Both the position numbers and the translations under genes were made by a program. Of a DNA stretch of 49,326 bases, positions 1 through 49,326 are shown piece by piece. Source of the stretch: Promicromonospora kroppenstedtii DSM 19349 (GTDB taxonomy: Bacteria; Actinomycetota; Actinomycetes; Actinomycetales; Cellulomonadaceae); the NCBI RefSeq assembly GCF_000515355.1, contig NZ_KI911565.1, positions 53,226 through 102,551 of the forward strand, given 5' to 3'. The notes below the pieces were generated by a model that was not told the DNA's origin, made no database searches, and saw only the letters and a program-made list of their open reading frames with translations. Every line of letters begins with the position of its first letter. Positions within the stretch are counted from its first letter, which is position 1.

Positions 1-362
1 GGCCTGAGCAGGCGGGACCTGCCCCGACGCCGGCTCCCGGTGGCGGCGCGTCCCGCGCGCCCCAGCGCGGTGGCCCGTCGCGGCTCGTCGTGGTGGCCGG
101 TCCCCTCACCGGAACGACCATCCCGCTGACCTCGTCCGGAGTGCTGATCGGTCGCGCGCCGAGCTGCACCCTCGTGCTCGACGACGACTACTCGTCGTCG
201 CGTCACGCGCGGATCTTCCCCCAGGGCGGCCAGTGGTTCGTGGAGGACCTCGGTTCCACGAACGGCACCTACATCGGCGAGGAGCGGGTGCAGGGCGTCA
301 TCCCCCTCGGTCCAGGTGTGGGCGTGCAGATCGGACAGTCCGTAGTCGAGCTCCAGGGATGA
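1..362 (+). CDS. fhaB: FHA domain protein FhaB (5' truncated by window edge)
   Basis: This is the C-terminal part of a forkhead-associated protein; its reading frame is open from base 3, so the start lies outside the window. After a Pro/Ala/Gly-rich linker comes a complete FHA domain with the phosphothreonine-binding signatures: a Gly-Arg in LIGRAPSC, a Ser-Arg-His in SSSRHARIF, and an Asn-Gly in GSTNGTYIG. Such domains read Thr phosphorylation made by the PknA/PknB kinases encoded downstream. In mycobacteria the FhaB homologue (FipA) sits at the same place and is a kinase substrate tied to division and cell-wall growth. The stop codon is 7 bases before pstP, so the genes are probably one operon. 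The family is clear; the specific role here is inferred from synteny. Confidence 0.9.
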   Translation, partial: PEQAGPAPTPAPGGGASRAPQRGGPSRLVVVAGPLTGTTIPLTSSGVLIGRAPSCTLVLDDDYSSSRHARIFPQGGQWFVEDLGSTNGTYIGEERVQGVIPLGPGVGVQIGQSVVELQG

Positions 363-369
363 CCACCAC

Positions 370-1875
370 GTGACCGTGACCTTGCGGTATGCCGCGCGCT
401 CCGACGTCGGCCTCGTCCGCTCCAACAACCAGGACTCCGCGTACGCGGGGCCCAACCTCCTCGTCGTGGCCGACGGCATGGGCGGGCACGCCGGCGGCGA
501 CGTCGCGTCCGCGCTGACCATCGCGGCCCTCGTGGGCCTGGACCGGCCCGACCACAGCTCCGAGCAGTCGATGTCCGAGCTCGAGCGCACGATCGACCGC
601 GCCCGGCAGGACCTCGTCGACGCCACGACGGCCGACCCCGACCTGGCCGGCATGGGCACCACGGTCACGGCGCTGCTCAAGTCCGGCAACACGCTCGCGA
701 TGGCCCACCTGGGCGACTCGCGCGCGTACCTGCTGCGCGACGGCGCCCTGGCGCAGGTCACGGTGGACCACACCTTCGTGCAGCACCTGGTCGACACCGG
801 CCGCATCACCCCGGACGAGGCCGAGAGCCACCCTCAGCGCAACGTCGTCATGCGGGTCCTCGGCGACTTCGACCTGGACCTCACGCCCGACCTCTCCATC
901 CGCGAGGCAGTGCCCGGCGACCGCTGGATGCTGTGCTCCGACGGTCTGTCCGGCTTCGTGCCGGACGAGGAGGTCGCCGAGGTCCTCAACACCGTTCCCG
1001 AGCCCTACGACGCCGTCGAGCGTCTGGTCTCGATGGCCATGCGCGCGGGCAGCACCGACAACATCACCGTGGTCGTCGCGGACGTGCTGGACGACGCCGC
1101 CTCGGCCGGCACCGCCGCCACGGTCACCCCGGAGATCGTCGGCTCGGCCGCCCTCGCGGGAGTGACCGCCGCGGGCGGCGGTACACCGTCCGCGAGTGCC
1201 ACCCCGCACTCCGACATCGACGGCGACACCGTCACCGGGTTCAGCCGGGGCACCGCTGCGCCCGGCGGACAGCCGGCTTCGGCGCCCGTGGCGGTGGGCG
1301 TGCTGACCGACCCCACGGCCCCGGAAGACCTCGCCGACACGCTCGAGCAGGCCATGATCGCGGGCGGCTCCGACGAGGAGCAGTACCAGCCCGACATCCG
1401 GCCGGACGACGACGAGACCGAGGAGTCCGGCGAGGAGACGCCGGTGCGCAAGAAGCGCGCCTGGCTGACCGTGCTCGGTGCGCTGCTGCTGGTGGTCGGC
1501 CTGGGCCTGGCGGGCTGGGGCGGGTACCGCTGGACCCAGACCCAGTACTACGTAGGTGAGTCCGACGGGCAGGTCGCGGTGTTCCGCGGCATCCCTGCCA
1601 CGGCGGGCCCTCTGACCTTCTCCACCGCGGTCGAGCTCACGGGCACCCGTGTCGACGAGCTGCCCGCGTTCGTCGGCGACCGCGTGAACGAGACGATCCG
1701 CGCCAACTCTCTCGAGGACGCCCGCGGCCGCGCCGAGCGGCTGATCTCCGAGGCCACCGCGGAGACGGAGCCGTCGGCCTCGCCGACGCCGTCCTCCACA
1801 CCGTCGGCGACCACGAGCTCGACGCCGACGCCCACGCCGGACGCCTCGACCAAGAGCAGCGGGGGCAACGGATGA
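370..1875 (+). CDS. pstP: PP2C-family Ser/Thr phosphatase PstP
   Basis: A membrane-anchored, metal-dependent protein phosphatase of 501 residues that reverses phosphorylation by PknA/PknB. The PP2C domain fills about residues 1-240 and shows the metal-binding motif VADGMGGHAGGD (Asp36), the AHLGDSRAYLLR segment, LCSDGLSGF and GSTDNITVVV. A long acidic linker follows, then one transmembrane helix at about 365-385 and a roughly 110-residue outer region ending in a Thr/Ser/Pro-rich tail. This matches the size and topology of mycobacterial PstP. The start is GTG, with a second in-frame GTG two codons later; no good ribosome-binding site is visible, so translation is probably coupled to fhaB. The stop overlaps rodA (ATGA). 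Confidence 0.95.
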   Translation: MTVTLRYAARSDVGLVRSNNQDSAYAGPNLLVVADGMGGHAGGDVASALTIAALVGLDRPDHSSEQSMSELERTIDRARQDLVDATTADPDLAGMGTTVTALLKSGNTLAMAHLGDSRAYLLRDGALAQVTVDHTFVQHLVDTGRITPDEAESHPQRNVVMRVLGDFDLDLTPDLSIREAVPGDRWMLCSDGLSGFVPDEEVAEVLNTVPEPYDAVERLVSMAMRAGSTDNITVVVADVLDDAASAGTAATVTPEIVGSAALAGVTAAGGGTPSASATPHSDIDGDTVTGFSRGTAAPGGQPASAPVAVGVLTDPTAPEDLADTLEQAMIAGGSDEEQYQPDIRPDDDETEESGEETPVRKKRAWLTVLGALLLVVGLGLAGWGGYRWTQTQYYVGESDGQVAVFRGIPATAGPLTFSTAVELTGTRVDELPAFVGDRVNETIRANSLEDARGRAERLISEATAETEPSASPTPSSTPSATTSSTPTPTPDASTKSSGGNG

Positions 1876-3362
1876 GCATCCTCCAGCCCGAGGAGAAGGC
1901 CCCGGCCCGCGTAGCGGAGGCGGTGCTGCTCCTCGTCGCGCTCGCGCTCGGCATGGGCGGCATGTGGATGGTGGGCTACTCGCTCGAGGACGGCCTGCCC
2001 GAGGGCTTCTGGACGTACTCGATCGTGCTGGCCGCGCTGGCCTTCACCATGCACATCGTGCTGCGTCTGCGTGCACCGTACGCCGACCAGGTGATCCTGC
2101 CCGCGGTGGTGCTGCTGAACAGCGTCAGCATGGCGATGATCCTGCGGCAGGACCTGGACGGCATCAACGGCGCGAACGCGTCCCGGCACCTGATGTGGAC
2201 GGCGCTGGGCATCGTCGTGGCGGCCGTCGCCCTCTTCGTGATCCGCGATCACCGCAGCCTGCGCCGCCTGACCTACACGGCGATGGTCGTCGGCATCGTG
2301 CTCGTGGTCCTGCCCCTGATCCCGGGGCTGGGCCGCGAGATCAACGGCGCCCGGATCTGGATCTACGTCGGCAGCTTCTCGCTGCAGCCGGCCGAGTTCG
2401 CCAAGATCGCGTTCGCCGTGTTCTTCGCGGGCTACCTGGTCGCGAACCGCGACACGCTGGCCCTGGCCGGCAAGAAGTTCCTGGGCCTGCAGCTCCCGCG
2501 TCTGCGCGACCTCGGTCCGATCCTCATCGTCTGGGCGGTGTCGCTGGCGGTCCTCATCGGCGAGAAGGACCTCGGTACCTCGCTTCTGTTCTTCGGCCTG
2601 TTCGTCGGCATGCTCTATCTCGCCACGGACCGGGTGGGCTGGATCGTCATCGGCCTGGCGATGTTCGCCGGTGGCGCCGTCGTGGCCTGGTCGATCTTCA
2701 GCCACGTCCAGCTCCGCGTGAACATCTGGCTGGACGCACTCAATCCCGAGCTCATGGGCGGTCCGTCGTTCCAGCTGGTGCAGGGCCTGTTCGCCATGTC
2801 CTACGGCGGCATGTTCGGCGCCGGCTGGGGCGGCGGCTACCCCGAGTACGTGCCGTTCGCGTTCTCCGACTTCATCTACGCCGCGCTCGGCGAGGAGCTC
2901 GGCCTCACCGGCCTGCTCGCGATCCTGCTGGTCTACCTGGTGATCGTGCAGCGCGGCCTGCGCCACGCCGTGGGCGTCCGGGACGGCTTCGGCAAGCTGC
3001 TCGCGGGTGGCCTCGCCTTCGTGATGGCGCTCCAGCTCTTCGTCGTGGTGGGCGGTATCACCCGCCTCATCCCGCTCACCGGTCTGACCCTGCCGTTCAT
3101 GGCACAGGGTGGTTCCTCCCTGCTCGCGAACTGGATTGTCATCGCCCTCATGCTGCGTATCTCCGACGCCGCCCGCCGCCCCTCGGCCCTGCCCACCCGC
3201 GGCGCGCTGGCCGAGCCGGTGCCCGCCGCCGTCTCGAACAGCGGTGCCATCGAGGTCGGTGGCCCCGGAGTGGGCCCGGTGCAGGCCGGGACCGAGGCCG
3301 GCGCGGGCCGTAACACGACGCCTGACGACGCGACCCAGATCGTCCGGGGGGTAGACCTGTGA
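1872..3362 (+). CDS. rodA: SEDS-family peptidoglycan glycosyltransferase RodA/FtsW
   Basis: A polytopic membrane protein of 496 residues with about 12 hydrophobic segments. SEDS proteins polymerise lipid II into glycan strands and work with a cognate class B PBP. Visible family features are the INGARIWIYVG and SLQPAEFAKI segments and the C-terminal loop ending PLTGLTLPFMAQGGSSL, which corresponds to the conserved P-F-x-x-x-G-G-S-S signature. A hydrophilic Ala/Gly/Pro-rich cytoplasmic tail of about 65 residues follows. It overlaps pstP by four bases and pbpA by four bases. Pairing with pbpA points to the RodA-type elongation partner rather than division FtsW, but the sequence alone does not exclude an FtsW-like use. 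Confidence 0.93.
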   Translation: MSILQPEEKAPARVAEAVLLLVALALGMGGMWMVGYSLEDGLPEGFWTYSIVLAALAFTMHIVLRLRAPYADQVILPAVVLLNSVSMAMILRQDLDGINGANASRHLMWTALGIVVAAVALFVIRDHRSLRRLTYTAMVVGIVLVVLPLIPGLGREINGARIWIYVGSFSLQPAEFAKIAFAVFFAGYLVANRDTLALAGKKFLGLQLPRLRDLGPILIVWAVSLAVLIGEKDLGTSLLFFGLFVGMLYLATDRVGWIVIGLAMFAGGAVVAWSIFSHVQLRVNIWLDALNPELMGGPSFQLVQGLFAMSYGGMFGAGWGGGYPEYVPFAFSDFIYAALGEELGLTGLLAILLVYLVIVQRGLRHAVGVRDGFGKLLAGGLAFVMALQLFVVVGGITRLIPLTGLTLPFMAQGGSSLLANWIVIALMLRISDAARRPSALPTRGALAEPVPAAVSNSGAIEVGGPGVGPVQAGTEAGAGRNTTPDDATQIVRGVDL

Positions 3363-4888
3363 ACGCGACCCTCCGCCGGCTGTCGACCGTCGTCATGGTG
3401 ATGTTCCTGGCCCTGATGGTGTCGACCACCTGGATCCAGTTCGTCTCGGCGGGGAGCCTGAACGAGAACCCCCGCAACGTGCGCGGCACCTACAGCGCGC
3501 TCTCGCGGGACCGCGGCCCCATCGTGGTCAAGGGCGGCGAGGCGATCGCCACCTCGGTGCCCGTGGAAGACAACTACAAGTACCAGCGCACGTACTCCGA
3601 CGGGGACGCCGGCGCCGCGGCGGTCTACGCACCGCTCACGGGCTACTACTCCGTGGTCGGCACGATCAGCGGCATGGAGCGGTACGCGAACAGCTACCTC
3701 GCGGGCGAGGACGACTCGCTGTGGCTCGACCGCCTGCAGAACCTCATCACCGGTGAGGAGGCGCAGGGGTCCTCGGTCGAGCTGACCATCGACCCCAAGG
3801 TGCAGAAGGCCGCCTGGGACGCCCTCGGCGACTACACCGGTGCGGCGGTCGCGATGGACCCGAAGACGGGCGCCATCCTCGCGATGGTCTCCAAGCCGTC
3901 GTACGACCCGAATCCTCTCGCGTCGCACGACTCAGAGGCGGCCCGGGTCGCCGCGGAGAAGGTCATCAACGACAAGCCACGGGTCAACTCGGTCGGCGGC
4001 GAGGAGCGGTTCAGCCCCTACGGGCCCACCATCAACCGCACGATCAACGCCACCTTCCCGCCCGGCTCGACCTTCAAGCTGCTCACCTCGGCCGCGGCCA
4101 TCGAGTACGACGGGAAGACCCCGGACACCGAGATCCCGGCGCCGAACACCTACACCCTGCCGGGTACCTCCACCGACGTGGCGAACTTCGGTGGCATCCC
4201 GTGCGCGGCCTCGCAGCAGATGACGCTCCTGGAGGCGCTCGAGATCTCCTGCAACACCGCGTTCCTGAACCTGGCCGACGAGGTCGGCAAGGACGGTATG
4301 CAGCGGATGTTCCAGGACTTCGGCTTCACCGACTCGATCGAGGTCCCGATGACCACCTCGGTCGGCGCCTACCCCGGTCTGATCGGCGGCGAGAACGACG
4401 ACGACTCGGACGCGCGCATCGCGCTGTCCGGCATCGGCCAGGGCAGCGTCCGCATGACGCCGCTCCAGGTCGCCATGATCTCGGCGGCCATCGCGAACGA
4501 CGGCGACCTCATGGAGCCGTACCTCATCCAGAGCGTGCGGGACAGCGACCTCGAGCTCGTGAGCCAGACCAAGCCGAGCCGCTACAAGAGCCCGTTCTCG
4601 TCGTCGACGGCGGACGCGCTGACCAAGATGATGGAGGCCGTTGTCAGCAACGGCTCGGGCAAGGGGGCGCAGATCCCCGGTGTCGCGGTGGCCGGCAAGA
4701 CCGGTACCGCGCAGGACGAGCCGCGGTCCCCGTCGCTGTGGTTCACCTCGTTCGCCCCGGCCGACGACCCGCAGGTCGCGGTGGCGGTTGTCCTGGAGAA
4801 CGAGGGCCAGTCCACCAACGAGACCACGGGTGGCGCCCTCGCCAGCCCGATCGCCAAGCAGATCATGCAGGCGGCGATCTCGAAATGA
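3359..4888 (+). CDS. pbpA: Class B penicillin-binding protein PbpA (transpeptidase)
   Basis: A D,D-transpeptidase of 509 residues that cross-links peptidoglycan outside the membrane. An N-terminal signal anchor at about residues 8-28 precedes a dimerisation-type domain and the penicillin-binding domain. All three active-site motifs are present: SxxK as STFK (Ser237-Lys240), SxN as SCN (Ser297-Asn299) and KTG as GKTGTAQ (Lys447). Length and architecture match actinobacterial PbpA, the partner of the SEDS protein encoded just upstream with a four-base overlap. The GTG start overlaps the rodA stop and the final TGA overlaps the ATG of pknA, so the four genes appear translationally coupled. Confidence 0.95.
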   Translation: MNATLRRLSTVVMVMFLALMVSTTWIQFVSAGSLNENPRNVRGTYSALSRDRGPIVVKGGEAIATSVPVEDNYKYQRTYSDGDAGAAAVYAPLTGYYSVVGTISGMERYANSYLAGEDDSLWLDRLQNLITGEEAQGSSVELTIDPKVQKAAWDALGDYTGAAVAMDPKTGAILAMVSKPSYDPNPLASHDSEAARVAAEKVINDKPRVNSVGGEERFSPYGPTINRTINATFPPGSTFKLLTSAAAIEYDGKTPDTEIPAPNTYTLPGTSTDVANFGGIPCAASQQMTLLEALEISCNTAFLNLADEVGKDGMQRMFQDFGFTDSIEVPMTTSVGAYPGLIGGENDDDSDARIALSGIGQGSVRMTPLQVAMISAAIANDGDLMEPYLIQSVRDSDLELVSQTKPSRYKSPFSSSTADALTKMMEAVVSNGSGKGAQIPGVAVAGKTGTAQDEPRSPSLWFTSFAPADDPQVAVAVVLENEGQSTNETTGGALASPIAKQIMQAAISK

Positions 4889-6702
4889 GACCGGTCGAGG
4901 GTCTGTCGCTGGGCGATCGCTACAAGCTGGTGCGGCGCATCGCCATGGGCGGCATGGGCGAGGTCTGGGTGGCGCGCGACGAGAAGCTCGCGCGCGAGAT
5001 CGCCGTGAAGGTGCTCCGCGAGGAGTACACGGGCAACGAGGACTTCCTCCGTCGCCTGCGCACGGAGGCCCGGAACTCGTCGACCCTCGTCCACCCGAAC
5101 ATCGCGCAGATGTTCGACTACGGCGAGGAGAACGGCGCCGGCTACCTCGTCATGGAGCTGGTCCTCGGCGAGCCCCTCGCCGACCTGCTCGAGCGGGAGC
5201 CGGTGCTCCAGCCCGCCCGGCTGCTGCCGATCCTGGCGCAGACGGCGCGCGGGCTGCACGCCGCGCACCTCGCCGGCGTCGTGCACCGCGACGTCAAGCC
5301 GGGCAACATCCTGCTGGAGCACTCCGGTACGGTGAAGATCACCGACTTCGGCGTCTCGGTGGCCCAGAACCAGGTGCCCATGACGGCCACGGGCATGGTC
5401 ATGGGCACGGCGCAGTACCTGTCGCCGGAGCAGGCCGTGGGCCAGTCGGCCACGGGCGCCTCGGACATCTACGCGCTCGGCGTGGTCGCGTACGAGGCGA
5501 CGGCCGGCCGCCGCCCCTTCACCGGCCGGACGCCCGTCGACATCGCGATCGCGCACGTCAACGCGCCGATGCCGCTGCTGCCGACCTCGGTGCACCCCGG
5601 GCTCGCCGAGACCATCACGCAGATGCTGGAGAAGGACCCGGCCCAGCGCATCGCCTCGGCCGACCAGCTCGCGCGGCACCTCGACGTCCTCGCCGCGGAG
5701 ATCGCCGAGGACCCGTTCGGCAGCTCGCGCTACGCGCGCCGGACTCGCCGGGACAACCAGAGCTCCGGTGGGCAGCGCTCCGGCAACGGCCGGTCCTCCG
5801 CTCCGCAGCCCGGCCCCTCGCACGCCCGCGGCCGCCAGACTCCCTTCGGCCCGACCAGCGGCGGGCGGCACACCACCGTGGCCAACGCCCAGTCCGCACC
5901 TCCCCAGCCGGCTCCTGGTCCGGCAGCGCCGCCCAGCACCTACAGCCCGGGCACGCCGGCCGGTGGCTACGGGTCGGGCACGCAGTCGGGCGGCTACGGC
6001 ACGGGTGCCCCTGCGGGCGGCCACGGCTCCGGCCCGTTCGGCTCGGGCTCCTACGGCTCGGACTCGGCCGGGTACGGCACGACGTCCGGCGCCTACGGGA
6101 CCGACGCCTACGGCCGCCCCTACGCGCCAGGTCAGGACGGCGCCGCCACCGGCGGTCCCGGTTCGGGGACGTACGGCACGGACTCCGCCGGGTGGGGCAC
6201 GGACTCCGCGGGCTACGGCACCACGTCGGGCTCCTACGGGTCGGACGCCTACGGCCGCCCGACCACGCCCGGCTACGTACCACCGCCTGCAGCCGCGAAC
6301 GGGGCCGCGCGCTCCTATCCGTCGCGGCGTGACCTGCACTCGACACGCCAGGACGGACGAAGGGTCCCCCAGCAGGGACGCTCGGGAGGGCACCCTGGTA
6401 AGGGACGGCGCAGCCTGTCGTCCGACATCCAGGGCTTTCTCAACAGGATCGAGGATCGTCTGGGGGTGCGCGTGTCCTGGCCGCTGGTCGCGCTCGTCGC
6501 GCTGCTGCTCATCGTCCTCGTCATCACGCTGGTCACCGGGGGCGGCAACGACGGCGCTCTGGGGGAGCCGTGGGGTTCCTCCGAAATCTACGCTGAAACG
6601 CTGAATCCCCCCGCAGCGGCCGGACTGGCCACTTCTGGGATGATGCTCCTCAACGAGTCGTATGCCCTGAGGCCGACGGCCATGACATCAAAGGACCTAT
6701 GA
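4885..6702 (+). CDS. pknA: Ser/Thr protein kinase PknA with Gly/Tyr-rich low-complexity linker
   Basis: A receptor-like Hanks-type kinase of 605 residues. The kinase domain (about 12-272) has a Gly-rich loop (MGGMGEVW), the ATP-anchoring Lys42 in AVKVL, HRDVKPGN (Asp136), DFG (Asp154) and a Thr-bearing activation segment before GTAQYLSPEQ. Residues about 352-464 are an aromatic/Gly/Ser repeat region with many YGT, YGS and GYG units. One helix at about 532-551 spans the membrane and only about 54 residues lie outside, with no PASTA domains, as is usual for PknA. The frame is open far upstream (from 4201), but the ATG at 4885 overlaps the pbpA stop and begins the kinase homology immediately, so it is taken as the start. 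Confidence 0.93.
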   Translation: MRPVEGLSLGDRYKLVRRIAMGGMGEVWVARDEKLAREIAVKVLREEYTGNEDFLRRLRTEARNSSTLVHPNIAQMFDYGEENGAGYLVMELVLGEPLADLLEREPVLQPARLLPILAQTARGLHAAHLAGVVHRDVKPGNILLEHSGTVKITDFGVSVAQNQVPMTATGMVMGTAQYLSPEQAVGQSATGASDIYALGVVAYEATAGRRPFTGRTPVDIAIAHVNAPMPLLPTSVHPGLAETITQMLEKDPAQRIASADQLARHLDVLAAEIAEDPFGSSRYARRTRRDNQSSGGQRSGNGRSSAPQPGPSHARGRQTPFGPTSGGRHTTVANAQSAPPQPAPGPAAPPSTYSPGTPAGGYGSGTQSGGYGTGAPAGGHGSGPFGSGSYGSDSAGYGTTSGAYGTDAYGRPYAPGQDGAATGGPGSGTYGTDSAGWGTDSAGYGTTSGSYGSDAYGRPTTPGYVPPPAAANGAARSYPSRRDLHSTRQDGRRVPQQGRSGGHPGKGRRSLSSDIQGFLNRIEDRLGVRVSWPLVALVALLLIVLVITLVTGGGNDGALGEPWGSSEIYAETLNPPAAAGLATSGMMLLNESYALRPTAMTSKDL

Positions 6703-8730
6703 GTGGTGGAGAACACGCCCCGCGTACTCGCCGGCCGTTATGAGGTCGGCGAGCTCGTCGGCCGTGGCGGCATGGCCGAGGTGCACATCGGCCACGACAC
6801 CCGCCTCGGTCGTACCGTCGCGATCAAGGTGCTCCGTTCCGACCTGGCACGCGACCCGTCGTTCCTCACGCGCTTCCGGCGCGAGGCGCAGTCGGCTGCC
6901 GCGCTGAACCACCCCGCCGTCGTCGCCGTGTACGACACCGGCGAGGACATCCACCAGAACGCCGCCGGCGAGGACGTGCACGTGCCGTTCATCGTCATGG
7001 AGTACGTCGAGGGGCACACCGTCCGCGACATCCTGACGGACGGCGCCGCGGTGCCGATCGAGGAGGCCGTCGAGATCACGGTCGGCGTGCTGAGCGCGCT
7101 GGAGTACTCGCACCACGCGGGCATCGTGCACCGCGACATCAAGCCCGCGAACGTGATGATCACGCCCACGGGCGCGGTCAAGGTGATGGACTTCGGCATC
7201 GCCCGGGCCATGGCCGACTCCGCCGCGACCATGACGCAGACGCACGCCGTGATCGGCACCGCCCAGTACCTCTCGCCCGAGCAGGCCCGCGGCGAGCAGG
7301 TGGACACCCGGTCCGACCTGTACTCCACCGGCTGCATGCTGTTCGAGCTGCTCACAGGGCGCCCGCCGTTCCAGGGCGACTCGCCGGTCGCCGTCGCCTA
7401 CCAGCACGTAGGCCAGGAGCCGCAGCGCCCGTCGGAGGTCGCCACCGACGTCCCCGAGGTGCTCGACCGCATCACCCTCAAGGCCCTCACCAAGGACCGC
7501 GACCACCGGTACAGCACGGCCGCGGAGTTCCGCCGCGACCTGGAGGCCGCGATGCGCGGTGGCCAGGTCACCGCACCCATGGTGGGCGCCGCGATGATGG
7601 GCGCGACCCAGGTAGCGGGCCAGCCCGCCTACGGGGCCACGCAGGTCATGACGCCGGGCCAGGGCAACTGGGGTCAGACGACGGCGCAGCAGAGCCCCGT
7701 CACGCCCGGCAACGGGTACCCGGGCCCGCAGACCCGCAGCGGCCAGCGCGAGCCCGAGAAGAAGAGCAAGGCGCTGATGTGGTGGCTGCTCGGGATCGCC
7801 CTGGCGGCGGTCGCGGCCATCGTCATCGCCATGGTCATCAACGGCGGTGGCGAGGAGGAGCCGACGACGGTCGCGGTGCCCAGCATCGCGGAGGGCATCA
7901 CCGCGGACGAGGCGAAGGCGCAGATCGAGGCCGCGGGCCTGACGTTCCAGCAGGCCATCGACAAGGACTCCGACCTCGACCAGGGCCAGACCACCGGCAA
8001 GACCGACCCTGAGGCCGGCACGGACGTCGAGCCCGACTCGACCGTCACCGTGTACGTGGCGGGCGCCCCGGGGGAGGTCAACATGCCCGCCCTGAAGAAC
8101 CTCTCGGAGAGCGACGCGAGGGCCAAGCTCGAGGAGCTGAACCTCTCGGTCAGCGGCACCGAGACGGAGAACAGCCCGGACGTCAGCCAGGGCCAGGTGA
8201 CCAAGAGCGAGCCGAGCGCGGGTCAGACCGTGCAGGAGGGGTCGGACGTCGTCCTGTACCTCTCGACCGGCAACACCACACTGCCGAACGTGATCGGGCA
8301 GTCCAAGGAAGGCGCCCAGGCGCAGCTCGCCAACCTCGGCCTGGGCACCATCCAGTGGGACACCGAGGAGAGCGACCAGGTGAACCCGGGCACCGTGTCC
8401 CGCACCGACCCCGAGGCCGGCGACGTGAAGCAGGGCACGACCGTGACGGTCTACATCGCGGAGGAGCCGGCGCCCAAGGAGACCACCGTCCCGGCGGACC
8501 TGCTGGGCAAGACGCTCGACGAGGCCCAGGTCGCGTGCACCGGCGTTCAGATCACCTGTGACAAGGCATCGGAGGAACCGTCTGATGTCTTCGCGGCGGG
8601 CCAGGTCATGCGCTCGGACCCGCCCCCCGGTTCCACCGTGGACGTCGGCGCCTACATCAACCTCGTGATCTCGACCGGCCCGGAGGGCGGCGGTCCCCCC
8701 GAGGGCGACGGCGAGGACATCATCCCGTGA
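6703..8730 (+). CDS. pknB: Ser/Thr protein kinase PknB with four PASTA repeats
   Basis: A transmembrane Ser/Thr kinase of 675 residues that senses cell-wall fragments. The kinase domain (about 13-283) shows RGGMAEVH, Lys42 in IAIKVL, HRDIKPAN (Asp145), MDFG (Asp163) and an activation loop with the TMTQT threonines in the position of the two phosphorylated Thr of mycobacterial PknB. A transmembrane helix lies at about 357-379. The outer part holds four PASTA units beginning near residue 388, each with repeated VP/LP...G...A...L and GTVTKTDP-like turns, and ends in a short Gly/Pro-rich tail. PASTA domains bind muropeptides or lipid II. The start is GTG directly after the pknA stop; an ATG overlapping that stop is out of frame. 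A strong terminator follows. Confidence 0.95.
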   Translation: MVENTPRVLAGRYEVGELVGRGGMAEVHIGHDTRLGRTVAIKVLRSDLARDPSFLTRFRREAQSAAALNHPAVVAVYDTGEDIHQNAAGEDVHVPFIVMEYVEGHTVRDILTDGAAVPIEEAVEITVGVLSALEYSHHAGIVHRDIKPANVMITPTGAVKVMDFGIARAMADSAATMTQTHAVIGTAQYLSPEQARGEQVDTRSDLYSTGCMLFELLTGRPPFQGDSPVAVAYQHVGQEPQRPSEVATDVPEVLDRITLKALTKDRDHRYSTAAEFRRDLEAAMRGGQVTAPMVGAAMMGATQVAGQPAYGATQVMTPGQGNWGQTTAQQSPVTPGNGYPGPQTRSGQREPEKKSKALMWWLLGIALAAVAAIVIAMVINGGGEEEPTTVAVPSIAEGITADEAKAQIEAAGLTFQQAIDKDSDLDQGQTTGKTDPEAGTDVEPDSTVTVYVAGAPGEVNMPALKNLSESDARAKLEELNLSVSGTETENSPDVSQGQVTKSEPSAGQTVQEGSDVVLYLSTGNTTLPNVIGQSKEGAQAQLANLGLGTIQWDTEESDQVNPGTVSRTDPEAGDVKQGTTVTVYIAEEPAPKETTVPADLLGKTLDEAQVACTGVQITCDKASEEPSDVFAAGQVMRSDPPPGSTVDVGAYINLVISTGPEGGGPPEGDGEDIIP

Positions 8731-8735
8731 GGCGC

Positions 8736-8767
8736 GCGGCCCTGACCGGACTCCCGGTCAGGGCCGC
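8736..8767. terminator. Bidirectional hairpin between pknB and pabA
   Basis: A perfect 14-bp inverted repeat (8736-8749 with 8754-8767) closes on a 4-base loop. It lies 6 bases after the pknB stop and 22 bases beyond the end of the convergent pabA gene, so it can end both transcripts. There is no long T-run, as is common in high-GC actinobacteria. Confidence 0.8.
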
Positions 8768-8788
8768 TGCACTACCTGGCGTCGCAGG

Positions 8789-9472
8789 TCATGAGGTGAC
8801 CAGCGGCGCCATTCCCTTTGCCCGCTCGACGGCGCCGTCGAGCCCGCACATCTCGAGCCAGTTCGCGAGCAAGCGGTGCCCGCCCTCGGTGAGCACGGAC
8901 TCGGGGTGGAACTGGACGCCGTGCAGCGGCAGCTCGCGGTGCTGCAGGCCCATGACGATGCCCGAGTCCGTGGTGCCGGTGACCTCGAGCTCGGCCGGGA
9001 CGCTGTCCGGCGTCACCGCCAGCGAGTGGTACCGCGTCGCGGTGAACGGCGTGGGCAGGCCGGCGAGCACGCTCGGCTGCGCCAGGTCGCCGTCCGCCGC
9101 GAACACCTGGCTCGTCTTGCCGTGCATGAGCTCGGGCGCGTGCGTGACCTTGCCGCCGAACACCTCGGCCAGCGCCTGGTGGCCGAGGCACACGCCGAGC
9201 ATCGGGGTGCGGGACCGGGCGCACGCGCGGATCACGTCCTCGGAGGCACCGGCCTCCGCCGGCGTCCCCGGCCCCGGTGAGACGAGCACGCCGTCATAGG
9301 GCACGGGCACGCCGTCGTCACCGTCGTACCAGTAGCGGCCGTCGGCGTCGGGTGCGGGCACGGCGTCGTTCCGGACCACCACGGTCCGGGCGCCGATCTG
9401 GTCGAGGTAGCCGACGATCGTGTAGACGAACGAGTCGTAGTTGTCGACGACGAGGATGCGCGTCATGGCCAC
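8789..9472 (-). CDS. pabA: Glutamine amidotransferase, PabA/TrpG type
   Basis: Class I glutamine amidotransferase of 227 residues, the ammonia-donating subunit of aminodeoxychorismate or anthranilate synthase. It begins with the family signature ILVVDNYDSFVY, carries the nucleophile Cys in LGVCLGHQAL and the His/Glu pair in VQFHPES. The gene keeps the place of trpG/pabA next to pknB seen in many actinobacteria. No synthase component I gene is in the window, so the choice between folate and tryptophan synthesis is open; some family members serve both. The frame opens with GTG at 9472, but an ATG two codons later (9466) is an equally good start. It is the last gene of a four-gene operon, 18 bases after the small membrane protein gene. 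Confidence 0.9.
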   Translation of the reverse strand: MAMTRILVVDNYDSFVYTIVGYLDQIGARTVVVRNDAVPAPDADGRYWYDGDDGVPVPYDGVLVSPGPGTPAEAGASEDVIRACARSRTPMLGVCLGHQALAEVFGGKVTHAPELMHGKTSQVFAADGDLAQPSVLAGLPTPFTATRYHSLAVTPDSVPAELEVTGTTDSGIVMGLQHRELPLHGVQFHPESVLTEGGHRLLANWLEMCGLDGAVERAKGMAPLVTS

Positions 9473-9490
9473 ATGCTACGGCCCGGACCG

Positions 9491-9649
9491 TTACTCGCCC
9501 ACGGTCGTGTCGTTGAACGGCATGTAGTCGCTCAGCCAGGGGAAGAACTGGGTGAAGCACACCGCGATCACGCCGAACGCGAGCACGAGGCAGACCAGGA
9601 ACTTGAACCAACCGGGGCCCGGGATGGCCCGCCACAGCAGCCCGTACAT
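9491..9649 (-). CDS. Small membrane protein in the sortase operon (52 aa)
   Basis: A short gene read directly from the sequence, from ATG at 9649 to TAA at 9491. The product begins MYGLLWRAIPGPGWFKF, has a single hydrophobic helix at about residues 15-36 and ends in a short polar tail. Its start codon shares one base with the sortase stop (TGATG), which strongly suggests translational coupling, and pabA follows 18 bases later. Similar tiny proteins occur between sortase and trpG/pabA genes in other actinobacteria as far as I recall, but I know no assigned function. A helper or anchor for the sortase is only a guess from position. Confidence 0.75.
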   Translation of the reverse strand: MYGLLWRAIPGPGWFKFLVCLVLAFGVIAVCFTQFFPWLSDYMPFNDTTVGE

Positions 9650-10482
9650 CAGCTGATCAGCTCCTTCGGCTTGCCCTCGCCCACGGGGGACCAGTACTCG
9701 AGCTCACCGTGGACGATGTACCGCTCGGTCGCGGAGAACATCGGGTGGCACGAGGTCAGCGTGATGAACCGCTTGGTGAGCTCGGGCATCGGCTCGTCCT
9801 TGGTGACACCCGGGACCGGCGCGATGACCTCGACGTTCTGCGGGTAGACGATCTTCGACTCGGTGACCTTGTACACGTACCAGGTGTCCTCGGTGCGGAC
9901 CACCAGGGCGTCGCCGTTCTTGAGCTCCGCGATCTGGTTGAACGGCTTGCCGTACGTGGTGCGGTGCGCGGCGAGGGCGAAGTTGCCGAGGTCGCCCGGC
10001 ATCGCGGTGTCCACGTAGTGACCGATGCCGATGGTGTCGAGCACCGTGGCCTTGTCCGTGCCCTCCGCGACCGGCTTGACGTAGTCGTCGCCGAACCGCG
10101 GGATGTACATCTGCGCGAACAGCGTGCCGGCCTCCGGCGGCTCCTCCATCACCGGCGGCGGCCCGTGGTTCTCGACGGCGGTCTCGGGGCCGGTCGGAGC
10201 GGCCTCCCAGTCCATGCCGGCGATGATCTCGCTCTGGGCACGGGCGCCCTCGACGTCGGTCCACCAGAGCTGCCACACCACGAACAGCCCGAGCACCAGT
10301 CCCGCCGTCACGAGGAGCTCGCCCATCACGCCGATGAGCCAGGCGACGGGCCGCATGGGGCCGCCCGACGACTGCGGGCGCCGCGCGTTGCGGGGGCCCA
10401 TCCCGGACGGACCGCGCTGGTACGCGATGGGGAACACCTCCTGGGGCAGGGGCACGTTGTGACCGGCCTGCGCGTGGGTCAT
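9649..10482 (-). CDS. srtE: Class E sortase
   Basis: A membrane-anchored cysteine transpeptidase of 277 residues that attaches surface proteins to peptidoglycan. A Pro/Arg-rich cytoplasmic N-terminus is followed by a transmembrane helix at about 46-72 and the sortase fold from about 118. The catalytic residues are His173 (AAHRTTYG), Cys245 (TLTSCHP) and Arg254 (ATERYIVHG). Class E enzymes of actinobacteria prefer LAxTG sorting signals; one such substrate candidate (LAATG) is encoded at 23219-24028. The ATG overlaps the stop of the DUF881 gene by four bases. Class assignment rests on motif context and synteny with crgA and pabA. Confidence 0.92.
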   Translation of the reverse strand: MTHAQAGHNVPLPQEVFPIAYQRGPSGMGPRNARRPQSSGGPMRPVAWLIGVMGELLVTAGLVLGLFVVWQLWWTDVEGARAQSEIIAGMDWEAAPTGPETAVENHGPPPVMEEPPEAGTLFAQMYIPRFGDDYVKPVAEGTDKATVLDTIGIGHYVDTAMPGDLGNFALAAHRTTYGKPFNQIAELKNGDALVVRTEDTWYVYKVTESKIVYPQNVEVIAPVPGVTKDEPMPELTKRFITLTSCHPMFSATERYIVHGELEYWSPVGEGKPKELIS

Positions 10483-11294
10483 CCAAAGACCTCCGTACCA
10501 TCGGGAACCGTCGCGTACTGCAGACCGCCGCCGTCGTACGCGGGGAGGTCCAGGTGGTCGCTACGTCGCACGTCCCACCCCAGGTGTACCCAGTCCACGT
10601 ACTCGAGGTACGTCTGGACACCCTCGGATCGGTCGAGCGACGCCTCCATCTTCGCCGGGTCTCCCACAGCCGTCACCTTGTACGGTGGTGAGAAGACCTT
10701 TCCGTGCAGCAGCAGGATGTTTCCCGAGCACCGGAACGCCGACGTCGACGTCACACGCTCGCCCTGGAGGCTCATCGCCTCGGCACCGCCGCTCCACAGC
10801 GCGTTGATCACGTGCTGGAGGTCCTGCTGGTGCACGACGAGGTCGTCCGGCTGCGGCTCCACGCCCCCGGGGCCCGCGCCGACCGCGGTGGACGGGGCGT
10901 CGTCGAGGGTCACGGTCAGGCCGGCGCCCTGCACCGGCGCGGTCCCGGAGACAACGCCCTCCCGCCGCCTCAGGTCGTCGTCCAGCGTGGGCACGGTCGT
11001 GCCGGCGCGGGCGCTCAGCGTCTCGATCTCGCGGTCCAGCACGGCACTGCGGTCGGTGAGGTCCTGGACCCGGTTCGTCTCGGTGTCCACGAGCTGCGCC
11101 AGGTCCTGCGGGTCGCGGTTGCCCGCGCCGCCGCCGTCGGCCAGGCGGGCGCTGGCGCTGAACATGAGGCCCGCCAGCACGGCGACGGCGCCCACGCTCA
11201 GCCAGGAACGCCGACGCGCGTGGGTGAGCGCACCAAGGAAGCCTCCCGCACCGCCCTTGGGCGCCGGTGCGGAGGTCGGCTCAGGTCCGGTCAC
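10479..11294 (-). CDS. DUF881 family membrane protein
   Basis: A protein of 271 residues with one N-terminal transmembrane segment at about residues 28-47, a coiled-coil-like stretch (QDLAQLVDTETNRVQDLTD) and an extracytoplasmic DUF881 domain containing PDDLVVHQQDLQHVINAL and GAEAMSLQGER. DUF881 proteins are common near ftsZ or crgA in Gram-positive bacteria; a link to division or the envelope is inferred from neighbours, not proven. The longest frame starts with TTG at 11321, but the GTG at 11294 is preceded by a strong ribosome-binding site (GCAGGAGGG) at suitable spacing and is chosen here. It is the first gene of the sortase operon and diverges from crgA. Confidence 0.88.
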   Translation of the reverse strand: MTGPEPTSAPAPKGGAGGFLGALTHARRRSWLSVGAVAVLAGLMFSASARLADGGGAGNRDPQDLAQLVDTETNRVQDLTDRSAVLDREIETLSARAGTTVPTLDDDLRRREGVVSGTAPVQGAGLTVTLDDAPSTAVGAGPGGVEPQPDDLVVHQQDLQHVINALWSGGAEAMSLQGERVTSTSAFRCSGNILLLHGKVFSPPYKVTAVGDPAKMEASLDRSEGVQTYLEYVDWVHLGWDVRRSDHLDLPAYDGGGLQYATVPDGTEVFG

Positions 11295-11438
11295 ACGCGT
11301 CCCTCCTGCAACATTCGACAAACCCGCGGACGCGTCTGGTCACGACTCGGGCTGTCGACCACTACGCTAGTCCACGAGCAAGCAGACGTCGGCTCGGCAC
11401 ACCCGTCGGGCAGACCCCCCAGGACAGGAGCCCGCCTC

Positions 11439-11711
11439 GTGCCCGAGTCGAAGTCCCGCAACAAGAAGAAGGCCACGCCCAAGGCCGCCAAGGCCGAGGC
11501 CAAGGTCGCGCTGCCCGGTGAGGCGGTCAACCCGCGTTGGCTCGCCCCCGTCATGGTCGGCCTCATGGTCCTCGGTCTCGCGTGGATCGTGACGTACTAC
11601 CTGACGAGCGCCGACCTCGCGCTGCCGATCCCGCCGATCGGCCAGTGGAACCTTGCGGTCGGCTTCGGCCTGATCATCGTGGGTTTCGGACTCACCACGC
11701 GCTGGCGCTGA
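11439..11711 (+). CDS. crgA: Cell division protein CrgA
   Basis: A 90-residue membrane protein with a Lys/Ala-rich cytoplasmic head (SKSRNKKKATPKAAKAE), the conserved NPRWLAPVMV entry and two transmembrane helices separated by a short loop (TSADLALPIPPIGQWN). CrgA proteins recruit or hold divisome parts such as FtsZ, FtsQ, FtsI and PBPs in actinobacteria. The GTG start at 11439 has a clear ribosome-binding site (ACAGGAG, 11424-11430). Longer in-frame extensions upstream lack this and encode low-complexity sequence. The gene sits alone on the + strand between two - strand operons and is followed by a strong hairpin. Confidence 0.93.
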   Translation: MPESKSRNKKKATPKAAKAEAKVALPGEAVNPRWLAPVMVGLMVLGLAWIVTYYLTSADLALPIPPIGQWNLAVGFGLIIVGFGLTTRWR

Positions 11712-11719
11712 ACACGGCG

Positions 11720-11751
11720 GCTCCGCGGCCGCACAGCGGCGGCCGCGGAGC
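11720..11751. terminator. Hairpin after crgA
   Basis: A perfect 13-bp GC-rich inverted repeat (11720-11732 with 11739-11751) with a 6-base loop lies 8 bases after the crgA stop. The convergent rhomboid gene ends about 80 bases further on, so the hairpin may serve both. Confidence 0.8.
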
Positions 11752-11762
11752 TGTGTACCCAT

Positions 11763-11782
11763 TTATCCACAGCTGTGGGTAA
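11763..11782. promoter_or_regulatory. Inverted pair of DnaA-box-like sites
   Basis: A consensus DnaA box TTATCCACA (11763-11771) faces TGTGGGTAA (11774-11782), an 8/9 match on the other strand, separated by two bases. Together they form a near-perfect 20-base palindrome in the noncoding gap between crgA and the rhomboid gene. It might bind DnaA outside oriC or simply form a second hairpin; function is unknown. Confidence 0.4.
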
Positions 11783-11833
11783 AGCTGGGGAAAAGAGAGC
11801 GGCGATACACCGCCAGCTGCTCCGTCCGCCTGT

Positions 11834-12715
11834 TCACAGGACGCCGACGGAGCTGTAGCGCCACACGGCGAGGCCGACAAGAACCGCGATCCCGGCCACC
11901 GGGACCAGCCAGGCGACCAGCTCGCGACGCTCCTTCGGCGCGTAGGCGTAGGCCGTCGCCACCAGCGCACCGGTGACCAGACCGCCGAGGTGCGCCTGCC
12001 ACGCGATGTTGAGGTTCGGGACGAACCCGATGGCGCCGTTGATCGCGAGCAGGACGAGTACCTGACCCATGCTGCGGCCCAGGCGGCGCATCACGGGGAG
12101 CATCGCCCCGAACAGCCCGAACACCATGCCGGACGCGCCGACGACCGGCGTCACCCACGCGCTCGACGTGAACGGGTCGCCGGCGAGGAGCAGCACGCCG
12201 ACGGATCCGCCCACCGCGGAGAGCAGGCACAGGACCGCGAACCGCGCCCGGCCGAGCAGCGGCTCGAGGAACTGGCCCGTTATCCACAGCGCGTACATGT
12301 TGAACAGGATGTGCAGCGGCGACGTGGAGTGCAGGAAGGACGCCGTCAGGAAGCGCCACGGCTCCACCGCGCCGCCCCAGGGCCAGAACCACAGGGCATG
12401 CGTCCACGCACCCCCCGTCGCCAGCTGCAGCACCCAGCTCACCACGCAGATGCCGATGATCGTGAGCGTCACGACCGGCCGGCCGTTGGCCGTGGCGGTG
12501 GCCGTACCACCGAAGACCGTCCGGACACGCGGCGCGGCGCGGCTCGACTCACGGACGCAGTCGACGCACTGGATGCCGACCGCGGCCGGCCGTTGGCATT
12601 CCGGGCACGCCGGCCGACCGCAGCGCTGACAGCGCACGTAGGCCACCCGGTCCGGGTGTCGCGGGCAGACGGGAGCCTCGGCCTCGGTCGGCTCCTCGGC
12701 GGCCGGGTCGTTCAT
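11834..12715 (-). CDS. Rhomboid-family intramembrane serine protease with N-terminal zinc-binding motif
   Basis: A 293-residue membrane protein. Residues about 17-53 hold a cysteine/histidine cluster (CPRHPD, CQRCGRPACPEC, CVDC) that resembles a B-box or zinc ribbon and likely binds zinc in the cytoplasm. Six to seven transmembrane helices follow. The catalytic pair is visible: Ser195 in VGASGMVFG and His242 in WQAHLGG. The RFLTASFLHSTSPLHILFNMYAL stretch corresponds to the conserved loop L1 and helix 2 region. Rhomboids cleave single-pass membrane proteins; the substrate is unknown. A ribosome-binding site (GAGGAC) precedes the ATG. The neighbouring cyclophilin gene is on the same strand 81 bases upstream. 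Confidence 0.92.
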   Translation of the reverse strand: MNDPAAEEPTEAEAPVCPRHPDRVAYVRCQRCGRPACPECQRPAAVGIQCVDCVRESSRAAPRVRTVFGGTATATANGRPVVTLTIIGICVVSWVLQLATGGAWTHALWFWPWGGAVEPWRFLTASFLHSTSPLHILFNMYALWITGQFLEPLLGRARFAVLCLLSAVGGSVGVLLLAGDPFTSSAWVTPVVGASGMVFGLFGAMLPVMRRLGRSMGQVLVLLAINGAIGFVPNLNIAWQAHLGGLVTGALVATAYAYAPKERRELVAWLVPVAGIAVLVGLAVWRYSSVGVL

Positions 12716-12796
12716 CGTGATACGTCCTCAGTCCCCTCGGTCCTCGTGCTCAGGTCGTACGTGTCCGGTCCGACGGCGCCGGCGCGCCCCCGAAGC

Positions 12797-13336
12797 TCAG
12801 GGCTCGATGGTGACGGACTCGATGACGATGTCCTCGACGGGGCGGTCGCCGGGACGCGTGCGCGTCTTGCCGACCTGGTCGACGACGGCACGCGACTCGT
12901 CGTCCGCGACCTTGCCGAAGATCGTGTGCTTGCCGTTCAGCCACGGGGTCTCCGCGGTGGTGAGGAAGAACTGGGAACCGTTGGTGCCCTCGATCTCGCC
13001 GGTGACCGGGTTCCGGCGCTTGCCGGCGTTGGCCATCGCGAGGATGTACTTCTCGTTGAACTGGAGCTCCGGGTGGATCTCGTCGTTGAACGTGTACCCC
13101 GGGCCGCCGGTTCCCGTCCCGAGCGGGCAGCCGCCCTGGATCATGAAGTCGTCGATGACGCGGTGGAAGATCAGGCCGTCGTAGAACGGGTCCTTGCGCT
13201 CCTCGCCCGTCCGCGGGTCCGTCCAGGCCTTCTCACCCGTCGCGAGGCCGACGAAGTTCTCGACAGTCTTGGGAGCGTGGTTCGGGAAGAGCTCGATGCG
13301 GATGTCACCGGAGGTGGTGTGCAGGATTGCGAACAT
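12797..13336 (-). CDS. ppiA: Cyclophilin-type peptidyl-prolyl cis-trans isomerase
   Basis: A complete cytoplasmic cyclophilin of 179 residues with no signal peptide. Active-site signatures are visible in order: FHRVIDDFMIQGG (catalytic Arg), the FNDE segment, MANAGK and NGSQFFLTT. It catalyses proline isomerisation during protein folding. An insertion (WTDPRTGEERKDP) after the first helix is common in actinobacterial PpiA. The ATG has a ribosome-binding site (GGGAGGA). Its position near gyrA matches mycobacterial ppiA. It diverges from the gene at 13459, sharing a 122-base upstream region. Confidence 0.95.
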   Translation of the reverse strand: MFAILHTTSGDIRIELFPNHAPKTVENFVGLATGEKAWTDPRTGEERKDPFYDGLIFHRVIDDFMIQGGCPLGTGTGGPGYTFNDEIHPELQFNEKYILAMANAGKRRNPVTGEIEGTNGSQFFLTTAETPWLNGKHTIFGKVADDESRAVVDQVGKTRTRPGDRPVEDIVIESVTIEP

Positions 13337-13458
13337 GTATCAATCCTCCCACGGAGCGGCCCGCAGGTGCTGCAGCGGCGCCGCCCGCCCTCGCCAGTAA
13401 CGTCAGGCGATGGCAGAGTGGCACCTTGAGGAGTATTGAACAGTTCGGGGGGAGTTAC

Positions 13459-14460
13459 ATGACCCGCAAGAAGGTGACCGACTACGTGGACACGACCAAG
13501 ATCGACACCGAGAAGGTCAAGGAGAAGGCCGCGGAGGCCACAGCTCTGCTTTCCGACGTCAGCTCCAAGGCCGCGACACAGGCCGGGTCGCTCGCGGCCC
13601 AGGCCAAGGACCGGGCCTCGAACGCGAAGGACTGGGCCCAGCCCCGCGTGCACGATTTCATCGCGTGGCTGACACCGCGCGCGGAGAAGGCGTGGCAGGA
13701 CAGCGTCCAGGCCGCAGCGCCCCAGGTCGAGAAGGCGGCCGGCAAGGCCGCGCCGCTCATCGACTCCGCGCACGACAAGCTCGTGGACGACCTGCTCCCG
13801 AAGATGGTCTCCGCGTTCAACGCCGCAGCGGACAACGCCGCGGCGGCACAGGGCAAGGCCTCGCTCGCCGCGACCGTCACGGACGCGGCGGACAAGGCGA
13901 GCAAGAAGTCCCGGAAGGGCTGGCTCATCGCGCTGGCCGCCGGCGGTGCGGCCGTCGCGGGCTACGTGTTCTGGAAGCGCGCACAGCCGCAGACCGACCC
14001 GTGGGCCGAGCCCTGGGAGCAGAGCTCGGGAGCGGACTACTCCGACGGCGCCGCCAAGCACTCCTCCGGCGCCGGTTCCGCCGTGGCCAAGGGTCGCGAG
14101 GCCGGGGCCAAGGCCGCACAGACGGCCAAGGACCTCGGTGCCCGGGCCTACTCGGCCGCGAGCCCCGCGTTCGAGGCGGCGAAGGAGAAGGCCGGCCCGG
14201 TGCTCGAGAAGGCCGCACCGGTGATCGACGCCGCCAAGGAGAAGGCCGCACCCGTGATCGACGCAGCGCGGTCGACGGCGCAGAAGGCCAGCAGTGCGGT
14301 GTCCGATGCCGCGCACAAGGCCGGTATCAGCGGCTCCGAAAGCGCCGCCGACGCACCGTCCGCGACCCCGGAGCCGGAGGACGCCGCGCCGACCCCGCCG
14401 GTCGTGGACGAGCCGGTCGTGGACAAGGTTCCGCCGGGGGAGAGCAAGCAGGGGAGCTGA
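13459..14460 (+). CDS. Repeat-rich single-pass membrane protein of unknown function
   Basis: A 333-residue Ala/Lys/Glu-rich protein. The N-terminal half (residues 1-150) is predicted helical and amphipathic; a transmembrane segment at about 154-173 (WLIALAAGGAAVAGYVFW) is followed by the motif TDPWAEPWE. The C-terminal half contains repeats such as EKAAPVIDAAKEKAAPVIDA, reminiscent of apolipoprotein-like or LEA-like helices. The frame is open from 13327, but the ATG at 13459 has a good ribosome-binding site (GGGGGGAG) and starts a plausible protein. Proteins with a DPWAEPW-like motif beside cyclophilin genes occur in related bacteria as far as I recall; no function is known to me. A strong hairpin ends the gene. 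Confidence 0.8.
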   Translation: MTRKKVTDYVDTTKIDTEKVKEKAAEATALLSDVSSKAATQAGSLAAQAKDRASNAKDWAQPRVHDFIAWLTPRAEKAWQDSVQAAAPQVEKAAGKAAPLIDSAHDKLVDDLLPKMVSAFNAAADNAAAAQGKASLAATVTDAADKASKKSRKGWLIALAAGGAAVAGYVFWKRAQPQTDPWAEPWEQSSGADYSDGAAKHSSGAGSAVAKGREAGAKAAQTAKDLGARAYSAASPAFEAAKEKAGPVLEKAAPVIDAAKEKAAPVIDAARSTAQKASSAVSDAAHKAGISGSESAADAPSATPEPEDAAPTPPVVDEPVVDKVPPGESKQGS

Positions 14461-14483
14461 CCTCCGAGTCGCTGTCCGAACTC

Positions 14484-14518
14484 CAGGAGGGCCCGGCCGA
14501 TTCGGCCGGGCCCTCCTG
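14484..14518. terminator. Bidirectional hairpin between the repeat protein and GH64 genes
   Basis: A perfect 16-bp inverted repeat (14484-14499 with 14503-14518) with a 3-base loop lies between two convergent genes, 23 bases after one stop and 27 bases from the other. Confidence 0.85.
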
Positions 14519-14545
14519 TCGTGCGCGAACCTGGCGTGCCCGGCG

Positions 14546-15748
14546 TCAGCCGCCGATCGGCGTAGCGGCACCCGCGAACGGGTCGAGCTGGATGAAAGCC
14601 TCGGTCGGGTCACCGTCGTGCACGAGCGACTCCTGCGCCACGACGTCGTCGAACGCGAACGCGTACGCCTTGCCGTCCGCCATCTGCTCGTGGATGAACT
14701 TCGCGTAGTAGTTCGTCACCGAGTCCTGGTAGAAACCGGCGGGATCCTGGGTCGGCTGCGTGCTGCTGTCGAGCAGCGAGGACCGGTTGAATCCGGCACA
14801 GAGCGTGCGCGCGATGGCACCGATGTCGTTGTTCGGCGCCGCGAGGTCGCCCGCGCAGCCGAAGATCGACTCGCCCGACGGCTTCGGGAACGTCGTGACG
14901 ACGGCGCCCGAGCTGTCGGTGAACGTCATCGTGTCGCCCGACACGGTGCCGAGGAACTTCTTCTCGGGCTGGTCACCGTAGGGCACGACCGTCAGGGTCT
15001 CGCTCGAGTACTTGCTCCACACCCGGTCGACATAGTCCGACAGGATGTTCGCATCGACCTGACCCGTGCCGACACCGTGGCCGGGGGAGAGCACCCGCAG
15101 CACGGACCCGTCAGGGCCGGTCTGCGCGAGGCCGTCCCAGCCGTCCTGCTGCGCGAGCGAGGAGACCACGTTGTCCCAGCCGTCCGGCTTGAGCATCCCG
15201 GTGTGCATCAGCTCGCCGCTCGAGGAGCGCAGGCCCGTCTGGTACGGGGCCGAGAAGAAGTCGACCTGGGTGCTGTTGATCCACAGCCCCGAGTCGTTGA
15301 GCGTGTACTCCGTCCAGTTGAACAGGATGTCCCGGTTCGGGTCGCTCGGGTTCTGCACGGCCGGCTGCACGAGCTGGCCGTCGTTGACGATCTTGAAGTC
15401 GAGCTTGCTGCCGTAGGAAAAGTAGACCCGTCCGGACAGCTTCGGCATCTGGATGGTGACGTCCTGGCCGTCCGCGGGTCCCGCGATGGACGCGTCGGGT
15501 GCCGCCTCGGGCACGCCACCGACGTCGGGCCAGGCGTGGAACGTCCCCTCGGCGTCGGAGTAGCCGAGCTGGCCACCCGTCTCGCCCAGCACATAGATGA
15601 ACACCTGGTCGCTCCGGCCGGAGTCGTTGGTGATCGTGAGCGGGATGGTGTCGGGTACTGCTGTGGCTGTCGGCGTGGCGACCACGGCAGCCGCCAGGGC
15701 GGCGGTCACTGCGGCGGCGGTGCCGATGAGCTTCCTGGTCAGGGACAC
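14546..15748 (-). CDS. Secreted GH64 beta-1,3-glucanase
   Basis: A 400-residue exported enzyme with a Sec signal peptide (cleavage near Ala30-Val31). The mature part opens with IPLTITNDSGRSDQVFIYVLG, typical of glycoside hydrolase family 64, which releases laminaripentaose from beta-1,3-glucan with a thaumatin-like second domain. Glu147 (NWTEYT) and Asp163 (STQVDFF) are 16 residues apart, the same spacing as the catalytic Glu154/Asp170 pair of the Streptomyces matensis enzyme. The C-terminal KAYAFAFDDVVAQESLVHDGDP segment is also characteristic. No carbohydrate-binding module is attached. The GTG start has a strong ribosome-binding site (GAGGAGGAC). It suggests the host attacks fungal or plant beta-glucans. 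Confidence 0.9.
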   Translation of the reverse strand: MSLTRKLIGTAAAVTAALAAAVVATPTATAVPDTIPLTITNDSGRSDQVFIYVLGETGGQLGYSDAEGTFHAWPDVGGVPEAAPDASIAGPADGQDVTIQMPKLSGRVYFSYGSKLDFKIVNDGQLVQPAVQNPSDPNRDILFNWTEYTLNDSGLWINSTQVDFFSAPYQTGLRSSSGELMHTGMLKPDGWDNVVSSLAQQDGWDGLAQTGPDGSVLRVLSPGHGVGTGQVDANILSDYVDRVWSKYSSETLTVVPYGDQPEKKFLGTVSGDTMTFTDSSGAVVTTFPKPSGESIFGCAGDLAAPNNDIGAIARTLCAGFNRSSLLDSSTQPTQDPAGFYQDSVTNYYAKFIHEQMADGKAYAFAFDDVVAQESLVHDGDPTEAFIQLDPFAGAATPIGG

Positions 15749-15971
15749 GCTGTCCTCCTCGGTTCACGAGGGGCCGAACAGTGTGGTGGTGCTGCCCCTC
15801 GCGACTCGACGATATGGAAGGAGTCCTGCCTTGTCAGTAGGCGGAAGCGGATTGAGGGTGAAAAATCGCGCGAACGGGCCGAACCTACGGGTATTCCACA
15901 AGCAGGGCCTACGTGGTTACCCCGACGGGTGTCCGCCGACCATGAGAGCCGGAGGTGGCGAGAACGCAAAA

Positions 15972-16007
15972 ATGACCGAAGCCGGGACGAATCCGGGCTT
16001 CGGTCAT
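15972..16007 (-). terminator. Intrinsic terminator of tRNA-Ala
   Basis: A 16-bp stem with one mismatch (15972-15987 with 15992-16007) and a CGAA/TTCG tetraloop lies 5 bases past the 3' end of tRNA-Ala. On the minus strand it is followed by five T residues (15968-15972), a classical rho-independent terminator. Confidence 0.85.
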
Positions 16008-16012
16008 GGGGG

Positions 16013-16085
16013 TGGAGCCAGGGGGACTCGAACCCCCAACCCCCTGCTTGCAAAGCAGGTGCGCTACCAATTGCGCCATGGCCCC
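16013..16085 (-). tRNA. tRNA-Ala (anticodon TGC)
   Basis: A 73-base cloverleaf reads on the minus strand from GGGGCCATGGCG. The acceptor stem pairs GGGGCCA with TGGCTCC (one G-U), the anticodon stem CCTGC/GCAGG encloses TTTGCAA with anticodon TGC, and the T arm contains GGTTCGAGTCC. The discriminator base is A and CCA is not encoded. A terminator follows directly. tRNA-Ile and tRNA-Ala downstream of gyrA are typical of actinobacteria. Confidence 0.97.
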
Positions 16086-16098
16086 GATGGAGGACCGC

Positions 16099-16218
16099 TC
16101 AGTCGATCGAGTCGGTGACCTCGGACCAGAGATCGCGGCCTGCGGCGTCCTCGCTCAGCTTGCGCCAGAGGATGTAGCCGGCTCCGGCCGCCAGCAGCAG
16201 TACGAGCAGCTTCTTCAC
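16099..16218 (-). CDS. DLW-39 family protein (39 aa)
   Basis: A tiny gene between the two tRNAs, from GTG at 16218 to TGA at 16099. The product is exactly 39 residues and contains the DLW motif (AGRDLWSEV) that names the family. An N-terminal hydrophobic helix (KKLLVLLLAAGAGYILWRK) probably anchors it in the membrane. A strong ribosome-binding site (CCAGGAGGAA) precedes the GTG. The function of DLW-39 proteins is unknown. It may be co-transcribed with the tRNAs on either side. Confidence 0.92.
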   Translation of the reverse strand: MKKLLVLLLAAGAGYILWRKLSEDAAGRDLWSEVTDSID

Positions 16219-16253
16219 GAGTTCCTCCTGGGGAGCCTCTGCAGGTCCTGGAG

Positions 16254-16327
16254 TGGGGCTAGGAGGACTTGAACCTCCGACCTCTTCCTTATCAGGGAAG
16301 CGCTCTAACCGTCTGAGCTATAGCCCC
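16254..16327 (-). tRNA. tRNA-Ile (anticodon GAT)
   Basis: A 74-base cloverleaf reads on the minus strand from GGGGCTATAGCTCAG. The acceptor stem pairs GGGGCTA with TAGCCCC, the anticodon stem CTTCC/GGAAG encloses CTGATAA with anticodon GAT, and the T arm carries GGTTCAAGTCC. The discriminator base is A and no CCA is encoded. Confidence 0.97.
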
Positions 16328-16425
16328 GAGAGCGTTGCGCACGCTCTTGGCGACACTGGAGATTACCCCAGGTAGGGACGATGTCCCAAACCGAAATGAT
16401 GGTTCGCGGTGTGACGTGCGCCGAG

Positions 16426-16445
16426 CCGTGCGTGATGACGCACGG
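16426..16445 (-). terminator. Short hairpin after the DUF3566 gene
   Basis: A 7-bp stem (16426-16432 with 16439-16445) with a 6-base loop lies 21 bases past the end of the DUF3566 gene and about 100 bases before tRNA-Ile. It is weaker than the other hairpins in the window; no T-run follows. Confidence 0.45.
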
Positions 16446-16466
16446 GAACGCTCTGGTACTGCTGGA

Positions 16467-17686
16467 TCAGTCGTCGGTCAGCGTCATGTGCACGCCGCCG
16501 ACCAGTGCTGCCGTGATGTTGTACAGGAACGCCATGATCGTCGCGATCGCCGTCAGGAGCACGATGTTGCAGATGCTGATCAGGGTCGCGAGCGAGATGA
16601 CACGGGGGAACTCCACGAACTGCGTGAGGTTCACGTTGCTCTGCGGGCCGACGGCGTCCTCCACGAAGGTCTGCACCGTCGTGAACACACCGAGGCTGTT
16701 GAGCACCGACCAGAAGACGGCGGTGGCGACCACGGTCATGATCGCGACCGCGACGGCCAGCAGGAACGCGAGCTTCATGACCGACCACGGATCCACGCGG
16801 GAGAGGGCGAGCCGCACCCGGCGAGGCCCGGCCGGCGCCGGACGCGGCACCTCCGGCGTGGGGGTCGACGCCGGCTGCGCGGGCACCTGCTGGACCTGTG
16901 GGCCGTCGGGGACCGGCGTGGCCGTGCCGCGCACGCCTGCCGCCGTGTAGTGCATCTCGGGCCGCGGCTTGGGCTCGTTCTGGGCGGACGCCGTCTGCCC
17001 GTCGTCGTCAGGCATGATCGAGGACACCTTCTTCGCCGCGCTGCGGGCGGCGTCCAGGGCGGCCTGGGCCGCCTTCATCGCGCCGGCCTTCACGCCGTCC
17101 GTCGGTCCCGCCGGGGCCGGGGCCGGGGTGCTCACCGACGCAGTGGGCGCCGGCACCCGGTTCCACGACTTGGCGTCGGGTTCGGTCGGGGTGGAACCCT
17201 GCGCCGTCGAGGCGTCGTTCTTGGCCGAGGCCCGCCCGATGGCCGATACCAGGCCCGCCGGGTCCTTGTCCTCGTCGTTCGACGCCGGCGTGGGCTCTGC
17301 CGACTTCTGGTCCTTGCCCGACTTCCCGGCCTCGTAGGCCGACCGCCAGACGCCCCCCGTCGTCGGGACGTCGGTGGTGGGATCGCCGGGAGCAGGCGGT
17401 GCCGGGGGCTTGCCCTCGGCCTTGGCCGGGGTCGTCTTCGCCGGCGAGGCCACCACGATCGGCTCGGACGCCTTCTCGCCGTCCTTGCCCTGCCCTGTGG
17501 CGGCCTCGGTGCTCGCCGAGCCGTCCGACGCGGAGCCCTTCTCCGAGCCGGCCCCTGCCGACTCCGTGTCCGGGGTCTCGGCCTCGGCCGACGCCGCAGT
17601 CACGTCCTTGCGGTCCCGGGTGATCTCCAGGTCCTCTTCGAGCGAAGGCGTCGCGATGCGCACGTGCCCGTTCTTGTCACTCGTCA

Positions 17687-17687
<1 letters not shown>
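16467..17687 (-). CDS. DUF3566 domain membrane protein
   Basis: A 406-residue protein encoded directly downstream of gyrA with a one-base overlap (TGATG). Residues 1-285 are disordered, rich in Ala, Pro, Glu and Lys. The C-terminal 120 residues form the DUF3566 domain with two transmembrane helices: about WSVMKLAFLLAVAVAIMTVV and CNIVLLTAIATIMAFLYNI, separated by a loop containing VEDAVGPQSN. The same gene follows gyrA in mycobacteria (Rv0007) and most Micrococcales. No biochemical role is established to my knowledge; its place suggests an envelope function rather than topoisomerase activity. The long linker is poorly conserved in this family. Confidence 0.9.
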
Positions 17688-20347
<2,660 letters not shown>

Positions 20348-20529
20348 CGTCTGTACTTCCTTTCCACGCCGGTGGGCGTGTCACTTCGTCTCCTGGGCCG
20401 CCCTGTCCGTTCCCGGGGCCGCACGCCCGGACGGGCGGCGGCTCCGGGGCTCACGAGCCCCTGGCTCGTGCGCTCGTTCCTCGGACGACTCTGCACATGT
20501 CGATGTCCTGCGAGGCTGCGCCTCACTCC

Positions 20530-22611
20530 TCAGATGTCGAGGAACCGCACGTCCTTGGCGTTGCGCTGGATGAAGGTGCGGCGGGACTCGACGTCCTCGC
20601 CCATGAGCACGGAGAAGATCTCGTCGGCCGCGGCCGCGTCGTCCATGGTCACCTGCAGCAGCGTCCGGTGGTCCGGGTCCATCGTGGTGTCCCAGAGCTC
20701 GGAGTAGTCCATCTCGCCCAGGCCCTTGTAGCGCTGGATGCCGTTGTCCTTCGGGATCCGCTTGCCCTGCGCGGCGCCGGCCTCGAGGAACGCGTCGCGC
20801 TCCCGGTCCGAGTAGACGTAGTCGTGCGGTGCGTTGCTCCACTTGATCCGGTACAGCGGCGGCTGCGCGAGGTACACGTGGCCGTGCTCGATGAGCGGAC
20901 GCATGTACCGGAACAGCAGTGTGAGCAGCAGGGTGGCGATGTGCTGACCGTCGACGTCGGCGTCCGCCATGAGCACGATCTTGTGGTACCTCAGCTTCGC
21001 GATGTCGAAGTCCTCGCCGATGCCGGTGCCAAAGGCCGTGATGAGCGCCTGGACCTCGGCGTTCGAGAGCGCCTTGTCCAGCCGTGCCCGCTCGACGTTC
21101 AGGATCTTGCCGCGCAGAGGGAGGATCGCCTGGGTGCGCGGGTTGCGACCGCGGACCGCCGAGCCACCTGCCGAGTCACCCTCGACGACGTAGATCTCGC
21201 ACTCTTCCGGGTGGTTCGACTGGCAGTCCCGCAGCTTGCCAGGCATGCCGCCGCTGCTCAGGATTCCCTTGCGCCGGGTCGCCTCGCGCGCCTTGCGCGC
21301 CGCGATGCGGGCCTGGGAGGCCTGGATCGCCTTGCGGATGACGTCGCGTGCCTCGTTCGGGTGGGCGTCGAACCAGTCGACGAGCTGCTCGCGCACGACG
21401 CGCTGCACGAAGGTCTTGGCCTCCGTGTTGCCGAGCTTCGTCTTGGTCTGGCCCTCGAACTGCGGTTCGCCGAGCTTGACGGAGATGACGGCGGTCAGGC
21501 CCTCGCGGATGTCGTCACCCGTGAGGTTCTCGTCCTTCTCCTTGATGATCCCCTTGTCTCGCGCATAGCTGTTGACCAGCGTGGTCATCGCCGCGCGGAA
21601 GCCCTCCTCGTGCGTGCCGCCCTCGGTGGTGGAGATCGTGTTGGCGAAGGTGTGCACCGACTCGCTGTAGGCGCTGGTCCACTGGAGCGCGACCTCGACG
21701 GAGATCTTGCGCTCGGTGTCCTCGCTCTCGAACGAGATCACGTCGGGGTGGATGAGCTCCACGCGCTTCGCCGAGTTCAGGTGGTGCACGTAGTCCATCA
21801 GGCCGTCGTCGTACTTGTACGTGACGGTGCGCCAGGCGTCGGCCCCCTGCGCGTCCGGGGTGGTCCCGTCGGCGTCGGCCTGCCCGTCGGTGACCCGCTC
21901 GACGCCGTCGGCGGGCACCTCGGGCTCCGCGCCCGTGACCTCGTCGGTCGCAGCGGAGTGACCCGCGCGCTCGTCGGTCAGCGTGATCTTCAGGCCCTTG
22001 TTCAGGAACGCGTACTGCTGGAACCGCGCCCGGAGGGTCTCGAAGTCGTACTCGGTGGTCTCGAAGATGCTGCCGTCGGCCCAGAAGGTCTGGGTGGTCC
22101 CGGTGTGCTCGTCGGCACCGAGCGGCTCGAGCTTGTCGACGCCGGTGATCGGGTTGCCACCGTCGGTGTACTCCTGGCGCCAGTGGAAGCCGTCGCGGCG
22201 CACCTCGGACACGAACCGGGTGCTCAGGGCGTTCACCACCGACATACCGACGCCGTGCAGGCCGCCTGAGACGGCATATCCGCCGCCGCCGAACTTTCCG
22301 CCGGCATGCAGGATCGTCATCACGACCTCAAGCGTGGGCTTGCCCTCGGTCGGGTGCATGGCGACCGGGATACCGCGGCCGTCGTCGGTGACTCGCACCC
22401 CGCCGTCGGCCAGAAGGCGTACGTCGATCTCCGTGGCGTGGCCTGCGAGAGCCTCGTCCACAGCGTTATCCACAATCTCGTACACAAGGTGGTGGAGCCC
22501 ACGCTCACCGGTTGATCCGATATACATGCCCGGTCGCTTACGAACGGCCTCGAGACCTTCCAGGACTGTGATGTTCCCGGCGTCGTAGCCGCCGTCGATT
22601 CGCTCTGTCAC
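20530..22611 (-). CDS. gyrB: DNA gyrase subunit B
   Basis: The ATPase subunit of gyrase, 693 residues with the chosen start. Visible parts are the GHKL ATP site ([35 protein letters not shown]), the TOPRIM domain (EGDSAGGSA and DADVDGQH) and the C-terminal GyrA-binding tail ([17 protein letters not shown]). A disordered acidic insertion of about 45 residues sits in the transducer region, as in other actinobacteria. The frame opens with GTG at 22641, but GTG at 22611 is preceded by GAGGAG and gives the usual N-terminus. A consensus DnaA box (TTATCCACA, 22466-22474) falls in the codons of VDNAVD. Confidence 0.97.
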
Positions 22612-23218
22612 GGGCGGGGTTGCTCCTCGTCTTTCAGGCACACGATGTGCACGACGACGGACGTACCAGCTACGGCACGAGCGGCTCGGGCCCGGTGGGA
22701 CCCCGGCCTGCTCGGGTGCTATGCACGGTCCGACGGCTCGTCGGTGCTCAGCGTTCCGGGCTCTCAGGACGTTCCTGGGAACCCGGCGCGGTTGACCCCC
22801 TCATACTACCTTCTGAGCGGCGAAAACCCGGGATCCTGGGGTGTTTGTAGCCACTCCTCCACAACCTTTCTCCACAGGGTGATTTCTGGGGCCCTGGAGG
22901 GGTTCGGATCAGGCCTCCGGACCGCCGCCGCGGTGGTTGATCGGGTTCGCGGCCCGGACGTTGATCACCGTCGGGGGCGGCACGCGATCGCCAGGCCCGG
23001 ACGGTGTCGTCCGCCGGTCCACGGAGCACGTGCCAAGCGCATGTCGCGACCGCACCAGGCATGCAGATGCCCACTGAATCGCAACGTCACTGCCTGACGA
23101 AGGTCAGAAAATTTGTACGCAGAAGGAGACATTTCGTTGATTTGTCTTTTTCTGCTCTAATGGCACCGACCGGTCACATGCGCGCGCTCGCGCACTCTCA
23201 CTTCGAAGGGCTTATAGA
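22612..23218. other. Divergent intergenic region between gyrB and the LAATG protein gene
   Basis: No gene is supported here. The half near gyrB is GC-rich; a possible minus-strand -10 element TAGTAT (complement of 22803-22808) could serve gyrB but lacks a clear -35. A DnaA-box-like TTCTCCACA lies at 22868-22876. The last 120 bases are unusually AT-rich for this genome (23101-23165) and probably hold the promoter of the surface protein gene. This part also contains a strong ribosome-binding sequence (AGAAGGAGA, 23121-23129) before a 7-codon open frame (TTG at 23137 to TAA). Confidence 0.6.
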
Positions 23219-24028
23219 GTGAAGAAGCTTCTTGCCGGCGGAACCCTCGCCGTCCTGGCTTTCGGCGGCATGATCGCCTCGGCCGCACCCGCATCCGCAC
23301 ACACGCCGAGCGTCTCCTCGGACTGCGGTTTCGTGAACGTTGATCTCAAGTACTACCAGGACGCCAAGGTCACGGTCGTCATTGACGGCCAGACCGTCGA
23401 GGACACCGAGTTCAGCGGTGGATTCCAGAAGCGCTACGAGGAGAACCTCGGGCTCGACAAGGCGCACGAGTGGACCGTCACCGTCGACGCCTACGACGGC
23501 AAGGACGGCACGCAGTACGACTGGTCGCAGTCGGGCTCCATCGGTGTCTGCCAGACGCCGCCGCCCGCCGAGGTCGTCAACCCCGTGGTGCCGGAGGCCG
23601 TTTCCGGCTGCGCCGCCAGCCTGGACGACATCGTGCTCCCGGAGAGCACCGAGGCGATCACCTACACCAAGACCGAGGCCGGCATCGTCGCCACCCTCAA
23701 CTCGGAGGAGTTCACCTTCCCCGAGGAGCTCGGTGCCTACATCCCGCAGGAGGACGGTTCGGCCCTGCTGCCGACCGAGGCCATCGTCTTCGAGGAGGAG
23801 TGCGAGCCGACGCCGACGCCGTCCGAGCCTTCGGTCGAGCCGAGCGAGGAGGCCTCCGTGGCGCCCGTCGACGAGCCGTCCGCCTCGCCCAGCCCCGCGG
23901 CTGAGGAGCCCGAGGAGCTCGCCGCGACCGGTGCGACCGTCGGTGGCGCCATCGCGTTCGCCGCGCTGCTGGCCATCGGTGGCGTCGCCCTGGTCTGGGC
24001 CCGCAAGCGCATGCAGCACAACGCGTGA
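23219..24028 (+). CDS. Secreted surface protein with LAATG sortase E sorting signal
   Basis: A 269-residue exported protein. A signal peptide covers residues 1-27 (cleavage after ASA). The mature part is acidic with four cysteines (SSDCGF, IGVCQT, SGCAAS, EEECEP), followed by a Thr/Pro/Ser/Glu-rich wall-spanning region at about 197-230. The C-terminus is a cell-wall sorting signal: LAATG (234-238), a hydrophobic helix and the basic tail ARKRMQHNA. LAxTG is the preferred signal of class E sortases, and such an enzyme is encoded at 9649-10482. The GTG start is preceded by CGAAGGG. It lies opposite to the surrounding replication genes, so it looks like an insertion in the dciA-gyrB junction. Ligand or role unknown. 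Confidence 0.88.
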   Translation: MKKLLAGGTLAVLAFGGMIASAAPASAHTPSVSSDCGFVNVDLKYYQDAKVTVVIDGQTVEDTEFSGGFQKRYEENLGLDKAHEWTVTVDAYDGKDGTQYDWSQSGSIGVCQTPPPAEVVNPVVPEAVSGCAASLDDIVLPESTEAITYTKTEAGIVATLNSEEFTFPEELGAYIPQEDGSALLPTEAIVFEEECEPTPTPSEPSVEPSEEASVAPVDEPSASPSPAAEEPEELAATGATVGGAIAFAALLAIGGVALVWARKRMQHNA

Positions 24029-24069
24029 GCTGATCGCTCCTGGCTGACGCCACGGCGCAGCTGAGCAGA

Positions 24070-24103
24070 GAAGGGCTCCCCGGCTTCGGCCGGGGAGCCC
24101 TTC
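24070..24103. terminator. Bidirectional hairpin between LAATG protein and dciA genes
   Basis: A perfect 15-bp inverted repeat (24070-24084 with 24089-24103) closed by a stable TTCG tetraloop. It lies 41 bases after the + strand stop and 48 bases from the end of convergent dciA. Confidence 0.85.
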
Positions 24104-24151
24104 GTGCGTCTGTGGACGCGTGAGCGTGCGCCTGTGGATATCCGGACGGCG

Positions 24152-24694
24152 TCAGCCCCAGGTGTCGCGGGGACCCGGTCCGCGCACCGAGCGCGGACCG
24201 CGCCGGAAGCCCGGACCCGCGGGGCCGAGAACGGTGACCTCCTCGACGACGCCCTCACCGATCTCCTCGGCCATGCGGCGGATCAGGTTCGGCACCAGCA
24301 GCCGTAGCTGGGTCGCCCAGGCGGTGGAGTCCGCGCGCACCACGAGGACCTTGTCCTCGAACGTCTCGGGCGTGCAGTGGTCGGCGATCTCCGAGCCCAC
24401 GACCTCGCGCCAGCGGCCCACGACACCGCCGACCGACACCTCCTCGGTCCAGCCCTTCTCCCGCAGCAGCCGGCCGACAACGGCCCCGAGAAGCTGTGGA
24501 TCCCGCGCTCCGGGGCCCGAACCGCTCGACCGGGGCTCGGCCAGGGGAGATCGCCGTGAGGGCGATCCGGGCCGCAGCCCACGGGCACGGGCCGCCGCCT
24601 TGGCACGGTTCAGCGCCGCGCGTGCGACCTCCGACGGTGGGGTCAACGCGGGCTCGGAGTTATCCACAGGCCCCTGTGGAGATTCATCAGTCAC
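24152..24694 (-). CDS. dciA: DciA/DUF721 family protein (helicase loader candidate)
   Basis: A 180-residue protein with a disordered basic N-terminal half and a C-terminal DUF721 domain (about 70-155) showing [25 protein letters not shown] and the [17 protein letters not shown] helix. DciA is the ancestral loader or operator of the replicative helicase DnaB in bacteria lacking DnaC/DnaI. In actinobacteria it is found directly after recF, as here: its GTG start overlaps the recF stop by 8 bases. The assignment is by domain pattern and synteny. Confidence 0.88.
24660..24668 (+). promoter_or_regulatory. Consensus DnaA box inside dciA
   Basis: TTATCCACA, a full match to the DnaA box, lies in the 5' part of dciA. 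Six bases later the opposite-strand core TGTGGA follows (24675-24680), so the two half-sites face each other. DnaA binding has not been shown; the codons could match by chance. Confidence 0.4.
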
Positions 24695-25925
24695 GGGTCA
24701 CCGTCCCGGGTTCCACGTGAAACCGTACGCCGTCGAGCGCCGCCGGGATGTCCTCGGGCACGGCAGCCGTCACGAGTACCTGGCGGGCCGGCAGCACCAG
24801 GTCCGCGAGACGCTGCCGGCGTCGGACGTCGAGCTCGGCGAACACGTCGTCAAGGATGAGCACCGGGTCTGCGTCGGTGCCGAGATCCGGGTCCCAGAAT
24901 GCGGGTGAATCCGCCGAATTCTGCGGATCCCCGCCCAGCAGACGGAACGACGCCAGCCGCAGCGCGAGAGCGAACGACCACGATTCGCCATGGCTCGCGT
25001 ACCCCTTGGCAGGTAGCCCGCCGAGCGTCAGGACAAGGTCGTCCCGGTGCGGCCCGACCAGGCTCACGCCACGTTCGAGCTCCTGCGGCCGGGCGGCGGC
25101 CAGTGCCTCCAGCAGGAGGTCACGGAGGCGCGCGACGTCCGAAAAGTTATCCCCAGAGCCTGTGGACAAGTCCGGTGGATTGTCCTCCGACAGCGCCGGG
25201 AGGGACGACCGGTAGGCGATCTCCGCGTCGCCGTCGGCGTCGCTCACCTGCTCGTACGCCGCGGCGACCGCGGGACGGAGCGCGTGCACCAGCTGGACCC
25301 GCAGCGACAGGATCTCTGCCCCCAGCTCCGCGAGCCGGGCGTCCCAGACGTCGAGCGTCGAGAGCTCGGCTGCCGCCGAGCTCTCGGAGCGGGACGACCC
25401 ACCCGACCGCCTCGCCGACCGGGCCGACTTGAGAAGTGCCGACCGCTGCCGCAGCACCCGTTCGTAGTCCGAGAGCACCGCGGACATCCGCGGCACCATC
25501 AGGACCAGCAGCTGGTCCATGAACCGCCGGCGGCCGTCCGGGTCACCCTTCACCAGGGCGAGATCCTCGGGGGCGAACAGGACCGTCCGCAGGACGCCCA
25601 GCACGTCTCGCGCCCGGACCGGCTGGCCGCGATTGATCCGGGCGCGGTTCGCCTTGCCCTGGGTGATCTCCAGCTCGACCGTGCTTGCCCGGTCGCCACG
25701 CACGATCCGGGTCCGCACCACGGCGCGCTCCGCGCCCGAACGCACCAGCGGTGCGTCCGTGGCGACGCGGTGCGAACCCAGGGTCGCGACGTACCCGATG
25801 GCCTCGACGAGGTTGGTCTTGCCGCGGCCGTTGCGCCCTACGAAGGCGTTGACCCCGGGCTCGAGCTCCACGTCGGCCGACGCGTACGACCGGAAGTCCA
25901 GCAGGGAGAGGTGGGAGACGTACAT
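24687..25925 (-). CDS. recF: DNA replication and repair protein RecF
   Basis: An SMC-like ATPase of 412 residues that helps load RecA at gaps. The Walker A motif is [10 protein letters not shown] (about 30-39), the ABC signature region is [16 protein letters not shown] and Walker B is [12 protein letters not shown]. The open frame extends to 26204 without homology; the ATG at 25925, giving [14 protein letters not shown], is the standard RecF start. There is no strong ribosome-binding site, but gnd ends only 26 bases upstream. An internal insertion rich in Ser/Asp (about residues 240-290) is unconserved. The last codons overlap dciA and contain a degenerate parS-like site. Confidence 0.95.
24709..24724 (-). 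promoter_or_regulatory. parS: Degenerate parS-like site in recF
   Basis: On the minus strand it reads GGTTTCACGTGGAACC, a 13/16 match to the parS consensus TGTTTCACGTGAAACA. Its inner 14 bases are identical to those of the site at 34127-34142. It encodes FHVEP near the end of recF and lies about 9.4 kb from the main cluster. ParB binding is uncertain. Confidence 0.35.
25147..25169. promoter_or_regulatory. Inverted DnaA-box pair inside recF
   Basis: TTATCCCCA (8/9, 25147-25155) faces TGTGGACAA (25161-25169), which is a full match to TTGTCCACA on the other strand, with 5 bases between. Both lie in a poorly conserved part of recF about 3 kb from oriC. Confidence 0.35.
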
Positions 25926-25951
25926 CGGTAGGAGATCGTACGTCCCGGACG

Positions 25952-26848
<897 letters not shown>

Positions 26849-26968
26849 GTGCGTGAAATCCTCCAGGGTCGTTCGACGGGGTCGCTCGTGGCGGCCGCCT
26901 TGGTGCTTGCTGACGGTGCTGTGGATGCACTGGACCGGTCCGGCCCCGAGGGGCGGAGCGACGGACCG

Positions 26969-28102
26969 TCAGCCGGTGAAGCGGATCGGCACCAGCAGGT
27001 ACCGGTAAGCGGAGTCGTCCTCGCCGTCCAGGCTGCCCTGGCCGGTGAACTCCACCGGCTTGTTCGGGTGCGTGAAGGACAGCCGGACGAAGTCCGTGCC
27101 CAGTGCGCCCAGCCCGTCAAGCAGGAACTGCGGGTTGAAGGCGACGGCGATGTCCTCGCCGACGAGCACGGCCTCCAAGGCCTCGGAAGCCTGCGCGTCG
27201 TCACCCTGCCCGGCGTCCAGCACGACCTGCCCCTCGCTGAACGAGAGGCGGATCGGCGTGTTGCGCTCCGCGACGAGGCTCACGCGCTTGGCGGCCTCGA
27301 TCAGCGGCGCGGTGGCGACGACGGCGTGGATGGGGGTGCTGTCCGGGAACAGGCGGCGGACGGCCGGGTAGTCGCCGTCGACCAGCTGGGACGTGGTCTG
27401 CCGGCCGCCGGCCTCGAAACCCACGAGGTCGAGGCCTTGTCCTGTGGACAGACCGACGTTCACGAGACCGCCGCCCGAGCCGAGCGACTTGGCGACATCG
27501 TTGAGCGTGCGGGCCCGCACCAGCGCGACCGCGGAGAAGCCCGGGGTGGCCGGGGTCCACGTCAGCTCACGCAGGGCGAGCCGGTAGCGGTCGGTGGACA
27601 GGAGGGTGATGCGCTCGCCCTCGATCTCGACCCGCACGCCGGTGAGCAGAGGCAGCGTGTCGTCCCGGCTGGCGGCGACAGTCACCTGCGCCACGGCGTG
27701 GGTGAACGCGTCGCCCGAGACCGTGCCGCTGACCTCGGGGAGACCCGGCAGCGCGGGGTACTCGTCCACAGGCATGGTGAGGAGGGTGAACCGGCTGGCG
27801 CCGCAGGTGACGATCACCTTGTTGCCCTCGAGCGCCACGTCGACGGGCTTGTTGGGCAGCGCGCGGGAGATCTCGGCGAGCAGTCGCCCGGAGACCAGCA
27901 CCGTGCCCGGCTCTGCGACCTCGGCGGGGATCTCCGACCGCGCGGACGTCTCGTAGTCGAAGCTCGCGAGGTTGATCACGCCCTGTGCGTCGGCCTCGAT
28001 CCGCACGCCGGCGAGGACCGGAGCCGGCGGGCGCGTGGGGAGCGTGCGAGCGGTCCATGTCACGGCATCGGCGAGGACGTCGCGCTCGACCCTGAACTTC
28101 AT
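26969..28102 (-). CDS. dnaN: DNA polymerase III sliding clamp (beta subunit)
   Basis: The processivity clamp, 377 residues, beginning MKFRVERDVLADAVTWTAR and made of three repeated clamp domains. It shows STDRYRLALREL in the middle domain and ends with the conserved peptide YRYLLVPIRFTG, part of the partner-binding pocket. The ATG has a ribosome-binding site (AGAGGAG). It is separated from dnaA by the origin, and from gnd by 120 bases. Confidence 0.98.
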   Translation of the reverse strand: MKFRVERDVLADAVTWTARTLPTRPPAPVLAGVRIEADAQGVINLASFDYETSARSEIPAEVAEPGTVLVSGRLLAEISRALPNKPVDVALEGNKVIVTCGASRFTLLTMPVDEYPALPGLPEVSGTVSGDAFTHAVAQVTVAASRDDTLPLLTGVRVEIEGERITLLSTDRYRLALRELTWTPATPGFSAVALVRARTLNDVAKSLGSGGGLVNVGLSTGQGLDLVGFEAGGRQTTSQLVDGDYPAVRRLFPDSTPIHAVVATAPLIEAAKRVSLVAERNTPIRLSFSEGQVVLDAGQGDDAQASEALEAVLVGEDIAVAFNPQFLLDGLGALGTDFVRLSFTHPNKPVEFTGQGSLDGEDDSAYRYLLVPIRFTG

Positions 28103-28810
28103 GCCGTTGCATCTCCTCTTGTTCCTGGACTGTCGAGGGAAACCCTACGCGAGTTGAGGACCGGGCGGCACTCGATAGACAGGGGCTGTGGATGGACTTC
28201 CTGAAGGCTCTCGTACTAGTGTTCGAAGTGCTGTCCGAGCGCCCGATCGCCTGATGAAGGCGTGTGGATTCCCCCTGATAGATAACTGTCGTAGTAGTAG
28301 TCGGTGTTGTGGAAACTGGGGAAATCGTGTCTTTCCGCAGGTCAGGTGCCATTTCTGCCTGTGGAGGAACTGTGGGTCCAACTGTGCATGAACTGGGGAC
28401 CACTGTGGACGGCCAGTTTTTACACACAGGCTGTCCACCGATTCGGGTCTCGTCGCCCACAGAAAACATGCCTTCATCCACACCCGTCCACAGGCTTGTC
28501 CCCAGGTGTGTATGGGCTGGTCAGCGCGGCGGACCAAGTTCTGCACAGACTCGGTCCACAGCGCTGGGGACAACCTGATCGGAGTCGCCGGAATCCGGGG
28601 ATCCTGGTGTGGACAGACCTGTGGAGGTGCGTATACGCAACACCCCTGCGCACCGATATGGCTGTGCACAGGGGTGTGGATAGGTGTGGAACTGCTGGTT
28701 ATGCCGGATTTCACAGACGGGTTCGGGCCTCTGTGTGGCCCAGGGGACGTGGGTCCCGCGCAGAACACGGAGACAGGCCGGCATGAGCCAGGGACGGCCA
28801 GGAGGGCTCG
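28103..28810. other. oriC: Chromosomal replication origin oriC
   Basis: The 708-base dnaA-dnaN intergenic region holds no gene and is packed with DnaA-box-like 9-mers on both strands. The best (8/9) matches are 28474-28482 TCATCCACA, 28496-28504 TTGTCCCCA, 28565-28573 (complement TTGTCCCCA), 28608-28616 (complement CTGTCCACA) and 28675-28683 (complement CTATCCACA). Weaker ones are at 28187, 28263, 28308, 28360, 28404, 28431, 28484, 28552, 28620 and 28685. No site in the region is a perfect TTNTCCACA, as is common in high-GC origins. Two relatively AT-rich stretches, 28275-28300 and 28416-28428, are candidate unwinding zones. Genes run away from this region on both sides, as expected for bidirectional replication. 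Confidence 0.92.
28292..28300 (+). promoter_or_regulatory. Candidate DnaA-trio repeat in oriC
   Basis: Three tandem TAG triplets follow an AT-rich stretch (GATAGATAACTG) and precede a short GC-rich spacer and a DnaA-box-like TGTGGAAAC at 28308. DnaA-trios, known from Bacillus subtilis, are such TAG-type triplets read toward a GC-rich spacer and DnaA box, where DnaA grips single strands to start unwinding. The match is by pattern only. Confidence 0.4.
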
Positions 28811-30247
28811 TCAGCCGCGCTGCTGCTGCTTGATCCGGCTGGTGAGCTCGGTGACCTGGTTGTAGGTCGAGCGGCGTTCCGCCATCTGTCCGGCGATCTT
28901 CTTGTTCGCGTGCATGACCGTGGTGTGGTCACGGCCGCCGAACTGCTGGCCGATCTTGGGCAGCGACAGATCGGTGAGCTCGCGGCACAGATACATGGCG
29001 ATCTGCCGGGCGGTGACCAGCACGCGGGAGCGTGACGAGCCGCACAGGTCGTCGATGGTGAGGCCGAAGTACGCGGCAGTCTGCGCGATCACGACGGCGG
29101 GAGTGATCTCCGCCGTGTCGTCGTCGTCGGTGATGAGGTCCTTGAGGACTATCTCCGCCAGCGCCAGGTCGACCTGCTGCCGGTTGAGGTTGGCGAACGC
29201 GGTCACGCGGATCAGCGCGCCCTCCAGCTCACGGATGTTCGTGGAGATCCGCGAGCCGATGTAGGAGAGGACCTCGGCCGGCACGTCGAGGTGTTCGCTC
29301 GCCGCCTTCTTGCGCATGATGGCGATGCGGGTCTCGAGGTCCGGGGGCTGGACGTCGGTGATGAGGCCCCACTCGAAGCGGGAGCGCAGCCGGTCCTCGA
29401 ACCCGTTGAGCTGTTTGGGCGGGACGTCGGACGTGATGACGACCTGCTTGTTGGCGTTGTGCAGCGCGTTGAAGGTGTGGAAGAACTCCTCCATCGTCTG
29501 TTCCTTGCCCTGCAGGAACTGGATGTCGTCGATGAGGAGCACGTCGACGTCGCGGTACCGACGCTGGAACGCGCCCGCCTTGCCCTCGCCGATGCTGTTG
29601 ATGAAGTCGTTGGTGAACTCCTCGGAGTTCACGTACCGCACCCGGATGTGTGGATACAGGTTGTGGACGTAGTGCCCGATGGCGTGCAGCAGGTGGGTCT
29701 TGCCCAGCCCCGAGTCGCCGTAGATGAAGAGCGGGTTGTACGCCTTGGCCGGCGCCTCGGCCACGGCGACCGCGGCAGCGTGCGCGAACCGGTTGGACGA
29801 GCCGATGACGAACGTCTCGAAGATGTACTTCGGGTTCAGCCGGGTGGGCTCGGCGGAGGGCTTGGGCGCGGGCTGCGGCGCTATAGGCATCTGCGCCTGC
29901 TCGGGCTCCGGTGGCTCCTGCTCGAGGGAGAGCGCGGCCGGTCCGGAGATCTGCGACGGGCCGGCGAGCGTGCTGCTGCTCAGCTCGGGGTCCACGGTGA
30001 TGCCGAAGCGGACGTCCCGGCCGAGCACCGAGGACATCGCGGAGACCAGGTCGTCGCGAACGGCCGTCTCCAGGTAGGTACGCGTCTGCTCGTGGGGAAC
30101 GGCGATGAAGACCATGTCGTCCAGCACAGCCATCGGCTTGGCGAGACGGATGAAGGCGAGCTGCCGGGGGCTCATGTCAGGCCGGGCCTCGAGCGCTGTC
30201 AGGGTCTGCGCCCAGACGTCGCCGATGTTCTCGTCCGGGTTGGCCAC
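28811..30247 (-). CDS. dnaA: Chromosomal replication initiator DnaA
   Basis: The AAA+ initiator, 478 residues with the chosen start. Domain I (DVWAQTLTALEARPDMSPRQLAFIRLAKP) interacts with helicase; a Pro/Glu-rich domain II follows. Domain III has Walker A GDSGLGKTHLLHA, Walker B VLLIDDIQFL and the DnaA sensor segments. Domain IV ends with the box-binding helix-turn-helix signature GGRDHTTVMHANKKI. An ATG at 30310 would add 21 residues but lacks a ribosome-binding site; the GTG at 30247 follows GAAGGAAAG, so it is preferred, not proven. DnaA boxes just upstream suggest autoregulation. Confidence 0.97.
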   Translation of the reverse strand: MANPDENIGDVWAQTLTALEARPDMSPRQLAFIRLAKPMAVLDDMVFIAVPHEQTRTYLETAVRDDLVSAMSSVLGRDVRFGITVDPELSSSTLAGPSQISGPAALSLEQEPPEPEQAQMPIAPQPAPKPSAEPTRLNPKYIFETFVIGSSNRFAHAAAVAVAEAPAKAYNPLFIYGDSGLGKTHLLHAIGHYVHNLYPHIRVRYVNSEEFTNDFINSIGEGKAGAFQRRYRDVDVLLIDDIQFLQGKEQTMEEFFHTFNALHNANKQVVITSDVPPKQLNGFEDRLRSRFEWGLITDVQPPDLETRIAIMRKKAASEHLDVPAEVLSYIGSRISTNIRELEGALIRVTAFANLNRQQVDLALAEIVLKDLITDDDDTAEITPAVVIAQTAAYFGLTIDDLCGSSRSRVLVTARQIAMYLCRELTDLSLPKIGQQFGGRDHTTVMHANKKIAGQMAERRSTYNQVTELTSRIKQQQRG

Positions 30248-30331
30248 TGGCTTTCCTTCGTCTCGTGCGTGGGGTGGTGCGCGATGCTGGGGTGTGTTGG
30301 AGTCTGCCATGATGGGGCACCGTCCACACAG

Positions 30332-30340
30332 TTGTCCACA
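30332..30340 (+). promoter_or_regulatory. Consensus DnaA box upstream of dnaA
   Basis: TTGTCCACA, the preferred actinobacterial DnaA box, lies 22 bases upstream of the ATG and 85 bases upstream of the preferred GTG start of dnaA, flanked by two weaker boxes. This spacing suits autoregulation of dnaA. Confidence 0.65.
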
Positions 30341-30464
30341 GGTTGTGGATGGCGGGGATCATGGCTGGGTAAGTGGTACGTAGCCTGCGTTGACGGGGTG
30401 GGGACACGGACGTCCGGGACGCACGGTGTGGCGCGTCCGACACGCATGATCCTGCGGTTCTGGT

Positions 30465-30494
30465 TTGACCCGGGGGCTCCCGTCGGCGTAACGT
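30465..30494 (+). promoter_or_regulatory. Candidate rpmH promoter
   Basis: A -35 element TTGACC (30465-30470) and a -10 element TAACGT (30489-30494, fitting TAnnnT) are separated by 18 bases, in the plus-strand direction about 180 bases upstream of rpmH. This fits a primary sigma factor promoter of actinobacteria; the long leader is not unusual for rpmH. Confidence 0.5.
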
Positions 30495-30678
30495 CAGACA
30501 GCCGTTCCAGGTACTTCTGCGCGCCTATACACGGATCCGAGCCACGTCCTCCGACGTTGGCCAGGACCAGTGGGCCAGGCCCCGGGTCGGCTCGGTCGAT
30601 CGAAGTACTGAGCGGCCACCATTCACTGCATCGTCGAGGACAGACGGTGTGCCTACCCCGACGTTCTTGGAGTACCTC

Positions 30679-30816
30679 GTGAGCAAGCGGACCTTCCAGC
30701 CGAACAACCGCCGTCGTGCGAAGACCCACGGCTTCCGGCTGCGCATGCGCACCCGTGCCGGCCGCGCCATCCTGGCAGCTCGCCGGCGCAAGGGTCGCGC
30801 CGAGCTCTCAGCCTGA
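30679..30816 (+). CDS. rpmH: 50S ribosomal protein L34
   Basis: A 45-residue, extremely basic protein beginning [20 protein letters not shown] and containing [19 protein letters not shown], the full L34 signature. It starts with GTG at 30679. The stop is only 3 bases before the rnpA start, so the two are co-transcribed, as in nearly all bacteria next to oriC. Confidence 0.97.
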
Positions 30817-30819
30817 GCC

Positions 30820-31197
30820 ATGTTGCCCGCGGCGCACCGTCTGCGCCGTTCCGTCGACTTCGAGCGGACGGTGCGCCGCGGCACGCGCGCAGGTCGATCG
30901 ACCTTGGTGGTTCACCTTCTCGTTCCGGACGAAAGCGTCTCGGATCCGGGATCGGGAACTCCCCAGGTCGGTTTTGTCGTTTCCAAGGCTGTGGGTAACT
31001 CCGTGCAGCGCAACCTGGTGAAGCGTCGGCTCCGTGCCGCGGCGCTCGGCCAGCTCTCAGTGCTGCCCGACTCCGCTCGGGCCGTCGTGCGCGCTCTTCC
31101 GCCGTCGGCGGGCGCGACCTACGCAGACCTCGATCGTGACCTCGACTCGTGCTTGCGCCGTGCCGTCGCGCGCGCTTCCGGAGGCGGGAAGAGATGA
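30820..31197 (+). CDS. rnpA: Ribonuclease P protein component
   Basis: The 125-residue protein subunit of RNase P, which assists the catalytic RNA in trimming tRNA 5' ends. It begins MLPAAHRLRRSVDFERTVRRG and carries the RNA-binding signature VGNSVQRNLVKRRLR. The ATG lies 3 bases after rpmH. The TGA stop overlaps the ATG of yidD (ATGA), giving coupling within the rpmH-rnpA-yidD operon. Confidence 0.96.
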   Translation: MLPAAHRLRRSVDFERTVRRGTRAGRSTLVVHLLVPDESVSDPGSGTPQVGFVVSKAVGNSVQRNLVKRRLRAAALGQLSVLPDSARAVVRALPPSAGATYADLDRDLDSCLRRAVARASGGGKR

Positions 31198-31502
31198 CCA
31201 CCGTCCCCGCACCCGAGGGTGAGGCACCGGTGCGCGAGCCATCGCTCATCGGCCGGCTCCCGGTGACGCTCCTCGTGGGGATGGTCCGGTTCTACCAGGC
31301 GTTCATCAGCCCGATGAGCCCTCCGAGCTGCAAGTACTACCCGTCCTGCTCGCAGTACACCGTGATCGCGCTCCGTCGCCATGGTGCGCTGCGTGGGCTC
31401 GGTCTCGCGCTGTGGCGCCTGCTGCGGTGCAACCCGTGGAGTCTCGGCGGCGTCGACGACGTGCCGCCGGCGCGCGGCACGCACACTCACGCCGAGGGCT
31501 GA
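31194..31502 (+). CDS. yidD: Membrane protein insertion efficiency factor YidD
   Basis: A 102-residue protein with the family signature YQAFISPMSPPSCKYYPSCS followed by QYTVIALRRHGALRG and CNPWSLGGVDDVP. YidD is thought to aid YidC/Sec insertion at the inner membrane face. The frame opens earlier (31149), but the ATG at 31194 overlaps the rnpA stop and is taken as the start. The N-terminal 20 residues are unconserved. Confidence 0.95.
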   Translation: MTTVPAPEGEAPVREPSLIGRLPVTLLVGMVRFYQAFISPMSPPSCKYYPSCSQYTVIALRRHGALRGLGLALWRLLRCNPWSLGGVDDVPPARGTHTHAEG

Positions 31503-31585
31503 CCTGCCCCGGTCCGTGCCGCCGTACACGACCCCCTCGCACCTCCCGCAGACTTCGCGTCACCAACACTGGAGCTTCTTGACCG

Positions 31586-32776
31586 ATGGACTTCTTCGCC
31601 TTCCTCTACCCCATCGAGTGGGTCGTGGCCTGGATCATGTACGGGTCGCACTGGCTGTTCACGACCCTGGGGATGTCCAGCGGCCCCGGCACCGCGTGGG
31701 TGCTCTCGATTGTTGCCCTCGTGATCGTCATCCGCGTGCTGCTCATCCCGCTGTTCTTCAAGCAGATCAAGGCGTCGCGCGGGATGCAGATGATCCAGCC
31801 CGAGCTGCAGGCCGTGCAGAAGAAGTACAAGGGCAAGACGGACCCGGCGTCCCGCGAGAACATGACCCGCGAGACCATGGAGCTGTACCGCAAGCACGGG
31901 ACCAACCCGTTCGCCTCGTGCATGCCGATCCTGCTGCAGTCGCCGATCTTCTTCGCGCTCTTCCGGGTGCTCAACGGCCTGGAGCCGATCTCGACCGGCG
32001 CGCAGGATCCGATCGGCCCGATCACTCGTGAGGTCGCGAGCGACATCGAGTCGTCGACGCTGTTCGGCGCACAGCTGAGCGACGTCTTCCTGCAGACGGA
32101 CTCGATGACCTCGCGCATCGTGGTGATCGTGCTGATCGTCGCGATGAGCGTCACGACCTTCACCACGCAGCGCCAGCTGACGATGAAGAACATGCCGCCG
32201 TCGGCTCTCGAGGGCCCGATGGCGCAGACGCAGAAGCTGATGCTCTACATGCTGCCGATCGTCTTCGCGATCTCCGGCGTGAACTTCCCGGTCGGTGTGC
32301 TGATCTACTGGACCGTCACCAACCTGTGGTCCATGGGCCAGCAGTACTACACGATCAAGCGGATGCCGACGCCTGGTTCCATCGCCGAGAAGCAGATGAA
32401 GGAGCGGCAGGCAGCGAAGGCCGCACGCAAGGCAGCGCGTAACGGCACGGTCATCGAGGACGAGGTCCCGGTGGTCGAGGAGCCGAAGAGCGGTCAGCGA
32501 GTTCAGCCGAAGCGCAAGAACCGGCAGAAGGGCGCGGCTCGGCCCGAAGCAACGCGACCGGCGATCGCTCAGGCGGCACCGCAGGACGCGGCCGACACGA
32601 CGACCGATGCGCCGGCCGACAAGCAGCAGGTCGCCAAGTCGAAGCAGTCCGGCACGCCGAAGCAGGCCGGCTCGGCCAAGCAGTCCAGCACGCAGCCGGG
32701 ATCGAAGCCCAAGCAGTCCGGTACCGCGCCGGGGGCGACCTCGTCGTCGTCGGGCAAGCGCAAGCAGAAGAAGTAG
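31586..32776 (+). CDS. yidC: Membrane protein insertase YidC
   Basis: A 396-residue Oxa1/YidC/Alb3 insertase of the Gram-positive type, without the large periplasmic domain of E. coli YidC. The first helices include LSIVALVIVIRVLLIPLFFKQ, where the conserved Arg lies in the hydrophilic groove, then a cytoplasmic helical hairpin (MQMIQPELQAVQKKYKGK) and the motif CMPILLQSPIFFALFRVL. About 130 residues of basic, Ala/Lys/Gln-rich C-terminal tail (such as KRKNRQKGAARP) probably contact the ribosome. It is separated from yidD by 83 bases and ends 11 bases before jag. Confidence 0.96.
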   Translation: MDFFAFLYPIEWVVAWIMYGSHWLFTTLGMSSGPGTAWVLSIVALVIVIRVLLIPLFFKQIKASRGMQMIQPELQAVQKKYKGKTDPASRENMTRETMELYRKHGTNPFASCMPILLQSPIFFALFRVLNGLEPISTGAQDPIGPITREVASDIESSTLFGAQLSDVFLQTDSMTSRIVVIVLIVAMSVTTFTTQRQLTMKNMPPSALEGPMAQTQKLMLYMLPIVFAISGVNFPVGVLIYWTVTNLWSMGQQYYTIKRMPTPGSIAEKQMKERQAAKAARKAARNGTVIEDEVPVVEEPKSGQRVQPKRKNRQKGAARPEATRPAIAQAAPQDAADTTTDAPADKQQVAKSKQSGTPKQAGSAKQSSTQPGSKPKQSGTAPGATSSSSGKRKQKK

Positions 32777-32787
32777 GAGGAGACTCG

Positions 32788-33342
32788 ATGAACGCGAGCA
32801 CAGGTACGGCCGCCCCCGATCCCGCGGCCACGGTCGCCGATCCGGAGGACCGCACCAAGCGCCTCGAGGAGGAGGGCGAGATCGCCGCTGACTACCTCGA
32901 GGAGTTCCTCGACATCGCCGACCTCGACGGCGACATCGACCTCGACATCAAGCACGATCGCGCCGCGGTCGAGGTGGTCGCGGACGACCCCTCGTCGCTG
33001 TCCCATCTGATCGGCCGCGAGGGCGAGGTGCTCGACGCGATGCAGGAGCTCACCCGGCTGGCCGTGCAGACGCGGACCGGGGACCGGAGCCGGCTGATGC
33101 TCGACATCGGCGGCTACCGGGCAGCACGCCGGGTGGAGCTCACCCGCATCGCTGAGAAGGCCGTCGAGCAGGTGCAGGCCTCGGGCGAAGAGGTAGAGCT
33201 CGAGCCGCTGAACGCCTTCGAGCGCAAGGTCGTGCACGACGCCGTCGCCGCTGCCGGCCTGGTCAGTGACTCGCGTGGCGTCGAACCGGAGCGGTACGTC
33301 GTGGTTCAGCCGGCCGAGACGTCGGCTGTGGTCACCGACTGA
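32788..33342 (+). CDS. jag: R3H/KH RNA-binding protein Jag (KhpB)
   Basis: A 184-residue protein with an acidic N-terminus, a KH-like domain (DDPSSLSHLIGREGEVLDAM) and a C-terminal R3H domain (PLNAFERKVVHDAVA). It lacks the long Jag-N domain of firmicute proteins, which is usual in actinobacteria. KhpB-type proteins bind RNA and, in firmicutes, influence cell elongation. A strong ribosome-binding site (GGAGGAG) precedes the ATG. Operon position after yidC is nearly universal in Gram-positive bacteria. Confidence 0.95.
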   Translation: MNASTGTAAPDPAATVADPEDRTKRLEEEGEIAADYLEEFLDIADLDGDIDLDIKHDRAAVEVVADDPSSLSHLIGREGEVLDAMQELTRLAVQTRTGDRSRLMLDIGGYRAARRVELTRIAEKAVEQVQASGEEVELEPLNAFERKVVHDAVAAAGLVSDSRGVEPERYVVVQPAETSAVVTD

Positions 33343-33356
33343 GCAGATGGCTTCGG

Positions 33357-33399
33357 CCGAGGGCCGGTGCGCGTCCCCAGGACGTGCACCGGCCCTCGG
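33357..33399 (+). terminator. Hairpin between jag and rsmG
   Basis: A 19-bp stem with one G-T pair (33357-33375 with 33381-33399) and a 5-base loop lies 14 bases after the jag stop. It should end the rpmH-jag transcript, leaving rsmG to its own promoter or to readthrough. Confidence 0.8.
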
Positions 33400-33439
33400 T
33401 GTGTTTGGCTACTTTCGACAGCGAGTGGAGGACAGGGAC

Positions 33440-34123
33440 GTGGAAGGTTCCGACGTGGCAGGGGAGACAGGCACGGCCGATGAGGTGTTCGACGGCGAGA
33501 CGCTTGGTGCGAGTGACACGGTCAAGGCGTACCTCGGTGATGCGTACGACGGCGTGGCTCGCTACGCAGAGCTGCTCCGCGACCAGGGTGAGCTGCGTGG
33601 GCTGATCGGGCCTCGCGAGGTCCCGCGCATCTGGGAGCGGCACATCCTGAACTCCGCCGCCGTGGTCCCGTACCTGCCGACGACCGGGTCGGTCGCGGAC
33701 ATCGGATCTGGGGCTGGTCTGCCGGGCATCGTGATCGCAGTGATGCGGCCCGAGCTCGACGTCATCCTGGTGGAGCCGATGGAGCGGCGGACCACCTGGC
33801 TCGCCGAGGTGGTCGCCGAGCTAGGACTCACCAACGTCCAGGTGAAGCGGGGGCGGGCCGAGGAGTATCACGACGCCTTCGAGGTCGACGCGGTCACGTC
33901 GCGGGCGGTCGCCGCACTGTCGAAGCTGGTCCGGATGAGCATGCCGCTGGTCCGGGTGGGCGGCGAGCTGGTGATCCTCAAGGGGCGCAACGTGGTGCAG
34001 GAGATCGAGCCTGCCCGCAAGGTGCTGCGCAAGTTCTCGGCCGTCGAGCCGGAGATCCTTGAGGGGGTCACGGTCGAGGGCGTCGAGGCGACGACGATCC
34101 TGCGGGTGCGGCGCAGCAAGTAG
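33440..34123 (+). CDS. rsmG: 16S rRNA (guanine527-N7) methyltransferase RsmG
   Basis: An S-adenosylmethionine-dependent methyltransferase of 227 residues (also called GidB) that modifies G527 of 16S rRNA. The SAM-binding motif is VADIGSGAGLPGIVIAV, preceded by the family segment WERHILNSAAV and followed by TSRAVAAL. The frame opens at 33266, but the GTG at 33440 has a clear ribosome-binding site (GGAGGACAGG, 33427-33436) and is taken as the start. Loss of RsmG gives low-level streptomycin resistance in other bacteria. A parS-like site and a hairpin follow the stop. Confidence 0.94.
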   Translation: MEGSDVAGETGTADEVFDGETLGASDTVKAYLGDAYDGVARYAELLRDQGELRGLIGPREVPRIWERHILNSAAVVPYLPTTGSVADIGSGAGLPGIVIAVMRPELDVILVEPMERRTTWLAEVVAELGLTNVQVKRGRAEEYHDAFEVDAVTSRAVAALSKLVRMSMPLVRVGGELVILKGRNVVQEIEPARKVLRKFSAVEPEILEGVTVEGVEATTILRVRRSK

Positions 34124-34126
34124 CGA

Positions 34127-34142
34127 TGTTTCACGTGGAACG
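34127..34142. promoter_or_regulatory. parS: parS-like site 1 (after rsmG)
   Basis: TGTTTCACGTGGAACG matches 14 of 16 bases of the parS consensus TGTTTCACGTGAAACA. It starts 3 bases after the rsmG stop and its last two bases are shared with the following hairpin. Confidence 0.7.
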
Positions 34143-34173
34143 GGAGCGGTCGCCGGTGGGGCGACCGCTCCCG
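34141..34173. terminator. Bidirectional hairpin after rsmG
   Basis: A perfect 14-bp inverted repeat (34141-34154 with 34160-34173) with a 5-base loop lies between convergent rsmG and the secreted protein gene. It overlaps parS-like site 1 by two bases. Confidence 0.8.
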
Positions 34174-34238
34174 TTCTGTGTGGTGGCTGGCACCTGCTGG
34201 TCCTGCGTTGCCGGGTGGAGCGTGGCCTGCCTGAGGCC

Positions 34239-34736
34239 TCAGCAGCCGCCGCAGTTGTAGTACAGGATGTCCCAGTGGTTGCCCTCGTCGGTGTACAGAT
34301 TGCCGGCGCCGGAGCGGTACTGGTAGCCCCAGCCGGAGATGTACCCGACATACGTGAAGGTGCTGGTGATGTAGTTGTCGATGCAGGTGGTCGGCCGGAT
34401 GTCGAGCTTGTAGCCGTTCCAGTGACTGTAGGTGCCGCTCGAGTGGCCCGTCTCGGTGCCACCCGTGATCGTGATGGCACAGCCGCTGGCGGAGCGCAGC
34501 GTCTTGATCCCGTCGATGGTGGTCTGCCGCACCTGTTCGAACGACGTGCAGGTGGCGACGTTGCGATCGCTGCACCCGCCGCTCGACGTCCAGCTGATGC
34601 CGGCAGCGCTCAGCTGACTGGTCGCTTGTGTGTGGGTGAGGAAGGTGGCCGCGCTCGCCGGGGCGGCGAAGCCGAGCACGAGTGCTGCTGTGAACGCGGT
34701 GATGAGGGCAGTGGCTCGGGTGCTGAGTCTGGACAA
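34239..34736 (-). CDS. Small secreted protein, M15-like metallopeptidase candidate
   Basis: A 165-residue exported protein; the signal peptide ends near ASA-A30. The mature part has six cysteines (55, 63, 86, 118, 162, 165), consistent with three disulfides. His105 and Asp112 in SHWNGYKLD have the HxxGxxxD spacing of zinc ligands in M15/Hedgehog-type D,D-peptidases, and His154 (GNHWDI) could be the third ligand. The expected ExxH is not evident, so catalytic activity is uncertain. The TTG at 34736 follows a strong ribosome-binding site (CAGGGAGG) and gives a clean signal peptide; the frame is open to 35021. It interrupts the usual rsmG-parA neighbourhood on the opposite strand. Cell-wall peptide cleavage is an inference. 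Confidence 0.72.
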   Translation of the reverse strand: MSRLSTRATALITAFTAALVLGFAAPASAATFLTHTQATSQLSAAGISWTSSGGCSDRNVATCTSFEQVRQTTIDGIKTLRSASGCAITITGGTETGHSSGTYSHWNGYKLDIRPTTCIDNYITSTFTYVGYISGWGYQYRSGAGNLYTDEGNHWDILYYNCGGC

Positions 34737-35013
34737 GACGCCTCCCTGCGTGGAGTCAGACGTACCTGGCGCATTGAGGATATGTGGAGCGCCGGCTCGG
34801 TGGGGCATACCAGTTCTGCCATAGCGAGTAGTGCGCGGGTGCGGCGGCGGGATCTGATCTGCGGCTACGTGAGCCCGAGATGCGCGTGGCGCGTGGTGTG
34901 ACCAGGGATGGCGGACGGCCCGGGGGCGCCAATCACAGGTCGGGAAGGGAAGGCGGAGAAAGGTAGGCGCAGGAGAGCAGCTGGCGGCGCCTCTCACGCA
35001 TTGGCCGGGGCAT

Positions 35014-35029
35014 CGTTTCACGTGAAACA
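35014..35029. promoter_or_regulatory. parS: parS site 2
   Basis: CGTTTCACGTGAAACA matches 15 of 16 bases of the parS consensus and contains the exact 14-base core GTTTCACGTGAAAC. It is intergenic, about 310 bases upstream of the parA frame. Confidence 0.88.
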
Positions 35030-35192
35030 GCGTGCGATGTCTGGCCTCTCGATCACACCGCTCCGGGTAAGGCCGAGAGGTCAGCGCGAGCGGGAGAGGC
35101 AGGAGTTGAGCGGCCCCTCTCGTAGATCTCTTTGGCTCAGGGGCATTCGGGGCGATGCCGGTTGGCGTGATGTCACGCTGGGGCGGGGGTTG

Positions 35193-35208
35193 CGTTTCAC
35201 GTGAAACA
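35193..35208. promoter_or_regulatory. parS: parS site 3
   Basis: CGTTTCACGTGAAACA, identical to site 2 and a 15/16 match, lies 131 bases upstream of the parA frame. ParB bound here could also affect parA transcription. Confidence 0.88.
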
Positions 35209-35339
35209 GACTGGGTCGGACGGTGCGATCAGGGAGGGCGGCTGCAGTTGGCGACGAATGCTCGTCAGGCGACATCTGATCCCCCGCGCGACGGCGTTTC
35301 GGCACGCTTGAACAAGGGCGCGACCGTAGCGTTACACGG

Positions 35340-37604
35340 GTGTGCTTCTTCAGACGAAAGTCCAAGCGAGCGGCGGCGGCTGCGGCTGTAGCGGCGCGCG
35401 CAGCGACGGAAAATACGTCCGAGTCGTCCGCTTCTGCGCCTCTTGCGCCCAAGCGTGACGCCAACCCGGCCGCGGATGACACCGGAGCGGGGGGTGACGG
35501 CGCCAGTGCTGCCGGTGCGGTCGCCTCCGCGCGGAGTGTGCCACCACTGCACACTCCCGTGTCGAGCGCCGTCGGGACTGGGGCGTTGGTTGCGGGTTCG
35601 GAACAGGGGAGCGATGCCGAGACAGCCAGTCCCGGAACTGGACCGGTGGAGCAGCCTGACGCCGAGCCAACCAGCGTCTCCCCGGGTGAAGCGTCTGGCA
35701 CGCCCTCCGTCGTGACGGTCGCCGAGCCGGCCGGACCCGAGTCGACCGTTACCCACTCTGGGCCGGCCACCGCTCAGGAAGCCGAGCCGCACAGCCAGGC
35801 AGGACAGGACGCGGATGCTCCAGCGGTCGAGACCGCACTGCTCGGCGTAGGGCTCGCAGGAGCGCGGTCCGCTGAAGCCCCTGAGCAAGGGGAGCCGTTG
35901 GCGGACGACCCGGCAACGGAGGTCCTCCGGGACGCCGGGCGTGCGGAGCCCCTCGCCACTCCCACTGGGACTGGCGCTGAACCCGGAGGCCAAGAAGCAG
36001 TTCCCTCGTCAGTCGACATGGCGCCGCCGACCGCGGAGATCGTGAGCGGTCTTCCGCGACACGAGATCTGGGGCCAGGACCGACCAGACCCTGAGGGAAA
36101 GAACGTTGCCGTACTCAACCAGCTGATCCAGTCGGTCACCCAGGCGGTGGCGACGGAAGACGACGAGAGCACCCACGTGGCAGAGGTCCTGGAGAACGAC
36201 ACGATGATGGAAGCAGTCCTGGAGCCGGCAGTTGGCGAACGGGAGGCGACCGCGGAGACGACGAACGGCGTCGCCGTCGACCCGGACCTCATGGAGGAGT
36301 TGCCCAACCAGCGGATCCCGGAGGATGCGATCAAGCGGGCGAGCGAGGCGCTCGACGCGGCCGTGAAGGCCGCACCGGCAGTGATCGGTTCCAGCACGAT
36401 GGTGCGGGACGACGAGGCGGTGGAGTTCGTGGACTCCGAATTCACACATTTCGACGGAGAAACCGCGCCTGAGTCCGAGCCAGATGTCGGGGGCAGCGAT
36501 TACAGTGTCCGCGTGACGGATCCGATTCCTGTGCAGAGCCTCTCCGCTCCTGGTGTTTCACGTGAAACGTCCGGGTCCGCGCAGACGCCCAATGGCACTC
36601 AGCAGCCCACGGGCGGCCCGCACGGCGGCGATGACGAGCGGCGATCGGCCCTCATCGCAACCGTCCCGGCCGTTGACGATACGACTCCTGTCGCCGCCGA
36701 GCTCGCAATGGACGCTCGCCGACGTATAGAACTACAGGGCAGGCGCTTCCCGCGCCCGCCGAAGACCCGCATCATCACGGTGGCGAACCAGAAGGGCGGC
36801 GTCGGCAAGACGACGACCACGGTGAACATCGCCGCTGGGCTGGCGCAGTCTGGCCTGAACGTGCTCGTGATCGACAACGACCCGCAGGGCAATGCCTCCA
36901 CGGCGCTCGGAATCGAGCACCGCGCGGGTACGCCTTCCGTCTACGAGATCCTGGTCGAGGGCGAGCCCCTGGCGAACACCGTGCAGCAGTGCCCGGACAT
37001 CCCCAACCTCTGGGGCGTGCCCGCGACGATCGACCTGTCGGGTTCCGAGATCGAGCTGATCTCCCTTGTTTCACGTGAAACGCGGCTCCGCAAGGCGCTC
37101 GACAAGTACCTGGACGACCGCGTAGCCGCAGGTGAGGAGCGCATCGACTACGTGCTCATCGACTGCCCGCCCAGCCTGGGCCTCCTGACGGTGAACGCGT
37201 TCGTCGCGGGCCGCGAGGTCTTCATCCCGGTGCAGTGCGAGTACTACGCGCTCGAGGGGCTGAGTCAGCTGCTCAAGACGATCGACCTCATTCGATCCCA
37301 CCTCAACCCCGAGCTGCGCGTCTCGTCGATCCTGCTGACCATGTACGACGGCCGGACCAACCTGGCACAGCAGGTCGCAGGAGAGGTGCGGTCGCACTTT
37401 CCGGCGGAGACCTTCAAGACGACGATCCCACGCTCGGTCCGTATTTCCGAGGCGCCGAGCTACGGCCAGACCGTGATGACCTACGATCCTACGTCCACTG
37501 GCGCGCTTGCATATCTCCAGTCCTCCCGGGAGCTCGCCGAGCGCGGGCAGGGTGGGTCGAGTCCTCGCCGCATGAAGGCAGAAACGGTCGGAGCGCAGGA
37601 CTGA
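35340..37604 (+). CDS. parA: Chromosome-partitioning ATPase ParA with long N-terminal extension
   Basis: The last 290 residues are a standard ParA/Soj ATPase: deviant Walker A KGGVGKTTTT (485-494), IDNDPQGNAST, DYVLIDCPPSLG (Walker B) and RISEAPSYGQ. It moves origin-proximal ParB-parS complexes. Upstream the same frame is open for about 460 more residues, starting CFFRRKSKRAAAAAAVAARA and continuing as an acidic Ala/Glu/Pro/Thr-rich region. Most ParA proteins are 250-350 residues, so translation may instead begin inside, for example at GTG 36513 (VTDPIPV). Neither start has a convincing ribosome-binding site. The extension contains plausible helices (VLNQLIQSVTQAVATEDDE). Two parS sites lie in the coding sequence. 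parB follows after 97 bases. Confidence 0.9.
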   Translation: MCFFRRKSKRAAAAAAVAARAATENTSESSASAPLAPKRDANPAADDTGAGGDGASAAGAVASARSVPPLHTPVSSAVGTGALVAGSEQGSDAETASPGTGPVEQPDAEPTSVSPGEASGTPSVVTVAEPAGPESTVTHSGPATAQEAEPHSQAGQDADAPAVETALLGVGLAGARSAEAPEQGEPLADDPATEVLRDAGRAEPLATPTGTGAEPGGQEAVPSSVDMAPPTAEIVSGLPRHEIWGQDRPDPEGKNVAVLNQLIQSVTQAVATEDDESTHVAEVLENDTMMEAVLEPAVGEREATAETTNGVAVDPDLMEELPNQRIPEDAIKRASEALDAAVKAAPAVIGSSTMVRDDEAVEFVDSEFTHFDGETAPESEPDVGGSDYSVRVTDPIPVQSLSAPGVSRETSGSAQTPNGTQQPTGGPHGGDDERRSALIATVPAVDDTTPVAAELAMDARRRIELQGRRFPRPPKTRIITVANQKGGVGKTTTTVNIAAGLAQSGLNVLVIDNDPQGNASTALGIEHRAGTPSVYEILVEGEPLANTVQQCPDIPNLWGVPATIDLSGSEIELISLVSRETRLRKALDKYLDDRVAAGEERIDYVLIDCPPSLGLLTVNAFVAGREVFIPVQCEYYALEGLSQLLKTIDLIRSHLNPELRVSSILLTMYDGRTNLAQQVAGEVRSHFPAETFKTTIPRSVRISEAPSYGQTVMTYDPTSTGALAYLQSSRELAERGQGGSSPRRMKAETVGAQD
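36554..36569. promoter_or_regulatory. parS: parS site 4, inside parA
   Basis: TGTTTCACGTGAAACG matches 15/16 bases of the consensus. Within parA it encodes VSRET (residues 406-410) in the linker before the ATPase domain. Confidence 0.88.
37067..37082. promoter_or_regulatory. parS: parS site 5, inside parA
   Basis: TGTTTCACGTGAAACG, a 15/16 match, encodes VSRET (residues 577-581) within the ATPase domain, at SLVSRETRLRKAL. Homologues often have a similar VARE-type sequence here, so the protein tolerates the site. Confidence 0.88.
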
Positions 37605-37701
37605 TGGTCGGCAGTGATGAACGGGATGCGCTGCACCCGGTGATGATGGAGACGAAGCCCGTCCGCGCTCGGCGTCGGACCGGAACCGACGAGGAGACAC
37701 G

Positions 37702-38979
37702 ATGAGTGCGAAGCGACGCGGGCTCGGGCGGGGCCTGGGCGCCCTGATCCCGACGGGTCCGGAACCCGACGAGCAGGTTTCCGGCGGAGGGGAGTCTGAC
37801 GGTTTGGATGACGCCTTGGCGGGCTCGGTCGCGACCGTCGTCGAGGAGCGTCCATCGCACGAACTTGCTTCGACGGACGAGGCGCCGGTCAGCAGTGTGT
37901 CGGTCGGGACGACCACGGAGTCCGCACCCGAGCGGGCCACTGAGAAGAAGGTCTCCAAGAACACGGGACCACGTCCGAGCACGGTGAAGTGGGACTCCGC
38001 GATCGCCAGCGGCCGCCTGTCGGTGGCCAACGAGGGTGCGGACGGCAACGGCGCCTCGGCGTTGGACGATGCCTTCTTCAGCCGGGAGGAGAGCGCGGCC
38101 GAAGCTGTTTCACGTGAAACGCCGGACCTCGTCCCCGTGCCGGGCGCACGTTTCGCCGAGCTGCCTGTCACCGCGATCCGGCCGAACACGTGGCAGCCGC
38201 GCACGGTCTTCGACGAGGGTGATCTCGACGAGCTGGTCGAGTCGATCAAGGAGATCGGCGTGCTCCAGCCGATCGTCGTTCGGCCGGACAAAGAGCACCC
38301 GGGCGAGTACGAGCTCATCATGGGTGAGCGGCGCTGGCGTGCGACGCAGGCCGCTGAGCTGGAGACCATCCCGGCGATCGTCCGAGACACGGACGACGGG
38401 GACATGCTTCGGGACGCGCTACTGGAGAACCTGCACCGGTCGAACCTGAACCCGCTCGAGGAGGCAGCCGCCTACCGGCAGCTGCTCGACGACTTCGACT
38501 GCACCCACGAGGAGCTGGCGAACCGAATCGCGCGCAGCCGTCCGCAGATCTCGAACACCCTGCGGCTGCTGCGCCTTCCCCCGCTGGTCCAGCGCCGGGT
38601 CGCGGCCGGCGTGCTCTCGGCGGGCCACGCTCGGGCCCTGCTCGGGCTGAGCGACGGCGCCGAGATCGAGCGGCTCGCGCAGCGCATCGTGTCGGAGGGA
38701 CTCTCGGTCCGCGCGACCGAGGAGATAGTGATGCTCACGGAGTCGGACGGCACCGGCTCCAAGGCTCGGAAGGCCCCGCGGGCCGGTACGCGCTTCGAGG
38801 CCGTGGATGAGCTGGCGACCCGGCTCTCCGACCGGTTCGAGACGCGCGTCAAGGTGGCCCTCGGCAAGAACAAGGGTCGCATGACCGTCGAGTTCGCCTC
38901 GGTCGAGGACCTGAACCGCATCCTCAACGTCATGGCTCCCGAGGAGCGCGGACTCCTCCGTCCGCCGTCCGAGGACTGA
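37702..38979 (+). CDS. parB: Chromosome-partitioning protein ParB
   Basis: A CTP-dependent parS-binding clamp of 425 residues. It opens with the ParA-stimulating basic peptide [19 protein letters not shown] poorly conserved linker of about 130 residues precedes the ParB/Sulfiredoxin domain ([14 protein letters not shown]), which contains the CTP-binding motif GERRWRA (208-214) and [14 protein letters not shown]. The helix-turn-helix ([19 protein letters not shown]) reads parS, and the C-terminal dimerisation domain ends the protein. The ATG follows GACGAGGAGACACG. One parS site lies in the linker. A strong hairpin and another parS follow. Confidence 0.97.
38106..38121. promoter_or_regulatory. 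parS: parS site 6, inside parB
   Basis: TGTTTCACGTGAAACG, a 15/16 match, encodes VSRET (residues 136-140) in the linker just before the CTP-binding domain of ParB. Confidence 0.88.
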
Positions 38980-39002
38980 CGGACAACGCGCGGACAAGCA
39001 CA

Positions 39003-39045
39003 CGGCTCAGGGCCGGCACCCGTAAGGGGTGCCGGCCCTGAGCCG
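39003..39045. terminator. Bidirectional hairpin after parB
   Basis: A perfect 19-bp inverted repeat (39003-39021 with 39027-39045) with a 5-base loop lies 23 bases after parB and 26 bases from the end of the convergent ddl gene. It is the longest perfect stem in the window and overlaps parS-like site 7 by two bases. Confidence 0.88.
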
Positions 39046-39059
39046 TTTCACGTGAAACC
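39044..39059. promoter_or_regulatory. parS: parS-like site 7 (after parB)
   Basis: CGTTTCACGTGAAACC matches 14/16 of the consensus and has the exact 14-base core. It closes the cluster and shares two bases with the parB terminator. Confidence 0.78.
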
Positions 39060-39071
39060 GACGACGCCGAA

Positions 39072-40097
39072 CTAGCGGACCGGGGTCAGTGCTCGGTCGA
39101 TGACCGCACGGTAGAGCGTCGCCAGATCGTGCCCGCTGGCCGCGACGGCCTGCGGCAGCAGTGACATCTCGGTCATGCCCGGTGCGACATTGACCTCGAG
39201 CACATGGGCGGTGCCGTCCGGGTCGAGGATCAGGTCGGTGCGGGACAGATGCCGCAGGTGAAGCGCGCGGTGCGCGCGCACCGCGACGTCCGACACGAGG
39301 GCAGCCTGGTCCGTGGTCAGTCGCGCCGGCGCGAAGAACTCCGTCTCGCCGGCCACGTAGCGCGCGGCATAGTCGTACCCGCCGTCGGCCACGATCTCGA
39401 CCGAGGGGAGGGCCTCCGGGCCGTCCGCGCCCTCGATGACACTGACCGCGAGCTCGATTCCGTCGACCGCCCGCTCGATGAGCGCCGTCTCGCCGTAGGC
39501 GAAGCACTCCACCATCGCGCGCGGCAGATCCTCGGCGCGGGTCACCACGGTGACGCCCAGCGCGGAGCCGCCCTCGGTCGGCTTCACGACCAGCGGCAGT
39601 CCGATACGCCGAAGGATCGTGTCGAGCACCGGCTGCGCCCCGAGATCGCGGAACAGGCTCTGGGGGAGCGTCACGTAGTCGGGGGTGGCGATCCCGGCGC
39701 CGAGCAGCGCGGACTTGGCGATCGGCTTGTTCCACACCACTCGGCTCGCCCGCGGACCCGTACCCACGTAGGGAAGGCCGACCATGTCGAGCACGTCGCG
39801 GACCGAGCCGTCCTCGCCGGACGCTCCGTGCAGCAGTGGCCAGACGACGTCCGGCCGGGTCTTCTCCAGGAAGGGTAGGAGGTCTGCGTCGACGTCGTGC
39901 AGCAGGACTTCCAGGCCGGTGGCGCGGAGCGCCTCGGCGACGCGACGCCCGGAGCGCAGGGAGACGTCGCGTTCGTGCGAGAGTCCGCCGGCCAGGACGA
40001 CCACGAGCGGAACGCTCCGGGCGCCGTCGGAGCTGGAGGAGGTAGAGGGCAAGCCAGCGGTGGCCGGCTCGGCCGGGACGGGTGCGGGACTGGTCAT
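39072..40097 (-). CDS. D-alanine--D-alanine ligase family protein (ATP-grasp)
   Basis: A 341-residue ATP-grasp ligase. It shows VVVLAGGLSHERDVSLRSGRRVAEAL, PLLHGASGEDGSVRDVLDM, the Lys-bearing VVKPTEGGSALGVTVV loop and the metal/product site EVNVAPGMTEMSLLPQA. These fit Ddl, but canonical Ddl has GSSVG and EVNTLPGMT, so the active-site wording differs. It is probably a Ddl paralogue common in actinobacteria; D-Ala-D-Ala synthesis for peptidoglycan is likely but a different second substrate is possible. The frame opens at 40511; the ATG at 40097 is taken as start, with a weak upstream site; another ATG lies at 40142. Confidence 0.82.
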   Translation of the reverse strand: MTSPAPVPAEPATAGLPSTSSSSDGARSVPLVVVLAGGLSHERDVSLRSGRRVAEALRATGLEVLLHDVDADLLPFLEKTRPDVVWPLLHGASGEDGSVRDVLDMVGLPYVGTGPRASRVVWNKPIAKSALLGAGIATPDYVTLPQSLFRDLGAQPVLDTILRRIGLPLVVKPTEGGSALGVTVVTRAEDLPRAMVECFAYGETALIERAVDGIELAVSVIEGADGPEALPSVEIVADGGYDYAARYVAGETEFFAPARLTTDQAALVSDVAVRAHRALHLRHLSRTDLILDPDGTAHVLEVNVAPGMTEMSLLPQAVAASGHDLATLYRAVIDRALTPVR

Positions 40098-40195
40098 CGA
40101 GGACTCACTCGGTCGGGACGAACTGGAACAGACAGCTGCCATGGTGTCAGACGCGCAGGTCAGCGGCGTGATCAGCCGCCCGCTGGCGCGCTGCG

Positions 40196-41506
40196 TCAGG
40201 CCAGGTCGGGTGCGGGGCCCTCGACGTCGTCCGTGTCGGGGTCGGGCTGCCCGGCGGTGCCGAAGAGCTGCACCAGCTCGGACTCGCCGTGCACGACGCC
40301 GGCCAGTCGGCGTACACCCTCGCGGATGCGCTCCGGAGTGGGGAAGCAGAACGAGAGGCGCATGTGGTCGGAGCCGCTGCCGTCGTAGTAGAAGGCGGTG
40401 CCGGGCACGTACGCGACGCGGGCGGTGACTGCCCTCGGTAGCATCGCCCTCGCGTCGAGGCCCTCGGGGAGCCGAACCCAGACGAAGAAGCCGCCCTGCG
40501 GTACGTTCCACGACGCGCCGGGCAGGTGTTCGCCGAGCGCGCCCACGAGCGCGTCACGCCGTTCGCGGTACGTCTCGCGGTAGGCCTTGATCTGCGCCTT
40601 CCAGTCGCAGGTCTCCAGGTATGTCGCCACGGCGAGCTGGGACGCGTTCGAGGGCGACAGGACCGCGGACTCGCTGGCGAGGACGAGCTTGTCCCGCACC
40701 GCGTGCGGCGCGATGACGAAGCCGACGCGGTAGCCGGGAGCGAACGTCTTGGAGAAGGAACCGAGGTACAGCACGCCGTCGGTGTCGTAGGAGCGGAGCG
40801 CGGGCATCGGCTCGGTGTCGAAGCCGAGCAGCCCGTACGGGTTGTCCTCGACCACGAGGACGCCGTGTTGGCGGCAGATCTCCAGGATCTGCGGACGCCG
40901 TTCGGTGGACAGCGAGACGCCTGCGGGGTTCTGGAAGGTCGGAACGGTGTACAGGAACTTCACGCGCCGGCCCGCGGCGGCGAGGCGGGTGAGCGTCGCG
41001 TCGAGCTCCGCGGGGACCAGGCCGTCGGCGTCGAGCGGTACCTGGACGACGTCGGCCTGGTAAGAGCGGAAGACGCCCAGCGCGCCGACGTATGACGGCG
41101 CCTCGGCGATGACGACGTCGCCCGGGTCCACGAAGATGCGGGTCACGAGGTCCAGCGCGGACTGCGACCCGGTGGTCACCACGACGTCGTCGGGGTGGGC
41201 GGACACGCCCTCCAGCGCGACGACCTGCGTGATGTGCTCGCGCAGCGACTCCTCGCCCTGTCCTGAGCCGTACTGCAGGGCCGTGGTCCCCTTGGTGACG
41301 ATGAGCCGCTGCATCGTGTCGGCGATGACGTCGAGCGGCAGGCCCTCGAGATACGGCATCCCTCCCGCCAGCGACACGACCTCGGGACGGTTCGCTACCG
41401 AGAAGAGGGCTCGGATCTCCGAGGCGCGCATGCCGTGCGCTCGCGCCGCGTATGAACCGAACCACGGGTCGAGGCGGGTACCGGCAGTCTCGGGAAGCTC
41501 GTTCAC
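40196..41506 (-). CDS. PLP-dependent aminotransferase, class I/II
   Basis: A 436-residue fold-type I aminotransferase. It has SLAGGMPYLEGLPLD, TTGSQSALDLVTRIF, YTVPTFQNPAGVSLS, VEDNPYGLLGF and the PLP-binding lysine in GSFSKTFAPGYRVGF. The pattern resembles LysN/2-aminoadipate or aromatic aminotransferases and the catalytic half of MocR regulators, but no helix-turn-helix domain is attached. Substrate is not determined. The frame continues to 41665; GTG at 41506 gives the usual N-terminus (VNELPETAG). An inverted repeat sits 8 bases upstream of this start. An acidic tail of about 25 residues ends the protein. Confidence 0.87.
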   Translation of the reverse strand: MNELPETAGTRLDPWFGSYAARAHGMRASEIRALFSVANRPEVVSLAGGMPYLEGLPLDVIADTMQRLIVTKGTTALQYGSGQGEESLREHITQVVALEGVSAHPDDVVVTTGSQSALDLVTRIFVDPGDVVIAEAPSYVGALGVFRSYQADVVQVPLDADGLVPAELDATLTRLAAAGRRVKFLYTVPTFQNPAGVSLSTERRPQILEICRQHGVLVVEDNPYGLLGFDTEPMPALRSYDTDGVLYLGSFSKTFAPGYRVGFVIAPHAVRDKLVLASESAVLSPSNASQLAVATYLETCDWKAQIKAYRETYRERRDALVGALGEHLPGASWNVPQGGFFVWVRLPEGLDARAMLPRAVTARVAYVPGTAFYYDGSGSDHMRLSFCFPTPERIREGVRRLAGVVHGESELVQLFGTAGQPDPDTDDVEGPAPDLA

Positions 41507-41514
41507 GCACGTCA

Positions 41515-41539
41515 GTCTCGCACGCACCGTGTGCGAGAC
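41515..41539. promoter_or_regulatory. Inverted repeat upstream of the aminotransferase gene
   Basis: A perfect 9-bp inverted repeat, GTCTCGCAC and GTGCGAGAC with a 7-base spacer, lies between 9 and 33 bases upstream of the aminotransferase start. It could be an operator for a dimeric regulator or a hairpin in the mRNA leader that hides the start. Confidence 0.5.
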
Positions 41540-41614
41540 ACAGTGGTCGTTCGTAGTGAAACGGTGAGACTGCCAGGCAGACCGGCTCCGGTAAGGCCCG
41601 AGCGGGCAGCAGAA

Positions 41615-41671
41615 GAGCGCGTGCCCGGCTCCACGTCCGGTCACGAGGACCAGCGGGCCGGGCACGCGCTC
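41615..41671 (-). terminator. Hairpin after trxA
   Basis: A perfect 15-bp inverted repeat (41615-41629 with 41657-41671) with a 27-base loop lies 22 bases past the end of trxA on the minus strand. The long loop makes it less typical, but the stem is very stable. Confidence 0.65.
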
Positions 41672-41693
41672 CTTGCACGCGGTGAGGGGACGG

Positions 41694-42020
41694 TCAGCCC
41701 GCGAGGACCTCGTCGATCTCCTCGGTCAGCGCGCGCTTCGGGCGGGCGCCGATGATCGACTTCACGACCTCGCCGCCCTTGTAGACGTTGAGCGTCGGGA
41801 TCGAGACGATGCCGTAGTCCATGGCGGTCTGCCGGTTCTCGTCGGTGTCGAGCTTGACGATCTTGATCTTGCCCTCGTACTCGTCGGAAAGCTCCTCGAG
41901 GATCGGCGCGACCATGCGACACGGGCCGCACCAGGTGGCCCAGAAGTCGACGAAGACAGGAATGTCAGAGTCGAGGACCTCGGCCTTGAAGGTGTCGTCG
42001 GTGACCTTGATGGTGCTCAT
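41694..42020 (-). CDS. trxA: Thioredoxin
   Basis: A 108-residue thioredoxin with the active site [11 protein letters not shown] and the conserved cis-proline segment [11 protein letters not shown]. It reduces protein disulfides in the cytoplasm. The ATG follows AAGGAGGATGCTGG. The open frame extends far upstream but this start matches the family. It is 71 bases downstream of trxB on the same strand, so the reductase and its substrate are co-expressed. Confidence 0.97.
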
Positions 42021-42091
42021 CCAGCATCCTCCTTGTAGATGGCCCCGTGCGGGGCCGAGCGGGGCGGGCCAGCGGGTGCCGGCCGGAGGGC

Positions 42092-43066
42092 TCAGTCGTT
42101 CAGCGAGTCCAGGAACGCCTGGGCGTCGAGCGCCGCCGAGCAGCCCGAGCCGGCGGCCGTGATCGCCTGGCGGTAGGTGTGGTCGACGGCGTCGCCGCAG
42201 GCGAAGACGCCGGGAAGGTTGGTGCGGGTGCTGCGGCCCTCGACGAGGATGTAGCCGTTCTCGTCCAGGTCCACCTGGCCCTTGACGAGATCCGTGCGGG
42301 GCTCGTGGCCGATCGCGACGAACAGCCCGGTCGCGTCCAGGTCGCGCACCTCGCCGGTGACGGTGTCCCGCAGGCTGAGCCCGGAGACCTTGTCGTCGCC
42401 CGTGATGCCGGCGATCTCGCTGTTCCACGCGAACTCGATCTTCGGGTCCGCGGTGGCACGCTCCGCCATGATCTTCGATGCGCGCAGGTCGTCGCGACGG
42501 TGCACGACGGTCACCTTCGAGGCGAAGCGTGTGAGGAACGTGGCCTCTTCCATCGCCGAGTCGCCACCGCCGACGACAGCGATCTCCTGGTCGCGGAAGA
42601 AGAAGCCGTCACACGTGGCGCACCACGAGACGCCGCGCCCGGAGAGGCGCTTCTCGTCGGGCAGCCCGAGCTCGCGGTAGGCCGAGCCGGTCGACAGGAT
42701 CACCGAGCGGGCACGGTAGGTGTCGCCGCCACCCGTGACGATCGTCTTGACGTCGCCGGACAGCTCGACCTGCTCCGCGTCGTCCCAGACGACCTTGGCG
42801 CCGAACTTCTCCGCCTGCTCCCGCATGGCCTCCATCAGGTCAGGGCCCTGGATGCCGGCGGGGAAGCCGGGGAAGTTCTCGACCTCGGTCGTGTTCATGA
42901 GCGCGCCGCCCGCGGTGACCGAACCCGCGATGACCACGGGCGCGAAGCCGGCACGAGCCGCGTAGATGGCCGCGGTGTAACCCGCGGGACCGGACCCGAC
43001 GATGACGACGTCGAGCACAGGGGCGTCGGCGGTGCCGGCGGCCGGAGCGGTGGTCTGTTCGGTCAA
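42092..43066 (-). CDS. trxB: Thioredoxin-disulfide reductase
   Basis: An FAD-containing NADPH-dependent reductase of 324 residues. The FAD motif is [20 protein letters not shown], the redox-active disulfide is [10 protein letters not shown], the NADPH motif is [12 protein letters not shown] and the second FAD motif is [15 protein letters not shown]. The TTG at 43066 is preceded by CGAGGAGAACACC, a good ribosome-binding site, and is preferred; an ATG at 43087 in the same frame lacks one. It reduces TrxA encoded next. Confidence 0.95.
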
Positions 43067-43225
43067 GGTGTTCTCCTCGAGTTCCATTGGCACACGCAAC
43101 AACACGCGGGCGGGTCCCAGTGTTCCAGCCCTGACCACGCAGGGCTCGACCGTGGACGTGAGTCTCGACACACGGTATCGACATCCGTCGACGGATCCGG
43201 TAACAGGGCCAGCCCTGTCACGGCA

Positions 43226-43281
43226 GAACACCGGCGGGAGCGAACCATCTGCATGAACATGGTTCGGACCCGCCGGTGTTC
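43226..43281 (-). terminator. Long hairpin after the pseudokinase gene
   Basis: An extended inverted repeat: a 13-bp outer stem (43226-43238 with 43269-43281), a 2-by-2 internal mismatch, an 8-bp inner stem (43241-43248 with 43259-43266) and a 10-base loop. It lies 45 bases past the pseudokinase gene, before trxB. Confidence 0.75.
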
Positions 43282-43325
43282 CGTATTGCTCGGTACTGCT
43301 CGGTGCTGTCGGTGACGGCGATCCG

Positions 43326-45200
43326 TCAGCTCAGCACTACCTCGTTCAGCTCCAGCCGGAAGCCGTCCGAGACCTGCGGGAGCTCGGTGACCCAGATCGT
43401 GAACGAGTCGCTCACGACGGGCTCCGACAGCTCGAAAGTGGTGGTCTCCGAAAAGGTGCCCTCCGCGAGCACCTCGCCGCCCTCACCGCCCTTGAGGATC
43501 TGCACCTTGCCACCGGGGGTGTTGGTGAGCAGCTCGATCTTGGTGACGGACGCCGGCTCGCGGAGCCGCAGCTCCAGGCCGAGGAAGTCCTTGAACCCGC
43601 CGAACGCGGCCTGCTGGTACGTCGTCGTGAAGTAGAACGTGGCCGGGTCCGTGTCGAATGCCCGCTCGACCGCCTCGGGGTGGTCGAGCGGGCTGCCGTC
43701 CCAGGTGAGCTCGCCGAGCAGCGTCCCGGAATCGATCACCGGACGTGCCTCGGTCTCCGTGGGCGCCGACGGCTCGGTGCTGCCCTCGCCGTCCGCTCCG
43801 GCCGACACGGAGACCGACGGGGAGGGAGAAGCGTCGGCGATCACATCAGGCGTGGGGGAGAGAACCGCGTTGACGGCCCAGATGAGTCCCGCCACCACGG
43901 CGACACCGACCAGGCCGAGCACGATCGGTGTCGGGTTCACGCCGCCACGCTTGGGCGCGGGCTGGGTGGCGAAGCCGCCGTCCTGCTCGTAGTAGCCGCC
44001 GTTGTCGGGCGGGTAACCGCCGGGGGCAAAGGACTGCGGTGGGTACTGCTGCGGCTGTTGCGGGGCGTACTGGGCCTGGTCGTGACCGGGCTGGCCCTGC
44101 GCGACCGGCTGGCCGTACTGGTCGTACCCCGCCGGCGGGTAGCCGGCCGGCGCCCCCTCGGGCGGCGGGGGTGGCACCGGGGCGTGCTGCTGCCCGTACG
44201 CCTGCGGCTCGTAGGTGTAGTCGTTCTGCTGTTCGGGATAGCCGGCGGGCGCGTTGCCCGCCCCCATCGCCATGGTCTCGTCGTTTCGTGCGATCCGGCC
44301 CGTGGCGGGACGCCGCACGGGCGGGACTCCTTCGCCTCCGAAGGCCTCGGCGATGGACTGCCGCCGCGGCTCCTCCGGCTCGGGCTGTACGAATCCAGGC
44401 AGCGATGCCACTACGGAAACCTCTCCCCACGGCGCGAGGGCCGTGGTCACGTCGTCGGGGTTCTTCGGTCCGTCGGTGCCGCCGGACGCGTCGAACGTCC
44501 GGGCCACCAGGCCGTCGATCTCGGGGTCCACGTGCGGGACCAAGCTGGAAAGGGGCGCCACGGCGCCGGAGTCGTCGACCTGCGCGGGCAGAGGGATCAG
44601 GGTGTCCTTCGCGATCCACTCCGCTTCGAGGTCCGGGCCGGGCCAGCGCGCGGTCATCGCGTAGTAGAGGAGGGCCACCAGGCCCTGGGCATCGAGCTCC
44701 GCGGGCTTCACGTTGAGCGTGTCGCCCGAGGCGAGCCCTCCGTCGAGCCCCAGGCCCGTGATCCGCACCCGGTGGCCGTCGACCCGCAGCGCCTCGGGGC
44801 GCAGGGCGGCATGGTGCACGCCGCGGGAGTGCGCCACGGCGAGCGCGCTCGCCGCCTCACCGACGATCGCCCGGGCCTGCTGCTCGTCCACCAGGCCGCT
44901 GGAGATGACCTGGGTCAGCGTGGTACCGGTGTGCGGTTCGGTGACCACGTACTTGCGGCCCTCGGGGTCGGAGCCGGCGTCGAGCACCCGGACGAGGCGG
45001 GGATCCGTCACCAGGGCGGCGCGCCGCGCGGCGTCCAGGGCATCGCCCGTATAGGGCCCGGTCACGAGCGTTACGCGGACGTCGCGGTCCAGGATTAGGT
45101 CGTGCGCTTCCCATGCGGTGGCCGCGGCAAGGTCGGTGGACGCCTGCTGGCGCAGCCGGTATCTCTCGACCAGCACGGTGCCTGGTTCGACAGTGCTCAC
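43326..45200 (-). CDS. Membrane pseudokinase with C-terminal discoidin-like domain
   Basis: A 624-residue protein. Residues 8-260 resemble a Ser/Thr kinase fold ([11 protein letters not shown] at the start) but lack catalytic residues: HRD is replaced by HHA (129-131), DFG by GLG (149-151), and no VAIK lysine is visible. A Pro/Gln/Tyr-rich linker and a transmembrane helix ([19 protein letters not shown]) lead to an outer galactose-binding/discoidin-like domain ([17 protein letters not shown]). In Mycobacterium these modules are fused to MurJ (MviN); here they are a separate gene beside murJ. The GTG at 45200 has an excellent ribosome-binding site (GAGGAGGTCCGC), better than the longer frame from 45269. 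Confidence 0.88.
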
Positions 45201-45312
45201 GCGGACCTCCTCGCTCGGTCGGGGGACAGTAGCAGGTACGTGACCGCCGGGATCACGCACCGTCGCCATGCTACGCGGAACCGCTGCGGACCCGCCGGAA
45301 CGTCGTCCGTAT

Positions 45313-45355
45313 GTACGAAAGCGCAGCCCACGCGAGTGAGCTGCGCCTCCCGTAC
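45313..45355 (-). terminator. Hairpin after murJ
   Basis: A 5-bp outer pair (45313-45317 with 45351-45355) and a 7-bp inner stem (45321-45327 with 45340-45346) lie 15 bases past the murJ stop on the minus strand, before the pseudokinase gene. Confidence 0.55.
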
Positions 45356-45369
45356 GACGGTGGCGCGCG

Positions 45370-47106
45370 TCAGCGCCGGAAGCGAGCCAGGACGGGGCGA
45401 AGCAGGCCGTCGAGCTCCCGGACCCGGAACAGGCGCAGGAGCAGGACGTAGACGGCGAGCATCACCAGGCCGCAGAGCGCGGTCACCCACAGGCCGCTGA
45501 GCATCGTGAGCACCCAGCCCTTCCCGAAGACGAGCGCGTCGAACCCGCCGACCAGCTGGTAGACGCCCCACCCGATACCACCGGCGACCGCGGCGGCGAG
45601 CACCGTCTTGGCGTGCAGCGCGAAGACGCGGCCGCCGTCCAGGCGGCCGCCGAGCTTGCGCTTGAGGCCGCCCGTGCGCAGCAGCACCGTGATCCAGTTC
45701 GACAGCGCGTAGGCGCCACCGGCGGCGATGACCCAGTACTGCGGCTCCAGCCACAGCTGTGCGGCGACCAGGCCGGCCACCAGGGCGACCGTGGATGGCA
45801 CGGTGATCCAGAACACCGAGCGGCCGTCCTCGTAGGCGTAGTAGACCCACTTCATGAGCGCCATGCCGCCGAGCGGGACGAGGCCGAACGAGAGGGCCAC
45901 CAGGACGGGCGCGATGAGTGCTGTGTCCTCGGCTCCCGCGGTCGGGACGATGAAGGCGGTGAGCGGCCCGGCCAGGACCACGAGCGCGGCGGTGGCGAAC
46001 ACGGTGAAGACGCCGATGGTGCGCAGCCCCAGGGAGAGGTCTTCGCGGACCTTGTCGGTGTCACCCTCCTGAGCGGCCTTGCTGATGCCGGTGAAGAGCG
46101 CGGTCGCGATGGAGACCGTCACCAGGGAGTGGGGGAGCAGGTAGATCAGGAGCGCCTGCGTGTAGGACGCGTTACCGGCGAACGACTCCGTGGCCGTGCT
46201 CGCGGCACCGGCCTCGGACGCGACACGGGTCAGATAGAGGACCCCCGCCTGCTCCAGGACGACGGCGGCGAACGTCCACATCGCGACGGCGCCCGCCGAG
46301 CGCAGGCCGATACCCCGCAGGCCGAAGCGGAGGTTCCAGCGGAAGCCGGAGCGCAGCAACGGGACGAGCAGGACCAGCGCCTGCGCCACGATGCCGAGCG
46401 TGGCCGTGCCGGCCAGCAGGATGGTGCGCGGGGTGTTCCACTCGGAGAGGTCGTTGATCCCGGCGTCGGCGCCGCCGAACACGATCAGGAAGATCGCGAA
46501 CCCGAGCACGGAGACCACGTTGTTGGCGACCGGCGCCCACATGAACGGCCCGAACTGCTCTCGGGCGTTGAGCACCTGACCCAGCAGCGTGTACAGGCCG
46601 TAGAAGAAGAGCTGGGGGATGCACCAGTACGCGAAGACGGTGCCCAGGGCGAGCTGCTCCGCCGACCAGCCGTCGGTGTAGAGCATGACGACCCACGCGG
46701 CGCCACCGGTCAGCACGGCGGTGATCGCGAGGATGCCGACGGCCGAGATCGTGAGCAGCTTGTCGACGCGTTCCTGCGCGTTGTGCGCGCGGAACGCCTT
46801 GACGATCTGCGGCACGAGGACGGCGTTCAGCATGCCGCCCGCGAGGATCGCGAACAGCACGTTGGGCAGCTTGTTCGCGACGTCGAAGGCATCGGCGACG
46901 GTGCCCGTGGCGCCGATGGCTGCCACGAGCATCAGGTTGCGAACGAGCCCGCCGAGGCGGGAGGCGGCCGTGCCGGCCGCCATCACTATCGAGTTGCGCC
47001 CCAGGCTGCTGCTCGACGATGCCGCGGCCGTAGGCGTCTCGGGCGCGCCCGGTCCGCTCGCGGCATCGGCGCTCGGGTCCGACGCTGGGTCGGTCGATGC
47101 GGTCAC
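45370..47106 (-). CDS. murJ: Lipid II flippase MurJ (MviN)
   Basis: A polytopic membrane protein of 578 residues in the MOP superfamily, with about 14 transmembrane helices, that moves lipid II across the membrane for peptidoglycan synthesis. Family features include LGGLVRNLMLVAAIGATG near the start, the NKLPNVLFAILAGGMLNAVLVP segment and the LFFYGLYTLLGQVLNAREQFGPFMWAPV stretch. The N-terminal 45 residues are disordered. The frame opens with TTG at 47124, but GTG at 47106 follows CCAGGAGAACGCC and is preferred. Unlike the mycobacterial protein it has no fused pseudokinase domain. Confidence 0.95.
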   Translation of the reverse strand: MTASTDPASDPSADAASGPGAPETPTAAASSSSSLGRNSIVMAAGTAASRLGGLVRNLMLVAAIGATGTVADAFDVANKLPNVLFAILAGGMLNAVLVPQIVKAFRAHNAQERVDKLLTISAVGILAITAVLTGGAAWVVMLYTDGWSAEQLALGTVFAYWCIPQLFFYGLYTLLGQVLNAREQFGPFMWAPVANNVVSVLGFAIFLIVFGGADAGINDLSEWNTPRTILLAGTATLGIVAQALVLLVPLLRSGFRWNLRFGLRGIGLRSAGAVAMWTFAAVVLEQAGVLYLTRVASEAGAASTATESFAGNASYTQALLIYLLPHSLVTVSIATALFTGISKAAQEGDTDKVREDLSLGLRTIGVFTVFATAALVVLAGPLTAFIVPTAGAEDTALIAPVLVALSFGLVPLGGMALMKWVYYAYEDGRSVFWITVPSTVALVAGLVAAQLWLEPQYWVIAAGGAYALSNWITVLLRTGGLKRKLGGRLDGGRVFALHAKTVLAAAVAGGIGWGVYQLVGGFDALVFGKGWVLTMLSGLWVTALCGLVMLAVYVLLLRLFRVRELDGLLRPVLARFRR

Positions 47107-47187
47107 GGCGTTCTCCTGGGTCAAGCGACTACTCCCGTGGTCTGGGCCCTGCCCGGCGCTGTTCGGCCGACGTGTGCGGCCGAAACC

Positions 47188-49326
47188 TTACTCTGCCCGG
47201 ACGGCCACGGAGGTCGCCGGCGCCGCCGGGGCGGGACCCGACGCCTCGGCGGCCGCTCCCGTGGCCTCCTCTACGTCCTTGCTGGTAGCGCGGTACGGCG
47301 ACCGCCCACGGCGCACCGTGCGCCAGATCCCGGTCAGGAACAGCAGGGCGACGAGCCCCGCGGCGATCCAGGTGCCGAGCTCCTCCCAGCCCGCGCGGAC
47401 GCGAACCTGGAACGACGAGTCGTCGTTGATCTTGGCGCCGTTCGGGGTGAGCACCTGGGCCTCCACCCGTACGTCGCCCGAGCCGATGGCCCGCACCGGC
47501 ACCTGCACGTCCATCTCCCGGCCCGCCGGGATGACCTCGGTGATGCGGTCGTCCACGGTCAGGCGCGGGTGGTCGGGGCGCAGCACCACCGTGACCGTCG
47601 CGTCGACGCTGAGCGTGTTGCGTACGCGGACCGGGATGTTGCCCTTGTCCGTGATGAAGTTGACGTCCTGGCGCGGCACCACGCTGACGGACTGCTTCGT
47701 GAGCGCGTTCGACGCCTCCAGGGTCTGCTTGACCAGCGTCTCCCGCAGCCCGGCGTCGGCGCGGTGCGCGACGGCGAGCGGGGCGATCAGGTGCGTGACA
47801 CCGGGTTTCCAGATCTCGCGGGCGCGGTCGCCGGCGACCGACGAGAACGTGACGACGGCGTCGCGAGCCCGCTCCAGCGCCTTGACGCTCGTCGCGCCCA
47901 GCTCGGCCTTGGCCACGCTGCGCTTCGCCAGGCCGGCGCGAGCCACGTCCGGGGCGTCCTGCGCGAAGAGCGTGTCGACGGTCGTGACGTCGACCCAGCC
48001 CGCCTCGTCGACCTCGTTCAGGATCCTGCTCGCGCCCTCCGCGTCGGGCGTCCAGGTCCGGGGCGCGACGATCAGCAGCGACGGCGGGGTGAGCGGCGTC
48101 TGGCTCACGACGGCGGCGGTCTCCGCGAGCAGCCGCTGCGCGCCCTCGGTCGGGGTGGCCGCGCTGGTGGCGGCCTTCGTCGAGGTGGAGCTCTCCGTGG
48201 ACATCCCGTCGTCCGCGCCCGACAGGTCGGTGGCGGAGAGGAAGGCCTGCGTGAGGGCGCTGTCGGCCACCGCGGCGCGCGCGGTGCCGCCCGGAACCCG
48301 GAGGTCCGCCCGGCCCGTCACGGTACCGGCGCCCTCGTACGCGAGTCCGCCGCTCCCGACGACGATCTGCCGGCGGTCCGCGGTGACGGCCAGGCTGAGG
48401 GTCGCGACGTCGGGCACGACGCCGTCGGCCGGCCAGGCCAGCTTGGTCCGCCATGTCTCCGGGACCTCCCAGTTCCCCTCGCGAGGTGCCTGGAGGAAGC
48501 TGCGCGTGCCCGTGGTGCGCACGTTCGCGTGGGCGAGCGCGGCGAGGTCGGGGTCGTGGCTGGGGAGGGCGTACGTGGTGGTGTTCGCAGCGGCCGCGGT
48601 CATGCGCTCGGACCAGTCGATGAGTGCTGGGTCGTCCGACGCCGCAGCCACGCCGATGGTGTCGGGGTCGATCGCCAGCGACACCTTCGCGTTCTCCGCG
48701 ACCTGCAGCACGCCGTCGAGGCGCTGGCCGGACGCCGTCTGCTGGGCCAGCTCGATCTCGGCGGTGCTCGGGTCGGCCGGGTCGATCGCGGGGCTCGTGA
48801 CGGCGGCCAGGACGCTGAGCTGCATCGGTGCGCGCTCAAGGCCGTCGGCGTCGTACACGAGGAAGGAGCGGGCGATGCCCAGGCGGCCCGAGGCGTCGCC
48901 GGCGGCGACGGCTAGCTTGCGCGCACCGAAGCCCTTGAAGGTCTGGGCTCCCGGGTCGTAGGTGAACGAGACGCTCTTGGACGCGCCCGGCTTGAGGTCG
49001 CCGAGCGGCTTCGGCACCGGTGTGCCTCGGACCTCGTCGAGAAGCCCGGCCGTGGCCCACTCCTCGATCTCCAGGCGCGACGTGATCGCGACGTAGTCGA
49101 TGGTCAGCTGGGCCACCGCGTCGGGCACCGTGGCGTCGCTCGTGTTGGTCACCTCCGCGCGGATCGTCACCTTGTCCCCGGGATGTGCCACGGGGTGCGA
49201 GATGTCGGTGACGGCGACGTCGAGCGCGCCGGCCTCGGCGGAGGTGGTCGTGGCGAGCGGCTCGGTGACCGTGGCGTCCGCGATGGCGCGCGCCGTCGTC
49301 GGACCGGTGGCGGCCGCCGGGGGCAG
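47188..49326 (-). CDS. DUF6049 family membrane protein (5' end outside window)
   Basis: A large extracytoplasmic protein whose frame remains open to the last base of the window, so the N-terminus is missing; 712 residues are visible. The outer part begins with an Ig-like fold (KVTIRAEVTNTSDATVPDA), followed by a region with DADGLERAPMQLSVLAAV and a second beta-rich module (TLSVDATVTVVLRPDHPRL). One transmembrane helix near the C-terminus (LGTWIAAGLVALLFLTGIW) leaves a short basic cytoplasmic tail. The same gene lies upstream of murJ/mviN in actinobacteria (Rv3909 in M. tuberculosis), suggesting an envelope role. Function unknown. murJ starts 81 bases downstream. Confidence 0.85.
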   Translation of the reverse strand: MPPAAATGPTTARAIADATVTEPLATTTSAEAGALDVAVTDISHPVAHPGDKVTIRAEVTNTSDATVPDAVAQLTIDYVAITSRLEIEEWATAGLLDEVRGTPVPKPLGDLKPGASKSVSFTYDPGAQTFKGFGARKLAVAAGDASGRLGIARSFLVYDADGLERAPMQLSVLAAVTSPAIDPADPSTAEIELAQQTASGQRLDGVLQVAENAKVSLAIDPDTIGVAAASDDPALIDWSERMTAAAANTTTYALPSHDPDLAALAHANVRTTGTRSFLQAPREGNWEVPETWRTKLAWPADGVVPDVATLSLAVTADRRQIVVGSGGLAYEGAGTVTGRADLRVPGGTARAAVADSALTQAFLSATDLSGADDGMSTESSTSTKAATSAATPTEGAQRLLAETAAVVSQTPLTPPSLLIVAPRTWTPDAEGASRILNEVDEAGWVDVTTVDTLFAQDAPDVARAGLAKRSVAKAELGATSVKALERARDAVVTFSSVAGDRAREIWKPGVTHLIAPLAVAHRADAGLRETLVKQTLEASNALTKQSVSVVPRQDVNFITDKGNIPVRVRNTLSVDATVTVVLRPDHPRLTVDDRITEVIPAGREMDVQVPVRAIGSGDVRVEAQVLTPNGAKINDDSSFQVRVRAGWEELGTWIAAGLVALLFLTGIWRTVRRGRSPYRATSKDVEEATGAAAEASGPAPAAPATSVAVRAE

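Follow-up and report, generated by a model that had tools for sequence, protein, structure and literature searches.

The pknA locus and its product

The window, that is, the whole 49,326-nucleotide stretch of Promicromonospora kroppenstedtii DSM 19349 DNA analyzed here, lies on contig C2 of a draft assembly (5.8 Mb, 209 contigs, 83% complete), whose nearest relative among the same-genus genomes is P. sukumoe. The start of pknA overlaps the stop of a pbpA-like ORF by 4 bases, and pknA is followed directly by pknB (Table 1). The ORFs 5' of pknA are presumably pstP, rodA and pbpA. PknA has the Hanks domain, the single membrane helix and the neighboring PASTA kinase (PknB) that mark PknA of PASTA-kinase operons, and its Pfam matches are to kinase-type families only, with no FHA domain. 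A linker of ∼250 aa connects the kinase domain to the membrane helix, and in the window protein it has an Arg-Tyr-Arg layout, with an Arg-rich block on either side of a Tyr/Gly tract. The first-pass annotation had described a Gly/Tyr/Ser low-complexity linker between the kinase domain and the membrane helix of an otherwise canonical PknA; this feature (also rich in Thr) is real, and the limits given for it are exact and in frame. Upstream of the window, a 100-N gap (L105, 11127-11226) interrupts a fhaB-like gene, and its flanks are apparently duplicated.

Table 1. Features of pknA, its linker and the adjoining gene (window coordinates)
Feature	Position	Strand	Basis
pknA (ATG at 4885; 605 aa + stop)	4885..6702	+	Pfam Pkinase (PF00069) E 2.6e-45; orthologues
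Hanks-type kinase domain, PknA residues 13-265	4921..5679	+	Pfam PF00069; low dN/dS
N-terminal Arg-rich linker block, residues 284-335 (9 Arg, 0 Tyr)	5734..5889	+	
Tyr/Gly tract, residues 352-464	5938..6276	+	repeats, composition, dN/dS, AF2
27-bp tandem array, GTPAGGYGS-type unit, copy number differing among species	5940..6005	+	DNA repeats; alignment
15-bp tandem array	6023-6065		DNA repeats
Long repeat copy 1, 18-mer core AGYGTTSGAYGTDAYGRP	6067..6120	+	
21-bp tandem array, TDSAG[YW]G-type unit, copy number differing among species	6172..6221	+	DNA repeats; alignment
Long repeat copy 2, 18-mer core AGYGTTSGSYGSDAYGRP	6208..6261	+	
15-bp tandem array	6225-6254		DNA repeats
C-terminal, pre-membrane Arg-rich linker block, residues 476-529 (12 Arg, 1 Lys, 1 Tyr)	6310..6471	+	
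Transmembrane helix, residues 532-551	6478..6537	+	AF2 model; hydropathy maximum
pknB, kinase with 4 PASTA stretches, directly 3' of pknA	6703..8730	+	ORF list; Pfam

Composition of the Tyr/Gly tract

The 113 residues of the tract (G36 T15 S15 Y13 A12 P9 D6 Q2 R2 H1 F1 W1) are 32% Gly, 13% Thr, 13% Ser, 11.5% Tyr, 11% Ala and 8% Pro, with Gly directly after 10 of the 13 Tyr. The cores of the two imperfect long repeats fall within the approximate limits previously proposed for them. When 60-aa segments are screened with an enrichment threshold of 5 Tyr plus 12 Gly, the only six-frame ORFs of at least 80 aa in the window to qualify are the PknA frame (89 segments) and a RodA-like frame (8 segments), and the neighboring PknB has no stretch above it. 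The aromatic residues of the tract are evenly spaced (p ≤0.032 in 13/13 Promicromonospora genomes), but periodic repeats alone could give such spacing, which weakens it as evidence that these residues act as stickers.

FUS-type domains are Gln-rich Ser/Gly/Tyr chains with regularly spaced Tyr, accompanied by Arg-rich segments in the same protein. The PknA linker resembles them in being long, of low complexity and predicted to be disordered, in its Gly/Ser/Thr-rich tract with regularly spaced Tyr, and in its Arg-rich segments. It differs in that the tract is nearly devoid of Gln and contains more Thr, Ala, Pro and Asp, while PknA is membrane-tethered and shows no RNA-binding domain among its Pfam matches. 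The label "FUS-like" used in the first-pass annotation is therefore only partly apt, suiting the Tyr/Gly pattern but not the Gln content (2/113). Of the 13 Tyr, 6 lie in the strict [G/S]Y[G/S] motif, and no chain of the PDB sequence set matched the tract at E 10.

Elsewhere in the Promicromonospora genome, the next match to the tract reaches only E 0.16, and among 10 other kinase loci a frame was read for 8, several of them truncated by gaps or by the ends of the locus, and no stretch exceeded the Tyr/Gly threshold; L007 and L011 yielded no frame. A scan of this genome with a YG pattern gave 7 matches versus 15 for the reversed pattern, showing no enrichment over the control; one match was PknA, two lay in one ORF, and one (C94) was not of low complexity. 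Four other ORFs, on C54, C62, C160 and C169 (L201, L203, L205, L206), were judged by reading of their translations to carry YG-rich tails that precede hydrophobic segments (QYGQAQYGQSQYGQ in L206, for example). The composition of the tract may consequently be generic, which counts against a sticker function.

Translation, selection and predicted disorder

Among the 13 Promicromonospora genomes, variation in the tract is mostly at third codon positions and dN/dS is 0.20, from which it follows that the tract is translated in the pknA frame. Elsewhere in PknA, dN/dS is 0.045 (residues 1-279), 0.30 (N-terminal linker part) and 0.16 (basic pre-membrane part). The tract is under purifying selection, and its codon-position pattern and dN/dS rule out both a wrong frame and unconstrained filler. 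An incomplete assembly in many contigs, with 100-N gaps nearby, might raise the suspicion that the tract is a misread frame, a misassembly or contaminating sequence, but this explanation is refuted by the orthologues, which have the same frame and architecture in 13/13 genomes, and we regard it as vanishingly improbable.

The AF2 model, obtained from a shallow alignment of 26 orthologue rows (mean pLDDT 58), has no secondary structure over PknA residues 291-530, with 10-residue pLDDT means of 32-49, and the linker is accordingly predicted to be disordered.

The 3' end of pknA (6535-6702) has features of its own. Synonymous divergence over codons 557-605 is 0.098, compared with 0.25-0.45 in the rest of the gene, variation is nearly equal over the three codon positions, and this region looks constrained at the nucleotide level. 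The octamer GGGATGAT, at 6637-6644, is present in 56 of the 76 pknA ends of the named loci (versus a mean of 0.06 after shuffling), at a median distance of ∼63 nt upstream of the end of the gene; its codon phase is the same in 56/56, which is compatible with peptide conservation. The element may serve pknB as an internal promoter or a leader. An Rfam search around pknA and pknB (4800-9000) returned one weak match (7794-7842, E 0.38), far below the gathering score.

Distribution within the genus and among named relatives

Named relatives were taken as the best 80 of 175 (79 loci), retrieved with patterns among which were peptides of the tract. The tract is present in 13/13 Promicromonospora genomes, with 7-13 [GSAT]Y[GST] motifs and a whole-linker Tyr content of 4.5-6.4%. 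In the other named loci (Promicromonosporaceae, Cellulomonadaceae and neighbors, 4/69 of them cut by contig ends), the motif count in the linker is 0 for 64/69 and at most 3. Relatives without Tyr/Gly enrichment, which the first-pass annotation had named as evidence against its proposal, are thus found outside the genus, while inside it the enrichment is kept. As it occurs in 13/13 genomes of the genus and in none of the other 69 named loci, the tract is a genus-level trait, and its absence from sister genera indicates that PknA in general does not need it.

A search for the tract in 121 genomes of the family matched 12, of which 11 are Promicromonospora; the twelfth match (30% identity, with an internal stop) is weak and unconvincing. 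Two further Promicromonospora genomes (G006 and G012), not among the matches listed, contain the tract by orthologue comparison. A Tyr-rich PknA linker was not found in the titles and abstract openings of the open-licence papers searched.

Repeat history and substitutions of Tyr

For each copy of the long repeat, the nearest relative is the same copy in another species (24/24 cases, from the 12 species of 13 in which both copies were picked up by the search motif). The long repeats therefore predate the genus and have not been homogenized, and recent slippage alone is ruled out as the cause of their likeness between species. The ancestor of the 13 Promicromonospora genomes already had a Tyr/Gly-rich middle with the long duplication, between two Arg-rich blocks.

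A rival explanation is a passive spacer. On this view, length and disorder are all that the linker requires; it grew in Promicromonospora by tandem duplication, and its Tyr/Gly make-up came along with the founding unit as a side effect and has persisted because an open chain is maintained by Gly, Pro, Ser and polar residues. It is supported by the varying copy number of the short units among Promicromonospora species, and by linker length (234-269 aa in Promicromonospora; the median of the other 142 PknA is 125.5). The selection data speak against it, since dN/dS in the tract is lower than in the adjoining N-terminal part of the linker.

The substitutions of Tyr bear on both sides. In the 13 Tyr columns, Tyr is kept in 149/169 cells, and its replacements amount to 20 parsimony events, 14 of them to His, Phe or Trp and 0 to Cys or Asp. 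Among the events reachable by one base change, 13/15 are to His or Phe (p 1.3e-4 with transitions weighted 2:1, and 0.004 when the chance is taken as 0.5), a bias that speaks against a passive spacer. On the other hand, His is a weak sticker, and events per column number 1.54 for Tyr, 1.13 and 1.30 for Ser/Thr, 0.53 for Gly and 4.1 for Ala; the Tyr columns are no more stable than those of Ser and Thr, hence Tyr is not specially frozen, in keeping with a spacer. From these alignments we read the constraint on aromatic character as moderate, not strong.

PknA linkers elsewhere in the class

The PknA search matched 152 of 296 class genomes at the cut-off. Sixty PknA regions were taken for spread (one from the family of Promicromonospora), with 20 more from family f22 after the first f22 match; FhaA regions were hand-picked, with f10 and f22 over-represented, and the class counts thus come from a non-random sample. 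Families f22 (with genus g64) and f10 are, judging from sequence, presumably Actinoplanes/Micromonosporaceae-like and mycobacterium-like, respectively. Kinase-domain identity is 48-75% among the class matches listed and 96-100% within Promicromonospora, and a PASTA kinase lies 3' of pknA in 56/60 class regions. PknA of the pstP-rodA-pbpA-pknA-pknB operon in other Actinobacteria thus shares the homologous kinase domain and the downstream PASTA kinase, but its linkers are mostly shorter and Tyr-poor.

Among the 60 class linkers a single one stands out, L167 of genus g64, with 6.0% Tyr (the next has 3.5%). The g64 linkers are built of GATGYQP-type heptads, with 4.7-7.0% Tyr in 7/7 complete members (an eighth is cut by a contig end), and aromatic spacing is uneven in 2/7 (p 0.54 and 0.58). 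A kinase-domain tree of 155 PknA includes 21 with Tyr-rich linkers (at least 8 Tyr and at least 4% Tyr); this label requires 3 changes, at least 2 of which are forced by starred branches, and the Tyr-rich PknA linker therefore arose at least twice. Excluded from the tree were 10 rows duplicating named genomes, L001 (pknB) and L002 (pknA) (12 rows together), five rows without a membrane helix (L042, L055, L084, L097, L126) and the cut-off f22 rows L180 and L196. That Tyr-rich PknA linkers originated separately a second time speaks against a passive spacer.

Other PknA linkers contain unrelated tandem repeats, namely GVVRGAEDAVRRE units in L137 (1 Tyr in 139 aa), AERGDP/AERDM units in L169 (0 Tyr in 295 aa) and GGHRDGG units in L161 (3.3% Tyr). 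These indicate that the PknA linker is a recurrent site of repeat expansion, and they favor the spacer. Mean stickiness of the whole linker, estimated with CALVADOS 2 parameters, is higher in all 13 Promicromonospora than in the other 142 of the 155 PknA, while values for the best 100-aa stretch overlap (0.526-0.560 in Promicromonospora, up to 0.536 in others and up to 0.538 in g64).

FhaA linkers and their alternation with PknA

FhaA was recognized by BLAST to the window genome's own ORF, a putative FhaA. In Promicromonospora, FhaA is encoded upstream of pstP and has an 8-aa linker with 0 Tyr in 13/13 genomes, ruling out a Tyr-rich FhaA linker in the same operon. In f10, FhaA linkers contain 29-40 Tyr (10-16%) in 12/12 read (L212-L216, L229, L234-L238, L270), in YGQQPGYDQ- or YPDQGG-like units, and the PknA linkers have 0-3 Tyr in the 10 genomes read. 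The f10 linker is like the Promicromonospora tract in being a Tyr-rich low-complexity segment, here on an FHA protein encoded near pknA; unlike it, it lies on another protein, is built of other units and has more Tyr and Gln. In Gln and Tyr, the f10 FhaA linkers are nearer to FUS than the PknA tract is.

Both linkers could be read in 47 of 50 class genomes. With the cut set at 8 Tyr (our choice), a Tyr-rich linker occurs in FhaA only in 10, in PknA only in 5, in both in 0 and in neither in 32; four members of f22 scored as "neither" have a PknA with 5-7 Tyr. That the two never coincide is an observation and not a statistical result, as it involves ∼3 independent gains in few lineages. This alternation, too, is at odds with a passive spacer.

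A Tyr-rich FhaA linker is presumably also present in M. tuberculosis. M. tuberculosis FhaA is among the most heavily phosphorylated proteins, with 23 phosphosites in a kinase depletion study (PMC7164672), which hints at the FhaA linker as a possible phosphorylation target.

Threonine sites and comparison with StkP and Rv1747

In the juxtamembrane domain of Streptococcus pneumoniae StkP, which is disordered and needed for phosphorylation of most substrates, seven Thr are phosphorylated, 0 of them in the predicted substrate motif, and a phosphomimetic form favors recruitment of division proteins (PMC12077195). PknA likewise has a predicted disordered stretch between its Hanks kinase domain and membrane helix. 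The StkP peptide studied is, by contrast, 75 residues long (270-344), with no Tyr/Gly repeat mentioned in the portion of that paper drawn on here (PMC12077195), and phosphorylation and recruitment were demonstrated there, while the PknA linker is known from sequence and prediction. A second precedent is Rv1747, an actinobacterial membrane protein with a disordered linker that forms condensates tuned by phosphorylation, according to two reviews (PMC9312465, PMC11326607); it differs in that its regulatory module has two FHA domains around the linker, and PknA has none by Pfam.

Another rival explanation is a phosphorylation and docking platform, in which linker Thr (or Tyr) would be autophosphorylated and bind the FHA domains of FhaA and FhaB without condensation, Tyr/Gly merely exposing the sites. 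Thr is frequent in the tract (15 residues), six linker Thr (T330, T331, T399, T406, T446 and T447) are invariant in 13/13 genomes, and the seven StkP phosphothreonines and 23 FhaA phosphosites are in line with such a role. However, no T-x-x-[VILMF] site was found in PknA residues 280-530, and a platform leaves the keeping of aromatic residues unexplained; we consider it rather unlikely. The peptide RHTTVANAQ of the N-terminal linker part (PknA residues 328-336, window 5866-5892) has 8/9 columns invariant in 13/13 genomes and is a candidate autophosphorylation or FHA-docking site.

Proposed function of the PknA linker

Our tentative preference (probability about 40%) is for the PknA linker as a disordered tether whose aromatic residues act as weak stickers, with a passive spacer close behind in likelihood. 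The tether is suggested by the predicted disorder, the dN/dS of the tract, the unhomogenized repeats, the bias of Tyr replacements to His, Phe and Trp, the even spacing and the whole-linker stickiness, and further by the recurrence of Tyr-rich PknA linkers, the alternation with FhaA, and the StkP and Rv1747 precedents. The predicted disordered linker would tether the kinase domain to the membrane, and its evenly spaced Tyr and Arg blocks might act as weak multivalent stickers. These could concentrate PknA locally and keep it close to itself or its partners in zones of growth or division, probably tuned by autophosphorylation of linker Thr. The Promicromonospora PknA linker would then do what the Tyr-rich FhaA linker of f10 may do where PknA lacks one.

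At stake is how PknA, PknB and FhaA gather at growing poles and septa. The occurrence of these segments suggests a signaling module that may gather itself through sticky, floppy segments. A broader proposal, which we hold to be doubtful, is that actinobacterial operons for PASTA kinases and FHA proteins have time and again gained a single Tyr-rich condensing segment per module, on either PknA or FhaA, which would assemble a phosphorylation-tuned cell-wall signaling condensate at growth zones. The main interest of the finding lies in the recurrence of Tyr-rich PknA linkers and the PknA/FhaA alternation. If the proposal is true, the module would need one sticky segment, whichever protein bears it, and harmless soil actinomycetes would offer a clean setting for condensate-type signaling in bacterial growth control.
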